From: Lachnospiraceae bacterium NK4A144
Lineage (GTDB): Bacteria > Bacillota > Clostridia > Lachnospirales > Lachnospiraceae
Length of the DNA: 64,000 bases
Direction: 5' to 3'
NCBI GenBank assembly: GCA_000424365.1
Contig: AUJT01000009.1
Coordinates: 1 to 64,000 of the forward strand
In this document: positions 1-64,000 of the stretch, in pieces
Position numbering within the stretch: position 1 is the stretch's first letter
Layout: each line of letters starts with the position of its first letter
Notes under the pieces: model-generated
Told to the model about the DNA's origin: nothing
The model's database searches: none
Seen by the model: only the letters and a program-made list of their open reading frames with translations
Program-made: the position numbers and the translations under genes

Positions 1-105
1 GAGACCTTGGGACCCGCAAAACACGAGCAAGTAGCGTTATTACGCGGAATGCGAGTGTTTTAGGATTGCGGGAATTGCGTAGCAATGAAGCAATCCGTGA
101 CATCA
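1..105 (+). repeat. Family A repeat, partial copy cut by window edge
   Basis: About 100 bp are nearly identical to the reverse complement of 49676-49775. The copy contains nested inverted repeats: AAAACAC...GTGTTTT around a GCGTTATTACGC core, then GGATTGC...GCAATCC around ATTGCGTAGCAAT. It ends in CGTGACATCA, the terminal sequence of the full copy. The other half of the element would lie left of the window. No coding potential is seen; function unknown. Confidence 0.85.
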
Positions 106-138
106 GTAAGGGGCAAAATTTACTTTTGACCCTTACAT
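106..138. repeat. Mini-palindrome related to family A ends
   Basis: GTAAGGGGCAAAA, a few bases, then TTTTGACCCTTACAT form an inverted repeat with one mismatch. It abuts the family A copy directly. A close relative lies at 22724-22757 and a more diverged one at 10491-10530. The sequence is the family A terminal motif in head-to-head arrangement. It could fold as an RNA hairpin upstream of the methyltransferase gene. Confidence 0.7.
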
Positions 139-173
139 CTTTTTATTTCTGTATTTTTAGATAAGGAATTATT

Positions 174-1049
174 ATGTGGAAAGCTGAAAATTGGAAAGAC
201 TACGAAGTAATAGATACATCCAACGGCGAGAAGCTGGAGAGATGGGGAAAATACCTGCTGGTTCGTCCGGATCCTCAGGTAATATGGGATACGCCAAAGA
301 ATAATCCCGGTTGGAAAAAGCCCAATGCTCATTATCACAGAAGTTCAAAGGGTGGCGGAAACTGGGAGTTTTTTGATCTCCCGGAAGAATGGTCGATCAA
401 TTACAGATCACTCAAATTCAATCTAAAGCCCTTTTCTTTTAAGCACACAGGACTGTTCCCTGAGCAGGCAGTAAACTGGGACTGGATGACAGAAAAAATC
501 CAGGCTGCAAAAAATGCAGACTCCGGCAGAACCCCTGAAGTTCTGAACCTTTTCGGATATACAGGTGGCGCAACACTTGCCTGCGCCGCAGCCGGTGCTC
601 ACGTAACTCACGTTGATGCATCTAAGGGTATGGTTCAGTGGGGAAAAGAAAATTCACGTTTATCAAACATACCTGAAACTTCTTTCCGCTGGCTTGTTGA
701 CGACTGCACAAAGCTCGTTGAAAGAGAGATCCGCCGTGGTCATCATTATGACGGTATCGTAATGGATCCCCCGTCATACGGAAGAGGTCCCAAAGGCGAG
801 ATATGGAAGATCGAAGAACAGATCTATCCTCTGATCCAGCTCGTTGAGCAGCTTTTATCCGACGATCCGCTGTTTGTCCTTGTTAATTCATATACTACAG
901 GACTTCAGCCTGCTGTTCTGACTTATATGCTTTCTACCGCTATCAAGCCAAAGCACGGCGGATATGTTGAGGCCGACGAGATCGGACTTCCTGTAAAGGA
1001 CAACGGTCTGGTTCTTCCTTGCGGCGCAAGCGGACGATGGTTTAAATAA
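174..1049 (+). CDS. Class I SAM-dependent methyltransferase (RlmI-like)
   Basis: A 291-residue protein with the Rossmann SAM-binding motif VLNLFGYTGGATLACAAAGA near residues 122-141, followed by an acidic HVDASKG strand end. The motif DPPSYGRGP (about residues 198-206) is typical of rRNA cytosine-C5 and related RNA methyltransferases of the PF10672 group. It most likely methylates RNA, but no dedicated RNA-binding domain (PUA or THUMP) is attached, so the substrate is unknown. It stands alone and ends at a bidirectional terminator facing hypE. The start is the first ATG after the repeat region; the RBS is weak. Confidence 0.8.
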   Translation: MWKAENWKDYEVIDTSNGEKLERWGKYLLVRPDPQVIWDTPKNNPGWKKPNAHYHRSSKGGGNWEFFDLPEEWSINYRSLKFNLKPFSFKHTGLFPEQAVNWDWMTEKIQAAKNADSGRTPEVLNLFGYTGGATLACAAAGAHVTHVDASKGMVQWGKENSRLSNIPETSFRWLVDDCTKLVEREIRRGHHYDGIVMDPPSYGRGPKGEIWKIEEQIYPLIQLVEQLLSDDPLFVLVNSYTTGLQPAVLTYMLSTAIKPKHGGYVEADEIGLPVKDNGLVLPCGASGRWFK

Positions 1050-1070
1050 TATCTCTAACGTAATATCAAA

Positions 1071-1105
1071 AATGTCAGGTTATCACAATTATATAACCTG
1101 ACATT
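1071..1105. terminator. Bidirectional terminator
   Basis: Perfect 13-bp inverted repeat AATGTCAGGTTAT / ATAACCTGACATT with a 9-nt loop, followed by TTTTTCTTTT on the plus strand and by A/T-rich sequence on the other. It sits between the convergent methyltransferase gene and hypE. Confidence 0.85.
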
Positions 1106-1115
1106 TTTTCTTTTC

Positions 1116-2114
1116 TCAGCAGATCCTCGGAAGTCCTTCTCCATATAAAGGCCCGACTTTTCGGAGTCCGCCTATTTCCGTCCGGAGTACAAGAGCCGGA
1201 GAATCACTTTCTCCCATTACTTCTCCGATACAGACAGCATTTTCTCCATATTTGCTGCCACGAATGATCTCAGAAGCTTTATCCGCCTCTTCCGGCGCAA
1301 CCACTACGATCATTTTTCCTTCATTTCCCATATATAGAACATCCAGTCCAAGGATGCCGCTGAAATCCCTCACCGCCGGGCTTACCGGTATCAGCTCTTC
1401 TTCAACCCTGATCTCTTTTCCGGAACTCTCGGCAAATTCATTTAGAACCGTTCCCAGACCGCCTCTGGTAACGTCACGCATAGCACGTATTTTTATACCA
1501 GATTCTAGTAGGCGCGAAACCATTTCAGTCAAAGGTGCCGCATCACTTTTTATATCATTTTCAATTCCGAGGCGGCTTCCAAGAATCGCAGCATGATGAT
1601 CTCCCATGTTTCCCGAAACAATGATCTTATCACCTGTTTGAAGCTTATCCGTTCCAAATTCTATTCCTTCAGGCACAATTCCCACCCCCGAAGTATTAAT
1701 GATAAGTCCACTTTCTGCGGTGCCTTTTTCGACAACTTTGGTATCACCCGTTACTATCTGAACCCCTGCTTCTTCTGCCGTTTTTTGAAGCGACTCGACT
1801 ATTTTTTCAAGATCAGATACTTCCAGTCCCTCTTCAAGAATAAATCCGGCGGTCAGATACTTTGGCACCGCGCCACTCATCAAGAGATCATTTACAGTAC
1901 CGCACACAGAGAGACGTCCTATGTCTCCCCCGGGGAAAAATACCGGTTTTACAACAAAGGAATCTGTCGTCATCGCTATCTTCGCTGCTCCCGGAACCAC
2001 CGAAGAATCCCCGAATTTATCAAGATATTCATTAGAAAAATATTTTGCAAAAACGCCCGAGATCAGCTTTGATGTTGAATCTCCGCCTGATCCGTGCGCC
2101 ATAGTTATCTTCAT
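1116..2114 (-). CDS. hypE: Hydrogenase maturation protein HypE
   Basis: A 332-residue AIR-synthase-fold protein. HypE dehydrates the thiocarboxamide made on its C-terminal cysteine to thiocyanate, providing the CN ligands of the [NiFe] centre. The sequence starts with the typical MAHGSGG segment and ends in PRIC, so the essential terminal Cys is present. It contains the expected TTDSFVVKPVFFPGGDIG and RDVTRGGLGTVLNEFA motifs. It is the last gene of the ech-hyp operon, 27 bp after hypD. The RBS is weak; the ATG at 2102 is an alternative start. Confidence 0.95.
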   Translation of the reverse strand: MKITMAHGSGGDSTSKLISGVFAKYFSNEYLDKFGDSSVVPGAAKIAMTTDSFVVKPVFFPGGDIGRLSVCGTVNDLLMSGAVPKYLTAGFILEEGLEVSDLEKIVESLQKTAEEAGVQIVTGDTKVVEKGTAESGLIINTSGVGIVPEGIEFGTDKLQTGDKIIVSGNMGDHHAAILGSRLGIENDIKSDAAPLTEMVSRLLESGIKIRAMRDVTRGGLGTVLNEFAESSGKEIRVEEELIPVSPAVRDFSGILGLDVLYMGNEGKMIVVVAPEEADKASEIIRGSKYGENAVCIGEVMGESDSPALVLRTEIGGLRKVGPLYGEGLPRIC

Positions 2115-2141
2115 AATATAAACTCACATCCTAAACTTATA

Positions 2142-3203
2142 TCAATCACCAGAAACAAACCTATTAAAACAAGCGCCTTCCTGGCTTACCATACAGGCTC
2201 CCTTCGGATTTTCCGGTGTGCAAACTTTCCTATATAAAGGACACATCGTGCTGTCTTCTTCACCTGTTATAATCTTTGCACAGTGACACCCTTTCGTTTC
2301 ATAATCTGTATCAAGGCCTCTGCTTCCTGCATCGAAATGTTCATATTCCGGTCTGAGATACATGGCAGAACCGGTTATCTTGCCAATTCCACGCCAGGTA
2401 CAGTCTCCCTGGACAAAGAATCTATCCACGCGCTCCTGAGCTGTGATATTACCTTCTCTTGTAACGGCGTCACCGTACAGATTTCGTACAACGCCACGTC
2501 CTCTTAGCTTTATCAACGCATAAATTGCCATAAGGATTTCCGTCGCTTCAAAGTTTGACGCAACAAAAGGCACCGAAAACTTCTCTGCCGCTTCCTCAAA
2601 AATCCTGTACCCTGAAACTGCGCAAACATGCCCCGGTGCGATATATCCATCAACTGCCGGATGCTCCCTGCCATCACTCCCTGTCACCTTTCCGGAGCTG
2701 ACCCAGTTCACAACCTCAGGCATCGTTTTTAACGATGTAAGCAGTTTTACATTTTTAAGCCCTTTCTCCTCTGCGTTTAAGAGGAGCATGGAATAAACAG
2801 GTATTGTGGTCTCAAAACCAACAGCAGCAAAAATATAAACGTGATCCGGATCTTTCTCTGCCATTGGCAGCATATCGAGCGGCGAATAAACCATTTCGAT
2901 ATGGGCACCATCTGCCTTTGCCTCTGCCATAGACCTGACCGATCCCGGTACTCGTATCAGATCGCCAAATGTGACCACCACATTTTCCGGCTCCATGGCG
3001 AGCTCTATTAATTTATCTATGTACGCCGTAACCGTCACGCAAACAGGACACCCGGGTCCAGATATCATACGGATTTTCGGACTCAGTACGGATCGTATTC
3101 CGCTCTTTGCTATCGCCGCCGTATGCGAACCGCATATTTCCATGATCCTTACTTCCGGGCCATCATAATTTCTAAGGAAATCTAAAATCTGACTTTTATT
3201 CAT
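2142..3203 (-). CDS. hypD: Hydrogenase maturation protein HypD
   Basis: A 353-residue iron-sulfur scaffold protein which, with HypC, assembles the Fe(CN)2CO unit of [NiFe] hydrogenase. Visible hallmarks are MEICGSHT, GPGCPVCVT, APGHVCAVSG and a cysteine-rich C-terminus (GCHCAK, MCPLYRKVC, GACM, GACFNRF) that binds the 4Fe-4S cluster. Length is normal. The start codon overlaps the end of hypC by 8 bp and is preceded by GAGG inside hypC, indicating translational coupling. Confidence 0.96.
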   Translation of the reverse strand: MNKSQILDFLRNYDGPEVRIMEICGSHTAAIAKSGIRSVLSPKIRMISGPGCPVCVTVTAYIDKLIELAMEPENVVVTFGDLIRVPGSVRSMAEAKADGAHIEMVYSPLDMLPMAEKDPDHVYIFAAVGFETTIPVYSMLLLNAEEKGLKNVKLLTSLKTMPEVVNWVSSGKVTGSDGREHPAVDGYIAPGHVCAVSGYRIFEEAAEKFSVPFVASNFEATEILMAIYALIKLRGRGVVRNLYGDAVTREGNITAQERVDRFFVQGDCTWRGIGKITGSAMYLRPEYEHFDAGSRGLDTDYETKGCHCAKIITGEEDSTMCPLYRKVCTPENPKGACMVSQEGACFNRFVSGD

Positions 3204-3414
3204 TTAATTCCTCGATTTCCCGAAAAAGATCCTCCATGATATCAGCTTCGCTATTATCCAATTTTTGTATAATGCATCCTGCATGGACCAAAACCCTGTC
3301 ACCCGGAACGATTTCTGCAAGACCAGCCTCAGCTTTTACACGATTACCACTAAAATCAACGATCGCAGTATGTCCCTTAACTTCAATTACTTCACCCGGA
3401 AGTGCAACACACAT
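3196..3414 (-). CDS. hypC: Hydrogenase maturation chaperone HypC
   Basis: A 72-residue HypC/HybG-family chaperone. The N-terminus MCVALPGEV carries the essential Cys2 that, after Met removal, holds the iron complex. The compact OB-like fold motif GDRVLVHAGCIIQKL is clear. It delivers the Fe(CN)2CO precursor to the hydrogenase large subunit, presumably EchE encoded upstream. It lies 33 bp downstream of echF and overlaps hypD. HypA, HypB and HypF are not in the window and must be elsewhere. Confidence 0.96.
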   Translation of the reverse strand: MCVALPGEVIEVKGHTAIVDFSGNRVKAEAGLAEIVPGDRVLVHAGCIIQKLDNSEADIMEDLFREIEELNE

Positions 3415-3447
3415 ACTAAAACCTTCCTAAAATACATATCAAAAATA

Positions 3448-3903
3448 TTACGCTTTTGCAGCTGCTTCCGCCTCTGCTTTCTTTTTAGCCTCCATCGCAG
3501 CCTTTGCAGCCGCTGCACGTTCCGCTGCAGCTTTCGCCTGCGCCGCGAGAACCTCTTTCTGTGAATCCGACAGATCAAAGGTCTTTGCTATTTTTTCCTC
3601 TCCCGGCTCCTGATACTTACGGCCCATAGAAAGAGATTTTTTCGGACAACCATCCACGCAGCATCTGCACTGGATGCAGGAAAACGGACGGATAGTCCAT
3701 GTCTGTTCTTTTTTATCTACTGTTATCGCACCTGTAGGGCATTTCATCTGGCAGAGTCCGCAAAGGATACACTTATCCATGTCATTTTCAACATGACCTC
3801 TGGTTCTCTCCTTGAAATCCGCAGGTTCAAAAGGATATTTTGTAGTAGCAGGCTTGGAAAAAAGATTTTTCAAAGCCCGCCCTGTATAGTTTAACGCACT
3901 CAT
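3448..3903 (-). CDS. echF: Ech hydrogenase ferredoxin-like subunit EchF
   Basis: A 151-residue NuoI/HycF-type subunit with two 4Fe-4S motifs, CILCGLCQMKCP and CIQCRCCVDGCP, in the middle third. It should pass electrons from soluble ferredoxin to the EchC small subunit. Unusually, the last 40 or so residues are an Ala/Lys/Glu-rich extension (AAAERAAAAKAAMEAKKKAE) that looks helical or coiled-coil. The RBS is GAGGTGG, 6 nt before ATG. It lies 45 bp after echE. Confidence 0.93.
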   Translation of the reverse strand: MSALNYTGRALKNLFSKPATTKYPFEPADFKERTRGHVENDMDKCILCGLCQMKCPTGAITVDKKEQTWTIRPFSCIQCRCCVDGCPKKSLSMGRKYQEPGEEKIAKTFDLSDSQKEVLAAQAKAAAERAAAAKAAMEAKKKAEAEAAAKA

Positions 3904-3948
3904 TCGTGACCACCTCTATAAACACCATTTTAAGCAATTACCGTAAGA

Positions 3949-5028
3949 TCACCGCTCTGTACAGCTGATGCAGGGATCTATTGCCAACACCAGGATCGGT
4001 ACATCAGCAAGCTCGCATCCTCGCAGTGTTTGCGTAAGAGCAGGGATATTGGCAAAGGTTGGTGTACGAACCCTAAGCCTATCGATAAATTTCTTTCCGC
4101 TGGCTTTTACATAGAAACACGCTTCTCCGCGCGGCTGCTCAATCCTTGTCATGTATTCACCGTTAGGAAATCCCTTAACAAGTGTATCTACTGGTCCGTC
4201 GGGTATCTTCTCTATCGCCTGACGGATGATGCTTATAGATTGAAGGACCTCCATCGCGCGTACATAAGTACGTCCATAGGTATCACAGTCATCGCTTGTA
4301 ACGATATCAAATTCGATATCATCATATGCGGCATATCCGAGTTTTCTCGTATCACGACGAACTCCGCTGCCCCTAAGATACGGTCCGCAGCAGCCAAGTT
4401 CCTCAACCTGCTCAGGTGTCAGCACACCAACTCCGCAGAGACGCCCCTTAACAGCTCTGTCATTAAGAAATGTCCTGATAATGACCTCCAGATCTCTCTC
4501 GATATCATCAAGCGATTTCAGAAAATCCCTGAGCATTTCATTAGGAACATCTCTTCTCATTCCACCGATCTTTACGATAGAAAAGATAACTCTGCCTCCT
4601 GTAGCAGCTTCAAACATATCAAGGATCTTTTCCCTGACTCTCCAGGAATCCATAAAAAGACTCTCAAATCCAAAAGCGTCTGCCATGAGTCCGAGCCACA
4701 GGATATGACTGTGCATACGGGAGAGTTCAAAAAATATGGTTCTAAGATAATCAGCTCTCTTCGGTACTTCAATATTCATAATGTGCTCTACTGCATCACA
4801 ATATCCAAAGCCATGTCCGAAGGAACAAATACCGCAGATCCGCTCTGCCACATAGACCATTTCATTAAAATCTTTTTTATCAACGAGCTTCTCAAGACCT
4901 CTATGGATAAATCCGATGGACGGGATAGCATCCACGACTTTTTCATCCTCAAGCACCAGATCCAGATGTATCGGTTCCGGAAGAACAGGATGCTGCGGTC
5001 CAAACGGAACAACACTTCTATTTCCCAT
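3949..5028 (-). CDS. echE: Ech [NiFe] hydrogenase large subunit EchE
   Basis: A 359-residue group 4 large subunit related to NuoD. Both nickel-binding CxxC pairs are present: RICGIC (Cys65/Cys68) and DPCISCTER at the extreme C-terminus (Cys353/Cys356). The protein stops three residues after the last cysteine, so there is no cleavable tail, as known for Ech and CooH types. The start is ATG at 5028, right after the echD stop and 10 nt behind GGAGG; an upstream in-frame start at 5058 would overlap echD and lacks an RBS. Confidence 0.95.
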   Translation of the reverse strand: MGNRSVVPFGPQHPVLPEPIHLDLVLEDEKVVDAIPSIGFIHRGLEKLVDKKDFNEMVYVAERICGICSFGHGFGYCDAVEHIMNIEVPKRADYLRTIFFELSRMHSHILWLGLMADAFGFESLFMDSWRVREKILDMFEAATGGRVIFSIVKIGGMRRDVPNEMLRDFLKSLDDIERDLEVIIRTFLNDRAVKGRLCGVGVLTPEQVEELGCCGPYLRGSGVRRDTRKLGYAAYDDIEFDIVTSDDCDTYGRTYVRAMEVLQSISIIRQAIEKIPDGPVDTLVKGFPNGEYMTRIEQPRGEACFYVKASGKKFIDRLRVRTPTFANIPALTQTLRGCELADVPILVLAIDPCISCTER

Positions 5029-5029
5029 T

Positions 5030-5386
5030 TTACTTAGCCTCCTCTTCCTTATGCGCAAACGGCGCTTTTACACTGGTACGGTATAATCCTCCGCGGAAGT
5101 CCAAAACCATATCACAAACTTCCAGTCCAAAAAGATCATGTATCTCGTTTTCGTAAAGCCATGCAGGTGAAAAAATATGACTTATGGACTGAACCGGCTT
5201 TTTCCCATCTGTACGGAAGCGGATACTCATCTCGTCGTAGCCCTTGCCGAAAGAATACAGTATCTCATATCCGCCCTCTTTCACCGTAGTCGCACATATC
5301 TGGATCAGGCGATAACCTTCTGCACGGATAGCCTGTGCTTCATTCAGGAGAGTTTCTTCGGAAATCTCTTTTAAAATACTTTCCAT
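5030..5386 (-). CDS. echD: Ech hydrogenase subunit EchD (NuoC-like)
   Basis: A 118-residue protein related to the 30-kDa NuoC subunit of complex I. The signature SPAWLYENEIHDLFGLEV (residues 77-94) is the NuoC-type ERE.DLFG motif. It is a structural partner of EchE in the hydrophilic arm. Its ATG overlaps the echC stop by one base (TAATG), so the two are translationally coupled. Length matches short Ech-type homologues rather than full NuoC. Confidence 0.92.
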   Translation of the reverse strand: MESILKEISEETLLNEAQAIRAEGYRLIQICATTVKEGGYEILYSFGKGYDEMSIRFRTDGKKPVQSISHIFSPAWLYENEIHDLFGLEVCDMVLDFRGGLYRTSVKAPFAHKEEEAK

Positions 5387-5865
5387 TATTTCTTAACCTC
5401 CTTCACAGATGCATTGCCGTAATGAACCTCGCATGACGCGTGATTTTTCATGGCTTCTCTCTTTTCATCAAGGAGCTTAACTGCCTTCACTACGCCATCG
5501 ATAAGCGCTTCCGGTCTCACAGCGCATCCCGGAACATAAATATCCACCGGGATCACTGTGTCAATACCGCCATTCACATTATAACATTCCTTAAAAATGC
5601 CGCCGTCACATGCACAAATACCGGCAGCGATCACGACTTTAGGATCAGGCATCTGCGAATACAACTGCTTAAGTACCATTTTTGTCTGGTTATTAACGCC
5701 TCCCGTCACCACCAGAATGTCCGCATGTTTCGGATTACCAGTGTTGATCACTCCAAAACGCTCCACATCATACCTCGGAGTAGTAGACGCAAGTACTTCT
5801 ATATCACACCCATTGCAGCTCGATGCATCATAGTGCAGGAGCCACGGCGATTTTGACATCTTCAT
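5386..5865 (-). CDS. echC: Ech hydrogenase small subunit EchC (NuoB-like)
   Basis: A 159-residue NuoB/HycG-type subunit that carries the proximal 4Fe-4S cluster next to the [NiFe] site. Cluster ligands are visible in SSCNGCDIEV, AAGICACDGGIF and VPGCAVRPEAL. The start is taken as ATG 5865 with AAAGGAC 8 nt upstream; an in-frame upstream extension to 5910 has no RBS and would run into echB. Confidence 0.94.
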   Translation of the reverse strand: MKMSKSPWLLHYDASSCNGCDIEVLASTTPRYDVERFGVINTGNPKHADILVVTGGVNNQTKMVLKQLYSQMPDPKVVIAAGICACDGGIFKECYNVNGGIDTVIPVDIYVPGCAVRPEALIDGVVKAVKLLDEKREAMKNHASCEVHYGNASVKEVKK

Positions 5866-5896
5866 GATAATTGTCCTTTCACTAACAGATTTCCCC

Positions 5897-6781
5897 TTAC
5901 TTTCCGGCAATATTCAACATGGTAAGGATCAGGAAATTTCCTCCGCCAAGCACAAATGTAACGATCCAGGTACTGGAGAGCATGACCTCCCACTTAACCC
6001 TCGGAAAAATATTGTCAGCAAGCAGAACAAAGAAATAAATAACGATAACAGCTATAACAGCAGCAACGTAGCTCAGCGGATTTTTACAGATAAAGAAAAG
6101 TCCGGCGATAGAAAGCATCTGAACCGATGCGTAAAGCTCACCGAGTTCCTGTAATCCATATATATTTCCGGCAAGATCCTGCGTAAGCCCCTTGACCATC
6201 TCCTGATGCGCATGGTGCGAAGTTGCGAGGTCAAAAGGCGACTTTCTGAATATGATCAAAAGCGTAAAGCAAAATCCGAGAAAAATGCCCGGTGCCCGCA
6301 CGATAGCAGGAGTTTCCTGTTGGATAATATCAGAAACATTGAAGCTTCCGCATGTCATGTAAAATCCAATAGCAGTGAGGAGCGTCATTGGCTCATAAGC
6401 CATAGTCTGCATAAATTCTCTCTGCGCTCCAAGCGACGAATATGGAGAATTGGCGCTGTATGCCGCAAGGATCAAAAACATATCAGCCAGCGAATGAGCA
6501 AAAAATACCAGCAGGATATCTCCGCCTGCATAAAAGATACATCCGGTAAAGATAGTAAAAATAACAAATCCTACCACGAGCGCCGTCTGCACCCTGTTTA
6601 CAACGATCGACTGCTTTTGGAAAAGCTTCAGAAGATCATATAACGGCTGAAAGAATGAAGGTCCCTTTCTATTTTGCATTCTTGCGGAAACCACGCGGTC
6701 ATACCCCTCAAAAGCAAGTCCAATCAATGGCGCTGCCACAAGATATATCAGGATACTGACTAAAACAACTGTCATTCTCAT
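5897..6781 (-). CDS. echB: Ech hydrogenase membrane subunit EchB (NuoH-like)
   Basis: A 294-residue integral membrane protein of the NuoH/HycD family with about eight hydrophobic segments. The conserved loop DRVVSARMQNRKGPSFFQPL (residues 28-47) is diagnostic. It anchors the hydrophilic arm and forms part of the ion path. Its ATG overlaps the echA stop (ATGA) and uses a GGAGGT site inside echA. Confidence 0.94.
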   Translation of the reverse strand: MRMTVVLVSILIYLVAAPLIGLAFEGYDRVVSARMQNRKGPSFFQPLYDLLKLFQKQSIVVNRVQTALVVGFVIFTIFTGCIFYAGGDILLVFFAHSLADMFLILAAYSANSPYSSLGAQREFMQTMAYEPMTLLTAIGFYMTCGSFNVSDIIQQETPAIVRAPGIFLGFCFTLLIIFRKSPFDLATSHHAHQEMVKGLTQDLAGNIYGLQELGELYASVQMLSIAGLFFICKNPLSYVAAVIAVIVIYFFVLLADNIFPRVKWEVMLSSTWIVTFVLGGGNFLILTMLNIAGK

Positions 6782-8709
6782 AATGCACCTCCCACTGCAA
6801 CGATCATCATTACCGTAACTGCCGTTGCAGAAAGATATAACGAAGGATTAAGGATCCTCTTCTCACCAAACCATTCTTCCATGTACCAGTTACTGAGATA
6901 AGACGGACGGATTCCCCCTAGTGAATCAATAAAATGACGATCATCACCGGCATTTACACCAGCCATATACGCCATTGTCATCTTTTCTTTTCTGTTCCTT
7001 ATGAGAAAAGCTGCGAGTACCGGCATGAGTCCGATCATTACGAGCATCATTAGCATGACTCTGATATCATTATCGCTGATGATAGTACCCACAGTCTGAC
7101 CAAACGACTGGGAAAGCACCGGCTGTACGCAAACAGTACCGATCATCGGGAAAAGCGCACAAAGCAAAACAATGAGCGCTGTCAGGCAATACATAACCCG
7201 CCATTCACTTTTATGTACCACATCACGATGTCTCTCTGACTGATGAAGCACAGCATAAAGCTTTCCAAGCCACTTACCCCAATAAAACATGGTAGTAGCA
7301 GATCCAAATACCAAGAACATAACAAGCATTACGTTATTTGAATCAATATATGCTTTAAGCGCTGCCCACTTTGCGACCAGCATACCAAAAGGCGCAAGGA
7401 ACATACCACAGATTCCAACCGTCATGACATAAGCCATCTTTGGGAACTTTACTATCATGCCATGCATATCTTCCACATCTCTGCTTCCGGTAGCATTTTC
7501 AACTGCCCCCACCGCAAGGAACATAAGTGACTTTGAAACCGCATGGAATAAAAGAAGCATTATAGCTGCCCATGTAGCAGCCGGCTGACCCACTCCGGCG
7601 CATGCTGTGATAAGTCCGAGATTAGAAATTGTAGAATACGCAAGCACTTTCTTTCCATCGCTTTGTGAGATCGCCAAAAGCGATGCAGCGAAGAAAGTAA
7701 AACCACCGATAGTAGTGATCATCACACCACCAAGATTTCCGGCAAAAAGCGGAGAAATACGGATCAGAAGATAGACTCCCGCCTTTACCATAGTAGCGGA
7801 ATGGAGAAGTGCCGATGACGGTGTAGGTGCCACCATCGCACCCAGAAGCCATCTTGAAAACGGCATCTGTGCACTCTTTGTAATAGCTGCCAGCGAAAGG
7901 AAAACAACCGGGATCACAATTCCAGCCCTTGCCGGTCCTGCTTCCACGAGTTCAGTAAGACTTCCTATGTTCATAGAAAGCGCACAATAAAGAATAGCGA
8001 CCATAAATCCGCAGCCACCAAGGAGATTCATCCAAAGTGCCCTAAAAGAATTTGTGACAGCTTCAGACTTCTTAGTATATCCAATGAGTAAAAAGGAGAC
8101 AGTACTTGTGATTTCCCAGAAAAAGAACATCCATGACAGAGCATCAGAAGTGATGAGACCATACATAGCTGTGAGGAAAAGAAACAATAATGCCTGAAAA
8201 TACTGAGATCTGTTTTCAACATCTTTATGATGAATATGATAATCATGGAGATAACCCACAGCATAGATGCTGATGAGACCTCCTACGATGCCTACAACCA
8301 TAAACATTAATAAAGTAAGGTCATCCACCTTGAGCATCGGTAAATTTTCAACAGCTTTATGTGTTGTATCAAGCCAAAGAACCGGGATCGTTCCGGCTGC
8401 TGAAAGAAGAATGCAGTGATATTTCCCATATTTCACAGAAAGAACTGATATAAGCGCGAACAGAAACAATTCTCCTGCCATAAACACATATGTGCATTTT
8501 TCTGTGATCTCCGACACCGGCAAAAACGTCAGTATCTTGTTATCACCAACGCCATTCCTATACGCCCAAATACAGAAAAGCACGTCAAGTACCATCATGA
8601 CTATGCTTCCGACAATAACAACGCACCCACGAATCTTCTCACCTTTAATAAGTGCCGTTAAAACCGACATTCCCAGGGTGAAGAAGAAAAGAAACAATAA
8701 AATCTGCAC
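6778..8709 (-). CDS. echA: Ech hydrogenase ion-translocating subunit EchA (NuoL/HyfB-like)
   Basis: A protein of about 643 residues with some 15-16 membrane segments, related to Mrp antiporter and NuoL/M/N subunits. Conserved features include the WEITS loop (FFFWEITSTVSFLLIGY), the LHSATMVKAGVYL loop with its lysine, and SKSLMFLAVGAVE. It would pump H+ or Na+ when ferredoxin is oxidised to make H2, or run in reverse. I prefer the GTG at 8709, placed 6 nt after GGGAGGT, over the ATG at 8724, which has no RBS. First gene of the operon. Confidence 0.93.
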   Translation of the reverse strand: MQILLFLFFFTLGMSVLTALIKGEKIRGCVVIVGSIVMMVLDVLFCIWAYRNGVGDNKILTFLPVSEITEKCTYVFMAGELFLFALISVLSVKYGKYHCILLSAAGTIPVLWLDTTHKAVENLPMLKVDDLTLLMFMVVGIVGGLISIYAVGYLHDYHIHHKDVENRSQYFQALLFLFLTAMYGLITSDALSWMFFFWEITSTVSFLLIGYTKKSEAVTNSFRALWMNLLGGCGFMVAILYCALSMNIGSLTELVEAGPARAGIVIPVVFLSLAAITKSAQMPFSRWLLGAMVAPTPSSALLHSATMVKAGVYLLIRISPLFAGNLGGVMITTIGGFTFFAASLLAISQSDGKKVLAYSTISNLGLITACAGVGQPAATWAAIMLLLFHAVSKSLMFLAVGAVENATGSRDVEDMHGMIVKFPKMAYVMTVGICGMFLAPFGMLVAKWAALKAYIDSNNVMLVMFLVFGSATTMFYWGKWLGKLYAVLHQSERHRDVVHKSEWRVMYCLTALIVLLCALFPMIGTVCVQPVLSQSFGQTVGTIISDNDIRVMLMMLVMIGLMPVLAAFLIRNRKEKMTMAYMAGVNAGDDRHFIDSLGGIRPSYLSNWYMEEWFGEKRILNPSLYLSATAVTVMMIVAVGGAL

Positions 8710-8805
8710 CTCAATACCTCCCATATTTACTGCACCAAATCTTTCGATTTAATATCCGTCGACAAAGCTCCGCTAACGGAAATTAACATGGCGCGAACAG
8801 TTCAA

Positions 8806-8834
8806 ACTATAGCACACCATATTTTCATAAGCAA
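8806..8834 (-). promoter_or_regulatory. Promoter of the ech-hyp operon
   Basis: On the minus strand TTGCTT, 17 nt, TATAGT with an extended -10 (TGCTATAGT). It lies about 90 nt upstream of the echA start and is the best sigma-A match in the region. No obvious operator was recognised. Confidence 0.65.
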
Positions 8835-9145
8835 GAATTGCAGCAATATTTTGTTAATAAATTATCATTCGTGATATTGCATAACTACTTGTGCTATATT
8901 TTACCATATTTGATTAATAGTTTTTAGTTATTTTTAACACAATGTATGAATTCTCGATCAATTTTTAACGTACAGCATCACTTTCTTACGCATTCAGCAG
9001 CTTGGCATGCTATGCTTCCTATGTGCACAGTATCCATTTTTTCTGCAATTCTTGAATTTTAGCAGCAGTTCTTTTATCATAGATTAAGTAGGAGCAAATA
9101 CTGCGTTGCCTGACGCAGCTTACATTTTAGAAAATATGGGGAAAT
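8835..9145. other. Intergenic region without gene
   Basis: AT-rich spacer between the divergent ech operon and the DUF2971 gene. I see no ORF, tRNA or strong hairpin; it should hold the promoter of the DUF2971 gene, which I cannot place with confidence. Confidence 0.5.
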
Positions 9146-9781
9146 ATGAAAGAGTGGGAGTATGAGCTTAGGAGCGACATCTTTTCTGCGTTTCTGGCTA
9201 ATAATAAGAGAATGGCATCCGCACTGATGTGGGAGCTTATCGGAAAGAAAAGCGGAGGTCTTTTTTATCGTTATCGCCCTCTGGATCTTATGGAGCTTAC
9301 AAGTCTCCGTTTTGACCAGATGTATTTTTGCCGTGCGATACGATTTGATAATCACGGTGACGGTATGATCCGCTTCAAGAGTTATGTGACCTGTTTCACA
9401 GATAAGAAAAATTCGCTTACCATGTGGAATGACTATGCAAGTGCCGCGAAAGGTATCTGCATGGAATATTCCTATGACGACATCATGACCTTTGCACAGG
9501 ATAACAATCTGTTCTTTGCACCGGTCCGTTATAGCGACAAAGATCTGGAGATCACTGACAAGGTAAGTTCCGTCATGTCCATGATGAGTAAACCAAAGGT
9601 AGAGTCCGACGAATACGAATGGCGCCTCTGGAAGATCGATCTCCACTCAACTGACATAGGAAAGATAATGGCAGGCATAAGCCCCAGAAAGATCTATATA
9701 GGTAGAAACGCCGACGATGAAGAATTGATCAACGAGCTTTATGATATCGGCGCAGAAAAAGAAATAGAAATAATCAGATAA
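9146..9781 (+). CDS. DUF2971 family protein
   Basis: A 211-residue soluble protein. The segment TMWNDYASAAKGICMEYSYD (residues 92-111) matches the DUF2971 hallmark 'W..Y....G.C..F/Y', and RKIYIGRNADDEE near residues 187-199 matches its C-terminal region. The family is widespread and scattered in bacteria with no assigned activity; some members lie near defence or stress genes. Here it stands alone, divergent from ech. A GGGG-type RBS precedes the ATG. Confidence 0.6.
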   Translation: MKEWEYELRSDIFSAFLANNKRMASALMWELIGKKSGGLFYRYRPLDLMELTSLRFDQMYFCRAIRFDNHGDGMIRFKSYVTCFTDKKNSLTMWNDYASAAKGICMEYSYDDIMTFAQDNNLFFAPVRYSDKDLEITDKVSSVMSMMSKPKVESDEYEWRLWKIDLHSTDIGKIMAGISPRKIYIGRNADDEELINELYDIGAEKEIEIIR

Positions 9782-9791
9782 ATAAACCTCT

Positions 9792-10058
9792 TTACCAGTC
9801 CTCTTCTATTATCTGCATCTCCAGATAATCGAAGGGGACTTCGTCTATAAAGTTATCTCCGCGAAATCTGGTCTTTGCCGATCGCTTAAAATCATCAATA
9901 TTATTCTGAAGCCATATCGGCACGCTGAGATCCAGCTCATGGCAAGCTGCCTCAAGTCCGTTCATGATCTTGTGAGTACGGGTATCCTCTGTAAAATCCT
10001 CAATAACCGTATCCTGGATCATATGATTATTTTTCCATTCTCTAAACCAGATTCTCAT
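9792..10058 (-). CDS. Small hypothetical protein, 88 aa
   Basis: I do not recognise this gene. The 88-residue product is soluble and acidic, starts MRIWFREWKNNHM and ends in EIIEEDW-like acidic residues. Mixed helix/strand composition, no cysteine pairs or membrane segments. An AGGA site precedes the ATG. It lies 15 bp downstream of another small gene on the same strand, so the two probably form an operon. The compact, well-spaced arrangement argues for a real gene. Confidence 0.55.
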   Translation of the reverse strand: MRIWFREWKNNHMIQDTVIEDFTEDTRTHKIMNGLEAACHELDLSVPIWLQNNIDDFKRSAKTRFRGDNFIDEVPFDYLEMQIIEEDW

Positions 10059-10073
10059 AATTTTTCCTGTCTC

Positions 10074-10343
10074 TTACGAGAAAATATGCAGTATACTGCT
10101 TATCTCCTTTGCTTTCTTTTTTATTTCTTCTTCGTTTTCTTTTAGATATGCCACGATCTGATGTACTTCATCTTCCGTAAAACCTGCGTTTTTCAACACT
10201 TTTCCGCCGGGCACACGCATTTCCGCCTCGTCAATGCTGCCTTTTTCGTTTTTACGCTCGAATCTCACACAGACAAAAGCCTTCCCCTCTTTGTCATGCA
10301 GCACACCTGAATGTGTCATGCTGACTTCACTGTTATTATCCAT
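10074..10343 (-). CDS. Small hypothetical protein, 89 aa
   Basis: Unrecognised 89-residue soluble protein. N-terminal half looks like beta strands (GVLHDKEGKAFVCVRFERKN); the C-terminal half is a Lys/Glu-rich helix (YLKENEEEIKKKAKEISSIL). A strong GGAGGGG site precedes ATG 10343. It is co-directional with, and just upstream of, the 88-residue gene. No function can be proposed. Confidence 0.6.
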   Translation of the reverse strand: MDNNSEVSMTHSGVLHDKEGKAFVCVRFERKNEKGSIDEAEMRVPGGKVLKNAGFTEDEVHQIVAYLKENEEEIKKKAKEISSILHIFS

Positions 10344-10490
10344 ACCGCCCCTCCTTTCGGTATATCCATGCGTAGGATATCATAAACAGGCTTATGTGTA
10401 TATATCGGGTCATTATATGCTCACCTATAACCCCGGTAAAAGATTTTGCCAAAAAATCCTACCTGTATTAGACTGAATTTTAGTGCGATA

Positions 10491-10530
10491 ATGACGTTGG
10501 GGGCAAAAATCCTTTTGTCCCTGTCATCAT
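10491..10530. repeat. Mini-palindrome, diverged family A end pair
   Basis: ATGACGTTGGGGGCAAAAA, a short gap, then TTTTGTCCCTGTCATCAT. It is an imperfect inverted repeat with the same arms as the mini-palindromes at 106-138 and 22724-22757. It lies 26 bp before the Nudix gene and within its likely leader. Confidence 0.55.
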
Positions 10531-10556
10531 AAAAATAAAACTGAAGGGGCTTTAAC

Positions 10557-11123
10557 ATGAAATTCAATTCTATAAAAAAGATCCACGACGGCGAATTTAT
10601 CTCACGCTACGACCTGCATTATGAAACCGAAGACGGAAAACCCAAGACTTATGAGATAATCAGCAGAAACCATGACCTCAAAACACTCGAAGAACTGCAG
10701 AATAAGCATGCTGACGCAGTCGTTCTGATACTCACCGATGAAAGCGGCGAGCGCATCCTGCTTAACCGTGAATTCCGCATGGCAGCCGGACAATTTGTCT
10801 ACAATTTCCCGGCAGGTCTCATCGAGCCTGACGAAACACCGGAGGAAGCCGCTGCTCGTGAGCTTTACGAAGAAACAGGGCTTACACTCACAGAGATCCG
10901 CGATAGGATCGGCTTAAGCTACAGCGCCATTGGTTTTTCAAACGAAACCAATGTATGCATAGTCGGCACAGCTACCGGAGAATTTTCTGAAAGCACATCT
11001 TCCTATGAAGAGATAGAAGCCAAATGGTACACCCGCTCCGAAGTACGCGAGCTCTTAAAAACCGCACCTTTCGCCGCAAGAACCCAGGCATGGTGCTACT
11101 GCTGGAGCCACGAGACAAAATAA
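10557..11123 (+). CDS. Nudix hydrolase, ADP-ribose pyrophosphatase-like
   Basis: A 188-residue Nudix protein. The complete Nudix box G-x5-E-x7-REL-x-EE-x-GL is seen as GLIEPDETPEEAAARELYEE followed by TGL (residues 95-117), so catalytic metal binding should be intact. Overall layout (N-terminal beta domain, 'R....GE' and 'PAGLIE') resembles ADP-sugar pyrophosphatases that hydrolyse ADP-ribose to AMP and ribose-5-phosphate. Monocistronic, RBS GAAGGGG, closed by a long hairpin. Confidence 0.85.
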   Translation: MKFNSIKKIHDGEFISRYDLHYETEDGKPKTYEIISRNHDLKTLEELQNKHADAVVLILTDESGERILLNREFRMAAGQFVYNFPAGLIEPDETPEEAAARELYEETGLTLTEIRDRIGLSYSAIGFSNETNVCIVGTATGEFSESTSSYEEIEAKWYTRSEVRELLKTAPFAARTQAWCYCWSHETK

Positions 11124-11124
11124 A

Positions 11125-11204
11125 TTTCGTCAGGCGCACTTCATAGCACTAACAAACGAGCCGCCCGATATTACTATCGGACGGCTCTATACGCCTGGTC
11201 GAAA
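11125..11204. terminator. Nested hairpin between convergent genes
   Basis: Inner stem GAGCCGCCCGATA / TATCGGACGGCTC (one mismatch) with an ACT-type loop, enclosed by an outer imperfect stem TTTCGTCAGGCG / CGCCTGGTCGAAA. It lies between the convergent Nudix and ANTAR genes and probably terminates both transcripts, though the T-run is poor. Confidence 0.6.
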
Positions 11205-11271
11205 CCAATCATCTAATATTGTCAGAACAAATCACTATGCTCGATAAAGCATCACTAAGCGCTCTGCACGA

Positions 11272-11829
11272 TCAAAGATCCGTAGAATCCAAAGCATTTA
11301 AGAACATTTTTGCCACTTCCACCATTGGTGTCGAACTCTCCATGCTTCTCTTCTGGAGAAAGCGGTAAGCCTGATCCTCACTCATCTGGTTTCTGTCCAT
11401 AATGAGCTGCTTTGCACTCTGGATGATATCCTTCTCCTCTTTGCTGCGTTCAGGGCGAGTATCATGATTACGACGTTCGTCAAGTTCTACGAGGATTCTC
11501 GCACTTCCATAGATTTCTCCACTAGATGCCGGCAGGCTGAGCCTGAACAGGTTCTCATTCTCGCAGATGTCCAAATCTCCCGGACGACCTGCCACCAGAA
11601 AGAAAGCTATATCACTAAGCTCATCCGCAAGTTCATCCGCAGTCATGTCAGAAAGTCTCGGAGAACAGATCACGACTCCGCCGCCCATACGTTTAATATA
11701 TCGCAGCACTTCCAGCCCGGTCTTGCAGGCAACATGAACCTGAATACCGTTTCGCTCAAGCGTATCTGTGATTGTATTCCTTAATTTATCATTTGAAAAT
11801 GCAACTACAGTCCGCAGCAATTCCGTCAC
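11272..11829 (-). CDS. ANTAR-domain antiterminator, NitR-like
   Basis: A 185-residue protein with an N-terminal receiver-like half and a C-terminal ANTAR RNA-binding domain (residues about 127-178, SKEEKDIIQSAKQLIMDRNQ then SEDQAYRFLQKRSM). The usual phospho-acceptor Asp is replaced: the strand reads VVICSPRLSD. It follows glnA by 64 bp, as NitR does in solventogenic clostridia, where antitermination control of glnA was proposed. The start is GTG 11829 or, better spaced from GGAGAGG, TTG 11820. Confidence 0.85.
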   Translation of the reverse strand: MTELLRTVVAFSNDKLRNTITDTLERNGIQVHVACKTGLEVLRYIKRMGGGVVICSPRLSDMTADELADELSDIAFFLVAGRPGDLDICENENLFRLSLPASSGEIYGSARILVELDERRNHDTRPERSKEEKDIIQSAKQLIMDRNQMSEDQAYRFLQKRSMESSTPMVEVAKMFLNALDSTDL

Positions 11830-11893
11830 CTCTCCGCAAAAAGTTGTACATATCTAATGGCAGCCGGTTAAAGCACGCCTGTACTGACACAAC

Positions 11894-13222
11894 TTAGAAA
11901 TTAACCATGTACTTGTCAAGCTCCCACTGGCTGACCTGAGTACGGTACTCATCCCACTCAGCTCTCTTGCCTTCAAGGTACTGTGTGAGCAGATGATCAC
12001 CAAGAGTCTCCTTGATAACCTCATCCTTCTCAAGCTCATCAAGAGCTTCCTCAAGGTTTCCGGGCAGAGAATCTATTCCATTTGCCTTTCTTGTAGCCTT
12101 ATCCATTGCAAAGATGTTGTCAGTAATCTCATCCGGAGGTGTCATGCCCTTCTCGATACCATCAAGACCAGCTGCAAGACATACAGCAAGATTCAGGTAA
12201 GGGTTGCAGGACGGATCCGGGCAACGAAGCTCTACTCTTGTGCCTGCGCCTCTGGAAGCCGGAATACGGATAAGAGCAGAACGGTTGGATGAGCTCCATG
12301 CAAGATAGCAAGGTGCTTCATAACCAGGAACCAGTCTCTTATAAGAGTTAACAAGCGGATTAGTGATAGCTGCCATTCCCTTCATGTGAGCAAGGATGCC
12401 TGCGATAAAGCTATATGCTTCCTTAGAAAGCTGACGAGGATCGTTAGGATCAAAGAAGATGTTCTTTCCATCCTTGAAGAGTGACATATTTGTGTGCATA
12501 CCGGAACCATTTACTCCGAAAAGCGGCTTCGGCATGAATGTTGCGTGCAGACCGTTCTTCTGTGCAAGAACCTTAACTGCAAGCTTGAATGTCATGATCT
12601 TATCAGCAGCACGAAGAGCCTCATCATACTTGAAGTCGATCTCATGCTGTCCGATAGCAACCTCGTGATGAGAAGCCTCGATCTCAAATCCCATCTTCTC
12701 AAGATCGATACAGATCTCACGACGTGTATTTGAACCGTGATCCAGAGGAGCCAGATCGAAATAACCAGCCTCATCACCTGTATTTGTGGTCGGTCTTCCG
12801 TTTTCATCAGTCTCAAAGAGGAAGAACTCACACTCAGGACCAACGTTGAAGGAGTAGCCCATATCAGCTGCCTTCTTCAGTGTCTTCTTAAGAACGTATC
12901 TGGGATCTCCAACGAAGGGAGTTCCATCCGGATTGTATACATCGCAGATGAAACGTGCAACTTTTCCATGCTGAGGTCTCCACGGGAATACAGTATAGCT
13001 GTCAAGATCCGGACGCAGATACTGATCTGATTCATGGATACGTGCGAAGCCCTCGATGGAACTACCGTCGATCATTACCTGATTATTTACAGCCTTCTCA
13101 AGCTGTGAACGGGTAATTGCAACGTTTTTCAGCTGACCGAAAATGTCGGTGAACTGCATACGGATAAATTCAACATCATCGTCAGCCGCCATGCGGAGGA
13201 TATCTTCTTTTGTGTTACTCAT
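11894..13222 (-). CDS. glnA: Glutamine synthetase type I
   Basis: A 442-residue GSI-alpha enzyme making glutamine from glutamate, ammonia and ATP. Conserved motifs are all present: [29 protein letters not shown], the ATP-binding [10 protein letters not shown] loop, [13 protein letters not shown] and [14 protein letters not shown]. Length and the absence of the tyrosine adenylylation site match Firmicute enzymes. RBS GAAGGGAG precedes ATG. Regulation is suggested by a leader hairpin and by the adjacent ANTAR gene. Confidence 0.97.
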
Positions 13223-13281
13223 GTCAAAATCTCCCTTCGATTTTTGTGACTTTGTTTTTGACGAAACTTTTTTAAAACAGA

Positions 13282-13322
13282 AAAGGGCAACGGTAGCCTT
13301 GCATCAAGCACCGTTGCCCTTT
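13282..13322 (-). terminator. glnA leader hairpin / possible attenuator
   Basis: Perfect 13-bp inverted repeat AAAGGGCAACGGT / ACCGTTGCCCTTT, followed in the glnA direction by TTTTCTGTTTT. It lies between the promoter (13333-13362) and the glnA start, so glnA mRNA begins with a terminator-like stem. This fits control by antitermination, but the paired A-x-x-G hexaloops expected for ANTAR targets were not recognised. Confidence 0.65.
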
Positions 13323-13332
13323 GTTGGTACGA

Positions 13333-13362
13333 ATTATAAAACCTTGCCTTAAGGATTGTCAA
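13333..13362 (-). promoter_or_regulatory. Promoter of glnA
   Basis: Perfect consensus hexamers on the minus strand: TTGACA, 18 nt, TATAAT. Predicted start about 13326, only a few bases before the leader hairpin. Confidence 0.85.
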
Positions 13363-13551
13363 GTATGTATTGCCCAAAAACTTTATTTCGGCAAAACTTC
13401 ATTTCTTTATAGTGTTAAAGGCGAAAAAATTGGTAAACGTTTTCTAAATTTTTATACTATAATGAAAATTGCTGTGACTCGGATCCTAAATGGTCACAGT
13501 GGTTCATTTTAATGATGTTTGGAGCAATATGCCCCGGAATGGAGAAAACCC

Positions 13552-14427
13552 ATGCAGGAATTTAAGCCGATCAAAGAAGGCAAAGTCAGAGAGATTTACG
13601 ATGCAGGAGAGAACCTCATCATGGTCGCTACCGACCGTATTTCCGCTTTTGATGTGATCCTTAAGAATAAGGTTCATAAAAAAGGAGCTATCCTGACTCA
13701 GATGTCCAGATTCTGGTTCGATTACACTAAGGATATCGTTCCGAATCATATGCTGAGCGTTGATGTTAAGGATATGCCGGAGTTTTTCCAGCAGCCTGAT
13801 TATACCGGCAACAGCATGATGGTGAAGAAGCTCACCATGATCCCCGTTGAGTGTATCGTTCGCGGCTATATTACCGGAAGTGGCTGGAAGAGCTACAAAG
13901 AAAACGGTACTGTCTGCGGTATTAAACTGCCTGAGGGACTTCAGGAATGTGATAAGCTTCCTGAGCCTATCTATACCCCTTCTACAAAAGCCGAGATCGG
14001 TGATCACGATGAAAACATCGATTTTGAGCGTTCTATCGAAGTTCTCGAAAAGGAATTCCCCGGTCACGGTCAGGAATATGCTGAGAAGATCCGTGATTAC
14101 ACTATTGCTCTTTATAAGAAGTGCGCTGATTATGCCCGCACCAAGGGTATCATTATCGCTGATACAAAGTTTGAGTTTGGTCTTAATGAGAATGGCGAGG
14201 TTGTTCTCGGTGATGAGATGCTTACTCCTGATTCCAGCCGTTTCTGGCCTGTTGAAGGCTATGAGCCGGGTAAGTCTCAGCCGTCTTTTGATAAGCAGTT
14301 CGTTCGTGACTGGTTGACTGCTAATCCTGAAAGTGATTATAACCTGCCTCAGGATGTTATTGATAAGACTATTGATAAGTACAAGGAGGCTTACAGACTT
14401 CTTACAGGACATGATTTAGAGGTTTAA
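13552..14427 (+). CDS. purC: SAICAR synthetase
   Basis: A protein of 291 residues, phosphoribosylaminoimidazole-succinocarboxamide synthase, joining CAIR and aspartate with ATP in purine synthesis. Family motifs seen: KEGKVREIY (P-loop-like start), TDRISAFDV, VECIVRGYITGSGWKSY, DTKFEFGL and DEMLTPDSSRFW. Start ATG 13552 chosen because GGAGA lies 6 nt upstream; a TTG 33 bp earlier lacks an RBS. The length matches yeast/clostridial-type long PurC rather than the 235-residue B. subtilis form. Not next to other pur genes here. Confidence 0.96.
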   Translation: MQEFKPIKEGKVREIYDAGENLIMVATDRISAFDVILKNKVHKKGAILTQMSRFWFDYTKDIVPNHMLSVDVKDMPEFFQQPDYTGNSMMVKKLTMIPVECIVRGYITGSGWKSYKENGTVCGIKLPEGLQECDKLPEPIYTPSTKAEIGDHDENIDFERSIEVLEKEFPGHGQEYAEKIRDYTIALYKKCADYARTKGIIIADTKFEFGLNENGEVVLGDEMLTPDSSRFWPVEGYEPGKSQPSFDKQFVRDWLTANPESDYNLPQDVIDKTIDKYKEAYRLLTGHDLEV

Positions 14428-14452
14428 TGGTTTAATCTATTCTCGTTCAAGC

Positions 14453-14577
14453 CCCGATACATATATCTTGTCACGGCTCGGACAGTTCTAAGCTCATGCA
14501 CCGTCCTCATGAACACGGACAGCACATTTGCTAAGAACTGCCGGCTTATTGTTCCAAGATATATGTACCGGGTTTTT
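14453..14577 (+). terminator. Long three-tier hairpin after purC
   Basis: Outer stem CCCGATACATATATCTTG / CAAGATATATGTACCGGG (one mismatch) followed by TTTTT; middle arms around ACAGTTCTAAGC / GCTAAGAACTG; inner GTCC...GGAC. The 125-bp structure fills the space between purC and the convergent trxB gene. It can terminate purC, but is far longer than an ordinary terminator. Confidence 0.75.
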
Positions 14578-14617
14578 CACTTACATCTATTAAAACACTG
14601 TAAAGTTACGTATGTCA

Positions 14618-15514
14618 TTACACTTCTGCGGCGGCGAGGGCTGCTACTGCGCCGTCGGCTGCAGCTGTAGTGAGCTGGCGGACTGATTTTGTGCGGCAAT
14701 CTCCTGCTGTGAAGATTCCGTTCACTCCTGTCTTGCAGCTTTCGTCTGCTTCGATATATCCCTTTTCGTCAAGCTTTACCAGATTCTCAAAATCTTTATT
14801 TTCCGGAGCCTGTCCTACCGCTACAAAGAATCCAGCTACAGGTATATCTCTTGTTTCTCCTGAATTCTTGTCCTTTACACGGACTCCTTCAACTTTCTGC
14901 TCTCCGAGAATTTCTACAACATTTGCATTTAAGACAAACTCTACATTTTCCTTTTTCCTAAGTTCCTCTACATCTTTTTCATCTGCACGGAACTGATCTC
15001 TTCTGTGAATTATGTAAACCTTGCTGCAGTAATTTGACAAAAATGCAGCATCCTCTACCGCTGTATTACCGCCACCTGCTACTGCAACTTCTTTTCCTCT
15101 GAAAAATGCGCCATCGCAAGTTGCGCAGTATGACACTCCTCGTCCTGTAAATTCCTTTTCCTTAGGAAGTCCGAGTGAACGATTTTTTGCACCTGTCGCG
15201 AGGATCACTGCACGTGCTTCATAATCACCATCCTCGGTATGTACAATTTTTTTCTCACCTTTATCTTCGATACCGATTACTTTTTCATACTTTAATTCTG
15301 CTCCCAGATTCATAGCCTGCTCATATAATCCATTTGCAAACTCAAATCCGGAAATATGCGCGATTCCCGGATAATTCTCTATATCGGGAGTATTAACGAT
15401 CTGTCCGCCGATCTGTGAAGCCTCAAATATCAATACGGATTTACCCGCACGCACGCCGTAAATAGCAGCCGATAGTCCGGCAGTTCCTGCACCAACGATG
15501 ATAATATCAGTCAT
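14618..15514 (-). CDS. trxB: Thioredoxin reductase
   Basis: A 298-residue flavoprotein disulfide reductase. It has the N-terminal FAD motif GAGTAGLSAAIYG, the redox-active pair CATCDG, the NAD(P)H-binding motif GGGNTAVEDA and the C-terminal FAD motif GIFTAGDCR. It would reduce thioredoxin, or a thioredoxin-like partner, using NADPH or possibly ferredoxin-derived electrons; no thioredoxin gene is adjacent. AAAGGAT precedes the ATG; a consensus promoter lies just upstream. Confidence 0.93.
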   Translation of the reverse strand: MTDIIIVGAGTAGLSAAIYGVRAGKSVLIFEASQIGGQIVNTPDIENYPGIAHISGFEFANGLYEQAMNLGAELKYEKVIGIEDKGEKKIVHTEDGDYEARAVILATGAKNRSLGLPKEKEFTGRGVSYCATCDGAFFRGKEVAVAGGGNTAVEDAAFLSNYCSKVYIIHRRDQFRADEKDVEELRKKENVEFVLNANVVEILGEQKVEGVRVKDKNSGETRDIPVAGFFVAVGQAPENKDFENLVKLDEKGYIEADESCKTGVNGIFTAGDCRTKSVRQLTTAAADGAVAALAAAEV

Positions 15515-15564
15515 AATATATATCCTTTCTATCTGTATTTGTTACGCTTTATACTTTTGAACAC

Positions 15565-15593
15565 AGTATAGTTGCGAATTAAATTGTTGTCAA
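15565..15593 (-). promoter_or_regulatory. Promoter of trxB
   Basis: Minus strand TTGACA, 17 nt, TATACT, about 50 bp upstream of the trxB start codon. An excellent sigma-A match. Confidence 0.85.
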
Positions 15594-15695
15594 TTTAATT
15601 TTATGATCACAGTTCATTCTTTTCCTCATGTACGCTCTGAAATGCATTAACGATATTACTTTTCATATATAATAGCTTAAGGGGAGAAATGACAC

Positions 15696-17768
15696 ATGAA
15701 TTATGTCTATAAGGGGTTAAAGCTCTTAAAAAAGCTTTTACGTACAGTGTACCAAACCATAATAGCCTATATAGGTGCGGTTATGCCTGACGATGGACTT
15801 ACTGCACATATGATAGTCATGCGAGCCATGCAGACTATCTTTCTTTTCTGCGCCTTTGCACTCGTATGGCACTATGTAATATCGAATCCCCCCATAAATA
15901 CTCCTTCAGCAAACAATATCGCCTCTGTCAGCGATCCAGATACTATCCTCACGAATAACCGAACAGTTTCTGCGGATATCGCTGTTTCATCCGACAAGGT
16001 AACTCCACAGGTAAGACGAGTTGCAAAAACCGTATCCTCTCCTTATGTCTATCCCTATGAGATCGGGCTCACGACCCGTGAAAACATGATGATAGCAGCT
16101 ATGTCACTTGTCGGTGACGTGCGATATGTGTGGGGCGGCGGTCATAGCGGAGCCTCATACATAAAGGGCATAAATCCGGTATGGAAGCCCTTTAGGAATC
16201 TCTATCCGGACGATCCGTCAGAAGAAGGCTTCGGAACCTGTATAAAGCCTTCCGGTTCGTGGTGTCCCATTCATGGAAACATACACACTTCATTCCATGG
16301 CGAAACCATCTACTCCATTGACCAGTACATAAATCTGCGATCAGGTCTTTTTGACGAGATCGACCTGACCGATGAAAAATACCGTTCCATGCTGTCCACC
16401 GTAGACTATTCAAACGGCGTAAATGCCCACGTCCTCGATGGACTCGATTGCAGTGGTTATGTCTCATGGATCTATAACCAGATACAGGATGATTACAAGG
16501 TAAACACAGCCGCCAGATATTTCACCAAGCAGAGCTGCTTTACACCTCTCTCAATGGGAGATCCTCTGCTTCCTGGAGATATCTTCGCCTGGAAGACCCA
16601 TATAGTCATGATCGTCGGACATGTCAAAGCAGGCAGCAAAGCCTATGTGACACTCGAGGAAACACCAAACGTACTCAGATTTGGCGTAGCATACTATAGC
16701 GGTGCAGCCAAATCAGATATCGAATATGGTAAAAAAATTGCATCCGAAGCAAATTCGCTCATCGGTGATCTAAACCCTGAGTACGAGAGACCGCACGTAT
16801 ACTGCATAAATACCGTAGGCACGTCTGCCTCTGCCGTAACAGAAACAGGAACCACACCGACAATGCTAACAAGATATGAAATAAAGAAAGCTGATGATGA
16901 TACCATCACCGAGCACACCTACGAAGCCATCCCGTCAGACACGTTCACAAACGATCTGCTTTACCGTAAGGGAATGAAGGTAGACACAATACTTGCAAGT
17001 GAGACAGAAGAAATCAAAAGCCGGGCTTACTCATCATCATATGATACCGTGGTAGACGGCGTCCCTTATAAAGTAGTCCGCGTATTCATGCCGAGAGGAT
17101 ATCCCGGATCAGCTCAGGATATCGGCGCACCCGCAGAGGGAACATACGAGTACAAAACAATTGATGAAGAGGAAGAAGGATTTTACGGAACTTATTATAT
17201 TAAGCTCGATATTAATGATAGTTCTGATGCGAATCAAGGCGATACAAATAATGAAAATGCTGCAAATGATCCGGAATCAGGCAGCAACGACAGCTCAGAC
17301 AATTCATCTTCCGGAAGCTCTGCCAAAAAACGGAGCGTATACAGCAGTGATGAAAAAATAGATGGCTTTATAGTACGGCACATTTTTATGCCCTACGATT
17401 ACGAAGGAACTCTGGAAGACCTGGGCGTACCTGATGACTCTATCGTAGATCACAAAGAAGTCACCGAAACAAAAGACGGCTTTTACGGTACTTATTACAT
17501 CAAGCCGGAAAATCTCCCCGGTAGTTGGGACGAGGATGATATCGAAGAAAGCGAAGACTCAAAGAGCTACGGAAGCTCCGAAGATAATGTACTGAGGCTT
17601 GCAAGATATGCTCACGCATATGAAGACGAGGGCATCGCTCTTGACGATACCGGTGTTCCTATCGAAGAAATGGATGCCGTAGAGATCATACAGCACACAA
17701 TACAAAAGCTGCCGCTCTCAATGATCAATGGCTATGAGACATATGATGGTGAAATATTTATTCCATAA
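15696..17768 (+). CDS. Membrane-anchored NlpC/P60-like hydrolase with C-terminal repeats
   Basis: A 690-residue protein with one N-terminal membrane segment (about 46-63) and the rest outside. An NlpC/P60 fold is suggested by DVRYVWGGGHSG (141-152), the catalytic-type Cys252 in DGLDCSGYVSW, PGDIFAWK and His302. In ordinary family members the GG and DCSG motifs are nearly adjacent; here about 95 residues, including Cys182, Cys190 and His193, separate them. The C-terminal third has two copies of a 60-residue unit ending in GFYGTYYIK, split by a Ser/Asn-rich linker. Probably a peptidoglycan endopeptidase. RBS GGGGAG. Confidence 0.75.
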   Translation: MNYVYKGLKLLKKLLRTVYQTIIAYIGAVMPDDGLTAHMIVMRAMQTIFLFCAFALVWHYVISNPPINTPSANNIASVSDPDTILTNNRTVSADIAVSSDKVTPQVRRVAKTVSSPYVYPYEIGLTTRENMMIAAMSLVGDVRYVWGGGHSGASYIKGINPVWKPFRNLYPDDPSEEGFGTCIKPSGSWCPIHGNIHTSFHGETIYSIDQYINLRSGLFDEIDLTDEKYRSMLSTVDYSNGVNAHVLDGLDCSGYVSWIYNQIQDDYKVNTAARYFTKQSCFTPLSMGDPLLPGDIFAWKTHIVMIVGHVKAGSKAYVTLEETPNVLRFGVAYYSGAAKSDIEYGKKIASEANSLIGDLNPEYERPHVYCINTVGTSASAVTETGTTPTMLTRYEIKKADDDTITEHTYEAIPSDTFTNDLLYRKGMKVDTILASETEEIKSRAYSSSYDTVVDGVPYKVVRVFMPRGYPGSAQDIGAPAEGTYEYKTIDEEEEGFYGTYYIKLDINDSSDANQGDTNNENAANDPESGSNDSSDNSSSGSSAKKRSVYSSDEKIDGFIVRHIFMPYDYEGTLEDLGVPDDSIVDHKEVTETKDGFYGTYYIKPENLPGSWDEDDIEESEDSKSYGSSEDNVLRLARYAHAYEDEGIALDDTGVPIEEMDAVEIIQHTIQKLPLSMINGYETYDGEIFIP

Positions 17769-17821
17769 TTTAAAGAACAAAGAGAATCCGATAAATTCGG
17801 AAATTTCTAGAAGTTAAAAAA

Positions 17822-17851
17822 AGTCCCCAGACGGAAATCCGTCGGGGGACT
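17822..17851. terminator. Terminator between convergent genes
   Basis: AGTCCCCAGACGG / CCGTCGGGGGACT stem with AAAT loop. In the minus direction it is followed by TTTTTTAACTT, so it mainly serves the secreted-protein gene at 17891-18697. Confidence 0.8.
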
Positions 17852-17890
17852 CATGTGTTTTCAAGGAATTAAATTCTCAGTAAGTAAGAA

Positions 17891-18697
17891 TTACTTCTTA
17901 ATCGGAACTACACCTTCAATAGCACCTGTAAGTGTAACAGCACCCTCAGAAACAGTGTACTTTACAGGGCTCTTCTTGTTGTTCTTAACGTTAACAGTAA
18001 GAACCTTTGTCTTACCCTTCTTTGTCTGCTTGTAGAGAACAGTAACCTTAGACTTCTCAAGCTTCTTTGTGTTAACCTGTACGTTTACAAGGTAGTTAGC
18101 AGAAACCTTCTCGAATGCAGCCTTAGCTTCCTTCGGCTTAGCGTAGTTGCCAGAAACAACACCGTTACCGGAAACATTAAGAGCCTTTACAGTTACGTTA
18201 AGTGCGTTACCAGCCTTCTTGAGTGCCTTTGCAGCAGCCTTAGCAGCCTTCTTCTGATCAGTAGTAGCGCCCTTTACAGCCTTAACACCTGTTACGTTGA
18301 ATGTAGCTGTTCCTTTATTCTTACCCTTTGCAGCATCGCTCTTTGCGAACTTACCAACAAGTGTAACAGAAAATGCCTTTACGGAATTTGAGCTTACCTT
18401 AGCCTCAACATCAAGGTCATCAACCTTGATAGCCTTTCCTGTGTAAGAAAGGATGTTGTTGTAGCTAACATTAACTGTGTACTCGCCCTCTGTGATAACG
18501 CAAGCGCTAACTGCAACAGCGTCATTAGCAGAAGGTGTGTTTCCGGAAACCGGCTTTACAGATGCAACTTCCTCAACTGCTACAACTTCCTCTGCTACCT
18601 CGTCGTGGATCTCTTCAGCGAATGTTGCAACGTTCATGGACATAGCCATGGAAGCAGCGAGCAGAAGAGAAACGATCTTCTTCCAATTCTTTCTCAT
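17891..18697 (-). CDS. Secreted protein of unknown function, 268 aa
   Basis: Has a clear signal peptide (MRKNWKKIVSLLLAASMAMS, cleavage likely after TFA-E). The mature part starts acidic and Ser/Asn-rich, then has a beta-rich region with Lys-rich stretches. The segment VSYNNILSYTGKAIKVDDL aligns with ISYNSVITFGGKKVTAEDF of the BspA-like protein at 61296-62675, so the two share a domain I cannot name. RBS GAGAGGAAGG. It is preceded by a leader of about 240 nt containing a strong pseudoknot-like structure. Confidence 0.7.
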   Translation of the reverse strand: MRKNWKKIVSLLLAASMAMSMNVATFAEEIHDEVAEEVVAVEEVASVKPVSGNTPSANDAVAVSACVITEGEYTVNVSYNNILSYTGKAIKVDDLDVEAKVSSNSVKAFSVTLVGKFAKSDAAKGKNKGTATFNVTGVKAVKGATTDQKKAAKAAAKALKKAGNALNVTVKALNVSGNGVVSGNYAKPKEAKAAFEKVSANYLVNVQVNTKKLEKSKVTVLYKQTKKGKTKVLTVNVKNNKKSPVKYTVSEGAVTLTGAIEGVVPIKK

Positions 18698-18829
18698 CTC
18701 TTTTTCCTTCCTCTCTCTTTATAGTGTAGATGGTTTTATTTATCTATGTAAAATCCACATATCCTCGTGTGTGCCCACGTTTCAGTGTGAATACATAGAA
18801 CAGATTTAATATGCTCTCTCCATGAATGA

Positions 18830-18921
18830 CTTTATATGTTTTAATGCGGAGGCATGTGCACATTAAAATATATCATTCATATAAAGAGAGATTTTATCTG
18901 AAAGAAACTTCATGCCTCCGC
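18830..18921 (-). ncRNA. Candidate structured leader RNA (pseudoknot)
   Basis: In the minus-strand transcript a hairpin forms from CTTTATATG...TTTTAATG and CATTAAAACATATAAAG. Its 14-nt loop holds CATGCCTCCG, which is perfectly complementary to CGGAGGCATG 54 nt upstream (11 bp with the flanking G/C). The loop pairing makes an H-type pseudoknot, or an alternative fold. It lies between the promoter at 18948-18977 and the secreted-protein start. I know no family with this layout. Confidence 0.5.
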
Positions 18922-18947
18922 AGGTAAAACCATATTCACAATTGCAG

Positions 18948-18977
18948 ATTATAAAACATCTGTCTTAAGCATGTCAA
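18948..18977 (-). promoter_or_regulatory. Promoter of the secreted protein gene
   Basis: Minus strand TTGACA, 18 nt, TATAAT, perfect hexamers. The predicted start near 18941 gives a leader of about 245 nt that includes the structured element at 18830-18921. Confidence 0.85.
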
Positions 18978-18979
18978 TC

Positions 18980-19225
18980 GTTTTCATTCATAATATCTCA
19001 AGCGTTTCTTAAGAAAATCTTAATTTGTATACAGTATTTTTTAAGATTTATGCTTTTGATGCATTTTCATTTTACGACCCATGCTGTCATCGTTTCAGAT
19101 AATGTATTAATAACCATACACTTTCCGAAGCAACTAAATAAAAGTACCCCGCATAGTTCAGAAGGATTTAAATTTTTTTCATCATTTTGGAAATTAAAAG
19201 AATCTTAAGAATTTAATAAATCGTA
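18980..19225. other. AT-rich intergenic spacer
   Basis: Between the leader promoter of the 268-residue secreted protein and the 3' end of the large secreted protein gene. No ORF or convincing terminator was found; several A/T runs only. Confidence 0.5.
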
Positions 19226-22200
19226 TTATTTACTGAAGTCATATTCAAATGTCAACTTTTTTTCACCTCTTTTCTCTCCTCGGGCTTCAATCCTCTTCCC
19301 GTAAGCCCTAATAGACATTACGTATTCACAGTCATCATATTCATCCTTACCTGATAATCCTCCAGTACATGTAAGTTTCCTTGTCCTTGGGTTCCAGTCA
19401 AAAATCCATGTATCACTGTATGTCATATAAAACGTCCTATTTGTTTGTCCTTCTTTAGGAACCCATTCACCCGCAAAATCACAGTTGTCTCTCCTAAGCT
19501 TTTTGGATGTCCGATTATATCTCCATTCAATCTTAGGATAAGAATAATTTATTTCTTTCCAATGAGCATAATATGTCGTTCCTTCGGATACATTCTTGAT
19601 CTTTCCTCCGGCATCAGCTACCTTTGTTCCGCCGTCCGGACTTGTATACCATCCCAGGAAATCGCACTTAGCTCGTGACGCCTGAGGAGCAGTTATCTCT
19701 CCTGTAGTGTACCAATTAGCATATAATGGGATTATTGCATTATTCTCATTGAGACAGCTAAATTTTTCCATGAACTCTTTATTTGGAGTGATCACTTCGC
19801 CATTCGTATACATGTCACCGGTACCATCTTTATTAGTACTCCAATGCGCAAAGTTTCCATATATTTTTGCTGTACCGCCACCCGTGCCACCATTTGCGTT
19901 AAAAGTCACAATTCCACGATAAGGTCCTGTCAAACCGTTTTGTGCCAGATTGAACTTCTTATCAAAAGTCACATTCTGTTCTTTCATCGTTCCGCCGGAT
20001 CTGTTTTCTTTTCCGTCATTAAATGTCACATAATATGTGTTAGGTGAGAAACGGGCATAATAGTCTGTACGCTCCTTATTCGGCGTAATCCAGGTATTCT
20101 CATTTATTTTCATACCACCCGTTTCTGACGTCCACCAGCCATCAAAACGGTATCCATCCTTTGATACGATCGGATAATCATTGACAGGCAGACCGATCTT
20201 TTCTCTTCTCTTTATTTCTGTACCATTTGAATGAAATACCGCATCACAATAGTTTCTCTCGTAGTATAGAAACATAGTATTGACCACACTGGGGATCATT
20301 TCCTGGTCTTCTGCCTGGTCAACATTTTGCTGACTTGTTATTTTATGATCTTTATCACCGTTCTTATACAGAGAAGACAGTGCTTCACTATAATTTCCTT
20401 CAACTTCCGAATTCACTATTCTAACTCCGGCAAGATGGAAACCATTTTTATGGCTCTCGTCCCATCCTGTAGCATTAGAATTTTTTTGTACAAAAGGTGT
20501 GTTCTCCGTACCCACCGGATCATTTATTATAGATTCACCCTTAAGAACCCATTCTCCAGCTTCTATACGATATTTTGTACCATCTGTATTATCAATTTCA
20601 TCAGACGATTCTGCATCGCTGTCTTTACCTTCTGCCACATATTCATACTTATCAGGTTCAGTAGAAGATTCTATAAGATATTTAACTCTAAAATATGCCG
20701 GTGCCGGCGTAGACTTAATAGTAAATACTACATTCTCCTGAAGCCTGTTTAACAGTATTGAATCTACCGTCTGTGAACGGACCACTTCACCCTTCTGGTT
20801 TTTGATAAGAAGTACATGCTTATAGTGGCGATCATACTTTCCGTCTTTTATGTGCTTAACAAAAACCTGTGAGTCTTTTGGTATCATCACATTTTCCGCA
20901 AGACCATATTTCGTATTAAGGACATGTTCTTTTTTCTCTCCATTCGGAGCAATTGATGTAATTTGGATTTTTGTTGTAGGATATTTAGACACATCTGTTA
21001 CTTTTGATGTGAAAGAACTGCTTTCTGGAACATATGTAAAATTAAGCATTTTGTACTTTCCGTCTGATGGATCTGACGGATCTGACGGATCGGACGGGTC
21101 TGATGGATCCGATGGATCATCTGACGGATCATTGTCCCGACCGTCGATCGGTTTTTTATCTGAAACCACTGTACTTCCATCCGGACGGATCCATGCATTG
21201 TGTTCGATGTTTCCATTGATACCATCAATTATAGGCTTCCTAAACCATTTCTTTTTCATTTCCTCATGGTCATAGGATCTCTGATCGCCTACTATTACGG
21301 TTATCTTTACTCTCTTGCCTGCATTTTTTGCAGTTAGGACTGTTGTCCCCTTACCTTCTGCAATGATCACGCCGTATTCCGATACAGTTGCAACTTCTTT
21401 TTTACGTGATCTCCAAAGTGGGAGCTCATGAGACTTTTCAAAGTTAATGAACAACTTGTCGCCTTTGCACATCTTTACGGTGTATGAATTTTTCTTTCCT
21501 GTGCTCGTTATTCCATAAGATGTATCGATTTCAGGCTCATTTACATATACACGGACACTATATCCGTCAGAGCCTGATACCGTTGCCATGCCCTGTGAAA
21601 CTGTTGTTATCTTATTTCCCTTGATCTTTACGGTATTTTCTGAAGTAGTCCATTCTGCCTTTGAGGAATCCGGTATAGTAATCTTTTTTGATTTCTTTAG
21701 CGGAATATCCATCAAGTATGTCGACTTAGATGTATCATCGATCTTGGCAGTTACAGTAAACTTTCTGCCTCCGGCATACGCATAAATCTTTGCCGTTCCT
21801 TTACCAACACCTACGATCTTTCCATCAAGAACCTGTGCAACATTTGGCTTTGCGGATATCCATGCAACATCATAGCCTAAATCCGCAATGTTTTTACTTC
21901 CATCCGTAAGTGCTACGGTATCACTATCTCCTATCTTCATTGAAACTTTTTTATTACTAACTTTCGGATCAATGATCTTTACCTTATATACCTTTGAGTC
22001 TATGGATACCTCCGCTTCTCCGGTCTTTTTTACCTTTGCGAGTCCTTTTTTATTGATCGCAACATAACGCTTGTCTGATGTGACACTTCCTTCGCCTACA
22101 TACCACTTCTGTCCCTTTATAAGTCCAAAGGTACCGTCTTTCAAAAGAGAAGGCTTTTCTTCCATTCCGGTAATTGCATCTATTGATATGCTGCTTATTC

Positions 22201-22561
22201 TGTTACCGGAAGATGTTCTATTAACTGATATATTCGACGTCCAAAATTCATTCACAGCGTTATTGAAACTATCGTTATTCACATCTTCATCAGTCACATT
22301 TTCCGAAACACTTTCTGAATTACCTGAATCAGTTAATACATCTTCCTCCGCAATTTCAATAGAGTCATCTGCCTCATTAGAATAATTTTCCTCTGAACTC
22401 TCGACCAACTCATCTGCATCTTCAGCTTCTTCTGCATAGTTTTGACTTACTCCATAGTTTCCTGCATCTTCCTCAACAGGTGAAGCAAATACAGGTGCTA
22501 TTGATGTAGCTGTGATAGACGCAGAGAGCATCATCACCAACAATCGGTGCCTGTTTTTCAT
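19226..22561 (-). CDS. Large secreted multidomain surface protein
   Basis: An exported protein of about 1111 residues. Signal peptide MKNRHRLLVMMLSASITATS; an acidic Glu/Asp/Ser region to about 130; several bacterial Ig-like (Big_2) type repeats from about 140 to 430 (pattern 'V..DGKIVGVGKGTAKIYAYA', 'GVIIAEGKGTTVLTAKNAG'); a (PSD)n linker near 485-505; then Listeria/InlB-type B repeats (RFDGWWTSETGG, FLGWYTSPDGG...TYYAHW). No LPXTG or membrane anchor at the C-terminus, so it may be released or bound non-covalently. Adhesin-like role inferred. ATG 22561 chosen for its GGAGG. Confidence 0.8.
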   Translation of the reverse strand: MKNRHRLLVMMLSASITATSIAPVFASPVEEDAGNYGVSQNYAEEAEDADELVESSEENYSNEADDSIEIAEEDVLTDSGNSESVSENVTDEDVNNDSFNNAVNEFWTSNISVNRTSSGNRISSISIDAITGMEEKPSLLKDGTFGLIKGQKWYVGEGSVTSDKRYVAINKKGLAKVKKTGEAEVSIDSKVYKVKIIDPKVSNKKVSMKIGDSDTVALTDGSKNIADLGYDVAWISAKPNVAQVLDGKIVGVGKGTAKIYAYAGGRKFTVTAKIDDTSKSTYLMDIPLKKSKKITIPDSSKAEWTTSENTVKIKGNKITTVSQGMATVSGSDGYSVRVYVNEPEIDTSYGITSTGKKNSYTVKMCKGDKLFINFEKSHELPLWRSRKKEVATVSEYGVIIAEGKGTTVLTAKNAGKRVKITVIVGDQRSYDHEEMKKKWFRKPIIDGINGNIEHNAWIRPDGSTVVSDKKPIDGRDNDPSDDPSDPSDPSDPSDPSDPSDGKYKMLNFTYVPESSSFTSKVTDVSKYPTTKIQITSIAPNGEKKEHVLNTKYGLAENVMIPKDSQVFVKHIKDGKYDRHYKHVLLIKNQKGEVVRSQTVDSILLNRLQENVVFTIKSTPAPAYFRVKYLIESSTEPDKYEYVAEGKDSDAESSDEIDNTDGTKYRIEAGEWVLKGESIINDPVGTENTPFVQKNSNATGWDESHKNGFHLAGVRIVNSEVEGNYSEALSSLYKNGDKDHKITSQQNVDQAEDQEMIPSVVNTMFLYYERNYCDAVFHSNGTEIKRREKIGLPVNDYPIVSKDGYRFDGWWTSETGGMKINENTWITPNKERTDYYARFSPNTYYVTFNDGKENRSGGTMKEQNVTFDKKFNLAQNGLTGPYRGIVTFNANGGTGGGTAKIYGNFAHWSTNKDGTGDMYTNGEVITPNKEFMEKFSCLNENNAIIPLYANWYTTGEITAPQASRAKCDFLGWYTSPDGGTKVADAGGKIKNVSEGTTYYAHWKEINYSYPKIEWRYNRTSKKLRRDNCDFAGEWVPKEGQTNRTFYMTYSDTWIFDWNPRTRKLTCTGGLSGKDEYDDCEYVMSIRAYGKRIEARGEKRGEKKLTFEYDFSK
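21064..21130 (-). repeat. 9-bp tandem repeat coding for PSD linker
   Basis: About six imperfect copies of a GGATCTGAC-type 9-mer inside the large secreted protein gene, giving consecutive Pro-Ser-Asp triplets. Copy number may vary between strains. Confidence 0.85.
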
Positions 22562-22723
22562 TGTATTCCTCCATAAAAACATTGATTTTTGTCTTCATGC
22601 TATATGGAGTGACAGGTTGAGGGGTTTAAGTAAAAGAATTTAAAATTTAAGATCTGATTTTTCCCTGATTTGATAATTTGATAATGAGAAGGATAAATAA
22701 TGATAGAACTAAAAGTTAATAAT
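22562..22723. other. Intergenic, upstream of large secreted protein
   Basis: AT-rich region with the RBS of the secreted protein gene. No clear sigma-A promoter pair, ORF or RNA structure recognised. Confidence 0.4.
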
Positions 22724-22757
22724 CATAAGGGGCAAAGGTTCTTTTGACCCTTACATC
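22724..22757. repeat. Mini-palindrome related to family A ends
   Basis: CATAAGGGGCAAAGG, 2-4 nt, CTTTTGACCCTTACATC: nearly the same sequence as 106-138. Imperfect inverted repeat, non-coding. Confidence 0.7.
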
Positions 22758-22991
22758 TTCACATAACAATAATTGGGGTAAAAATTGGATAAACCTGACA
22801 ACCACATCACTTTCCAAATGAAACATGATGGATCAAAGAATCAAAAATGAATAATTGCAAGGCAGTATGATAACACGAAATTGTCATTTGTCAAACGAAT
22901 TTCACAGGCAAAATTGCATTTATTTTGATGCAAAACTATGCTATTATATCTAGCGGAGCGGTAGCCCTGCGTATGCAGGGAGGTGAAGCCA

Positions 22992-23081
22992 ATGGTGACT
23001 TATTCCGATTTATTCGCATTTGTAACAATGCTGGTTATGGTCATTACATTAGTGGTTTACATCACTGAGACAAAGAAATAA
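22992..23081 (+). CDS. Small holin-like type I toxin, 29 aa
   Basis: A 29-residue peptide beginning MVTYSDLFAFVTMLV and ending TETKK: short N-terminus, one membrane helix, basic tail. This is the pattern of the putative holin-like/TxpA-type toxins common in Firmicutes. The leader hairpin CCCTGC-gtat-GCAGGG (22965-22980) overlaps the start of the GGGAGGTGA ribosome site and could limit translation. An extended -10 (TGCTATTAT, 22939-22947) lies upstream; a terminator follows the stop codon. A probable antisense RNA overlaps the 3' end. Too short for ordinary gene finders. Confidence 0.75.
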   Translation: MVTYSDLFAFVTMLVMVITLVVYITETKK

Positions 23082-23152
23082 CCGCCCCGGACTGGTCATC
23101 TAGGCGGTTATTTTTAACTTATGATTTGACTAAGCGGGGTACCGCTTCCTTT
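23076..23152 (-). ncRNA. Candidate antisense antitoxin RNA
   Basis: A minus-strand promoter (TTGAAA, 17 nt, TAGAAT at 23159-23187) would start an RNA near 23152. It would contain the hairpin AAGCGG-TACC-CCGCTT and then the complement of the toxin's terminator, ending in the same bidirectional stem. The 3'-overlapping layout is that of txpA/RatA. Predicted from sequence only. Confidence 0.45.
23080..23114. terminator. Terminator of toxin mRNA
   Basis: AACCGCC / GGCGGTT stem followed by ATTTTT on the plus strand; starts inside the TAA stop codon of the toxin. The minus strand gives ATTTCTTTG, so it could also end the antisense RNA. Confidence 0.8.
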
Positions 23153-23158
23153 GTTTAC

Positions 23159-23187
23159 ATTCTACCAATCTAAAACTATCTTTTCAA
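23159..23187 (-). promoter_or_regulatory. Promoter of the putative antitoxin RNA
   Basis: Minus strand TTGAAA, 17 nt, TAGAAT; points toward the toxin gene and has no downstream ORF of its own. Confidence 0.5.
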
Positions 23188-23226
23188 GCCTGTATTATCT
23201 AATTCATATCCAATTTTACATATTGT

Positions 23227-23373
23227 GTTACTGTTCACTCGCTATCTGCTCGTTCCAGTAACTGATTTTGCCAATTAAATCGCCTACGGCGATGGGCAAA
23301 ATCATAATGGCTCGCCTTATTCTATGGTCGCAACCTCCGCAGCGTAGTGCTCCGGTTGCGTCTGAACAGTAAC
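23227..23373. repeat. Family B repeat, full copy
   Basis: About 147 bp bounded by GTTACTGTTCAC and TGAACAGTAAC (inverted ends). Internal parts: GATTTTGCC / GGGCAAAATC stem with ATCGCC / GGCGAT, and a second hairpin around GCAGCGTAGTGCTCC. Same organisation as 42114-42259 and, in reverse with a deletion, 35586-35695. MITE-like; no ORF. Confidence 0.85.
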
Positions 23374-23505
23374 CATATTGTTAGTATGTCTTTTTCTATT
23401 GTAATTCCTTTTACATTTATCATATCGCTTGCAATGTCAACCACTTATAGTTATAGAAGACTGTTAATCATAATGCCATATTGTCACCCAACGTTATTTT
23501 TAAAG

Positions 23506-23534
23506 TTGACAATAATCTTTAATGCTCGTATAGT
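23506..23534 (+). promoter_or_regulatory. Promoter of bioY
   Basis: TTGACA, 17 nt, TATAGT, about 95 bp before the bioY start. The palindrome ACACGTGT lies just downstream, near the predicted +1, and could be part of an operator (BirA is the usual regulator of bioY), but I do not recognise the site with certainty. Confidence 0.75.
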
Positions 23535-23628
23535 TATGATCAACACGTGTGTTATACGCATGCCAAAACAGGGGATAATTAACATATTAAACAGATATAA
23601 ACCAGCGTATATAGAGGAGAATATCAAA

Positions 23629-24195
23629 ATGACCAACCAGCAAGAAAACGTATTAACTAATCCTGCAGAGAAAACAAAAAGACTGGTAACATGCTCTCTT
23701 TTTGCCGCGATCCTCGCGATCTCTGCGTATTTCAGCTTTTCACTTCCGCTTCCGGGAGCTCCGCATATCACTATGCAAAACTTCTTTGTATTTCTGATAG
23801 CGCTTCTGTTCCCTCTTGCGGATTCCTTTATGATCGTTCTGGTCTGGATGCTTATCGGTGTCATCGGACTTCCTGTATTCATCGGTGGCGGCGCCGGATT
23901 TGGCTACCTGATACAGCCCTGGGGATTCTACACTGTGGCTTTTCTTATCGTAGCTGCAGTACTTCCTCTTATCCGCGGAAAAAATTACAGCCGTATCAGA
24001 TATACCATCTCCGCCCTTATCGGCGTACTCATCATCGATCTCGCAGGCATGGTTTATCTTATGGGCATGAACCACTATGACTTAACAACCGCTATATCCA
24101 TTGGTTTCCTGCCTTTCCTGCCGCTTGACTTTCTGAAAGCTGTTGCCGCTGCCCAACTGATACCAGCTTTTAGGAGATTACAAAATATCAATTAA
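23629..24195 (+). CDS. bioY: Biotin ECF transporter substrate-binding protein BioY
   Basis: A 188-residue membrane protein with about six helices. Family motifs: SLFAAILAISAYFSFSLP, ITMQNFFVFLIALLF, the IGLPVFIGGGAGFGYL loop that binds biotin, and DLAGMVYLMG. It is the S component that captures biotin and works with shared EcfA/EcfT proteins encoded elsewhere. ATG 23629 follows AGAGGAG; the longer in-frame ORF starting at 23347 begins in the family B repeat and has no RBS. Biotin scavenging fits a rumen/gut auxotroph. Confidence 0.93.
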   Translation: MTNQQENVLTNPAEKTKRLVTCSLFAAILAISAYFSFSLPLPGAPHITMQNFFVFLIALLFPLADSFMIVLVWMLIGVIGLPVFIGGGAGFGYLIQPWGFYTVAFLIVAAVLPLIRGKNYSRIRYTISALIGVLIIDLAGMVYLMGMNHYDLTTAISIGFLPFLPLDFLKAVAAAQLIPAFRRLQNIN

Positions 24196-24212
24196 ATAAC
24201 GTATTCGTGGCT

Positions 24213-24240
24213 AGCGTGAACTGCTGATGCAGCTCACGCT
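24213..24240 (+). terminator. Terminator of bioY
   Basis: AGCGTGA-ACTGC-tgat-GCAGC-TCACGCT-type stem followed by TTCTTTTC, 17 bp after the bioY stop codon. Confidence 0.85.
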
Positions 24241-24417
24241 TTCTTTTCGTCCGTCTTTCACGCACATCTGTCTGTTGTATTGTATTAATTTCAATTCATT
24301 ACATCTTTGTGCACAATTTAACAAAAAAATATGATTTAATAGATGGCGTTAAGCGTTTTTTTAGAAATATCTGACTCCGGTCAGCTTTTTCATCCTCACT
24401 TCAAGGAAGGTCTCTAC

Positions 24418-25851
24418 ATGTTACGCCGTCACTACATTTTATTCAGCAATATTCTTATGATCCTCCTGATCCTCGGTGGTTTTACGATAATCGAGTTAAA
24501 TGACATTCGTTATTATCATCTTGTTGCTCAGGAAGAAGTCGAAAATGCCGTATCTCTTACCGCATTAAATGTAGCGACAGAAATAGAAAGCGCTTCTTCT
24601 GAACAGCGTGCTGTCGCCCTTGCCATGTCAAATGATCTCTTTTTACAGCAGTGGCTCAAAAACGAGTCCACCTCTGATCAGGATGACCTTGTTTCATATC
24701 TTAAAAAATATAAGAATACCTACGATTACACAGTAACCTTCCTGGTATCCGATGCCTCACGCCATTACTACTATGATGAGGGACTTAATAAGATCATCGA
24801 TCCCAAGGATAATTTTGACAGCTGGTACTACAATTTTATCGCTCTTAACCAGCCTTATGATATTCAGGTAGATCGTGATGAAGTAAATAATTATGATATT
24901 TCTCTGTTCGTAAACTGTCGTGTTGAAGACGAGGATGGTAATCTTCTCGGTGTTGTCGGCTCTGCCAAAAACATCAACAGTCTTCAGAAAGACATGAAAT
25001 ATTACGAAAGTACCTATGATCTTAATGTCTATATTACAAATATAGGCAACGCTCATAATTCATTCACCGGAAGTACTGATAATTACCGCCAGCTTTCCGA
25101 TCTCTCCGAGACCCTCGGAATAGACGAAGAAATCTTTAGAAATGCCGGAAAAGAAGGCTATATCACCACTGCAAATAACAAGTGTATGATAGTACGTCAT
25201 ATCGATTCCTTAAACTGGGACGTTGTTATCGTAAAGGATACCTACAGCCTTAAATATGCGTTCTTAAAGCGTCTCCGTTCAAACTTTGTCTATGTGATCC
25301 TTCTCATCGTAGTAATGCTGACTTTCTCACTTCTCGGCATGCACCATATCAACTGCCGACTGGTAGCTTCGGAAAACACAGATGAACTCACAGGTCTTGC
25401 TAACAGAAGACTTTTTGAAGATCTGTTTGCAAAGCTTTCCAGAAAATGCCGCCGGCATGCGGTAAGCTTCTTTATCTTGGATATAGATAATTTCAAGAAC
25501 TTTAACGACTCGCTCGGACATCTGTACGGAAACAGCGTGCTCAAGCTCGTTTCAACCGAATTAAAAGAACTTATCGGAAACAACGGTATCGCTGCGCGCT
25601 GGGGCGGTGATGAATTTGTAGGATATCTCCGTATGTCACCGGAAAATGCCTATAAGCTCCTGTCACAGCTAAATAGCCGTCTGGAGAACGCAGATACTCA
25701 GATGGATATCCATGTAAGTGTAGGAATCTGTGATGCCCACGGTAAATACAATCTGGAGCAGCTGACTTACATGGCAGACCTTGCGCTCTATCACTCAAAA
25801 GAAAACGGAAAAGCACAATGCTCTGTTTACACTCCGGAAATGGACAAATAA
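24418..25851 (+). CDS. Diguanylate cyclase with extracytoplasmic sensor
   Basis: A 477-residue membrane protein. First membrane segment at about 8-25, an extracytoplasmic sensor region (about 30-280, Cache-like), a second membrane helix near 285-305, then a GGDEF domain from about 320. The active motif is intact (ARWGGDEFVGYL), as is the metal-binding strand FFILDIDNFK. The RxxD inhibitory site is not seen at the usual place, so feedback inhibition by c-di-GMP may be absent. ATG 24418 follows AAGGAAGG; an upstream start at 24343 adds a non-membrane leader and is unlikely. Paralogue follows directly. Confidence 0.9.
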   Translation: MLRRHYILFSNILMILLILGGFTIIELNDIRYYHLVAQEEVENAVSLTALNVATEIESASSEQRAVALAMSNDLFLQQWLKNESTSDQDDLVSYLKKYKNTYDYTVTFLVSDASRHYYYDEGLNKIIDPKDNFDSWYYNFIALNQPYDIQVDRDEVNNYDISLFVNCRVEDEDGNLLGVVGSAKNINSLQKDMKYYESTYDLNVYITNIGNAHNSFTGSTDNYRQLSDLSETLGIDEEIFRNAGKEGYITTANNKCMIVRHIDSLNWDVVIVKDTYSLKYAFLKRLRSNFVYVILLIVVMLTFSLLGMHHINCRLVASENTDELTGLANRRLFEDLFAKLSRKCRRHAVSFFILDIDNFKNFNDSLGHLYGNSVLKLVSTELKELIGNNGIAARWGGDEFVGYLRMSPENAYKLLSQLNSRLENADTQMDIHVSVGICDAHGKYNLEQLTYMADLALYHSKENGKAQCSVYTPEMDK

Positions 25852-25905
25852 GACTTTTCTGCCGATATAGTACTCAGTAGGATTTTTAATCTTAAGGGGT
25901 CAGCC

Positions 25906-27363
25906 ATGATTCATAATCGATATATCATTTTCAGTAATCTCCTGCTCATAGTTCTTCTGATAGCAGGCTTTACACTTATCGAAATGAATAGTGTCCATCA
26001 GTACTACACGGTTGTTAATCAGCAGATTGAAAACAACCTGAACCGTACTGCGCTTACGGTAGAGTCTGATATTGAAGGCTATGCCGCCGTTCAGCTTGCC
26101 GTTGCTTCGTCCATGGCAAATGATATTTCTGTACGAAGCTGGCTGAATAAAGAGCCTTACTCCAGCACTGCATCCATCATTTCATATCTGGAGGATCGAT
26201 GTGATGATTTTGGCTACGATACCGCATTCCTGATCTCTGACAAGACTCATCGCCTTTTTAATCAGCATGCCTATGTAAAAGATCTGGATCTTAATGACGA
26301 ATACGACAGCTGGTACACAAAGTTCACCAACTCTAATAAAGAAAGCGAGATCATTGTAAATCTGGACGGAGCCAATAATTATGCCGTGTCTCTCTTTGCA
26401 GACTGCCGTGTAGAAGACAGAAACGGAAAGCTCCTCGGCGTGATAGGCACAAGTATGGTCCTCGAAGGACTTTGGACGCACTATGATAATATCGAAAAAG
26501 AGATGGATCAGCAGATCTTCATCACACCTCTTTCAAGCGCTCCGGCTGTTTTTAATTCCAGTGCCGGACACTATATCCAGCCATCAGACCTTGCATTTAA
26601 GCTGGGGATGGATGAACACATGCTCCAATCTGCCACCGAGGACGGCATATATACCAGCATCGGTAATCAGCGGATTTTTATAAAAAAATTGTATAGTCTC
26701 GACTGGGCCATAGTTGTTACGCAAAAAAGCGTCAGCTTATCCGAGTCGATCACCGCTGCCATGCGCGCTAATTCGGTTTACGTAATCCTGCTTAGTTCTC
26801 TTCTGGTGCTTATGTCCTTCCTTGGCATGAGACGTATCAACCGCAGACTGTATCAGCTCGAAAATATTGACCGCATGACAGGCATGCCTAACCAGACTCT
26901 TTTCACCGATCAGTTTAAGAGTTTAAGTGCCTCTGAATTCCTAAAGCCCTGCAGCTTTTTCACTCTGACTATTGATAATTACGAGAGTATGACCGAAGAA
27001 ATGGGAACAGCCTACAGAAATGCCATTTTGAATATAGTATCGGAAGAGCTTATGAAGCTCACAGAACAGTATGGCATAGTCGGCAGATGGGAAATGCGCG
27101 AGTACATCGGATGGCTGAATATCAGTCCCGAAAACGCGCGCAAGCTGCTCCTGCGGCTAAATCTCAGACTCAGTGAACAGGATAAAAAACTCCTTATCCA
27201 AGTAAGTATCGGCATTACCGATGCTCATAACACGCGTTCTTTACCTATTCTTGCCATGCAGGCAGAGCGCGCCATGTACCGTTCAAAGAGAAACGGCTCC
27301 GGCTTATGTACCATATATGATCCGGAAATTGACGGCATCGTATCTATAATAGCTTCTGACTGA
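25906..27363 (+). CDS. Degenerate GGDEF protein, paralogue of upstream gene
   Basis: A 485-residue protein with the same layout as the preceding gene: N-terminal helix, Cache-like sensor, second helix, C-terminal GGDEF-fold. The two align along their whole length (for example NNYDISLFVNCRVEDEDG versus NNYAVSLFADCRVEDRNG), so this is a tandem duplication. The signature is lost: GRWEMREYIGWL replaces ARWGGDEFVGYL, and the first metal-binding Asp is Thr (TLTIDNYE). It cannot make c-di-GMP by the known mechanism; it may bind GTP or nucleotide, or modulate its partner. RBS AAGGGG. Confidence 0.88.
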   Translation: MIHNRYIIFSNLLLIVLLIAGFTLIEMNSVHQYYTVVNQQIENNLNRTALTVESDIEGYAAVQLAVASSMANDISVRSWLNKEPYSSTASIISYLEDRCDDFGYDTAFLISDKTHRLFNQHAYVKDLDLNDEYDSWYTKFTNSNKESEIIVNLDGANNYAVSLFADCRVEDRNGKLLGVIGTSMVLEGLWTHYDNIEKEMDQQIFITPLSSAPAVFNSSAGHYIQPSDLAFKLGMDEHMLQSATEDGIYTSIGNQRIFIKKLYSLDWAIVVTQKSVSLSESITAAMRANSVYVILLSSLLVLMSFLGMRRINRRLYQLENIDRMTGMPNQTLFTDQFKSLSASEFLKPCSFFTLTIDNYESMTEEMGTAYRNAILNIVSEELMKLTEQYGIVGRWEMREYIGWLNISPENARKLLLRLNLRLSEQDKKLLIQVSIGITDAHNTRSLPILAMQAERAMYRSKRNGSGLCTIYDPEIDGIVSIIASD

Positions 27364-27377
27364 ATAATACATGCAGA

Positions 27378-27406
27378 AAAAGGCGGGTGTTCTCCACCCG
27401 CCTTTT
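27378..27406. terminator. Bidirectional terminator
   Basis: Perfect 12-bp stem AAAAGGCGGGTG / CACCCGCCTTTT with a 5-nt loop, between the GGDEF paralogue and the convergent queuosine operon. Confidence 0.9.
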
Positions 27407-27408
27407 AA

Positions 27409-27855
27409 CTATCCTAAATAGTTACTCAAATTTTTCTTTAATAACTCGTATCGGTCTTTTATCTCATCCTTACGCAGAAGATATTCCCGCTCTATCTTTA
27501 CGGCTTTACTGTAATCCGGCGCATTGCTTTCCGTGAACTGCTCACTGGTCAGATCAAAAATATGTCCATCGACCACATTAAAGGTGTGATATGACTTTTT
27601 GCTCCTCTGCACTCCCCATATCTCACCGCCAAAGATATCCTGGATCAGAAGCGAGGTCACATTGCAGTGCCCCATCATTTGTTTTTCCGGTGTCCACCAA
27701 TACTTCATACGGGTTGAGCAGGTGTCATAATTCCAGACGTCCTTAAGCGCATCATAAAGCTCATAAGGTGTACTGATCCCGCTGTAGCTGTGATCAACAG
27801 CAAAAACCTCTGCGTTTTCGGCACCGTAAAAACGATATTTTTCTAAATTTTTCAT
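27409..27855 (-). CDS. YunG-like protein in queuosine operon
   Basis: A 148-residue protein of the uncharacterised YunG type. Conserved pieces are STRMKYWWTPE, MGHCNVTSLLIQDIFGGEIW, SYHTFNVVDGHIFDLTSEQF. The ordered Cys, His and Asp residues in these blocks resemble the catalytic order of transglutaminase/NlpC-fold enzymes, but that is inference. It follows queF by 1 bp and ends the operon, so it is co-transcribed with queuosine precursor genes; whether it acts in that pathway is unknown. Confidence 0.6.
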   Translation of the reverse strand: MKNLEKYRFYGAENAEVFAVDHSYSGISTPYELYDALKDVWNYDTCSTRMKYWWTPEKQMMGHCNVTSLLIQDIFGGEIWGVQRSKKSYHTFNVVDGHIFDLTSEQFTESNAPDYSKAVKIEREYLLRKDEIKDRYELLKKNLSNYLG

Positions 27856-27856
27856 G

Positions 27857-28339
27857 TCATCTGTTATTTATCGTCTCAGGGAACATATCATGCTGTGCAA
27901 GTCTGTCCCATGCAACTTTTTCCCATTTTGTGCCCGGCTTTCCGTGATTGCAGTACGGATCGATGGAAAGACCGCCTCTTGGCAGGAACTTTCCCCATAC
28001 CTCTATATACTTCGGATCAAGGAGCTTTACAAGGTCATTCATGATCTCATTAACTACATCCTCATGAAAATCTCCGTGATTTCTGAAGGAAAACAGATAC
28101 AGCTTTAAGCTCTTACTTTCTACCAGCTTTTCGTCAGGTACATAAGAAATATAGATAGTTGCAAAATCCGGCTGACCTGTAATAGGACAAAGGCTCGTAA
28201 ACTCAGGACAATTGAATTTTACGAAATAATCATTCTCCGGATGGCGATTACTGAAAGACTCAAGTACACTCGGGTCATATTCGTATTTATACTTTGTTTC
28301 CTGATTTCCAAGTAAAGTCAGATCTTCTTTTTCTCTCAT
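27857..28339 (-). CDS. queF: NADPH-dependent 7-cyano-7-deazaguanine reductase
   Basis: A 160-residue unimodular QueF of the T-fold superfamily; reduces preQ0 to preQ1 with NADPH. Seen are the catalytic Cys in [12 protein letters not shown], the QueF motif [16 protein letters not shown] and FHED that follows. Start set at ATG 28339 behind GGAGG; the GTG 18 bp upstream precedes that RBS. Penultimate gene of the operon. Confidence 0.95.
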
Positions 28340-28363
28340 CTCATTGCCTCCATACACTCGTTA

Positions 28364-29050
28364 TTAATTCTTTAATGCCGGGTCTTCTACGCCGTTTTCT
28401 CTGAAAGCTGCCGCTCTGTCGATGCATGTTCCGCATTTTCCGCAGGGCTTATCTCCGCCTTCATAGCAAGACCATGTGAGTTCATAAGGGACACCGAGTT
28501 CAAGGCCCATCTTTACTACCCCTGCTTTATTGATATTTACAAACGGTGCTTCGATCTTTAACTGATGTCCGGAGCCTTCCCAGATTGCCTCGTTCATAGC
28601 ATTATTAAATGCCGGAGAGCAATCAGGATAAGCAAAACCTGCAGAATCATCTGCATGAGCTCCGTAATAGATCACGCTGCAACCCTTACTGAGTGCAATG
28701 CTTGCCGCCGCAGAAAGAAAAAGGCCGTTTCTAAACGGTACATAAGTACTTACAGGTGTTTCTCCCGCTGTTTCCTTTATCTGTTCTGAATATGCTTTTT
28801 CCGGTATCTCAGCGTCAGACTGCTTTAAAAGAGAACAATTACTGTATTCAAATACCTTGCTCAGATCCATGAAAAGCTGTTCTACGCCATAATATTCCGC
28901 TACTGCCTTTGCAGCCTCGATTTCTTTGTCATGCTTCTGACCGTAAGACACCGATAATGTTATGACATTTTCTTTTCCGTATTTACTAACTGCCAGTCCA
29001 AGTGCGGTTGTGGAATCCACTCCTCCGCTCGATAATACCATTGCTTTCAT
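28364..29050 (-). CDS. queC: 7-cyano-7-deazaguanine synthase
   Basis: A 228-residue ATP-dependent enzyme converting 7-carboxy-7-deazaguanine and ammonia to preQ0. It has the PP-loop LSSGGVDSTTALGLA at the N-terminus and the zinc site CYEGGDKPCGKCGTC near the C-terminus. It lies between folE and queF. Confidence 0.96.
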   Translation of the reverse strand: MKAMVLSSGGVDSTTALGLAVSKYGKENVITLSVSYGQKHDKEIEAAKAVAEYYGVEQLFMDLSKVFEYSNCSLLKQSDAEIPEKAYSEQIKETAGETPVSTYVPFRNGLFLSAAASIALSKGCSVIYYGAHADDSAGFAYPDCSPAFNNAMNEAIWEGSGHQLKIEAPFVNINKAGVVKMGLELGVPYELTWSCYEGGDKPCGKCGTCIDRAAAFRENGVEDPALKN

Positions 29051-29071
29051 GCTGTCACTCCTTTTTGTCTA

Positions 29072-29641
29072 TTATCTCAGATACATCTGCAGCGCCGGAT
29101 CTGTGCGGAATTTTCCACGGATCTCTGCTGTGAATGTCTTTGCATTTTCTTTTTTGATCCCTCTGGCGGATACACAGCTGTGGCATCCTTCTATGGTTAC
29201 TGCCACGTCCTCAGAACCGGTTATTTCAGAAATAATATCAGCTATATCACTACCAATACGTTCCTGTAGCTGAAGCCTCTTCGCTGCCATGTCACAAACT
29301 CTGGCTATCTTTGATAATCCGATAACTTTTCCATTTGGAATATAAGCTACACTTGCTTTCATATCGTACATAAGAGCCAGATGGTGCTCGCAATATGAAA
29401 AAAGATCAATATCCTTAACCACTACAACCCTGTCTGATGTCTTTTCTTCAAAGCCTTCTTCAAAGCATTTATCAAACATCTCCGCGATCTCATGGTTTGT
29501 ATAATTCATACCCTCAAAGACTTCTTCATACATTGCTGCGACTCTTGCAGGTGTCTCCTTAAGTCCTTCTCTATCCGGATCATCTCCGAGAGCGATAAGT
29601 ATCCCTCTTATATGTTCTTCGATTGCCTTTTTGTCGATCAT
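29072..29641 (-). CDS. folE: GTP cyclohydrolase I
   Basis: A 189-residue type I GTP cyclohydrolase making 7,8-dihydroneopterin triphosphate, the first intermediate for queuosine (and folate). Zinc ligands occur in [10 protein letters not shown] and [10 protein letters not shown]; the active-site [19 protein letters not shown] segment is typical. Start ATG 29641, behind GAGGAG and overlapping region of the queE stop codon (29644). Its place in the que operon suggests it serves queuosine synthesis. Confidence 0.96.
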
Positions 29642-29643
29642 TG

Positions 29644-30297
29644 TCAAACTCCTCTTTTTTCCGGATCCCAGATCACCTTATGCATCTGGAGCTGGAGACG
29701 GACATCATTCATTTTGTTTCTTATCAGAAAATCCACGATCTCCACAGGCTCTATGCTGCCAAATACCGGACTTATATATACATGACACCTGTGTGCCAGA
29801 TCATAACTATCGATCACTTCTTTTGCGCGCGCCAGATCTTCCGGGCTTCCCGATACAAACTTAACTGTATCGCAGCTTTCAAGCGCCTCGAAGTTTGTAA
29901 AAAGCATCTCTTTTTCGCATCCGCTGCCAGGCAGTTTATAATCCAGCGTAAATACAGGTCTGTTTCCTTCTGTAAAGGGCTTGATATCAACAGATCCGTT
30001 TGTTTCTATTTCAACTCTGTGTCCGGCGTCCAAAAGCTTTGTTATGAGCTCTTTAATATCTCTCTGCAGTAACGGCTCACCTCCGGTAAGTGTTACATTC
30101 GTGATACCCGTATCCTTTACATATGCTACGATCTCTTCCGGACTCATCTCTGTAAACGGACAATCTTTTTCATTTGCCCATTTGGTATCACAAAAACTGC
30201 ACGCGAGATTGCATCCCTTAAATCTGATAAAAACGGCAGCTTCTCCGGCTCTTACACCTTCGCCGTTGATACTTACAAATTTTTCTACTACCTTCAT
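29644..30297 (-). CDS. queE: 7-carboxy-7-deazaguanine synthase (radical SAM)
   Basis: A 217-residue radical SAM enzyme converting CPH4 to CDG. The cluster motif is CNLACSFC (CxxxCxxC), followed by DTKWA; the SAM-binding TGGEPLLQ is present. It starts 3 bp after queD. Confidence 0.95.
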
Positions 30298-30300
30298 GCC

Positions 30301-30720
30301 TTATTCCTCGTATGCTGCACAGTTATTAGGTGTTTCGTATACTTCTACTCTGTGCATATCAAATCCTTTTTCACTAAGGATCTTATAAAAGTATTCTGAG
30401 AAATTTTCCGCCGTTGGTCTGAAAGCTACCTTCTTCATATTGAAGTTCTCTTCCATTAATGCTTCGATCGTTTTTTCTTTTAAGGAGCCTTCTTCATAGA
30501 TCAGGCTGTGGTCCAATTCATCACAAGCGTTTTTTAACGTTGCCTTCAAGTCAGAAAAATCAACAAGCATTCCTCTGTTCTGCGTGTCTTCACTTAACTT
30601 TTCTCCCTTTATCTCCGCTACTACTCTCCAGCGGTGACCGTGGATATTTCGGCATTTTCCGTCATAATCCTTTAAAAAATGTGCTGCATCAAATGCTGAT
30701 TCTGTCTTTAGAAAATACAT
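30301..30720 (-). CDS. queD: 6-carboxytetrahydropterin synthase
   Basis: A 139-residue T-fold enzyme of the PTPS/QueD family that forms CPH4 from dihydroneopterin triphosphate. Zinc-binding histidines appear in FDAAHFL and GKCRNIHGHRW; the conserved catalytic-region VDFSDLK and LDHSLI are also seen. First gene of the queuosine operon, behind AAGGAG and a preQ1 riboswitch with terminator. Confidence 0.95.
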   Translation of the reverse strand: MYFLKTESAFDAAHFLKDYDGKCRNIHGHRWRVVAEIKGEKLSEDTQNRGMLVDFSDLKATLKNACDELDHSLIYEEGSLKEKTIEALMEENFNMKKVAFRPTAENFSEYFYKILSEKGFDMHRVEVYETPNNCAAYEE

Positions 30721-30747
30721 TTATGACTCCTTAACAAACATAGAAAA

Positions 30748-30774
30748 AGCCCCGCGTTACACGAACGCAGGGCT
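30748..30774 (-). terminator. Terminator of the preQ1 riboswitch
   Basis: In the minus direction AGCCCTGCGTT / AACGCGGGGCT stem (one mismatch) followed by TTTTTCT, located between the aptamer and queD. Ligand-bound aptamer would favour this stem and switch the operon off. Confidence 0.85.
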
Positions 30775-30825
30775 GATAAAATCTCAATTTATGTGCGCAG
30801 AATCCTACTCACATTGATCAGTCCC

Positions 30826-30864
30826 GGTTTTGTTTTTCGACAGGAAGGTACAAATGAACTGTCG
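30826..30864 (-). promoter_or_regulatory. preQ1 class I riboswitch aptamer
   Basis: Minus-strand RNA: P1 CGACAG / CUGUCG enclosing UUCAUUUGUACCUUC; the tail AAAAACAAAACC follows. UUUGU in the loop pairs with ACAAA in the A-rich tail, giving the H-type pseudoknot of preQ1-I aptamers, and the post-P1 UUC is conserved. It precedes a terminator and the queD-queE-folE-queC-queF operon, exactly where preQ1 sensing is expected. Called by eye; not scored against a covariance model. Confidence 0.75.
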
Positions 30865-30896
30865 TTATGCTGTTTTTTGTGTTTACAACGGTTGAA

Positions 30897-30925
30897 AGTA
30901 TACGCTTACGTATTTGGCATGTCAA
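30897..30925 (-). promoter_or_regulatory. Promoter of the queuosine operon
   Basis: Minus strand TTGACA, 17 nt, TATACT, just upstream of the preQ1 aptamer and 20 bp downstream of the preceding gene's stop codon. Confidence 0.85.
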
Positions 30926-30930
30926 TCGTT

Positions 30931-30948
30931 TTTTGACCCTGTCATCAT
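30931..30948 (-). repeat. Family A end at a gene stop
   Basis: Minus strand ATGATGACAGGGTCAAAA, matching the family A terminus. The TGA stop of the glycosyltransferase gene (30945-30947) lies inside it. Confidence 0.6.
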
Positions 30949-31943
30949 CCGCGTCCCGTGATCCTGTCCAGAGCTCTCAAAGCCAGTCTCCGCATGTGCC
31001 GCTGCCTTGGCGCGTCCACCAGCAATACTTTCCTGATCACTCTCCGAAGCGCTGCATCATCTGCTATTTCTCTTCTTACAAACTTCTTAAACATAGTCTT
31101 GAAGGCATATCGCTTTTCTGCAGGAAGATGCATTATAGACAGTTCTGCGTCACGTGCTGTCATGTCATCAAGCTGTGCTGCTGTCCAGATCCTTCTCGTG
31201 TAGTTTACACCGGTAAGCTTCCTAAAACCAAGTTTATAATAAATAAAACTCCAGAAATGGGCTTCTTCGTTTAGTTTTTCCTTATTCTCCTCATAGAGTT
31301 TGTAATTCAGACTCCAAAGTGTACGGTATTCCCGCATGATGTCCTCAGCGATATCACTCCTAAACGAGATAAGCTCGCCGCCGAGATACTCAAGCTCCGG
31401 CATTTCCGAACCGTAAAACTCTTTATAAAGTCTTCTCATTCCGTTATGAGAAATTCCATTTATAGGGTAGTCGGCTGCATGACGCACCGGATAAGCCACT
31501 GCTCCGTCTTTTTCAATCTCAGAGAACAGATCTGAAATATCCTTAGTAAATAAGCAGTCCGAATCAAGTATCAGATGATTTCCCGGAATACTCTTTAATT
31601 TCTCAATGATGTCATACACATAGAACTGGTTTCTGAACTGGAAAAACCAGTCAGCAGGTGTCTTTCCTGTAAGTTCGGTCCTTATGACATCCACATTATT
31701 TTCCTTAAAGAAAGCTCCCATATCCACACCGTCAACGTCCGGAGGAAGCTTATGGAGATTCGTAAAAAACAGGTACTTTACATTCTTATCCTGTGTAAGA
31801 AATGCTGATACATAAAAATCATAAACGCATCTCCAGTAAACCTTTTGAAACTCAAATGAACTTGTCTTTTTTCCAACAGAAGGATAATAGCTTTCATCCT
31901 CCTTATTCTCTGCATAGAACCACGTAATAATGTAATTATCCAT
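30945..31943 (-). CDS. Putative glycosyltransferase
   Basis: A 332-residue protein with a GT-A-like layout: N-terminal YIITWFYA strand, an FFTNL nucleotide-binding-like region and a DxD-type motif HLILDSDCLF (about residues 123-132) for metal and sugar nucleotide. Segment YLGGELISFRSD resembles the acceptor-site region of GT8-like enzymes. The C-terminal tail is Arg-rich. It follows a MATE transporter gene by 3 bp, so both are co-transcribed. Substrate unknown. The stop codon is inside a family A repeat end. Confidence 0.6.
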   Translation of the reverse strand: MDNYIITWFYAENKEDESYYPSVGKKTSSFEFQKVYWRCVYDFYVSAFLTQDKNVKYLFFTNLHKLPPDVDGVDMGAFFKENNVDVIRTELTGKTPADWFFQFRNQFYVYDIIEKLKSIPGNHLILDSDCLFTKDISDLFSEIEKDGAVAYPVRHAADYPINGISHNGMRRLYKEFYGSEMPELEYLGGELISFRSDIAEDIMREYRTLWSLNYKLYEENKEKLNEEAHFWSFIYYKLGFRKLTGVNYTRRIWTAAQLDDMTARDAELSIMHLPAEKRYAFKTMFKKFVRREIADDAALRRVIRKVLLVDAPRQRHMRRLALRALDRITGRG

Positions 31944-31946
31944 TTT

Positions 31947-33305
31947 TTACCTCGTAAGATTTCGCACCCACTTATATTTCTTAAAGTGATGCATAACCCA
32001 CGGTATTTTTCCAACCTCATCAAGACAGGTGCAGGCGTAGACCGCAAGCACATGCCATTTAAATAAAAATGCTCCGAGACACGCTGTCGGTATCGCGATC
32101 ATCCACATAGAAACGATCAGTGAATAGACATCGAACCGCGTATCACCACCACCGTCAAAGATACCATTTATCATTACAGTATTGACGCACCGGCCGATCA
32201 TATATACCGACGTAATAACAAGCATTCCTTTTAATAACTCACGCGCCTCATCTGTAAGTATCATAAAATTCACAACCGGAGGGATCACCAGCAATATCAC
32301 TATCATCGTCAACAGACCTGTGATAAAGGACAGATCCCTAAGATAGTGACCATATTTCTTTGCCTGATCAAGTTTACCTGCGCCGAGCTCGTATCCGATC
32401 ATGATACCTCCGGCACTGGCGATACCATTACATAAGCAGCAGGTCAGATCACGGACAACTGCCGCAACAGAGTTCGCCGCAGCCGCATCTGCTCCGAGGT
32501 GCCCCATTATTGCCGTGTATGACGTAAATCCCACGCCCCAAAGGAGACAGGCCCCGAGTATCGGTGACGCGATACGGACAAAATCCTTTGCAAGCAGAGG
32601 ATTTTCCCTAAATAACCGCTTACCGTTAGGGTGCATATATCCGGGCTTGTACGATACTATAGTACACCAAAGTATCTCGATAACTCTGGAAACAAGCGTT
32701 GCCAGAGCCGCGCCTTCCGCCCCCATAGGATCTGCTCCCAATAAACCAAAGATAAATATCGCATTCAGTACAACATTTATGATAACCGCACTGCCTGAAA
32801 TAAGCGTTGTCTTTCCGGCATGTCCCGAGATCTTCATCATAGAGAGATAAACCTGTGAAAATCCCGTAAGGAGATAAGACCAGCCGGCGATCCTGAGATA
32901 TCTGCATCCGATATCCGCAAGTGTCGGATCATTTGTAAAAAACAGCATTAGTATCCAGGGAAAACCGATGCACAAAACCGCAAAAACCACATCTATAACA
33001 GCAACAAGCTTAAGCATGAGGATAAATATGTCATCCAAAGTCCTCATATCCTTTTTTCCCCAGTACTGCGCACCAAGGATAACACCTGTGGACGTTACCG
33101 ATGACAGGAACATGTTCATGACAAACTGAACCTGTGTCGCAAGCGACACCGCTGCCATTGAGTTCTGATCCAATCGCCCCAGCATTACTGCATCAGCCGC
33201 CGCAACCGATGCTAAAAGCAGGCTTTGGAGCGCAATGGGTATCATCAACGTACTAAGATTTTTTATAAACCGTTCATCCTTGAATATTTCTATAATATTT
33301 TTCAT
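31947..33305 (-). CDS. MATE family efflux transporter
   Basis: A 452-residue membrane protein with 12 predicted helices in two homologous halves. MATE-typical stretches include MIPIALQSLLLASVAAADAV, GWSYLLTGFSQVYLSMMKIS and the middle loop between halves. It would expel a small molecule using an ion gradient. Start ATG 33305 is chosen for GAGG at 7 nt; an upstream in-frame ATG at 33341 directly abuts a G-rich stretch. First gene of a pair with the glycosyltransferase; a flippase-like role for a glycolipid is possible but unsupported. Confidence 0.88.
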   Translation of the reverse strand: MKNIIEIFKDERFIKNLSTLMIPIALQSLLLASVAAADAVMLGRLDQNSMAAVSLATQVQFVMNMFLSSVTSTGVILGAQYWGKKDMRTLDDIFILMLKLVAVIDVVFAVLCIGFPWILMLFFTNDPTLADIGCRYLRIAGWSYLLTGFSQVYLSMMKISGHAGKTTLISGSAVIINVVLNAIFIFGLLGADPMGAEGAALATLVSRVIEILWCTIVSYKPGYMHPNGKRLFRENPLLAKDFVRIASPILGACLLWGVGFTSYTAIMGHLGADAAAANSVAAVVRDLTCCLCNGIASAGGIMIGYELGAGKLDQAKKYGHYLRDLSFITGLLTMIVILLVIPPVVNFMILTDEARELLKGMLVITSVYMIGRCVNTVMINGIFDGGGDTRFDVYSLIVSMWMIAIPTACLGAFLFKWHVLAVYACTCLDEVGKIPWVMHHFKKYKWVRNLTR

Positions 33306-33377
33306 ATATAACCTCGCCAACATTCCTATATTGCCATACATCCCCTGTCCACGACAATATGATCCTTTATATTTTTC

Positions 33378-33405
33378 CTAATATATTCCTGCTTACTGCC
33401 GATAT
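33378..33405 (+). promoter_or_regulatory. Sigma-28 (SigD/FliA)-like promoter
   Basis: CTAA, 16 nt, GCCGATAT, close to the B. subtilis SigD consensus. It lies 57 bp upstream of the PilZ-domain gene and links it to motility gene expression. A perfect GCCGATAT of this kind is rare by chance, but spacing is at the long end. Confidence 0.55.
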
Positions 33406-33461
33406 ATTTAGTATCGAACGAACAACCTATACTCACAAGGACGTGATGGAGGGAGAAATAA

Positions 33462-34106
33462 ATGAAAGCAGCGGAAGTTCTACAGGCAGGCGATCCGATC
33501 CTCATCAGATGGAAGACCAGCCGTTTTACAAGACTCTATAAAACTACTGTCATAGATGTTGAAGGAAATATAGTAGCATTGGAAGCTATCTATGACAAAA
33601 AGGGACTTATCCCTTTTGATCGGGGTATCACAGAACTCATTCCTGTCGGACATGAAAATATATACCAGAACCTGCGTGTCATCCATTCACATGTACGCGA
33701 TAAAGAAGTTTATCTGGTATCAGGAAACGCTGAAGGAAGCATCTATACCGAGCACAGAAAGTTCGTACGTTTCAGTGTCAATCTTAAATGTTCGATAGGT
33801 GATTATTCTGCCATTCTTGCGGATGTCAGCTCCGGCGGCTTCAGAGTTCTCGTTGCATACAACTATCCTGTCGGAACATGGCTCAAAATAAATGAGTATT
33901 TTGACGTCCGCGGTATTGTTGTCCGTAAAGACCGAAGCAGTGTTGGAATGTATTCATACGGATGTCAGGTCATTGACCCTACCAAATCATTTCTGAATTT
34001 TATATCCGAGCAGGAAGCCAACGGTGCACCGGTCTTAAATTACAACGGTCCTGAAGAAGATAATTCAGAATACGATAAAGAAGAAGATGAATATGAATAT
34101 GAATAA
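33462..34106 (+). CDS. PilZ-domain c-di-GMP receptor (YcgR-like)
   Basis: A 214-residue soluble protein. The N-terminal half (1-100) resembles the flagellar-brake YcgR N-domain (QAGDPILIRW, GRITELIPVG-like). The PilZ domain begins at HRKFVRFSV, containing RxxxR, and continues with DVSSGGFRV, the D/NxSxxG motif; both c-di-GMP contacts are intact. A very acidic tail ends the protein. RBS GGAGGGAG. With the sigma-28-like promoter, a role in flagellar control is likely, possibly responding to the cyclase at 24418. Confidence 0.82.
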   Translation: MKAAEVLQAGDPILIRWKTSRFTRLYKTTVIDVEGNIVALEAIYDKKGLIPFDRGITELIPVGHENIYQNLRVIHSHVRDKEVYLVSGNAEGSIYTEHRKFVRFSVNLKCSIGDYSAILADVSSGGFRVLVAYNYPVGTWLKINEYFDVRGIVVRKDRSSVGMYSYGCQVIDPTKSFLNFISEQEANGAPVLNYNGPEEDNSEYDKEEDEYEYE

Positions 34107-34127
34107 ATAAGCGGCTGATCACATGTT

Positions 34128-34164
34128 TTCCACGCAGTACACTAGTCTGCGTGGAATTTTTTTT
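34128..34164 (+). terminator. Terminator of the PilZ gene
   Basis: Perfect 10-bp stem TTCCACGCAG / CTGCGTGGAA followed by eight T residues. Confidence 0.92.
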
Positions 34165-34222
34165 GCCCTAGCGTATATATAGGCAAAGAGCAGAGCAGCA
34201 CCGCGCTGGAAAGGAGGCTTTC

Positions 34223-34936
34223 ATGTCAGTTGAAGTGATGCGAAGCCTTCCGGATGAAGCTCCCGGCGTGGAAATGTTTTCGAGGATCTTTTGTCTTGGT
34301 GATCAGATGACTGATGGCAAAGCAGTCGATATACTGCGAAGCATGACTTACATAGACAAAAGAGGCGAAAAAAAGCAGATCCAGTTTCTTTTTTTTGAGG
34401 ATTGCAGCTCTGCCAATGCCATTGAGTACATGGGAGGGATAAATACCGAAAATTACGCCGATGTATATAAATGGTTAATGGAGAGTATTACAATTCCGGG
34501 CGGCACTATAGCCGATACCTGGATCACTCCGGGAGTAAGACCTATACAGGTAGAGATCGAACGCAGAAAACTTTTTCTGAATGTTGACGAGCCTACTTTC
34601 CTGATACCTCCCGAAACAATTTTTTGTACAAACTCTCCACCTCCGGTTCCGGGACTCTGGGCGCGTATCATACATCTTTTTTCTATGACAGGACACCCGG
34701 AAGTTGCGGAATACGATAACTATGTTTCCTGCAAGACCACTTATGTACAAAATCTTGCAGATGCAGAAACAGCAAACGAAATTAGGCGGAAAGAAATTTC
34801 TGCCGAAAATGCAGCCATCGAAACTCAGCAGCGTATCATTGCCGAGGAAGCAGCGAGACGCCTGATCACAGAAGTGAAAGACGCTGAAGCGGCTGCTAAT
34901 GATGTAATGGTCAAAAGTACTTTGGCGCGTTACTGA
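34223..34936 (+). CDS. Hypothetical protein with C-terminal coiled coil
   Basis: I do not recognise this 237-residue protein. Residues 1-165 look globular, with Pro-rich turns (IPPETIFCTNSPPPVPG) and no signal peptide or membrane span. From about 170 to the end it is an Ala/Glu-rich helix (AETANEIRRKEISAENAAIE) that should form a coiled coil. AAGGAGG lies 7 nt before the ATG, and a strong terminator follows, so it is expressed as a single gene. Structural or scaffold role is only a guess. Confidence 0.65.
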   Translation: MSVEVMRSLPDEAPGVEMFSRIFCLGDQMTDGKAVDILRSMTYIDKRGEKKQIQFLFFEDCSSANAIEYMGGINTENYADVYKWLMESITIPGGTIADTWITPGVRPIQVEIERRKLFLNVDEPTFLIPPETIFCTNSPPPVPGLWARIIHLFSMTGHPEVAEYDNYVSCKTTYVQNLADAETANEIRRKEISAENAAIETQQRIIAEEAARRLITEVKDAEAAANDVMVKSTLARY

Positions 34937-35076
34937 TAAGTGATCCTTCTGATTTCTGATATGACACAGCATTCTCTCCCGTCAGGTTATCCTGAAATGA
35001 TGTTGTAACCCCCGTCAGAGATCAGATTAAGATATACCTCCAAGAACTCTTAAATCAGGATCTAGCACCATCTGAC

Positions 35077-35113
35077 AAAGCAGCCGGCATCTCGAATCCA
35101 TGCCGGCTGCTTT
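35077..35113 (+). terminator. Terminator
   Basis: Perfect 14-bp stem AAAGCAGCCGGCAT / ATGCCGGCTGCTTT with TTGTT following; 140 bp after the coiled-coil protein gene, leaving a rather long 3' UTR. Confidence 0.85.
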
Positions 35114-35193
35114 GTTGCTGTCATGCAGAAGACTCACCACACAGTAGAGCTTCAATGAAAGTCTATCAGAAATTGCTATTTCATCCATAGAGA

Positions 35194-35224
35194 AAAGAGA
35201 ATCCGGATCATGCGGATTCTCTTT
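35194..35224. terminator. Terminator of the 100-aa membrane protein gene
   Basis: Perfect 12-bp stem AAAGAGAATCCG / CGGATTCTCTTT between convergent genes; TTTTCTCT follows on the minus strand. Confidence 0.75.
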
Positions 35225-35266
35225 CCTCTATATTAAACGCGTATAGCGCTTATTCATTATTAAGTT

Positions 35267-35569
35267 TTAGCAGACACTACAAAAATAACAGCAGGTCATC
35301 GCAGCATAAAAGAACGATACCCCTATTCCAATATACGCAATCGCCGCATATCTCGTTCTGTTACTTATAGCCCTTACTCCCCAGATGATCGATAGCGGGA
35401 TCAAGATATAAAACCCCACCATATAAAACGCAGCAGGTAAAAAAAGTAAAGCTCCCAAAAACGAATGAATCGCCGCGATATCCGCGTACCATTGCCTGTC
35501 ACTGCCCCTCTCAACTGTCACAATCCTTGTGAGCTCGTCGTACTCCACACCGTATCTTGCAATATCCAT
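35267..35569 (-). CDS. Small membrane protein, 100 aa
   Basis: Unrecognised 100-residue protein with a polar N-terminus (about 1-30) and two or three hydrophobic helices (HSFLGALLFLPAAFYMVGFY, ILIPLSIIWGV, YAAIAYIGIGVSFFYAAM). Cysteines cluster at the end (CCYFCSVC). The AAAGGG site before ATG borders a family B repeat whose end lies 17 bp upstream, so the promoter must be within or beyond the repeat. Confidence 0.55.
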   Translation of the reverse strand: MDIARYGVEYDELTRIVTVERGSDRQWYADIAAIHSFLGALLFLPAAFYMVGFYILIPLSIIWGVRAISNRTRYAAIAYIGIGVSFFYAAMTCCYFCSVC

Positions 35570-35585
35570 AACATGTAACCCTTTT

Positions 35586-35695
35586 GTTACAGTTCACTCA
35601 AACTCAGAACAGCCATTGGATTTTCCTCATCGCCGCAGGCGATTTAATTGGTAAAATCCGTTACGTGAACGAGCTTAGAGCGAGTAAACGGTAAC
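35586..35695. repeat. Family B repeat, internally deleted copy
   Basis: 110 bp, reverse orientation to the other copies. Matches the reverse complement of 42114-42259 at both ends and through AGCCATTGGATTTT...ATTTAATTGG(T/C)AAAATCC, but lacks about 45 bp near one end. Confidence 0.8.
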
Positions 35696-35880
35696 ACCCT
35701 TCATACAGACCGGTTAGGCTGCTTCCCTCCTTGGCAGCAGTTGCAAAAAGTATGATATTCTTACCACTCTCTTTTTTTATATTTCGGTTGTGTTATGTAT
35801 ACACTTTATTGGATATTATTCCGTTTTTGCGTGGGATAACTCACAAACTTTTATTAATTATTCCTTATTCGTTTACTCAA
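35696..35880. other. Intergenic, no gene seen
   Basis: Contains the small hairpin GCTGC / GCAGC near 35720-35745 and AT-rich sequence. An ORF running from here over the HepT gene on the opposite strand has no RBS and is taken as a shadow. Confidence 0.4.
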
Positions 35881-35910
35881 ATGATGTCAGGGTCAAAAGG
35901 TCAAAATCCG
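35881..35910 (+). repeat. Family A end fragment
   Basis: ATGATGTCAGGGTCAAAAGG then TCAAAATCCG: the left terminus of family A, identical over about 28 bp to 56493-56521 except one base. It lies 33 bp beyond the HepT stop codon. Confidence 0.75.
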
Positions 35911-35943
35911 CCTCTTAACTCATTTCATTTCTTTCCAAAGTTT

Positions 35944-36351
35944 TTACGCTTCCTGATAATATTTCGATATGGTCTGCACCATTTCTTCTATCAGGCTAAA
36001 GTATTCATTTATGATTTTTTTAAAATATTTAGTAGCTATAAGCCCATCATAATCATGGGCTAAAGTATTCCTGACTTTCAGCATATCCATCCATCGATCA
36101 TCATTTATGATACCAACAGAAAATGCAGATTTTAATGTTTCTCTAGGTGAACCTGTAGCAAAATCCGTCAATCCATACTCTTGAGTGACCACTTCCTTTA
36201 GGACCTTCCAGGACAGGTCAAAAGTCAGATTATAATTCTGAATCGTAGCAGGAAGAACAAACGGATCATCTATCTTTGCCGTCCTTGATAGTCTTAAATT
36301 TTCCAGGCTTCTGCATAAGCTTTTGTATCTGTTAAAATATTTGCTTTCCAT
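35944..36351 (-). CDS. HepT-type toxin / HI0074-like protein
   Basis: A 135-residue all-helical HEPN-superfamily protein (also called nucleotidyltransferase substrate-binding, HI0074 family). The key motif Rx4HxY is present as RNTLAHDYD (about residues 94-102), matching HepT toxins, where the tyrosine is AMPylated by the partner. It overlaps the 3' end of the MNT gene by 20 bp. Known HepT proteins are RNases neutralised by MNT; here the pair is probably a type VII toxin-antitoxin or a related regulatory module. Confidence 0.82.
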   Translation of the reverse strand: MESKYFNRYKSLCRSLENLRLSRTAKIDDPFVLPATIQNYNLTFDLSWKVLKEVVTQEYGLTDFATGSPRETLKSAFSVGIINDDRWMDMLKVRNTLAHDYDGLIATKYFKKIINEYFSLIEEMVQTISKYYQEA

Positions 36352-36622
36352 ATTTGTCCATGTCCTCTCTCAAGAGATCACTGCATACTTCATCATAATC
36401 AAAAATATCGATTTTTCTAAGTGTCGGTATCTCATTCACTTCTTCTTCAAACGCATCTATATTTTCACATCCATGTACCACAAAATCTATATCACTTCGC
36501 TCAGACGCGTTCCCGGCTGCAAATGAACCAAAAAGATCCAGCCTTTTAACCTTATACTTATGTGCAATTTCCGTAACCCGTCGAATTATTTCTTCAACAG
36601 GCATCGTCTTACATTCGTTCAT
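36332..36622 (-). CDS. MNT-type minimal nucleotidyltransferase (antitoxin)
   Basis: A 96-residue nucleotidyltransferase. The motif GSFAAGNASERSDIDFVV carries GS and DxD metal-binding residues, consistent with an active MNT that AMPylates the HEPN partner downstream. Start ATG 36622 is preceded by AGAGGA about 9 nt away; two in-frame ATGs further upstream (36640, 36631) are less well placed. Confidence 0.82.
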   Translation of the reverse strand: MNECKTMPVEEIIRRVTEIAHKYKVKRLDLFGSFAAGNASERSDIDFVVHGCENIDAFEEEVNEIPTLRKIDIFDYDEVCSDLLREDMDKYGKQIF

Positions 36623-36660
36623 AAGCGCCATCCTCTGCATCTGTTTTTATATCATCCTAT

Positions 36661-36737
36661 GTGTTTTGCGGGTTCCAAATAAAAAAATCCTTTTTGAGCA
36701 AACTCAATAGAATTTTTTACTTTTAACCCTGTCATCA
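36661..36737 (-). repeat. Family A repeat, diverged copy
   Basis: GTGTTTTGCGGGTTCCAA ... ATCCTTTTTGAGCAAACTCA ... CTTTTAACCCTGTCATCATC aligns, with substitutions, to 49758-49834. Most of the conserved 100-bp half is missing. It lies between the MNT gene and the ABC operon 3' end. Confidence 0.65.
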
Positions 36738-36825
36738 TCATTATAATACACTTTCACTTATTATTCTCCCTACACTATACCATTCCAACTTACGCACACC
36801 ATCAATAATAAATATACGCAAAAAG

Positions 36826-36858
36826 AATGCCGCCGGGAACCAAATCCCAAGCGGCATT
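36826..36858 (-). terminator. Terminator of the sugar ABC operon
   Basis: AATGCCGC / GCGGCATT stem followed on the minus strand by CTTTTTGCG, about 45 bp after the stop codon of the binding protein gene; a T-run is also present on the plus strand. Confidence 0.75.
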
Positions 36859-36902
36859 ACTTTTTTGACTTTATTTAAGGTAGACCCTTTTAACTAATCG
36901 GA

Positions 36903-38174
36903 TTAGTCGTAAAGGTTAGGAGCGATCTCAGCATCGTTCATGTTCTCTGCATTGTACCAGTAACCATCTGTAGGAAGATCAGTTACGGACTCACCGTTAG
37001 CAGCCTTTGTCAGAGCGTAGATCATGTAGTAACCCATCATCAGAGGAGACTGAGTAACTGCACCATACATTGTGCCGTCAGAGATAGCGCCCTTGATAAC
37101 GGAACCGGCGTCGAAACCAACACCGATAACATCGCCTGCTGCTGCATCAGAACCAAGAAGGTTCAGGTTGCTGTTAGCTGCGAGAAGACCCTCAGCAGAA
37201 GTCTGGTTTGAACCAAAGATTGCGATGCAGTCTTCCTTGGAAAGGATTGTAGAAGCCTCAGTTGTGCAAAGCTCAACAGTTGTCTGAGCCGGAACTGCAA
37301 CTTCGATGATAACGTCAGCAGAAGCCTCTTCACCGTCAGCACCCTCAGCTGCGTTTACATAGAACTCATTACCTGTAACTGCAACAGTCTTGCCATCAGC
37401 CTTAACGAGCTCGATCATCTTGTTGATGAATCCGAGACCACGCTGCTGGATGTTAAGAGCTGTAGCATCCTGATTAACTTCACCGATACGAACCTGACCC
37501 TCAGCATTAGCGATAACATCCTTAACTGCCTCATACATGTGCTCAGCTGCAACTTCACCAGCCTGAGTATTGTCTGTAGCAACTGTAGCTACAACAGATC
37601 CGTCAGGAGCATCAGCAACACCTGTATCGAAACATACAACCGGAACATTAGCATCCTTAGCATCCTGAAGTGAATCAAGAACGGATGTTGTATCACATGC
37701 AGCGAGACCGATTCCTGCAGGGCCGCCTGTAATAGCGGAATTCAGCATGTTAACCTGATCAGCGATATCAGACTCGGAGTTCGGGCCCTGTGCGTTATAT
37801 GTAACGCCGAGCTCGTCTGCTGCCATGTCCATACCCTTGATAGCTGCCTGCCAGTATGTAGACTGGAAAGACTTAACAACTACTGCAAAGTTATATGCAT
37901 CATTTGCCTTAAGACCCTCAAACTCTGTGCCTGTAAGCTTATCCTCGTCTCCTGCGTGAGCACCTGCTGCAACTGCTTCTGTAGAAGCTGCTTCACTGGC
38001 TGCCGGAGCTGCCTCACTAGCTGCCGGAGCTGCTTCGCTGGCTGCCGGAGCTGCCTCACTGGCTGCCGGAGCAGAGCTGCTTGCTGCTGTTGATCCGCCT
38101 GCGCCGCCGCATCCTGCGAGCAGAGTTGCTACCATAGCTGCTGAAAGCAATACGGAAACTACCTTCTTTTTCAT
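36903..38174 (-). CDS. Sugar ABC transporter substrate-binding lipoprotein
   Basis: A 423-residue lipoprotein: signal with lipobox LLAGCGG, then a low-complexity Ala/Ser/Glu/Pro linker with four AASEAAP units, then a type I periplasmic-binding (ribose/galactose-like) domain starting near NDAYNFAVVVKSFQSTYWQA. It includes GPAGIGLAACDTTS and VVCFDTGVADA typical of this family. It captures the sugar for the two-permease transporter. It is the last gene of the operon, 98 bp after a permease gene, with its own AGGAGG; ligand not predictable. Confidence 0.88.
   Translation of the reverse strand: MKKKVVSVLLSAAMVATLLAGCGGAGGSTAASSSAPAASEAAPAASEAAPAASEAAPAASEAASTEAVAAGAHAGDEDKLTGTEFEGLKANDAYNFAVVVKSFQSTYWQAAIKGMDMAADELGVTYNAQGPNSESDIADQVNMLNSAITGGPAGIGLAACDTTSVLDSLQDAKDANVPVVCFDTGVADAPDGSVVATVATDNTQAGEVAAEHMYEAVKDVIANAEGQVRIGEVNQDATALNIQQRGLGFINKMIELVKADGKTVAVTGNEFYVNAAEGADGEEASADVIIEVAVPAQTTVELCTTEASTILSKEDCIAIFGSNQTSAEGLLAANSNLNLLGSDAAAGDVIGVGFDAGSVIKGAISDGTMYGAVTQSPLMMGYYMIYALTKAANGESVTDLPTDGYWYNAENMNDAEIAPNLYD
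37987..38070 (-). repeat. 21-bp tandem repeat coding for lipoprotein linker
   Basis: Four consecutive copies of a 21-bp unit (GCTGCYTCRCTRGCTGCCGGA type), encoding AASEAAP four times. Copies differ at few positions. Confidence 0.9.
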
Positions 38175-38272
38175 GTGTTTTCCTCCTTTAATATGAGTTA
38201 ACCCTTAAAAATATTTATATGAACGACTATTGCCGCTTCATATCCCTTTAGTTATGTGCGATTCCCTCCGGA

Positions 38273-39265
38273 TCAGCCACCTGCAAGAGCAGCCTTACGC
38301 TGCTTAATAACATCAACTATAACAGCTCCGATAAGAACGAGACCTGTAATGATCTGCTGCCAGTTTGCTTCCAGTCCGATGAAAGGAAGACCTGTCTTTA
38401 AGAGCTGGATAACGAATACACCGATCAGCGTTCCCTCCACTGAACCATATCCGCCTGCCGCAGATACACCACCGACTATCGCACCACCGATAGCATCAAG
38501 CTCAAGACCTGCTCCTGTGCCGGGCTGGATCGTCGGAACTGCTGCTGCGTATGCAACGGAAGCAAGTCCGGCGAAAAGTCCTGAGATCGTATAGGCTGCG
38601 ATGTGATAGATCCTTACATTTACACCTGAAAGCCTTGTTGCTTCTTTATTTGATCCGATTGCGATCGTATAACGTCCGATACGTGTATGGTTCAGTACAA
38701 ATATCATTATGATGATAACAACCGCAAGGACGATAACACCTACAGGATAGTTACTTGCCTTTCTTCCGGATCCGACAGTGTACTTAAAAATCCTGTGGAA
38801 CCATCCGCCGGGTTCTTTCACTCCGGGCCACGGCACAGCAAAATTTCGTGCCATCATTGATCCAAGACCTCTTGTGATCATGCAGGAGCAAAGAGTTGCG
38901 AGGAATGGCGGAAGTCCTAAGATAGAAACCAGACATCCGTTCCATATACCTACGATCAATCCAAACAAAACTGCGACCAGCATGCCTACCCATGATGGAA
39001 ATCCCAGAAACTTTACCAGATAACCTCCGGTCAGTGCATAGCAGACCATTCCTGTACCGATGGAAAGATCAACACCGCCTGTGATAAGCGGAAATGTAAC
39101 ACCGATCGCCATGAGAAGTACATAATAAGTCGAGTCAAGCATCATTACCATTGTAGAAGTCTTGTGAAACTCTTTACTTACAATGGAGAAAAATCCATAG
39201 AGCAGGATTACAATGAGCAGAACAATCCATTTTTGTTCGAGTACGAACTTTTTCTTGTTTTCCAT
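38273..39265 (-). CDS. Sugar ABC transporter permease (RbsC-like) 2
   Basis: A 330-residue permease of the branched-chain/ribose family with 8-10 helices. Landmarks are GVTFPLITGGVDLSIGTGM, LPPFLATLCSCMITRGLGSM, and GSNKEATRLSGVNVR, which is the cytoplasmic coupling loop. It differs from the permease at 40795 by sequence but has the same layout, so the transporter is likely a heterodimer. 15 bp after the ATPase gene. Confidence 0.9.
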   Translation of the reverse strand: MENKKKFVLEQKWIVLLIVILLYGFFSIVSKEFHKTSTMVMMLDSTYYVLLMAIGVTFPLITGGVDLSIGTGMVCYALTGGYLVKFLGFPSWVGMLVAVLFGLIVGIWNGCLVSILGLPPFLATLCSCMITRGLGSMMARNFAVPWPGVKEPGGWFHRIFKYTVGSGRKASNYPVGVIVLAVVIIIMIFVLNHTRIGRYTIAIGSNKEATRLSGVNVRIYHIAAYTISGLFAGLASVAYAAAVPTIQPGTGAGLELDAIGGAIVGGVSAAGGYGSVEGTLIGVFVIQLLKTGLPFIGLEANWQQIITGLVLIGAVIVDVIKQRKAALAGG

Positions 39266-39280
39266 TTCAGCCTCCCAGTA

Positions 39281-40777
39281 TTAGTCCATCTGACGTGTAG
39301 CCTTATCCATTATGAGCTCCTGAGTAGCCTCTTCGATTCTTAGTTCTCCGGTCTTTCTGCCTTCGCACATGATCACGATACGGTCACTCATTCGGAAGAT
39401 CTCTGTCATTTCCGAGGAGATCATGATAATGGATTTGCCCTGCTGCGCCAGTTTATTCATCAGCTTGTAGATTTCATTTTTCGCGCCGACGTCGATACCT
39501 CTGGTAGGCTCATCAAATATCAATATGTCACTGTTTTTAACCAGCCACTTTGCGATTACGACTTTCTGCTGATTACCACCGGAGAGATTTACTACCAGCT
39601 GATCTGCAGAAGGAGTCTTTGTTGCCAGTTCCTTTATGTACTTCTGCGTAACCTCCAATTCCTTTTTCTTATCAATGAAAGGTCCCTTCATATAATCATC
39701 AAGAGCCGCCATCGTGGAGTTTTCGGTAATGGTCTTTCCTACTACGACACCAAATCTTCTTCTATCCTCTGAGAGATATCCGATACCATGCTTAACGGCG
39801 TCTTCCGGAGAGTTGATCTCGACCTTCTGTCCATTGATATAAATATCACCGCTCTGCTTCGGGTCTGCTCCAAAGATCGCTCTGGCAGTCTCGGTACGTC
39901 CGGCGCCCATAAGTCCGGAAAATCCGAGGATCTCACCCTTTTTAAGTTCAAAGGATACATCCTGAACCATCTTTCCCGCTGTCAGGTGCTCAACCTTCAG
40001 AACTACCGGTGCATCCTCCGGAACCATGCTGTGTTCCTTCGGCTTCTCGTATATGACACGACCAACCATCATGTTGATGATATCTTCTTTTGTACAGTCT
40101 TTTGTGATAAGTGTTCCTACATAACCACCATCTCTCATGACTGTTACACGGTCTGTGATGACCTTGATCTCATCCATTCTATGGGAGATGTAGATGATAC
40201 CCATTCCCTGAGAACGGAGATCTCTGATGATAACAAACAGATCTTCAATTTCTTTCTCTGTAAGAGCTGCTGACGGCTCATCAAATACGATGATCTTTGC
40301 GTTATGTGAAATAGCCTTTGCGATCTCACACATCTGCTGTTTACCGACTGTCAGGTGGCTCATCTTCTCACGAGGATTGATATTGATGTGAAGCTTATCA
40401 AAAAGTGCTTTTGAATCCTCGATCATCTTTCTGTCATCGATCCTGAGTCCCTTTCTCGGCTCACGTCCGATGAAGATATTCTGTGCAACAGTCAGGTCAC
40501 CGACCATATTCAGCTCCTGATGAACGATGACAACTCCTGCCGCCTGTGCATCTCTTGTATTATGAAACTCAACTTCTTTTCCCAGATATTTGATAGAACC
40601 CGAATCTTTCTTATAGATTCCTGTGAGAACCTTCATAAGTGTAGACTTACCGGCACCGTTCTCTCCCATCAGCGCATGTACTTCGCCTGCTTTTACGTCG
40701 AGGCTTACATGATCCAGTGCATGAACTCCGGGGAAAGATTTGTCGATGTCTTTCATCTCTAAGATTACTTCACCCAT
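39281..40777 (-). CDS. Sugar ABC transporter ATP-binding protein (RbsA-like)
   Basis: A 498-residue protein with two ABC domains. First domain: Walker A GENGAGKST, weak signature LTVGKQQM, Walker B IIVFDEPSA. Second: degenerate Walker A GLMGAGRTE, signature LSGGNQQKV, Walker B ILIFDEPTRGIDVG. This is the Rbs/Mgl type of fused ATPase. Start ATG 40777 behind GGGGAGGAG; the TTG at 40798 overlaps the preceding permease and is unlikely. Confidence 0.92.
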   Translation of the reverse strand: MGEVILEMKDIDKSFPGVHALDHVSLDVKAGEVHALMGENGAGKSTLMKVLTGIYKKDSGSIKYLGKEVEFHNTRDAQAAGVVIVHQELNMVGDLTVAQNIFIGREPRKGLRIDDRKMIEDSKALFDKLHININPREKMSHLTVGKQQMCEIAKAISHNAKIIVFDEPSAALTEKEIEDLFVIIRDLRSQGMGIIYISHRMDEIKVITDRVTVMRDGGYVGTLITKDCTKEDIINMMVGRVIYEKPKEHSMVPEDAPVVLKVEHLTAGKMVQDVSFELKKGEILGFSGLMGAGRTETARAIFGADPKQSGDIYINGQKVEINSPEDAVKHGIGYLSEDRRRFGVVVGKTITENSTMAALDDYMKGPFIDKKKELEVTQKYIKELATKTPSADQLVVNLSGGNQQKVVIAKWLVKNSDILIFDEPTRGIDVGAKNEIYKLMNKLAQQGKSIIMISSEMTEIFRMSDRIVIMCEGRKTGELRIEEATQELIMDKATRQMD

Positions 40778-40794
40778 TTTTTTACTCCTCCCCG

Positions 40795-41781
40795 TCAATT
40801 CTTTCTACGTCTTGCAGATACATCAGCATAAACAGCTACGATAACGATGAGACCTGTGATAACGAGCTGTACATCCTTTGTCATCTTCAGTGCCAGGATT
40901 CCTTCCTGCAGGAGTGAAATGATGAGAACACCGATCACTGTACCTGCGATAGAAGCAGAACCGCCTGCCATTGAAGTACCGCCCATTACACAGCCTGCGA
41001 TAGCTTCATTATTGTACTGATCGCCATATCCGGGCTGAACTGTTGTATATGCTCCAACGAAGAAAATTGCTGCTATTCCTACGAGAAGTCCGCATAATGC
41101 GTAAGCGAGCATTTCCCATTTCTTTGTATTTACACCTGAAAGACGAACCGCTTCACGATTGTCTCCGAGGCAAAGTACATAACGTCCAAACTTTGTCTTA
41201 TTCAGTATGACCGCACAGATCACTGCGACTGCCAGGAAAAGGACCAGACCTGTGGGGAAGCTTCCTGCCTTTACCAGATTTCTGAACCATCCTGAAGGAT
41301 CCTGAGATCTCGGCCAGCTGACTGACTGAGTTTTTGTGAATACAGATGCGATACCCTTTGCCATATTCATGGATGCCATGGATACGATGAATGGAGGTAC
41401 TGTCCAGTAAGCTACCAGATAACCGTTCCAAAGACCAAACGCAAGACCTATCAGCATACTGATCACAAGCGAAATGCCTGTCGGAACACCGTAACTCATC
41501 ATGCAGTAACCTGAGATCAGACCACAGCAGAACATTACAGGTCCGATGGAGAAATCAATACCGCCGGTGGCGATAACGAATGTAACTCCAAGTGACAGGA
41601 ATCCAAGGAAGTACGCGTAATTCAGTGCTCCCATGATGTGGGACATTCCTGCAAATCCGGGTACCAGTAATGAAAACATTATGTACATCACTACCAATAC
41701 ACAGCAGAGGATTATCCGGTTAAATCCAAGCTTTTTTACGATTGGATTTTGTTTGAATTTTTCCACTTCTTTTCCCTCCAT
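40795..41781 (-). CDS. Sugar ABC transporter permease (RbsC-like) 1
   Basis: A 328-residue RbsC-family permease with helices throughout; landmarks are GVTFVIATGGIDFSIGPVMF, VPPFIVSMASMNMAKGIASV and GDNREAVRLSGVNTKKW. First gene of the transporter operon, expressed from a promoter with a LacI-type operator just downstream of the -10. Two permeases around one fused ATPase resemble the YtfT/YjfF arrangement of the galactofuranose transporter, which is known to pair unlike permeases. Confidence 0.9.
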   Translation of the reverse strand: MEGKEVEKFKQNPIVKKLGFNRIILCCVLVVMYIMFSLLVPGFAGMSHIMGALNYAYFLGFLSLGVTFVIATGGIDFSIGPVMFCCGLISGYCMMSYGVPTGISLVISMLIGLAFGLWNGYLVAYWTVPPFIVSMASMNMAKGIASVFTKTQSVSWPRSQDPSGWFRNLVKAGSFPTGLVLFLAVAVICAVILNKTKFGRYVLCLGDNREAVRLSGVNTKKWEMLAYALCGLLVGIAAIFFVGAYTTVQPGYGDQYNNEAIAGCVMGGTSMAGGSASIAGTVIGVLIISLLQEGILALKMTKDVQLVITGLIVIVAVYADVSARRRKN

Positions 41782-41913
41782 ACCTAATTATTTCCGAACC
41801 GTTCTTACCCGTCAGATCCGATCCGCCCCGGATCGATCTATATCAGAATACCTTCTCCGTTGTCTGATCTCTCTTGGCCATCCGGGTGATCCGCTCCGCC
41901 TGTGTTGTTTAGG

Positions 41914-41925
41914 CGAAACGTTTCG
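41914..41925. promoter_or_regulatory. LacI-type operator, ABC operon
   Basis: Perfect 12-bp palindrome CGAAACGTTTCG, starting 10 bp beyond the -10 box of the ABC operon promoter, in position to block initiation. Related sites: 49457, 49557, 51740, 51957. Confidence 0.75.
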
Positions 41926-41935
41926 TTCTTGTGTA

Positions 41936-41964
41936 ATTATCCTATAAATAGTCCTAAGTGTCAA
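41936..41964 (-). promoter_or_regulatory. Promoter of the sugar ABC operon
   Basis: Minus strand TTGACA, 17 nt, GATAAT, about 155 bp upstream of the first permease start. Confidence 0.75.
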
Positions 41965-42113
41965 TACGTTTTCGTCATTTCGCAAATATTTTGATGATTA
42001 TTTGCATACTTTATGCACATTTACGACAATGCCTTGTACAAAAAAGGATACAATAATCGTATTTTCTCTGCAATATAAACAAACGCTTTTTGTATTGTAC
42101 CTATGCATTTCAT

Positions 42114-42259
42114 GTTACTGTTCACTCGCTTCCAGCTCGCTCACGTAACGGATTTTGCCAATTAAATCGCCTCCGGCGATGGGCAAAATCCAATGGCTTT
42201 TCATCTTTCTTGGTCGTAAACTCCGCAGCGTAGTGCTCCGTTTACGTGTGAACTGTTAC
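42114..42259. repeat. Family B repeat, full copy
   Basis: 146 bp from GTTACTGTTCAC to GTGTGAACTGTTAC. Contains the perfect stem GGATTTTGCC / GGGCAAAATCC with ATCGCC-TCC-GGCGAT inside, and CGTAAAC / GTTTACG around GCAGCGTAGTGCTCC. Lies between the LacI gene 3' end and the ABC promoter. Confidence 0.85.
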
Positions 42260-42292
42260 CATTTCATTAACTATTGAAATCCCGCACCGAAT

Positions 42293-42304
42293 GTTACTGT
42301 TCAC
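42293..42304. repeat. Solo family B end overlapping lacI-type stop codon
   Basis: GTTACTGTTCAC, identical to the left end of the full copies. Read on the minus strand it supplies the TGA stop of the LacI-family gene (42301-42303). Confidence 0.6.
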
Positions 42305-43326
42305 GAATGAATAGTTGCCACTGAGTCTCCCTCAAATAAGTGCGTTGAAAGAATTACATTGATATGACCTTCTTCATTGATACCTTTTTTTTCTTTCTTT
42401 TCACGGATCCTCTGCATAAGGATCTCCACGCCCTTTTGACCGAAACGTTCCATAGGCTGTTCCACTACAGTGAGTCTGGTCTTTAAGACATTAGAAAGGA
42501 GCAGATTATCAAATCCTACTACCGAAATGTCTTCCGGATAGCTTACCTGTGCTTCATTCAGAGCCATGACGACTCCGAGATTGATACCATAATTTGTACA
42601 GAGCACTGCTGTCGGACGGTCTTCAAGCTTTAAGAGTTCCTGCATCGCCGTATAACCGTACTTTGTAGTCGCAGTTCCTGTATTCATCACATATTCTTTA
42701 GGCATAGCGAGCCCTGCATCTTCCATCGCATCTCTATACCCACGAAACCTTTCGCGGCTTGTTGATTCCTCACTTCCGCTGATCACTGCGATCTTTTTAT
42801 GACCGCGGTTTATGAGATAGTTTACTGCTCCCGCTGCTGCTTCTCTGTTATTTACAGTCACACCGTCAAGAGATCTGTCCCGAAACTGTCTGTCGATCAG
42901 AACCACCGGTATCTCCGCATCAAATGCCGACTTTAACACATAAGAATTCGTAGCCGCAGGAATACAGAGTATTCCATCTACTTTTTTATTTACCAGAAAG
43001 CGGATATTGTTCCTCTCTCTTTCCGGATCTGCACTGGAATCAACTATAAGGACCCCGTAGCCAAGTTTCCCGAGTTCTACTCCGATACGATGCAATATCA
43101 TGCTGCAAAACATATCTGTGATATCAAATACACTGACACCGATAGTTCTGGTACTGTTTGTCACCAGTCCTCTCGCTATCTCATTTACTTCGTAGTGCAA
43201 TTTTTTGATCGCAGCTTCTATCAGTTCTTTGTTTCTCGGGAGCACGTTTCCACCATTCAGGTACTTTGAGATCGTCGCGAGCGAAAGTCCCGTTTCTTCT
43301 TTTATGTCCTTTATGGTTGCCGGCAT
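42301..43326 (-). CDS. LacI-family transcriptional regulator
   Basis: A 341-residue repressor. The N-terminal HTH reads ATIKDIKEETGLSLATISKY, followed by the hinge helix region (NEIARGLVTNSTRTIGV) and a periplasmic-binding-like ligand domain (VVLIDRQFRDRSLDGVTVNN; VVGFDNLLLSNVL). Start ATG 43326 with AAGGGG 6 nt upstream; a longer frame to 43380 has no RBS. It ends the fucU-to-lacI operon and is the likely reader of the CGAAACGTTTCG sites. Its stop codon lies in a family B end. Confidence 0.9.
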   Translation of the reverse strand: MPATIKDIKEETGLSLATISKYLNGGNVLPRNKELIEAAIKKLHYEVNEIARGLVTNSTRTIGVSVFDITDMFCSMILHRIGVELGKLGYGVLIVDSSADPERERNNIRFLVNKKVDGILCIPAATNSYVLKSAFDAEIPVVLIDRQFRDRSLDGVTVNNREAAAGAVNYLINRGHKKIAVISGSEESTSRERFRGYRDAMEDAGLAMPKEYVMNTGTATTKYGYTAMQELLKLEDRPTAVLCTNYGINLGVVMALNEAQVSYPEDISVVGFDNLLLSNVLKTRLTVVEQPMERFGQKGVEILMQRIREKKEKKGINEEGHINVILSTHLFEGDSVATIHS

Positions 43327-43404
43327 CCTGTACCCCTTTTCTTTGCAGAAACCCGGGACACCCCCTGTCCCGGATTTCATTACCCCTTTTCCAATAGATT
43401 TACC

Positions 43405-44406
43405 TTACTGAACGATCACTCCGTCTTCATCCCAGAGATCATGCCAGCTATTTGCGCCGGGCCACAGGAATACCTGTCCTTTAACGAGGCGGTTATTCTT
43501 CTCCATGGTTCCGATAGCTTTCATTTCGTCTTCTGTAAGCGGATCTTCTGTTACGCACTTAAGATTTGCAACATAATTATGAACAGAGAATGGTATTGCC
43601 ATCTCACCTCTCTGATGTGCCCACTTCAGGCAGATGAGAGCCGGATGTACACCGTGATTCTTTGCTATCTCTACGATAGTAGGCTCTTTCATATCATTGA
43701 TATCTTCCGGTTCGATATCTCTCTCCGGACGTCTCGGACTTCCAAGAGGCATGTAACCTACCGGCTGGATCTGATGATCTACGAGGTACTGCATGAGTTC
43801 ATTCTGCTGGAAGCAGGGATGGATCTCGAGCTCACATGCTGCAGGCTTTGTGCCAAGTTTAGGCAGAACTGCTTCGAGCTTCGGGATAGTCAGGTTTGAT
43901 ATACCGATATTTCGAACCAGACCTTCTTTTTTCAAGTCTTCGATCTGACCGTAGGTATCTACAAACTCTTCTACAGAAAACGGCTTTGAATCCGGATTTC
44001 TGGAGTCTACATCGCAGTGCGGTGCATGGTAATTCGGGAACGGCCAGTGAATGTAGTACATATCTACATAGTCAAGCTTCAGATCTGTGAGACTCTTTTT
44101 CAGTGCCTCTCCAACCTTTCTGTGCATGTCGTTCCAGACCTTTGTCATGATAAAGAGCTCGTCACGCTTTACCACGCCCTCATCCATCACTTCTTTAAGG
44201 ACATCTCCTATCATGTCCTCGTTTCCGTAACAAGCTGCGCAGTCCACGTTTCTGTATCCTGCACGGATCGCTCCGTTAACTGCTCCGGATACTTCTTCTG
44301 CGCTCACACGGTCAGAACCAAAGGTTCCGAGACCGATGCAGGGCACTTCTTCACCTGTGTATAGTTTTACCTTCGGCACGAGTGCCGGATCTACAAATTC
44401 TGCCAT
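43405..44406 (-). CDS. Aldo/keto reductase
   Basis: A 333-residue TIM-barrel oxidoreductase. The catalytic tetrad is visible: Asp/Tyr in NVDCAACYGNED, Lys in LFIMTKVW, His in DMYYIHWPFP. GYMPLGSP and FSVHNYVANLKC contribute to the NAD(P)H site. As part of the sugar operon it probably reduces an aldehyde or keto intermediate (lactaldehyde or a ketose are candidates). Start 44406 behind GGAGAG, not the in-frame 44451. Confidence 0.85.
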   Translation of the reverse strand: MAEFVDPALVPKVKLYTGEEVPCIGLGTFGSDRVSAEEVSGAVNGAIRAGYRNVDCAACYGNEDMIGDVLKEVMDEGVVKRDELFIMTKVWNDMHRKVGEALKKSLTDLKLDYVDMYYIHWPFPNYHAPHCDVDSRNPDSKPFSVEEFVDTYGQIEDLKKEGLVRNIGISNLTIPKLEAVLPKLGTKPAACELEIHPCFQQNELMQYLVDHQIQPVGYMPLGSPRRPERDIEPEDINDMKEPTIVEIAKNHGVHPALICLKWAHQRGEMAIPFSVHNYVANLKCVTEDPLTEDEMKAIGTMEKNNRLVKGQVFLWPGANSWHDLWDEDGVIVQ

Positions 44407-44522
44407 TTTTCTCTCCTTTTTTATGACGTTGTTCGTATTTAACATTCGCAACTGATTTTCATAAGTTGAAAGGAATTGAGAGTATTATCCTTGTCAGTTA
44501 CTCGACAAGAATTTGTACATCT

Positions 44523-45455
44523 CTATTCTATTTTCTCTACTGAGATCTGAGGGAGGATCTTCTCGTAGTCTTCCATGACAAAAAATCCTGTTTCTTCCCT
44601 CATTGCTGCGGCGTTTGACATTGCGCTGGCTCTCGCCATCATGTCGGGAACGCTTAAACCTTCTGCGAGGCTCGTTGCGAAGCCTGCTATCATCGTATCT
44701 CCGCATCCTACTGTATTTACAGGCTTATTCTGCGGCACTTTTGCTCTGTATACTCCCTCGTCGCATACGATAAGCGAACCGTCTATCCCAAGGGATACCG
44801 CTACATACTCTATTCCTTTTTCGTGGAGTTTTTTTGCGGCTCCGATCACCTGATCGATATCGTCACAAGGAAGTCCTGTGAGCATACGGATCTCATCCTT
44901 ATTTGGTTTAACGAGCGTCGGACATGCGTCCACTCCATACTTTAAGAGATCTCCGCTCGTGTCCAGGATCACCGGTTTTCCGGCATCTTTCACGATCTTT
45001 ACGAGTTCCTGATATGCGTGATAGTCGAGTCCTCTCGGAACACTTCCGGACATCGCCACTACTTCCGCTTTTTCCACGAGTCCCGTGAAATGCTTTTTAA
45101 AAGCCTCAAATTCCTCCGGTTTTACCGTGAATCCAGGCTCAAGAAACTCCGTTTCTTTTCCTGTGCTCTCATCATATATATTTATGCAGGAACGGCTCTC
45201 ATCTTTTACATGATAGAAATCAGTTTTCACATTAAAAGGCTCCAGCGCTTCTTCGATATATGCGCCTGCATGACCGCCGGTAAAGCCTGTTGCCAGAACT
45301 TCCGCACCGATGATAGCCGCAGGCTTTGATACATTCAGTCCCTTTCCGCCGGGATAATAGCTGCATTCCTTTACGCGATTAACATGCCCGACCTCAAAGG
45401 AATCAACTACATACCGCTTATCGATCGATGCATTCAATGTAACTGTAAGTAACAT
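44523..45455 (-). CDS. PfkB-family sugar-phosphate kinase (FruK/LacC-like)
   Basis: A 310-residue kinase of the 1-phosphofructokinase/tagatose-6-phosphate kinase subfamily. N-terminal TVTLNASIDKRYVVDSF and YPGGKGLNVSK bind the sugar phosphate; the anion-hole motif is VGCGDTMIAGFA with catalytic Asp. It would convert a ketose monophosphate to a ketose bisphosphate, the substrate of the aldolase at 48074. This role needs a free hydroxyl at the far end of the sugar, which a 6-deoxy sugar such as fuculose lacks. Confidence 0.85.
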   Translation of the reverse strand: MLLTVTLNASIDKRYVVDSFEVGHVNRVKECSYYPGGKGLNVSKPAAIIGAEVLATGFTGGHAGAYIEEALEPFNVKTDFYHVKDESRSCINIYDESTGKETEFLEPGFTVKPEEFEAFKKHFTGLVEKAEVVAMSGSVPRGLDYHAYQELVKIVKDAGKPVILDTSGDLLKYGVDACPTLVKPNKDEIRMLTGLPCDDIDQVIGAAKKLHEKGIEYVAVSLGIDGSLIVCDEGVYRAKVPQNKPVNTVGCGDTMIAGFATSLAEGLSVPDMMARASAMSNAAAMREETGFFVMEDYEKILPQISVEKIE

Positions 45456-45479
45456 TTCTTTCCCCTTTACGCTTTTTCT

Positions 45480-46529
45480 TTAGTTCTCGCTGTCGATAAG
45501 GATCTTTCCTTTGACTGCCCCGGGCTGCTTAAAGAGTTCGAATGCGTCCTTTATCCGGCTCAACGGATACTTCTTAAATATCAGTCTCTCGTCATATTTC
45601 AGCTTTCCATTTCCGTAATATTCGCTTGTAAGAGTCCACTCGTGTCCGGGGAAAGGTGCGCTGTAGCTCATCCATGAACCTGTGAGATTAAACTCTTTAC
45701 GGTTCATATTCTCCCACTCGTCAACAGTGAAAGTCATTTCTTTCTTCGGTGTGCCGATGTAGCACATCTGAGCTTTATTAGCTGCGAGCTTAAATGCCAT
45801 CTTCATAGTGATGGTATTTCCCGCTGTCTCATAAACATAGTCAAATCCGTGACCGTCAGTCATTGCAAGAGCTTTTTCCATAAAGCCCTCTTCCAGAGTA
45901 TTTACACCATCATCTGCTCCCATTTCTTTAGCAAATTCAATTTTCTCCGGAACTATATCAAATACAACGATCTTACGGGCACCGAATGCTTTTAGCCATT
46001 CGATGAGAAGAACTCCGATAGTACCGCCGCCAAGGACTGCCACATATTTTCCGGGCTTATAATCAACTCTCTCAAGTCCGTGAAGCGCTACTGTTGTAGG
46101 CTCAAAAAGGGCTCCCTGCTCAAACGAAACATCATCCGAGATATGAACTGCATTCGCTTCCGGTACGCACACATACTCAGCAAATGATCCCTGCTGACGT
46201 GAACCTATGAAGCTGTACTTTTTGCAGAGAGAGAAATCACCTCTCTGACAGTCAGGGCATTTCATGCAGGGTACAAGCGGTACGCCTGCTACACGGTCGC
46301 CGGGCTTGAAATTTGTTACGCCCTCTCCAACTTTATCTATTGTTCCGGAAAACTCATGTCCGATGACATTTGGGAAAAAGTGACAGGCATCAGCATTTAC
46401 TCGCGGTACATCGGATCCGCATATTCCAGTGTACTTTACCTTTACGCGAACCTCTCCTGCCTTGGGTTCCGGATCAGCCATATCCTCATAACGGATGTCA
46501 TTAGGTGCGTATATTACTCCAGCTTTCAT
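45480..46529 (-). CDS. Zn-dependent dehydrogenase, GatD-like
   Basis: A 349-residue medium-chain dehydrogenase. Catalytic zinc region YTGICGSDVPRV and GHEFSG; structural zinc cysteines in PCMKCPDCQRGDFSLC; NAD-binding GGGTIGVLLIEW. Stretches KYSFIGSRQQGSFAEYV and GSWMSYSAPFPGHEW closely match what is known for galactitol-1-phosphate dehydrogenase GatD. It may oxidise a hexitol or pentitol phosphate to a ketose phosphate, feeding the PfkB kinase. 24 bp before the kinase gene. Confidence 0.82.
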   Translation of the reverse strand: MKAGVIYAPNDIRYEDMADPEPKAGEVRVKVKYTGICGSDVPRVNADACHFFPNVIGHEFSGTIDKVGEGVTNFKPGDRVAGVPLVPCMKCPDCQRGDFSLCKKYSFIGSRQQGSFAEYVCVPEANAVHISDDVSFEQGALFEPTTVALHGLERVDYKPGKYVAVLGGGTIGVLLIEWLKAFGARKIVVFDIVPEKIEFAKEMGADDGVNTLEEGFMEKALAMTDGHGFDYVYETAGNTITMKMAFKLAANKAQMCYIGTPKKEMTFTVDEWENMNRKEFNLTGSWMSYSAPFPGHEWTLTSEYYGNGKLKYDERLIFKKYPLSRIKDAFELFKQPGAVKGKILIDSEN

Positions 46530-46565
46530 CTCTTTGATTACCTTCTTTCATGCAAAACATATTTA

Positions 46566-48071
46566 CTATCTGTCCATCAGATCTTTAAGATCCTCGTACA
46601 GCTCTCTGTATATGTCGTAATTTTTGTCATATATTTCTTTGTTTGCCGGATTCGGATCGTGGTGTCGTGTAGGATGGACAGTGATAGATACTGCTTCCTC
46701 AAAATCGTCATATACGCCTGTTCCTACTCCTGCGAGGATTGCTGCTCCGAGAGATGTTTCTGTCCCGGAATGGCAAACTGTGATGGGTTTTCCTGTAACA
46801 TCCGACTTTATCTGAGTCCAGATATGTGCCATCGACGCACCGCCCATCGCACGAAGTTCCTTTACTTCTCCTCCGCACTTTTCCGCGATCTCCAGATTGT
46901 GACGAAGTGCAAATGCTCCGCCCTCCATTGCAGATCTTATGAAATGCGCTTTTGTCTTTGTAAAGTCGATTCCATACCATACACCCTTTGCTTTCGGATC
47001 CCAGATAGGAGATCTTTCTCCTGCCATATATGGCAAAAATACGAGTCCGTCAGAACCGGGAGCAACACCTTCTGCAAGTTCATTGAATTGAGCTACATCC
47101 GGCATATTTCTCTCTTTTTCAAGAGTACGTTCGTAATCACCAAAGTTAGCGGTGAGCCAGCGCATCACTCCTGCGCCGCCTGTTGTACCGCCCTGCAATA
47201 ACCATTTATCAGGCACCACATGGAAACTCGTGATGAGCGTAGGATCAGCTGCATAATGATCGAGGCAGATACTCATTCCTCCTGCCTGACCGCCCTGTTC
47301 CTGAGTCTCACCATTATTCAGGACTCCGGTCCCGAGTGTTCCGCAGGCTGCGTCAAGCCCTCCGGCGACTACCGGTGTGCCCTCTTTTAAGCCTGTGAGA
47401 CGTGCAGCCTCAGCCGTAACTTTTCCGATGACAGTATGGCAAGGATAGATATCCGGCAGGAAACTTTCCGGTATTCCGAGATCACGCGCCATATCTCTGT
47501 CCCACGATCCCTTTCTCATATCAAAACAGGACAGTCCGTATCCCTGAGAAATATCCTGCGTGATCTCGCCCGTAAGCCTGTATGCGATAAAGCTGTTCGA
47601 CTGGAGTATCCGGTGTATTTTTTTGTACATATCAGGGTGATTTTCCCTGTACCATATGATCTTTGCAGTGGTGTATGACGGTTGGAGTGTATTGCCGGAC
47701 AGATCAAAGATCCTGTCCCCCATCTCGCTTCGGATACGCTTTGCGATATCGTCAGACCGTGTATCCATCCATATCGGAGTATTTATGAGACACTGTCCGG
47801 CATCATCAATGGCGATAGCTGACCAGCTCTGTCCATCGATACCGACACCGGAAATATCTGCAGCATTGATACCGCTCTTTTCTATGACTTTCGCCGTGCT
47901 CTCGCAGACTGCTTTCCACCATTCTTCAGGATCCTGCTCCGCCCATCCGTCATGCGGATAGTAAACCTTGTAAGCACCGGTTTCAGAAGCGATCACCTGA
48001 CCGTCCCTGTCAAAAAGAACTATCTTACAGGAACTGGTCCCTATGTCTATACCAAGTAAGTAAGTTCCCAT
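46566..48071 (-). CDS. FGGY-family carbohydrate kinase (xylulokinase-like)
   Basis: A 501-residue kinase. N-terminal phosphate-1 motif LLGIDIGTSSCKIVLFD, GVGIDGQSWSAI with the catalytic-type Asp region, VVAGGLDAACGTLGTGV, and C-terminal adenosine motif ELRAMGGASMAHIWTQIKSD. FGGY kinases phosphorylate ketoses or polyols; sequence alone does not fix the substrate here. It follows the aldolase gene by 2 bp. In context it should phosphorylate the ketose produced by the FucI-family isomerase or an imported polyol. Confidence 0.88.
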   Translation of the reverse strand: MGTYLLGIDIGTSSCKIVLFDRDGQVIASETGAYKVYYPHDGWAEQDPEEWWKAVCESTAKVIEKSGINAADISGVGIDGQSWSAIAIDDAGQCLINTPIWMDTRSDDIAKRIRSEMGDRIFDLSGNTLQPSYTTAKIIWYRENHPDMYKKIHRILQSNSFIAYRLTGEITQDISQGYGLSCFDMRKGSWDRDMARDLGIPESFLPDIYPCHTVIGKVTAEAARLTGLKEGTPVVAGGLDAACGTLGTGVLNNGETQEQGGQAGGMSICLDHYAADPTLITSFHVVPDKWLLQGGTTGGAGVMRWLTANFGDYERTLEKERNMPDVAQFNELAEGVAPGSDGLVFLPYMAGERSPIWDPKAKGVWYGIDFTKTKAHFIRSAMEGGAFALRHNLEIAEKCGGEVKELRAMGGASMAHIWTQIKSDVTGKPITVCHSGTETSLGAAILAGVGTGVYDDFEEAVSITVHPTRHHDPNPANKEIYDKNYDIYRELYEDLKDLMDR

Positions 48072-48073
48072 TT

Positions 48074-48919
48074 TCAGGCCTTTCCATCACATCCGCAAAC
48101 CTTCATGCGGTATTCAACCTGCTTTTTAACGGCTTCCATAGCAACCTTTCCGATCTTCTTCGGATCGATCACTGTATCATCCTCATTCAAAAGCTTTCTG
48201 GTAGCTTTCAGATATTCCTGACGAAGCTCGGTCGCGAAATTAACCTTGCACATACCCCTCTTTACGCAGTCACGTACATCCTCATCAGAAAGTCCCGATG
48301 AACCATGAAGTACGAGAGGCACGTCTACAACTTCCTTAACTTCTGAAATTCGCGGAGTATTGAGAACAGGCTTTACTTTATAAACGCCGTGAGCTGTTCC
48401 GATTCCGATCGCCAGAGAGTCAACTCCTGTCTCCTCTACGAAACGTTTTGCTTCCGCAGGATCTGTATAAGCTGAATCCTTGGATTCCGTATCATCTTCC
48501 TTGCCGCCTACGCGTCCGAGTTCTGCTTCTACAGGTACTCCGCAGGCACGTCCTACATCTGCTACTCTCTTTGAAAGTGCGATGTTTTCTTCAAGCGGAA
48601 GCTTTGAACCGTCTATCATTACAGAACTGTATCCAACCTGAATAGCCTTTACAGCCATCTCATAGCTCTCGCCATGATCTAAGTGGAGACACACAGGAAC
48701 ACTTACCTTCTCTGCCTCAGCCTTTACGATAGCTGCATAGGTTTCAAGAGATGCATATCTTACTGTTCCCGGAGTTGTCTGGATCATTACCGGAGCCTTA
48801 AGTTCCTCAGCTGCTGCGATGATCGCTCTGATCATCTCCATGTTTTCTGCATTGAACGCGCCAACTGCATATCCGCCCTGCTGAGCCCTTAAAAGCATTT
48901 CTTTAGATGTTGTGTACAT
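48074..48919 (-). CDS. Class II ketose-bisphosphate aldolase (GatY/KbaY/Fba-like)
   Basis: A 281-residue zinc-dependent aldolase. Metal-binding and catalytic residues appear in VCLHLDHGESYE, VEAELGRVGG, GIGTAHGVYK and VLHGSSGLSDEDV. The lineage is that of tagatose-/fructose-1,6-bisphosphate aldolases, not of the FucA/AraD family. It should yield DHAP and an aldehyde or aldehyde phosphate. Second gene of the fucU operon. Confidence 0.88.
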   Translation of the reverse strand: MYTTSKEMLLRAQQGGYAVGAFNAENMEMIRAIIAAAEELKAPVMIQTTPGTVRYASLETYAAIVKAEAEKVSVPVCLHLDHGESYEMAVKAIQVGYSSVMIDGSKLPLEENIALSKRVADVGRACGVPVEAELGRVGGKEDDTESKDSAYTDPAEAKRFVEETGVDSLAIGIGTAHGVYKVKPVLNTPRISEVKEVVDVPLVLHGSSGLSDEDVRDCVKRGMCKVNFATELRQEYLKATRKLLNEDDTVIDPKKIGKVAMEAVKKQVEYRMKVCGCDGKA

Positions 48920-48985
48920 ATTTCACATATGTCCTTTCTGTTTAAGCCCTTTAATCGTTTCGCATGATCCCGGATCACAGTCTGA

Positions 48986-49438
48986 TCACTCAGCGTTTTT
49001 TACTACGCCTTTCTGGATCATTACATTTGCATAAACTGCTGATTCTCCGCTTTCTACGATGCAGTAGCAGGTCTTTGCTTCTTCATAAAACTTAAATCTC
49101 TCGATATGTCCGATAGCGGAAACGCCTCTCTTATCATGCTTCGCAACGATCTCAGCATATTTGTCCCAGATAGGTGTCTCTATCTTTCCAACATCCTGAG
49201 GCATGAGTTCCATAAGGTTGACAGGGTGCTCTACATATTCATCAAGAGGAATCACTGAAAGGATCGCGTCCAAAAGTTCAGGAACACCATGTCCGTCGGC
49301 TCTTAATACGATCGCATTTTTACCCATTGTCATTGCAGGGAAGTTTCCGTCACCGATAACGATACGGTCGCTATGTCCCATTTCGCAAAGAACCTTTAAG
49401 AGTTCAGGTGAAAGAATTTTCGGAATACCAGTAAGCAT
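48986..49438 (-). CDS. fucU: L-fucose mutarotase FucU-like
   Basis: A 150-residue RbsD/FucU-family mutarotase that interconverts sugar anomers before isomerisation. Visible motifs are GIPKILSPELLKVLCEMGH and IGDGNFPA at the N-terminus, ADGHGVPELLDAIL and the C-terminal ESGESAVYANVMIQKGV. It favours a fucose-like pyranose as the imported sugar. First gene of the operon, behind AGGAGGG, with two LacI-type operators upstream. Confidence 0.92.
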   Translation of the reverse strand: MLTGIPKILSPELLKVLCEMGHSDRIVIGDGNFPAMTMGKNAIVLRADGHGVPELLDAILSVIPLDEYVEHPVNLMELMPQDVGKIETPIWDKYAEIVAKHDKRGVSAIGHIERFKFYEEAKTCYCIVESGESAVYANVMIQKGVVKNAE

Positions 49439-49456
49439 TTTATACCCTCCTTAGTT

Positions 49457-49468
49457 TTGAACGTTTCG
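49457..49468. promoter_or_regulatory. LacI-type operator 2, fucU operon
   Basis: TTGAACGTTTCG, close to the CGAAACGTTTCG palindrome, between the promoter and the fucU RBS and 100 bp from the operator at 49557. The pair could support looping. Confidence 0.6.
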
Positions 49469-49556
49469 TTGTTCTATAACTGCTTGATTTCTGCATAATC
49501 ATTGGATTTTGCATACATTTATTCAAGCATTTTGTTTCATTTCGTTCCATTTAGAG

Positions 49557-49568
49557 CGAAACGTTTTG
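49557..49568. promoter_or_regulatory. LacI-type operator 1, fucU operon
   Basis: CGAAACGTTTTG, ending 9 bp downstream of the -10 box at 49578; the same placement as at the ABC operon. Confidence 0.7.
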
Positions 49569-49577
49569 TCTATGTGT

Positions 49578-49606
49578 ATTATAGTTTGAGCAATTTTGTT
49601 TTTCAA
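49578..49606 (-). promoter_or_regulatory. Promoter of the fucU-lacI operon
   Basis: Minus strand TTGAAA, 17 nt, TATAAT, 140 bp upstream of fucU. Confidence 0.8.
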
Positions 49607-49675
49607 TTGTCGTATATGTAAAAAATGAGAGCCGCCTTTTGGCGACTCTCAACAATTCGTGTCATTATTAATTAC

Positions 49676-49834
49676 ATGATGTCACGGATTGCTTCATTGC
49701 TACGCAATTCCCGCAATCCTAAAACACTCGCATTCCGCGTAATAACGCTACTTGCTCGTGTTTTGTGGGTCCCAAGGTCAAAATCCTCTTTGTGCAAGCA
49801 CAATCGGATTTTGACCTTTTGACCCTTACATCAT
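49676..49834. repeat. Family A repeat, full copy
   Basis: 159 bp with inverted ends ATGATGTCA...TTACATCAT. Left 100 bp is nearly identical (inverted) to 1-105. The right part has the perfect stem GGTCAAAATCC / GGATTTTGACC around TTGTGCAAGCACAA and ends TTTTGACCCTTACATCAT. It lies between the fucI stop codon (49839) and the fucU promoter. Confidence 0.9.
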
Positions 49835-49838
49835 CACA

Positions 49839-51677
49839 TCACTTATACGGCTTATACAGAGGTCCATAATTCTTGCATGCTCTGTAATCTGCGCCTTCCT
49901 TGTCTACTGTACCGAATGCGCTCCATGCTGCCGGACGGTAGATCTTTTCTTCCGGTACATTGTGCATTGCTACCGGGATTCTCAGCATAGATGCCATCGT
50001 AATGAGATCTGCACCGATATGTCCGTATACGGATGCACCGTGGTTTGCGCCCCATGCACGCATTACTTCGTATGCGCTCTTAAATACGGAGCCTTCCTTG
50101 CCGTCACATCTGGGGGTGAACCATGTGCAGGGCCATGTGTAGTCTGTTCTCTTCCAGAGAGTATCTGTTACTTCCTCAGGAAGCTTTACTGTCCATCCTT
50201 CTGCGATCTGCAGGAACGGTCCGAGACCCTTTACGAGGTTCAGACGAACCATTGTTACAGGCATTTCTGCATCTGTTACAAATCTTGAGGAATATCCGCC
50301 GCCTCTGAAATATCCGTTGTCTGCCGGATTCCAGGTTGTTGCAGCGAGGAGTTTTTCCTGATCTTCCTGTGTAAGATCCCAGAAAGCCTTTACTACATTA
50401 TTTCCATCCGCATCTGTGACAGCACCTGAATAATCAAGTGCAGATGCACCGGAATTGATAAGGTGGAGAAATCCGTCAGCATCCTTTGCATGACCCTCGA
50501 TCTCATAACCTGTTACACGCTTTACAGACTCACCGCTCCAGTATGTACGAACATCGGAGAACATAGCTGCCTTACCTGTAAGCTGCTTCTCAAAGAGCAT
50601 GCAGAGACCATTAAGTGTATCATTCTCTGTTGCGAGCACGTATGGCTCTCTTGCTCCATCATAGTCAAATGATGTGGAAAGAAATGCTTCCGGATAGTCA
50701 CAGTTCGGCCAGTGATCTGTCCACTGTCTCTGACCCTGGAAACCACCTGCGATAGCGTTGTGTCCGAGAGCTTCCTCTTCAAACGCCTGCTTACCTGCTG
50801 TAACATTAGGATCAGCGAGTTTCGGATTTCCACGCATCAGATCCTTAATGATGATATACATCTTTACAGTGAATTCCCACTGCTCATCCTTTGTCTTTCT
50901 GTCTTTCTGTATCCAGTCAGGGTTCTTATCAAATCCCTCAGGACAGTACTTCTTTGTCCACTCAAGAGCTCTCTTGAATTCTTCTTCATCGTAGATGCCC
51001 TCATCCATACGGCGGAGAACTTCTACTTCATCAACAGACTCTACTCTCATGCCGAGATATGACTCAAAGAAATCCTGATCCATGATGGAGCCGCCGATAC
51101 CCATTGTAACAGAGCCGATCTGAAGGTATGAAAGGCCGCGGATAGAAGCTGCTGCAACTGCTGCACGTCCAAATCTTAAAAGCATTTCCTTTACATCATC
51201 AGGAATAGTCTCATCATCCGCATCCTGAACGTCCTTACCGTACATTCCAAATGCAGGAAGTCCCTTCTGTGCGTGAGTAGCGAGAACTGATGCCAGATAT
51301 ACAGCACCCGGTCTCTCTGTTGCGTTAAGTCCCCATACACCCTTTATTGTGAGAGGATCCATATCCATTGTTTCTGAGCCATAGCACCAGCAGGGTGTTA
51401 CGGAAAGTGTGATCTCAACGCCTTCTTTTTTGAACTGCTCTGCACAGCGTGCGCTTTCCTGTACACGTCCGATAGTGGTATCGGAGATGACTACCTTTAC
51501 GGGTGTACCGTCTGCATAGCGAAGATTATCTTCATAGAGCTTCTTAGCTCTGCGAGCCATGCTCATAGTCTGCTCTTCAAGCGATCCTCTTACATCAAGG
51601 GGTCCCTTTCTGCCATCAATGATAGGACGGATACCGATAACGGGATGTCCTCCAACGAGTTTTCTGCTGTCTGCCAT
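49839..51677 (-). CDS. fucI: L-fucose isomerase family protein
   Basis: A 612-residue ketol isomerase with strong, whole-length resemblance to E. coli FucI (ESLEEQTM-type [83 protein letters not shown]). FucI is Mn-dependent and accepts L-fucose and D-arabinose, with some related hexoses. Monocistronic or separate from fucU: about 400 bp, a repeat and a promoter lie between them. RBS GGAGGT; operator-like site at 51740. Confidence 0.94.
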
Positions 51678-51739
51678 TTTGTACCTCCATAAATTTTATA
51701 CAAGTATCTTTTCGCGTATTCTATTTTTCGCTATATACG

Positions 51740-51751
51740 CGTAACGTTTCA
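51740..51751. promoter_or_regulatory. LacI-type operator near fucI
   Basis: CGTAACGTTTCA, two mismatches from the CGAAACGTTTCG palindrome, 62 bp upstream of the fucI start. Confidence 0.5.
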
Positions 51752-51956
51752 TCTATGTGATACTTTAGCATTGATTTTGGGTAAATAATAGGGATATAAT
51801 GGCAAAAAGTAGTACGATATTCACTTTTTAATGCGATTTGTCAGATTATTACAAATTTTTGTACGCCTGTTTGTTCATTATAGCAAAAGCATGATATTTT
51901 TGCGGTTTTCAGGTATTTTTTCACGCGATCAAATCCAAACGGTATACAGTATATCG

Positions 51957-51968
51957 CGAAACATTTTG
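51957..51968. promoter_or_regulatory. LacI-type operator near araC-type gene
   Basis: CGAAACATTTTG, two mismatches from the palindrome, 26 bp upstream of the AraC-family gene start. Confidence 0.55.
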
Positions 51969-51994
51969 CGTAGCATCATTAAGAGAGGTAACTA

Positions 51995-52840
51995 ATGCAG
52001 TATCTGGAGCTTCACGAAAACAAAAAACACGGCACAACAGACTTTCCGTTTGAGTACCATCACATAGACAGAAACCATGCCAGATACGTGATGGATCATC
52101 ACTGGCATGAAGAATACGAACTGATACGGGTGATCCAGGGGAAGCTTGAAATGACTGTAAATGAGCAGGAATTCACCCTTTGTTCCAAGGAACTGATGCT
52201 GGTACCGGGCGGCGCACTTCACTCAGGAACACCGGATAAATGTATATACGAGTGTCTTGTTTTTGACCCAAATATTTTTTTGAATGAAAACGGTATTATT
52301 TCAGGATGGTTCAGGCGTATCGTTTCGCGTAATCTCAAACCGGAGATTTTTTATGACTCTGAAAAAAAGAAGATCATAAGCATCGCCCGAATGGTTTTCG
52401 AAGCCATGGCAGAAAAGAAGCACGGATATGAACTGGCCGTTACAAGTGGGATAGCCATGCTTTTCAGCGCCATACTTTCTGATAAACTATATGAATCCGG
52501 ACCCGCCACACCCGAAAGAGAAAGCCGAAAGATCCGCCGTATAAAGAAAGTTCTGGACTACATTGACAGTAACTTTACATCTGATATCACTCTTGAGAAG
52601 CTTTCAGATGTAGCATCCATGAACCCCAAATATTTCTGTCGTTTTTTCAGAAAGATCACAAACCGCACTCCCATGGATTACCTAAATTATCAGCGGATAG
52701 AACACGCCTGCTACGACCTGTCCCATACCGGTCAGTCCGTAACAGAGGTGGCTTATCGCTGCGGATTTAATGATCTTTCGTACTTCATCCGTATTTTTAA
52801 AAAATATAAAGGAGTTACCCCCGGTAAATACCGGGAATAA
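51995..52840 (+). CDS. AraC-family transcriptional regulator
   Basis: A 281-residue regulator: N-terminal cupin sugar-sensing domain (HHWHEEYELIRVIQGKLEMT, LMLVPGGALHSG) and C-terminal double HTH (TLEKLSDVASMNPKYFCRFF; TEVAYRCGFNDLSYFIRIFK; VTPGKYR). Divergent from fucI, so probably an activator of that gene or of the entire locus. AGAGAGG precedes the ATG. Confidence 0.92.
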   Translation: MQYLELHENKKHGTTDFPFEYHHIDRNHARYVMDHHWHEEYELIRVIQGKLEMTVNEQEFTLCSKELMLVPGGALHSGTPDKCIYECLVFDPNIFLNENGIISGWFRRIVSRNLKPEIFYDSEKKKIISIARMVFEAMAEKKHGYELAVTSGIAMLFSAILSDKLYESGPATPERESRKIRRIKKVLDYIDSNFTSDITLEKLSDVASMNPKYFCRFFRKITNRTPMDYLNYQRIEHACYDLSHTGQSVTEVAYRCGFNDLSYFIRIFKKYKGVTPGKYRE

Positions 52841-52887
52841 CCCCTGCTTATTGCGATATATCAGCCAATTTTCAATGCACTAAAGCC

Positions 52888-53550
52888 TTACGATGCGCCT
52901 ATGTTTAATCCACTAAGATTAAATAATTCTCCAAGTGTTGCTCCGGTCTGCGGTGTCATCGCCCTTCTGATGATCTCCAGGGTCTCATGCACCTTATCAC
53001 TGACCTTTACCTCGTAATAGAGTTTCGCTGTATTTTCCGCGTCTGTAAGACCATCGTGTGCACGTCCCTGAAACTGGATACCTATTGCATTCAGAGCTTT
53101 ATCAAGCGCCGGAGATCTGGAGAAATTCAACATCTTCTGGAACTCATCCTGAAAATCTATCCAATGATAGATCATATATCTGATCTCTTCCGTATATTCC
53201 ATGCCCTTCTGCTTCATTTCATTTTGTATCTGGTTCAGATCGTTCACACTCCAGGAATATATCTCATAATCCTGATCACCGCACCAGTCAACAAATCTGG
53301 CAAATGCATTTTGGAATATATCTGCGTCTGCGAGCATTGCTGTCGTGATACCCGTGAGATTTTCAAACTTCTTTCGGACCTCTTTACTGTAAACCGGTTT
53401 CACATATTCCTTGAAACGATCGGTGATCTCTCCGTTCTCCCCAAGTATTACAGCCCCGATCTCGATCGTCTCATATTTACTGCAGCTGCTCTCCTCGCGA
53501 TATTCCTTATCGACCGGATGCATCTCTAAATCAATAAAAATCTTTCTCAA
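52888..53550 (-). CDS. DEDDh 3'-5' exonuclease (DnaQ-like)
   Basis: A 220-residue exonuclease-fold protein. Exo I motif IFIDLEMHP with Asp7/Glu9, exo II region IYSWSVNDL, exo III HDGLTDAENT. Such stand-alone proteins occur in Firmicutes and act on RNA or DNA ends; the exact substrate is unknown. A KapD-like/sporulation inhibitor relation is possible. Single gene. Confidence 0.78.
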   Translation of the reverse strand: MRKIFIDLEMHPVDKEYREESSCSKYETIEIGAVILGENGEITDRFKEYVKPVYSKEVRKKFENLTGITTAMLADADIFQNAFARFVDWCGDQDYEIYSWSVNDLNQIQNEMKQKGMEYTEEIRYMIYHWIDFQDEFQKMLNFSRSPALDKALNAIGIQFQGRAHDGLTDAENTAKLYYEVKVSDKVHETLEIIRRAMTPQTGATLGELFNLSGLNIGAS

Positions 53551-53676
53551 AACCTAACCCCGTTTCAGACAAGCCATATGGATTTTTTAATTATATCTCT
53601 AACTTGCCCGAAATAAAAGTGAACCAAGGGGACTGGGTTCTATCGATATTTTCCGAAACCTCGTCTGTCTTTTCAA

Positions 53677-54414
53677 TTATTTCAGCACAAAATCTTTGAT
53701 GAGTCCCAGACATTCACGAAGCATATTATTCGGAAGAAATCTGCGGCTTGACGGAGCCGCTATACCACAGACATTTTTATATCCCTGCTTTTTAGCTAGT
53801 CCCACGGCTCTTAATACATGGAAATTATTGGTCACGATGCCGACAGAGTCATTTTCTTTATCAAGAAAAGCAGCACTGTATTCCAGATTTTCCGATGTAT
53901 TCTCTGATCTGTCCTCAACTATGATCCTCCCCTCATCCACACCTTTTTCTATGAGGTACTTCTTCATCGCTGTGCCTTCTGCTTCAGGCTCATTTACGCC
54001 CTGTCCGCCGGATACGATGCATTTTGTATCAGGATTATTTTCCAGATACTCTACCGCCTTTCTCAGCCTGAATCTCAAGACAACACTCGGACCGCTCTCA
54101 CGAACCTGCGCACCGAGTACCACGATGTAATCCAGATTTTTCTCACCCTCATTTCGGAATGACGAAAATATCATCATGCTAAGTACCAGTGTAGTAACTA
54201 TCCCAAGTACCATGACCGCATGACAACCGACATTGATCCACTTCGGCATACGACTCCACACGTCAAATCGTCTAAATGCCGCCAACACTAAAAATCCCGC
54301 TGCCAGGGCAATCCATATCAGATAAAATCCTGTTCCCGATCCCGCCATTCTCACCATGACGCTATACAAAGCGCATATAACCGCCAGGATCACAAAGAAA
54401 ATCTCTACTTTCAT
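53677..54414 (-). CDS. DUF218 / YdcF-SanA family membrane protein
   Basis: A 245-residue protein with three N-terminal helices (about 4-20, 29-46, 63-85) and an extracellular DUF218 domain (YIVVLGAQVRESGPS; CIVSGGQGVNEPEAEG; SENTSENLEYSAAFL; VTNNFHVLRA). Members of the family are linked to envelope integrity and vancomycin sensitivity (SanA) or sugar metabolism; the reaction is unknown. Single gene. Confidence 0.82.
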   Translation of the reverse strand: MKVEIFFVILAVICALYSVMVRMAGSGTGFYLIWIALAAGFLVLAAFRRFDVWSRMPKWINVGCHAVMVLGIVTTLVLSMMIFSSFRNEGEKNLDYIVVLGAQVRESGPSVVLRFRLRKAVEYLENNPDTKCIVSGGQGVNEPEAEGTAMKKYLIEKGVDEGRIIVEDRSENTSENLEYSAAFLDKENDSVGIVTNNFHVLRAVGLAKKQGYKNVCGIAAPSSRRFLPNNMLRECLGLIKDFVLK

Positions 54415-54698
54415 CTCAACTCAAACTCCACTTATCGTGCTATATATCAAAAGCATCCAAACTTTCTTCAACGTTAACTAACAGCATTTTACCATAAGAA
54501 AATCCGGTAAAATTTTAGGATTTTTTTAAGTTTCACCTTTATTTACAAATCGATCATATATTTTATCCAACAGAGTTTTATAATGATGACAGGCAGTTGT
54601 ATTTTTGTTAATACACTACGTTAAGTCTCATGGGGTACAAAAGACAAAAAAGCGTAGGTAATCATAAACTGCAAATAATGATAAGGAGAAGGCAACGC

Positions 54699-55589
54699 AT
54701 GAAAGTATTGAATTTCGGATCTATGAATATAGATAACGTCTATAACGTAGATCATATAATCGCTCCGGGAGAAACAGAAAACTCAACAGGAATAGCTCAT
54801 CATTGCGGAGGAAAAGGTCTCAACCAGTCCATCGCACTCGCTAAAGCCGGTGCTCCTGTGTGGCATGCAGGTCAGATCGGTGATGACGGAAAGATGCTTC
54901 TCGATATCCTTTCTGAGAGCGGTGTTCACACAGACTTTATCCGCAAGATACAGGGACACTCAGGTCACACGATAATTCAGGTAGATAAAAACGGTCAGAA
55001 TTCCATTATTCTATTTGGCGGAGCTAACCGTTCCATGACCAGAGACTTTATCGATGACGTCCTATCTCATTTTGAGAGAGACGATGTCCTGCTTCTTCAA
55101 AACGAAATAAATGAACTTCCATATATCATAGATAAGGCTGCAGAGAGAGGTTTGCGGATCTTCTTTAATCCGTCACCTTATGACGAGCTGATCGCTTCCT
55201 GCGACCTGAGTAAGATTTATATGTTCTTTATAAATGAAGTGGAAGGAGCACAGATCACAGGAAAAAACGATCCGGACGAGATATTATCCGAGATGAAAAA
55301 ACTCTATCCCAATGCCTCTGTACTCCTGACACTCGGCGGAAACGGTTCAGTTTGTCAGACCGCAGATGAAACCTGCCACCAAAATATCTTTAAGGTCACT
55401 CCGGTCGATACTACCGCTGCCGGAGACACCTACACAGGATTTTTCATCGCAGCATACCTTGAGGGCAAAACGCTCAAAGAAGCAATGACTCTCGCATCAA
55501 AGGCATCTGCCATAGCGGTCACAAGAGAAGGCGCTGCTCCGTCCATTCCAACACGTAAAGAAGTCGATGAAAGCACTATAACAGAATAA
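54699..55589 (+). CDS. Ribokinase-family (PfkB) kinase
   Basis: A 296-residue PfkB kinase. N-terminal FGSMNIDNVYNVDHIIAPGE, GGKGLNQSIALAKAGA for sugar binding, NEVEGAQITG, LLTLGGNGSV and the catalytic DTTAAGDTYTGFFIA. The layout is ribokinase-like (ribose to ribose-5-phosphate), but related nucleoside and sugar kinases cannot be excluded. Start 54699 behind AAGGAG. Not in an operon with a transporter here. Confidence 0.85.
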   Translation: MKVLNFGSMNIDNVYNVDHIIAPGETENSTGIAHHCGGKGLNQSIALAKAGAPVWHAGQIGDDGKMLLDILSESGVHTDFIRKIQGHSGHTIIQVDKNGQNSIILFGGANRSMTRDFIDDVLSHFERDDVLLLQNEINELPYIIDKAAERGLRIFFNPSPYDELIASCDLSKIYMFFINEVEGAQITGKNDPDEILSEMKKLYPNASVLLTLGGNGSVCQTADETCHQNIFKVTPVDTTAAGDTYTGFFIAAYLEGKTLKEAMTLASKASAIAVTREGAAPSIPTRKEVDESTITE

Positions 55590-55597
55590 AAGCAGAA

Positions 55598-55642
55598 AAA
55601 AGACAGGTGTCAGGATCGTATTAACCCTGAAACCTGTCTTTT
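55598..55642. terminator. Bidirectional terminator
   Basis: AAAAGACAGGT-g-TCAGG / CCTGA-a-ACCTGTCTTTT stem, followed by CTTTG, between the kinase gene and the convergent SDR gene. Confidence 0.88.
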
Positions 55643-55658
55643 CTTTGTCATTATATAC

Positions 55659-56432
55659 TCAGATTGCTGTATAGCCGCCATCTACGGGAAGCATTACACC
55701 ATTCACATATGATGATGCGGGAGATGCAAGGAAAATTGCTGCAGAATCGAGTTCTCCTTCTTCGCCGTATCTTTCAATAGGGATAGCGCCCTTTGCGTAC
55801 TCTCTGAACCAGTCGGTATCAAGAGTATCTTTTGTGAGCGGTGTCCAGAAATATCCCGGACAGATGGAATTAACTGTGATCCCATACTTCCCCCATTCAG
55901 CCGCAAGAGCCCTTGTGAGGTTCACTACGCCGCCCTTTGCTGCATGATACGGTGATGAACCTGCGATTTTATTTCCAACAAGCCCGTACATGGATGCGAT
56001 ATTAATGATACGTCCATACTTCGCAGGTATCATCGCTTTCTTTGCAACCGCGCGGGCAACCTTAAAAGTTCCGAAAAGATCTACATTCATCTCACCTGCA
56101 AACTGTTCGTCCGTTATGTCCTCAGCCGGTGCTACCGCGCCTGTTCCCGCATTATTTATCAGTATATCTATGCGCCCAAATCGGTCCAGCACTTCCTGCA
56201 CTACTGCATCCACCCTTTCAGTATCAGTAATATCACACTGAACCGAATAGGTCTCTACGCCGTACTCCTTGTTGATTTCTGCCGCAACCTCGTCTGTCAG
56301 ATTTTTACGCCTTGCAAGAGCAACTATCTTACATCCCTGATTTGCAAGAGCCTTTGCCATCTGCACACCGAGTCCGGTCGAGCATCCTGTTACAATTGCC
56401 ACACGTTCCGAAAGATCAAAATAATTTTTCAA
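55659..56432 (-). CDS. Short-chain dehydrogenase/reductase (gluconate 5-dehydrogenase-like)
   Basis: A 257-residue classical SDR: cofactor motif GCSTGLGVQMAKAL, NNAGTGAVAP, and the active-site YHAAKGGVVNLTRAL with Tyr/Lys, then PGYFWTPLT. Closest in feel to gluconate-5-dehydrogenase/2-deoxygluconate dehydrogenases. The start is a TTG at 56432 behind AAAGGAGATG; longer in-frame starts (to 56489) have no RBS and run into a family A repeat. Confidence 0.85.
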   Translation of the reverse strand: MKNYFDLSERVAIVTGCSTGLGVQMAKALANQGCKIVALARRKNLTDEVAAEINKEYGVETYSVQCDITDTERVDAVVQEVLDRFGRIDILINNAGTGAVAPAEDITDEQFAGEMNVDLFGTFKVARAVAKKAMIPAKYGRIINIASMYGLVGNKIAGSSPYHAAKGGVVNLTRALAAEWGKYGITVNSICPGYFWTPLTKDTLDTDWFREYAKGAIPIERYGEEGELDSAAIFLASPASSYVNGVMLPVDGGYTAI

Positions 56433-56492
56433 AATTACATCTCCTTTCACGATAGGTATTTGTACTGATTTTATTCTCTTGCAATACATTAT

Positions 56493-56563
56493 ATGATGTC
56501 AGAGTCAAAAGGTCAAAATCCAATTGTGCTTGCACAAATAGGATTGAGACCTTGAGCCCCGGA
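56493..56563 (+). repeat. Family A repeat, truncated copy
   Basis: ATGATGTCAGAGTCAAAAGG... with AATCC-aattgtgcttgcacaaat-AGGATT hairpin, ending near GAGACCTTGAGCCCC. Matches the reverse complement of 49765-49834; the conserved 100-bp half is absent. Confidence 0.75.
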
Positions 56564-56647
56564 GCCTGCTTTGAAGAATTCGGTCATGAGAAAAAGAATG
56601 TATTACGGGCATGTGCCTGTGCGTATATCATACTCCGCTTTTTTGTA

Positions 56648-57598
56648 TTAGTACCTATATGTAAACTCGTAGCTTTCACCTGCTGTAAACGCTTCCTTAT
56701 CTGACTCTGTTACAGAAACACCCGCGCCAAGTGACCAGCATGAAAGAAATGCGCTCATATTTCCGTCATCACTTACAAAATAAAGATCTCCGGTTTCTTC
56801 ATCCGTTGTAGCCGAACCTCTGATTTCCTCTGAGCCTTCCGGATGGATAAGCACATCGTAAGAACCGCTCTCCATGCCCTCTGTCACGATAAGGTAATTA
56901 TCAGACGCGTAGTCACCATAGTATCCGCTGGGACCAACTGATGTCGGGAAAGAAAAAGCAACTTCTCCTTTCAGGTCTGCCAGCGTACTTGCCAGTGTAT
57001 ATGCCTCACTTCTATATCGCTCTGCCGCATTCCCCATGATGATCACACCCTGGATAGATCCACCCTCATACATGTAAGACATTCTTTCAGCCATTGTATT
57101 TACATACTTTTCCCAGTTCTGATACTCAGCGTAAATGTCATCATAGGATGCTCCCTCAGTTTCCTTAAGTCTCTCAAGGAGGCTTTCTGCCTCAGCTTTC
57201 CATACGAGCTTTCCATTGACACAGAGGTAATCCATCTCAGCCTGTGTCTCGGCATTCTGCTCCATTTCATCATACTTATCATTAAGATTATTTATCTGCT
57301 CCAGCTCATCCGTAAGATCCTGTGCAGATGCTACTATAGCCTTTACTTCTTCATTTATTTGAGCTTCATACTCATAGTCGTCACCACTCTCAGGTGCCTC
57401 GCTGCTCTCTGATGTGATACTTCCATCAGTACTTCCGCTTTCTGCAGTGTCTTCACTGCTCCCTGCATCTGCATCATCATTTTTCTGCACATCTTCTGTA
57501 CCGGTTTTATCAGTTTTCCCTGCTATCTGTCCTACACTTCCGCATCCGGAAAAGGTAAGTGCCGCAGCCAGTACCAACAAAAATAATCTTTTTTTCAT
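56648..57598 (-). CDS. Hypothetical lipoprotein, 316 aa
   Basis: Signal peptide with lipobox TFSGCGS (Cys about 20), then an Asp/Ser/Glu-rich linker to about 75, a helical middle region (ALESLLERLKE-type, residues about 80-200) and a beta-rich C-terminal part with GYYGDYAS and YEFTYRY. I do not recognise a family. Surface-anchored by lipid; single gene with a weak RBS (GAGAGG). Confidence 0.65.
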   Translation of the reverse strand: MKKRLFLLVLAAALTFSGCGSVGQIAGKTDKTGTEDVQKNDDADAGSSEDTAESGSTDGSITSESSEAPESGDDYEYEAQINEEVKAIVASAQDLTDELEQINNLNDKYDEMEQNAETQAEMDYLCVNGKLVWKAEAESLLERLKETEGASYDDIYAEYQNWEKYVNTMAERMSYMYEGGSIQGVIIMGNAAERYRSEAYTLASTLADLKGEVAFSFPTSVGPSGYYGDYASDNYLIVTEGMESGSYDVLIHPEGSEEIRGSATTDEETGDLYFVSDDGNMSAFLSCWSLGAGVSVTESDKEAFTAGESYEFTYRY

Positions 57599-57786
57599 AA
57601 CCTCTCCTACAAAAATATGTCTCTTTTAGCTATATGCCAAACAATTAAGACCATATCATCAATCCTTCCTAATTACAATTTCTATAAGGATCAAAAGTAC
57701 TTTTAATTACTATGTTTTTTCCGTATAATGTACGCGAAGTGTTAGTTTTTAGCTTTTTAGCTTACGTTTTTTGAGAGGAGTCTCCT

Positions 57787-58302
57787 TTGGGAAGAGCATC
57801 AATTAAACCAAATAAGAATATCTATCAGACAAGCCGCGAAGATATGAAATGGTCCCGCGCAAAAGCGAGCGAAATGCTGGAATGCATTTCTGAAAGCCAG
57901 ATTGAAAAATATGAAGATGAAAAGACCGTTCCACGCCCGGAAGATGTAGTACGCATGTCAGAGGTTTATAAAAAACCTGATCTCTGCAACTATTACTGCA
58001 CTCACGAGTGCGCTATTGGTAAGATATATGTACCGGAAGTAAAAAAGCAGGCACTTCCGCAGATAATTTTGGAAATGCTTGCTTCATTAAACGCTGTAAA
58101 CCAAGATCGTGACAGACTCATCGAGATTGCTGCCGATGGAGAGATCCACGATGACGAGCTTGAGGATTTCGTCATGATACAGGATAAGCTCCAGCAGATC
58201 TCCATGACTGTAGATTCCCTAAAGCTTTGGGTAAATAACACCATAGCCTCCGGAAAGATCGATAAGTCAAAACTGGAAGAGCTGCAAAAATCTGTTCACT
58301 AA
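57787..58302 (+). CDS. HTH XRE-type regulator with C-terminal helical domain
   Basis: A 171-residue protein. The first 60 residues look like a Cro/CI helix-turn-helix (REDMKWSRAKASEMLECISE; DEKTVPRPEDVVRMSEVY). Cysteines follow (LCNYYCTHECAIG, pattern CxxxCxxxC), then two or three helices. TTG start at 57787, 6 nt behind GAGGAG; no nearer ATG is possible. Closed by a strong terminator. Target unknown. Confidence 0.7.
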   Translation: MGRASIKPNKNIYQTSREDMKWSRAKASEMLECISESQIEKYEDEKTVPRPEDVVRMSEVYKKPDLCNYYCTHECAIGKIYVPEVKKQALPQIILEMLASLNAVNQDRDRLIEIAADGEIHDDELEDFVMIQDKLQQISMTVDSLKLWVNNTIASGKIDKSKLEELQKSVH

Positions 58303-58325
58303 ATATCTAAATCTCAGTCTATACA

Positions 58326-58365
58326 ATACGTTCCTGACACTTTATTTATCGTGTCAGGAACGTAT
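58326..58365. terminator. Bidirectional terminator
   Basis: Perfect 15-bp stem ATACGTTCCTGACAC / GTGTCAGGAACGTAT with a 10-nt loop, between the HTH gene and the convergent acyltransferase gene. Confidence 0.88.
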
Positions 58366-58373
58366 TTATATCT

Positions 58374-59468
58374 TCACTTTTCTTCACTTGCTATCTTTTT
58401 CTTCTGTGCCTTTAATACCCTCGCCCTTTTCATCTCCATATATTTATCCGCTATCCGTACCGATACGAAAAATACTGCAACGCTCACAAACATGGCATCT
58501 GCAATATCCAATACGCTGGTCTCCTTTGCAATAAAGACATAGGAATATACGATTATCGCATACTGCACCACATATATGACAGTTATGTTTGTGCTGAGTT
58601 TCTTTAGGTAATCAACAAACCATTTCGCAAATTTTTTGCTGAAGTAATAACACATTCCAACCCACCAAAGCGCAAAACTTATAAGGCATATATTTCCATA
58701 AAGCCCCATATGATAATAACTTAACTGATAGTCTCCCTTTACCTGTCCAAAATCTATGACCAACTCCAAAGAATTAAAAAGCAGCACAAAATAAATAGGC
58801 ATAAATATCTTGAACAACGTCTTATAGAATGCCTTCTTTTCATAACATTGACTCAGTTTCTGACCAAATATATACCCTGCCACCGGAAAGCCGATCCATG
58901 AGCAGTACGGAAAAAACGATATTCCGGATGTCCCGAAAAATAATCCACAGACATAGGTGATCACTCCCTCCGGAAAGACCACATGATCTGTTATCCACTC
59001 ACCAATGATCACTACCAGTAGTGTACTCACTATAAGAGGTTTGGTTTGCAGGTTGATCTTTTTTATCAATGCAAAGGTCAGGAACGCCAGCGATGCAAAC
59101 TGTAGTATATCTACATTTGCAAATTCCTCTATCGCTGTCGGTAGCTGTTCCGCATCTCCATCCTTAAAATATACGATCAGATGTGGGAGTGCATACACCA
59201 GAAAATTGTACAGATAGCTTAGTCCCAGCATCTTGATACCGCGCTTTGCAAGCTGCGAGGGTGTATTATTTTTTGAATAAACGATACCTACTCCGAGCGC
59301 CAGCATAAATACCGGTGCCGCCGGCGGACTTCCAAAAAATTCTATGACCTGCACAGCCCAGGGAATACTTTCGTTATAAAAGTACTCCTCGGCATGCACA
59401 AATATCATTCCTATTATCGCTATCCCCTTCGCAATATCTATTTCTACCTGTCTCCCCGGATTATTCAT
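58374..59468 (-). CDS. Multi-spanning membrane acyltransferase-like protein
   Basis: A 364-residue protein with about ten helices. The start EIDIAKGIAIIGMIFVHA is characteristic of the acyltransferase-3/HGSNAT-like/OpgC group, with a His at the end of helix 1. Such enzymes acetylate or acylate surface sugars. ATG 59468 behind GGGGAG; a TTG 15 bp earlier is inside the RBS. Single gene. Confidence 0.7.
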   Translation of the reverse strand: MNNPGRQVEIDIAKGIAIIGMIFVHAEEYFYNESIPWAVQVIEFFGSPPAAPVFMLALGVGIVYSKNNTPSQLAKRGIKMLGLSYLYNFLVYALPHLIVYFKDGDAEQLPTAIEEFANVDILQFASLAFLTFALIKKINLQTKPLIVSTLLVVIIGEWITDHVVFPEGVITYVCGLFFGTSGISFFPYCSWIGFPVAGYIFGQKLSQCYEKKAFYKTLFKIFMPIYFVLLFNSLELVIDFGQVKGDYQLSYYHMGLYGNICLISFALWWVGMCYYFSKKFAKWFVDYLKKLSTNITVIYVVQYAIIVYSYVFIAKETSVLDIADAMFVSVAVFFVSVRIADKYMEMKRARVLKAQKKKIASEEK

Positions 59469-59639
59469 GTCATTACTCCCCAAAATATCCCCTTTGGCTA
59501 GTTACGCACTTCCAACATATCTATCGGCAGAAACAATGTATACAATAACTTTATATAACATATGTGTTCATAAAAATTGTATTTTATCCGAAAAACAATG
59601 TAGGTATACGGAAATCAATTCTTGCGGAGGGAACCGCCT

Positions 59640-61142
59640 ATGAATTATTTAGAACAGGCAAGAAAATACGAAGATAAATATTCAAAGACAATTTCAGATG
59701 AAGAACGCCCGCTGTATCACATTTCTCCGGCAATAGGATGGTTAAATGATCCTAACGGATTCTCCTGGTATAACGGAAAATATCATCTTTTTTATCAATA
59801 CATGCCCTATCAGACCCGCTGGTCACCTATGATGCACTGGGGACATGTGGAGTCAGCCGACCTCATCCATTGGGAGAGAAAACCTGTGTTTATGGCCCCG
59901 GAAGCCGACTATGAGACAGGCTGTTACTCGGGCAGCGCCATTACAGCCCCCGACGGCAGCCACCTCATCATGTACACGGCACATTACCAGAGTCTGCCGG
60001 ATGAAGATGCGGAAAATCCCATCTTTGAAGAGTCTGTAGAAACACAGTGCATAATTAAAGGTGACGGAACAGAATATAAACGCCTTCCGGAAAATCCCGT
60101 CATAGGCACACACGATATGCCGGATGGCGGAAAAACCGCAGATTTCAGAGATCCCTGCATATGGTACGAGAACGGAGAATATTTCTGTGTTCTCGCTATT
60201 CGTATGCTAGAAACCAGTCTCGGTTCCATTGTGATCTATAAATCCGCCGATGCGATAAACTGGGAATATCGTGGTGTCTTAATGAGAAACGACGGGCGCT
60301 TCGGTCAGATGTGGGAATGTCCTGATTTCTTTGAGCTGGATAAGAAAAGCGTACTTATCCTCTCTGCGACAGACGTGCAAAATTTTGATCCATGTTTCAG
60401 AGGCGGGCACTGTACATATGCATTTATAGGCGATTATGACAAGATCGGGATGGATTTCAGAGATGACAGCTTCCAAAATCTGGATCTCGGTTTTGATTTT
60501 TATGCTCCTCAGACCATGCTTACACCTGACGGCAGACGGATAATGATCGCCTGGATGGCAGATCCCGATAGTGCCAAATGCGCGCCAACAGGTTCTAAGT
60601 GGAACGGACAGATGACATTTCCCCGTGAGCTTCGCATAAAGGACGGACACCTGTACCAGCTTCCGATCCGTGAGATCGAAGAATTTTACGATTCCGCAGT
60701 TTCCGCTGCCGGACAGGCGCAGGAAGAAACCTCCTTTGACGGAGTTCGCGGAAAAGCTGTAGACATAACCGTAGAAGCCGATGGAAAAGAGAAATATCTT
60801 AAAGACTTCTGCATGAAGTTTGCAGTAGATGATAAAGATCCGGACAGGAAATATGTATCCGTAGAATATGACGGTATAACAAACCGCCTTATCGTCGACA
60901 GAAGTCATGCCGGAAGGACTGCGTCCATAGAAAACCGGCGTGAAGTTGAGATCAGAGGAGAAGACAACGGCAAAAAACTGAAACTTCGTGTTCTACTTGA
61001 CAGATTTTCCTTTGAAATATTTGTAAATGACGGAGCAGAGGTTCTTAGCGGAACCCTATATGAGAGCGATCCTTCCTGGGACGGGATCACCTTCAAAGCC
61101 CCTGACGCAGAACTGAACATCGTTTGTCTCACCTTGAGATAA
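59640..61142 (+). CDS. GH32 beta-fructosidase (sucrose-6-phosphate hydrolase-like)
   Basis: A 500-residue enzyme without signal peptide, so cytoplasmic. Catalytic motifs: nucleophile in IGWLNDPNGF, FRDPCIWY, acid/base in MWECPDFF. The C-terminal beta-sandwich follows from about 350 (VEIRGEDNGKKL...FSFEIFVNDG). It hydrolyses beta-fructosides such as sucrose, sucrose-6-phosphate or short fructans. ATG 59640 behind GGAGGG. No sucrose transporter or regulator is next to it. Confidence 0.92.
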   Translation: MNYLEQARKYEDKYSKTISDEERPLYHISPAIGWLNDPNGFSWYNGKYHLFYQYMPYQTRWSPMMHWGHVESADLIHWERKPVFMAPEADYETGCYSGSAITAPDGSHLIMYTAHYQSLPDEDAENPIFEESVETQCIIKGDGTEYKRLPENPVIGTHDMPDGGKTADFRDPCIWYENGEYFCVLAIRMLETSLGSIVIYKSADAINWEYRGVLMRNDGRFGQMWECPDFFELDKKSVLILSATDVQNFDPCFRGGHCTYAFIGDYDKIGMDFRDDSFQNLDLGFDFYAPQTMLTPDGRRIMIAWMADPDSAKCAPTGSKWNGQMTFPRELRIKDGHLYQLPIREIEEFYDSAVSAAGQAQEETSFDGVRGKAVDITVEADGKEKYLKDFCMKFAVDDKDPDRKYVSVEYDGITNRLIVDRSHAGRTASIENRREVEIRGEDNGKKLKLRVLLDRFSFEIFVNDGAEVLSGTLYESDPSWDGITFKAPDAELNIVCLTLR

Positions 61143-61185
61143 CTTTTCTTAATAAAAACTACATATTTTCATATAATTTTCTTAA

Positions 61186-61294
61186 TTGATAAACTCCTAT
61201 TTTGCATGCTATTCTATCATTTGTATTAATTTTTATACATGACGACAGAGTCAAAAATAAGGAAAGTATAAAAAGGGAAAAAGGAGTTTATCAA
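61186..61294 (+). promoter_or_regulatory. RBS-complementary inverted repeat in leader
   Basis: TTGATAAACTCCT (61186-61198) and AGGAGTTTATCAA (61282-61294) are a perfect 13-bp inverted repeat; the second arm is the ribosome binding site of the BspA-like gene. A distal promoter with TATAAT at 61172 would place the first arm at the RNA 5' end, allowing the RBS to be masked. A proximal promoter (TTGATA, 18 nt, TATTCT) would make RNA without that arm. Confidence 0.6.
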
Positions 61295-61295
61295 A

Positions 61296-62675
61296 ATGAA
61301 AAAGAAGATTTTGGCAATTTTGCTTTCTTCCATGACTGTCATCTCTACTGCAGTAACTGCAGTCTCTCCGGCTATGGCACAGGAAGCATCGATCAGCTCA
61401 GAGTACACAAGCGGTGATTTCCAGATCAAAGAAGAAGACGGCGTTTGGTCTGTTGTAAAATACCTCGGCGATCCAAAGGCTAAAGAGGTCACTCTCCCGG
61501 ACAACTACAACGGAAATAAGATCACAAAAGTCGGAGATGAGCTTTTCAAATACAATCATTATCTTACAAAGGTAACTATCCCCGGCAGTTATAAAGAGAT
61601 CGGACACGACTGCTTCTTTGACTGTCAGCAGCTCACTACAGCAATTCTTTCTGACGGACTGGAGACCATTGGCAAGAATGCTTTCATGGGAAGCCACCTT
61701 GCATCCATCACAATCCCTGACAGCGTGACTACTCTCAGCCAAAGTGCCTTTCACCTCTGCAAAAACCTCAAAGAGGTGACTATTCCTGCAAATGTCACAA
61801 GCATCGGCGATTATTGCTTTAACCTTTGTGGAGGTCTTGAAAAGGTTACTTTTGCAAGTAACGATAACCTCAAAACCCTCGGTGGTCAGAGCTTTGCACA
61901 GTGCAAATCTTTGAAATCCATAAAGATCCCTACAAGCGTTACTGAATTAGGCTATGGTTCTTTCGCACACTGCGAAGCACTTGAAACTGCGGATATCACA
62001 TCAAAGATCACAGAAATCGATGTCTGCATGTTTGAAGACTGCACATCATTAAAGAGCGTATATATTCCTGCAAGTGTAAAAAAGATCGGTTCCAGCGTTT
62101 TTGGCGGTGACACCGCTCTCACCGACATTTACTTTGCAGGCAGCAAGGGAAAATGGAAGAAGATCGATAAGGATAAAGTAAATAACGAACCTCTTGAAAA
62201 GGCAACTATCCATTACAACGCTTCCGGCGCAGAAGAGAGCGTAAATTACAGCATCAGCTATAATTCCGTGATCACTTTTGGTGGAAAGAAAGTTACTGCT
62301 GAGGACTTCGGTGATATCACGATCAGCTGCAATAACACTACTTACAAGGCTGTAAAGATCCGTGCAAATAAGAAGCTGAATAAATTCCAGATCACAGCTA
62401 TCTCACCCAAGAATGCTAAGCTTCTGAAAGCTTTAAGAAATGGAACCAAAAAGGCTTCAGGCCTTCCTTACACAGTAGTACCTTACACAGTAAGCAACAA
62501 TTCACCTGTGACAGTTAAGATGGGTAAGGACAATTCATTAAAGCGCGTATCCATCAAGCTCAAGAACAAGAACTACAAGTGTGCCAAGACAGACTATGAC
62601 TGGTCTGCAGAAACTAAGGTGATCACCTTTAAGGGCACAAACTTCAAGGGTTCCTATACAGTAAGCGGTAACTAA
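61296..62675 (+). CDS. Secreted BspA-like leucine-rich repeat protein
   Basis: A 459-residue exported protein: signal peptide MKKKILAILLSSMTVISTAV with cleavage near AMA-QE; LRR_5 (BspA/Treponema pallidum type) repeats at about 55-290 (pattern 'L..I.IP.SVT.IG..AF..C..L'); then a beta-rich C-terminal domain of about 150 residues starting ISYNSVITFGGKKVTAEDF, which aligns with the 268-residue secreted protein at 17891. No sortase signal. Adhesion or glycan binding likely. RBS AAGGAG is in an inverted repeat. Confidence 0.85.
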   Translation: MKKKILAILLSSMTVISTAVTAVSPAMAQEASISSEYTSGDFQIKEEDGVWSVVKYLGDPKAKEVTLPDNYNGNKITKVGDELFKYNHYLTKVTIPGSYKEIGHDCFFDCQQLTTAILSDGLETIGKNAFMGSHLASITIPDSVTTLSQSAFHLCKNLKEVTIPANVTSIGDYCFNLCGGLEKVTFASNDNLKTLGGQSFAQCKSLKSIKIPTSVTELGYGSFAHCEALETADITSKITEIDVCMFEDCTSLKSVYIPASVKKIGSSVFGGDTALTDIYFAGSKGKWKKIDKDKVNNEPLEKATIHYNASGAEESVNYSISYNSVITFGGKKVTAEDFGDITISCNNTTYKAVKIRANKKLNKFQITAISPKNAKLLKALRNGTKKASGLPYTVVPYTVSNNSPVTVKMGKDNSLKRVSIKLKNKNYKCAKTDYDWSAETKVITFKGTNFKGSYTVSGN

Positions 62676-62700
62676 ACCGCAGCCCAATGCATGTAATAAA

Positions 62701-62747
62701 CAGGCAGCCTATTCACTTTTATGGTGAGTAAGGGCTGCCTGTTTTTT
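62701..62747. terminator. Terminator between convergent genes
   Basis: CAGGCAGCC / GGCTGCCTG stem with inner TCAC / GTGA, followed by TTTTTT on the plus strand. Confidence 0.9.
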
Positions 62748-62761
62748 CTACATCGAACGCA

Positions 62762-64000
62762 TCACACTGCGTCTTCTTTTAGTGCTTCTATGATGTTGTC
62801 ATCTTTTATCTTGTTTATGCTCAATGCCATACTGAGGCCTACGATCGCAAAGACTCCTATAGTGACCGCTGCGTACATGATAAGGTCCGGTGTAAATGTA
62901 TATAGTTTGTTATCAAAAGCTCTGTACATCAGGAAACTTAAGAAGAGCGACACCGGTAGTCCAAAGCTTAGTGCTCTGACACCATACAGAAATGTCTCCA
63001 GTCTTATCATCTTCTTAAAGCCTCCGCTCGCCATTCCGACAGATTTGTACATTGCAAATTCCTTACGCCTAAGGAGTACTCCTGTCGAAATAGTATTGAT
63101 GATATTTGCAACAGCAATGAGAGTCAGAAGTGTCGCAAAGCCATACATAACAGTTTTAAGTATCAGCGTAACCGTCTTTGTGATCGCCAGCATTCCTGTC
63201 ATATCAGTACAACTGTAATTCGTATACCCCTCTTCTTCCATCATGGTATAGATCTTTTCATTAAGTTCCTTTGGTACAGCTGTCTCAACACCCAGATCAT
63301 AAGTCAGCTTTTCCTCAGGAACTGTTTCTCTCGCTTTTTCATGAAAGAACGAATCCGGCACAAATACAGCTACTGTTCCCTTTGGCATCAGGTCAAAAAC
63401 ATAATTTTTCGGATCATACTTTACAAAGTCTCCTATCTCAACTGCAGGGAAATTTCCCTCCGGCTTATCATAGTGAAGGCTCTGTCCTATTATTCCTGTA
63501 TTAAAAACATTATCCATGCCTTTCTCATGCCTGAGATTATTCAAAAGGACACCTCGAAGTGTATCACCGAAATACTTATCCTCAGATAATCCATTGTTTT
63601 TCAGAAGTTTGCGAAAATCCGCATCGTCTATAACTGTAAGCAGCATCCCATCTATCTGCAATTTTTTGTAATCATCTGTCAAAAACTCAGGATTCGCTAT
63701 ATCCGTATTTGCCGCATACAGATTTTTCTCAGGATAATCCTTAAAGAGATACTCGATAGACTCTGCGCAGAATAACTTGTCCACGCCATCCATCCGGCTT
63801 AGATCATCTCTGAGCTTCTCACCCTTTGAAAGCTCGCAGGTGGCAATTAGCTGATACGGAAGGTCAATGTCGTAGCTATTGGCGCTCTCTATGGAATTGC
63901 ACAGGTAATCTATCGTCAGGAATAATACGATGGATACAGCGATAGTAACTGTTATGACTGTTCCCTTTATCCCATTTCTCTTGATATTTTTGTATGCCAG
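62762..64000 (-). CDS. ABC transporter permease, FtsX/MacB type (partial)
   Basis: The C-terminal 412 residues of a permease running past the right edge; the frame is open to base 64000. The segment entering the window (LAYKNIKRNG then TVITVTIAVSIVLFLTI) is the start of the second FtsX half typical of long, peptide-resistance-type permeases. An extracytoplasmic domain of about 210 residues follows, then three helices at the C-terminus (TLIAVANIINTIST; YRAFDNK; VTIGVFAIVGLSMALSI). A partner ATPase gene is presumably upstream, outside the window. Confidence 0.88.
   Translation of the reverse strand: MAYKNIKRNGIKGTVITVTIAVSIVLFLTIDYLCNSIESANSYDIDLPYQLIATCELSKGEKLRDDLSRMDGVDKLFCAESIEYLFKDYPEKNLYAANTDIANPEFLTDDYKKLQIDGMLLTVIDDADFRKLLKNNGLSEDKYFGDTLRGVLLNNLRHEKGMDNVFNTGIIGQSLHYDKPEGNFPAVEIGDFVKYDPKNYVFDLMPKGTVAVFVPDSFFHEKARETVPEEKLTYDLGVETAVPKELNEKIYTMMEEEGYTNYSCTDMTGMLAITKTVTLILKTVMYGFATLLTLIAVANIINTISTGVLLRRKEFAMYKSVGMASGGFKKMIRLETFLYGVRALSFGLPVSLFLSFLMYRAFDNKLYTFTPDLIMYAAVTIGVFAIVGLSMALSINKIKDDNIIEALKEDAV

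Follow-up and report, generated by a model that had tools for sequence, protein, structure and literature searches.

What does the leader of about 244 nt between a promoter and the gene of a secreted protein do in Lachnospiraceae bacterium NK4A144, and which of its structures are likely to matter? The window, that is, the whole stretch of 64,000 nt that was analysed, carries this leader on its minus strand, bounded by the following elements:

18972..18977, minus strand: -35 hexamer TTGACA
18948..18953, minus strand: -10 hexamer TATAAT, after a spacer of 18 nt
17891..18697, minus strand: gene whose 268-aa product has an N-terminus like a signal peptide (by eye)

The consensus promoter named in the initial annotation is real, and TTGACA-18-TATAAT (18977-18948, minus strand) matches the consensus at 12/12 positions. 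The leader length follows from a transcription start that is itself placed from this promoter. The annotation's further remark that no terminator is present also holds, with no terminator-like site found in the leader on the minus strand. The 268-aa protein, whose signal peptide was judged by eye like all others here, has no match in Pfam or NCBIfam and no known enzyme or transport domain, and its predicted structure (mean pLDDT 36.7) is too poor for a fold search. The same domain forms the C-terminal part of a much larger protein on contig C8 of this genome (L037 1498-3195, open frame of 1349 aa). Upstream of the leader promoter, positions 19226-22582 (minus strand) encode a protein of 1118 aa that looks secreted and carries List_Bact repeats as well as a DPS-repeat tract.

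The 5' domain of the leader combines a hairpin of stacked stems with an upstream arm complementary to its loop:

18911..18922, minus strand: upstream pseudoknot arm TGCGGAGGCATG, paired in 3/3 distinct leaders
18873..18880, minus strand: P3 5' arm AUGAAUGA
18861..18868, minus strand: P4 5' arm UUUUAAUG
18845..18856, minus strand: loop-side pseudoknot arm CATGCCTCCGCA
18839..18846, minus strand: P4 3' arm CAUUAAAA
18822..18829, minus strand: P3 3' arm UCAUUCAU
18815..18820, minus strand: P2 3' arm GAGAGA, Shine-Dalgarno (SD)-like

P4 (UUUUAAUG/CAUUAAAA) stacks on P3 (AUGAAUGA/UCAUUCAU) and P2 (UCUCUC/GAGAGA). An 11-nt perfect pairing with a copy in a hairpin loop had been described; pairing and loop position stand, and the length is corrected to 12 nt, TGCGGAGGCATG (18922-18911) being perfectly complementary to CATGCCTCCGCA (18856-18845) in the P4 loop. 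The P4 3' arm begins with the last C and A of CATGCCTCCGCA, so that 10 pseudoknot pairs are compatible with P4 without shared bases and both helices can coexist, as was proposed. An inverted repeat of at least 11 nt arises in 52/5000 dinucleotide shuffles of the leader and a 10-nt match that lies within the loop of a hairpin of 8 bp in 0/5000; it is this loop-to-upstream layout that agrees with the earlier view of a pairing unlikely to occur by chance.

Related leaders were sought in a genus set of 48 genomes, in which G000 is the window's own. A DNA search finds matches in six, with the full leader in four, G000, G047 (100%), G003 (92%) and G030 (82%), while the remaining two matches, 28 and 20 nt long, fall in unrelated sequence. 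In each of the four genomes the leader stands ahead of the same gene. The G047 leader is a copy of that in G000, which leaves three distinct leaders (G000, G003 and G030). Comparison of homologous leaders, a check suggested by the initial annotation, finds the pairing preserved in 3/3 distinct leaders with one compensatory change, and none of the 32 proposed pairs is lost. The pseudoknot helix of G030 has one pair in which both partners differ (G-C replaced by A-U) and one A-U that becomes G-U; G003 has one U-A to U-G change in P3. Every slid register of the pseudoknot pairing is clearly worse in the three leaders. The covariation signal, with three leaders and one compensatory pair, is not decisive (shuffle control, 159/500). 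A rough energy sum, which includes a pseudoknot penalty of 9.6 kcal/mol, gives the pseudoknotted fold of G000 -55.7 against -55.1 kcal/mol for the ordinary minimum, and makes it worse than that minimum in G003 (-54.7 vs. -58.0) and G030 (-52.4 vs. -54.0). A nested alternative, in which the same arms are extended by GUUUUA/UAAAAC, reaches -52.2 in G000. The pseudoknot is therefore favoured by comparison, its pairing being kept among the leaders, whereas the rough energy sums are neutral to unfavourable. Judged from sequence, it can form in the leader, and the case for it rests on one compensatory change.

On the aligned segments the leader is an island of conservation relative to its surroundings. 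Against G003, the pseudoknot segment (18920-18861) is identical at 60/60 positions, the next at 51/60, and the two that lead to the start codon at 59 and 60, whereas elsewhere, promoter and gene start apart, the covered segments have mostly 29-52/60. Against G030, the four segments from 18920-18861 to the start codon have 56, 48, 46 and 55 of 60, with flanks mostly at 27-46/60. In the near relative G047 the leader is unchanged and the flanks have 50-60/60, and the secreted protein gene falls to 43/60 per segment, so that the protein changes fast under a fixed leader. Its identity is 59% to G003 and 34% to G030. A covariance model of the 5' domain retrieves the same four genomes from the genus set (E < 1e-21), and the next match has E 0.079, the first of five weak ones (E 0.079-0.87). 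Among 200 family genomes (G000, G001 and 198 of other genera) only G000 is found at E 0.01, that is, none of the 198. Both model searches (48 and 200 genomes) used stricter filters, with which some weak matches are lost. A mobile or repeated element was considered and rejected, as the model gives one strong copy per genome in 4/48 genomes.

The same 5' domain contains a strand that is complementary to the ribosome-binding site of the gene:

18880..18891, minus strand: UCUCUCUUUAUA, first six bases forming the P2 5' arm and all 12 the anti-SD strand
18706..18723, minus strand: UAUAAAGAGAGAGGAAGG, anti-SD target and Shine-Dalgarno sequence

UCUCUCUUUAUA (18891-18880) is perfectly complementary, over 12 nt, to UAUAAAGAGAGA (18723-18712), a stretch that overlaps the SD, and a 12-nt complement to the last 35 nt of the leader occurs in 1/5000 shuffles. 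Both strands are unchanged in 3/3 distinct leaders. The anti-SD strand is the P2 5' strand and its continuation, and P2 and SD sequestration are therefore mutually exclusive. With this strand shared, the open and blocked folds compete at nearly equal predicted energy: the P2 fold and the SD:anti-SD fold are at most 1.5 kcal/mol apart in 3/3 leaders, and the SD is predicted to be unpaired with a probability of 0.38-0.51. The predicted anti-SD pairing supports control of translation. Of the two levels named in the initial annotation, translation or stability, it is thus translation that gains support, from a 12-nt strand absent from that account. In orthologs that lack the 5' domain no such anti-SD is visible (by eye).

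Downstream of the 5' domain the leader forms a further hairpin:

18743..18799, minus strand: 3' hairpin of the leader, with three pairs changed on both sides and one broken in G030 (RNAalifold, alignment of the three leaders)
18766..18779, minus strand: CGUG-GGCACA-CACG stem with GGCACA hexaloop (18775-18770)

The GGCACA motif reaches beyond the four pseudoknot leaders. It lies upstream of the start codon in 8/8 orthologs chosen by protein search (G000, G047, G003, G030, G029, G026, G004 and G023); a ninth, in G041, has a weaker protein match, was noticed through the motif and was then confirmed as a full-length relative (23% identity). G029, G026, G004, G023 and G041 have the GGCACA hairpin and lack the pseudoknot domain, in place of which a short hairpin lies near the promoter (by eye). 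Contig C3 of G023 encodes another full-length, though weaker, protein match (E 1.9e-8), and GGCACA is missing upstream of it. The promoters of orthologs without the pseudoknot (L011, L012, L014, L015, L021) share the core GGTACTAT, unlike TTGACA/TATAAT.

Other genes were represented by 40 upstream regions, hand-picked from N-terminal matches and not by motif. GGCACA lies within about 200 nt of the start in 7/40, and is a hexaloop in six of these seven. Among 37 non-redundant regions (the 40 minus three near copies) it is the commonest hexaloop with six cases; the next overall has four, all A/T-rich, and the next with at least three G/C has three. In these 37 regions GGCACA forms a loop in 6/7 occurrences against 450/6715 positions generally (6.7% background), a binomial chance near 6e-7 (worked by hand). 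For covariation, 14 sequences were assembled, excluding the G003 and G047 hairpins as copies of that in G000; they were picked for GGCACA, so that only the stem is a test. In this set the six-pair stem is paired in 81.0% of cases vs. 43.6% in shuffles, double-change cells number 31 vs. 10.8, and the covariation score is reached by 0/500 shuffles. The position that closes the loop is G-C in 7/14, A-U in one and nonstandard in six, five of those A.G. In L132 of G004 the loop around GGCACA is shifted; this site was excluded from the hairpin model and is missed by it. The regions were fetched from genes with similar signal peptides, and the link with secretion is therefore partly one of choice, only two model matches being free of it.

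The hairpin model itself is weak. In the first 24 genus genomes, eight matches at E <=0.02 comprise seven training sites and a new one on contig C35 of G020, which lies 60 nt before MRKNWKKVLS..., probably an ortholog that the contig end truncates. At E <=0.3, the range in which all matches of this set were inspected, there are 26: 13 training sites, two copies (G003, G047), G020 and ten others, namely a terminator loop on G030 C19, eight sites in open frames of at least 278 aa and one, in G045, in a frame of 111 aa. One training site of the 14, on G041 C23, is missed even at E 5. The other 24 genus genomes give 25 matches at E 0.3, of which 23 lie in open frames of at least 138 aa; one, on G013 C139, lies between genes and 79 nt upstream of a signal-peptide-like 479-aa ORF, and at another, on G037 C162, no frame exceeds 84 aa and no ORF of 50 aa begins within 150 nt. 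Out of 36 genus matches at E <=0.3 that are neither training sites nor copies, only two, in G020 and G013, resemble leaders. Beyond the genus, a scan of 24 genomes gives a best match of E 0.039 and 11 matches up to E 0.3; nine of these lie in frames of at least 231 aa and the other two in short ones, and no signal-peptide-like ORF follows any of them. Altogether the hairpin is present at 19 loci in 11/48 genomes: the nine orthologs, L107, L158, L163, L130, L134, L140, L151, the shifted L132, and the G020 and G013 sites.

Plain patterns are less selective. In the window's own genome GGCACANAC has 58 matches, the one in the leader included, vs. 50 for the reversed control, and in the 20 other regions that were examined the only convincing leader hairpin is on contig C10 (L107). 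GGCACA combined with AGAGAGGAA matched 108 of 397 family genomes and was dropped; the matches listed look like chance.

These results suggest, with about an even chance of being right, that the leader acts in cis as a regulatory RNA of two domains and sets, through translation or the stability of the mRNA, how much of the secreted protein is produced, the GGCACA hairpin being a putative docking site for a shared factor. The P2 fold, in which the SD is open, would be the on state and the SD:anti-SD fold, in which it is closed, the off state. The pseudoknot would pin the hairpin near the 5' end of the mRNA and may shield that end from decay, as would the short 5' hairpins of the orthologs. The GGCACA loop would be bound by a trans-acting factor, probably an RNA-binding protein, that is common to a small set of secreted-protein mRNAs and shifts their translation or stability. 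An sRNA in place of a protein is a possible partner for the loop. The signal recognition particle (SRP) RNA, which would need the complement UGUGCC, was rejected, the SRP RNA stretches of eight genomes containing neither UGUGC nor GUGCC. More tentatively, and with doubt outweighing confidence, the hexaloop hairpin may mark a small RNA regulon in one Lachnospiraceae genus, in which a candidate RNA-binding regulator reads the loop in the 5' UTRs of secreted-protein genes and to which one clade added the pseudoknot and anti-SD switch.

Among known systems, the closest for a hexaloop in a 5' UTR hairpin read by a protein are the ANTAR-target RNAs, whose loops have A1 and G4 and which usually comprise two hairpins and a terminator, according to the available part of the source (PMC8934654). 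In the present leader the loop GGCACA has G1 and A4, the hairpin is single and no terminator is seen. The closest topology is that of the odc1 (uORF-25-1) motif of alpha-proteobacteria, where, before a translated gene, the large loop of a hairpin pairs with nucleotides close to the 5' end, a structure thought to control translation start; as the consulted portion describes it, the ribosome-binding site there is part of P1 and is followed by two UUG starts and a conserved 11-aa uORF (PMC8632094). The present leader differs from the motif in having its SD about 100 nt downstream and no conserved uORF, and in taxa and gene. No such ORF lies between SD and start (by eye), and the upstream frame is broken in G030. 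CsrA-regulated leaders carry GGA in hairpin loops and at the SD. The GGCACA hexaloop has no GGA. Judged by eye, the GGA at the SD is kept in 3/3 leaders, whereas G030 lacks the two GGA sites that lie between the domains and has the GGA of the pseudoknot arm shifted.

A leader that acts purely on stability would need no switch and no factor: the 5' structure would protect the mRNA from 5'-end-dependent decay and the 3' hairpin would be a second stabiliser. The short hairpins that follow the promoter directly in orthologs without the pseudoknot (by eye) suit such a leader. A works-like precedent is the aprE leader of Bacillus subtilis, which belongs to a secreted protein and whose 5' structure and SD are important for mRNA stability; pseudoknot, anti-SD and GGCACA loop are not mentioned in the part of that report available (PMC7509114). 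The explanation is nevertheless unlikely, leaving the single loop sequence on changing stems and the 12-nt anti-SD unaccounted for. The anti-SD is accommodated by a metabolite riboswitch, with the pseudoknot as aptamer and P2 vs. anti-SD as expression platform. This combination of a pseudoknot with mutually exclusive SD pairing is known from translational riboswitches, and the predicted SD-open and SD-closed folds, with their near equal energies, resemble it. The leader differs from these in being clade-specific and in preceding a gene without known metabolic role: its 5' domain was found in 4/48 genus genomes, before a single gene, and in 0/198 from other genera, the secreted protein encoded there has no known enzyme or transport domain, and no Rfam family matches at the gathering score. 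A riboswitch thus seems improbable. Of the ligand- or protein-binding RNA in the initial annotation, the protein-binding half gains support, and this for the downstream GGCACA hairpin; no result supports a metabolite ligand.

The 12-nt inverted repeat could also act at the DNA level, as a pair of regulator binding sites within the transcribed region. The matching G-C to A-U change in both copies in G030 would be expected of co-evolving DNA sites too, but the other G030 change affects one copy only, keeps a G-U pair and so is neutral for RNA while creating a mismatch between DNA half-sites; the nested stems P2-P4 that surround the repeat and the one strong copy per genome also weigh against it, and we give this possibility quite little credence. 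Least credible is a leader peptide, encoded by a small regulatory ORF that starts at the AUG with which the upstream arm ends. Preceded almost directly by GGAGG, this AUG begins a frame of 16 codons in G000 and G003 (by eye), but the spacing from GGAGG is one base, and a 1-nt deletion in G030 alters frame and length after seven codons. Against these explanations the two-domain regulatory leader remains the preferred reading, and the initial interpretation as a structured leader is, overall, partly supported.

A structured regulatory leader is of a known kind; the recurring GGCACA hairpin is undescribed and is the more general discovery. Among the open-licence papers listed by literature searches, none describes this leader or the hairpin in its title or the opening of its abstract, and the searched text of three RNA-discovery papers (PMC11109978, PMC8632094, PMC2864571) does not contain the word Lachnospiraceae. 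The recurrence of the hairpin points to an unrecognised tuning of protein export in these bacteria. To our knowledge, post-transcriptional control of exported proteins in Lachnospiraceae is little studied, and a non-exhaustive literature search yielded nothing on it. One loop on changing stems before several secreted-protein genes offers a bait for the candidate binding factor, and the SD/anti-SD leader a simple reporter with which to test switching.

A search of Rfam 15 (4227 families) over the whole window gives, at gathering score, only Clostridiales-1 RNA (RF01699), outside the leader, with copies at 49677-49833 (minus strand) and 1-105 (plus strand). Across seven loci and up to E 5, none reaches the gathering score, and the seven weak matches all lie outside the leaders. 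A second hairpin type, with a GATCAGGG-containing loop ahead of the SD, is seen by eye at two signal-peptide-like genes of G023 (L128 and L138). L155, in which GGCACA lies far upstream of the start and outside the analysed stretch, has a hairpin similar to this type (by eye).
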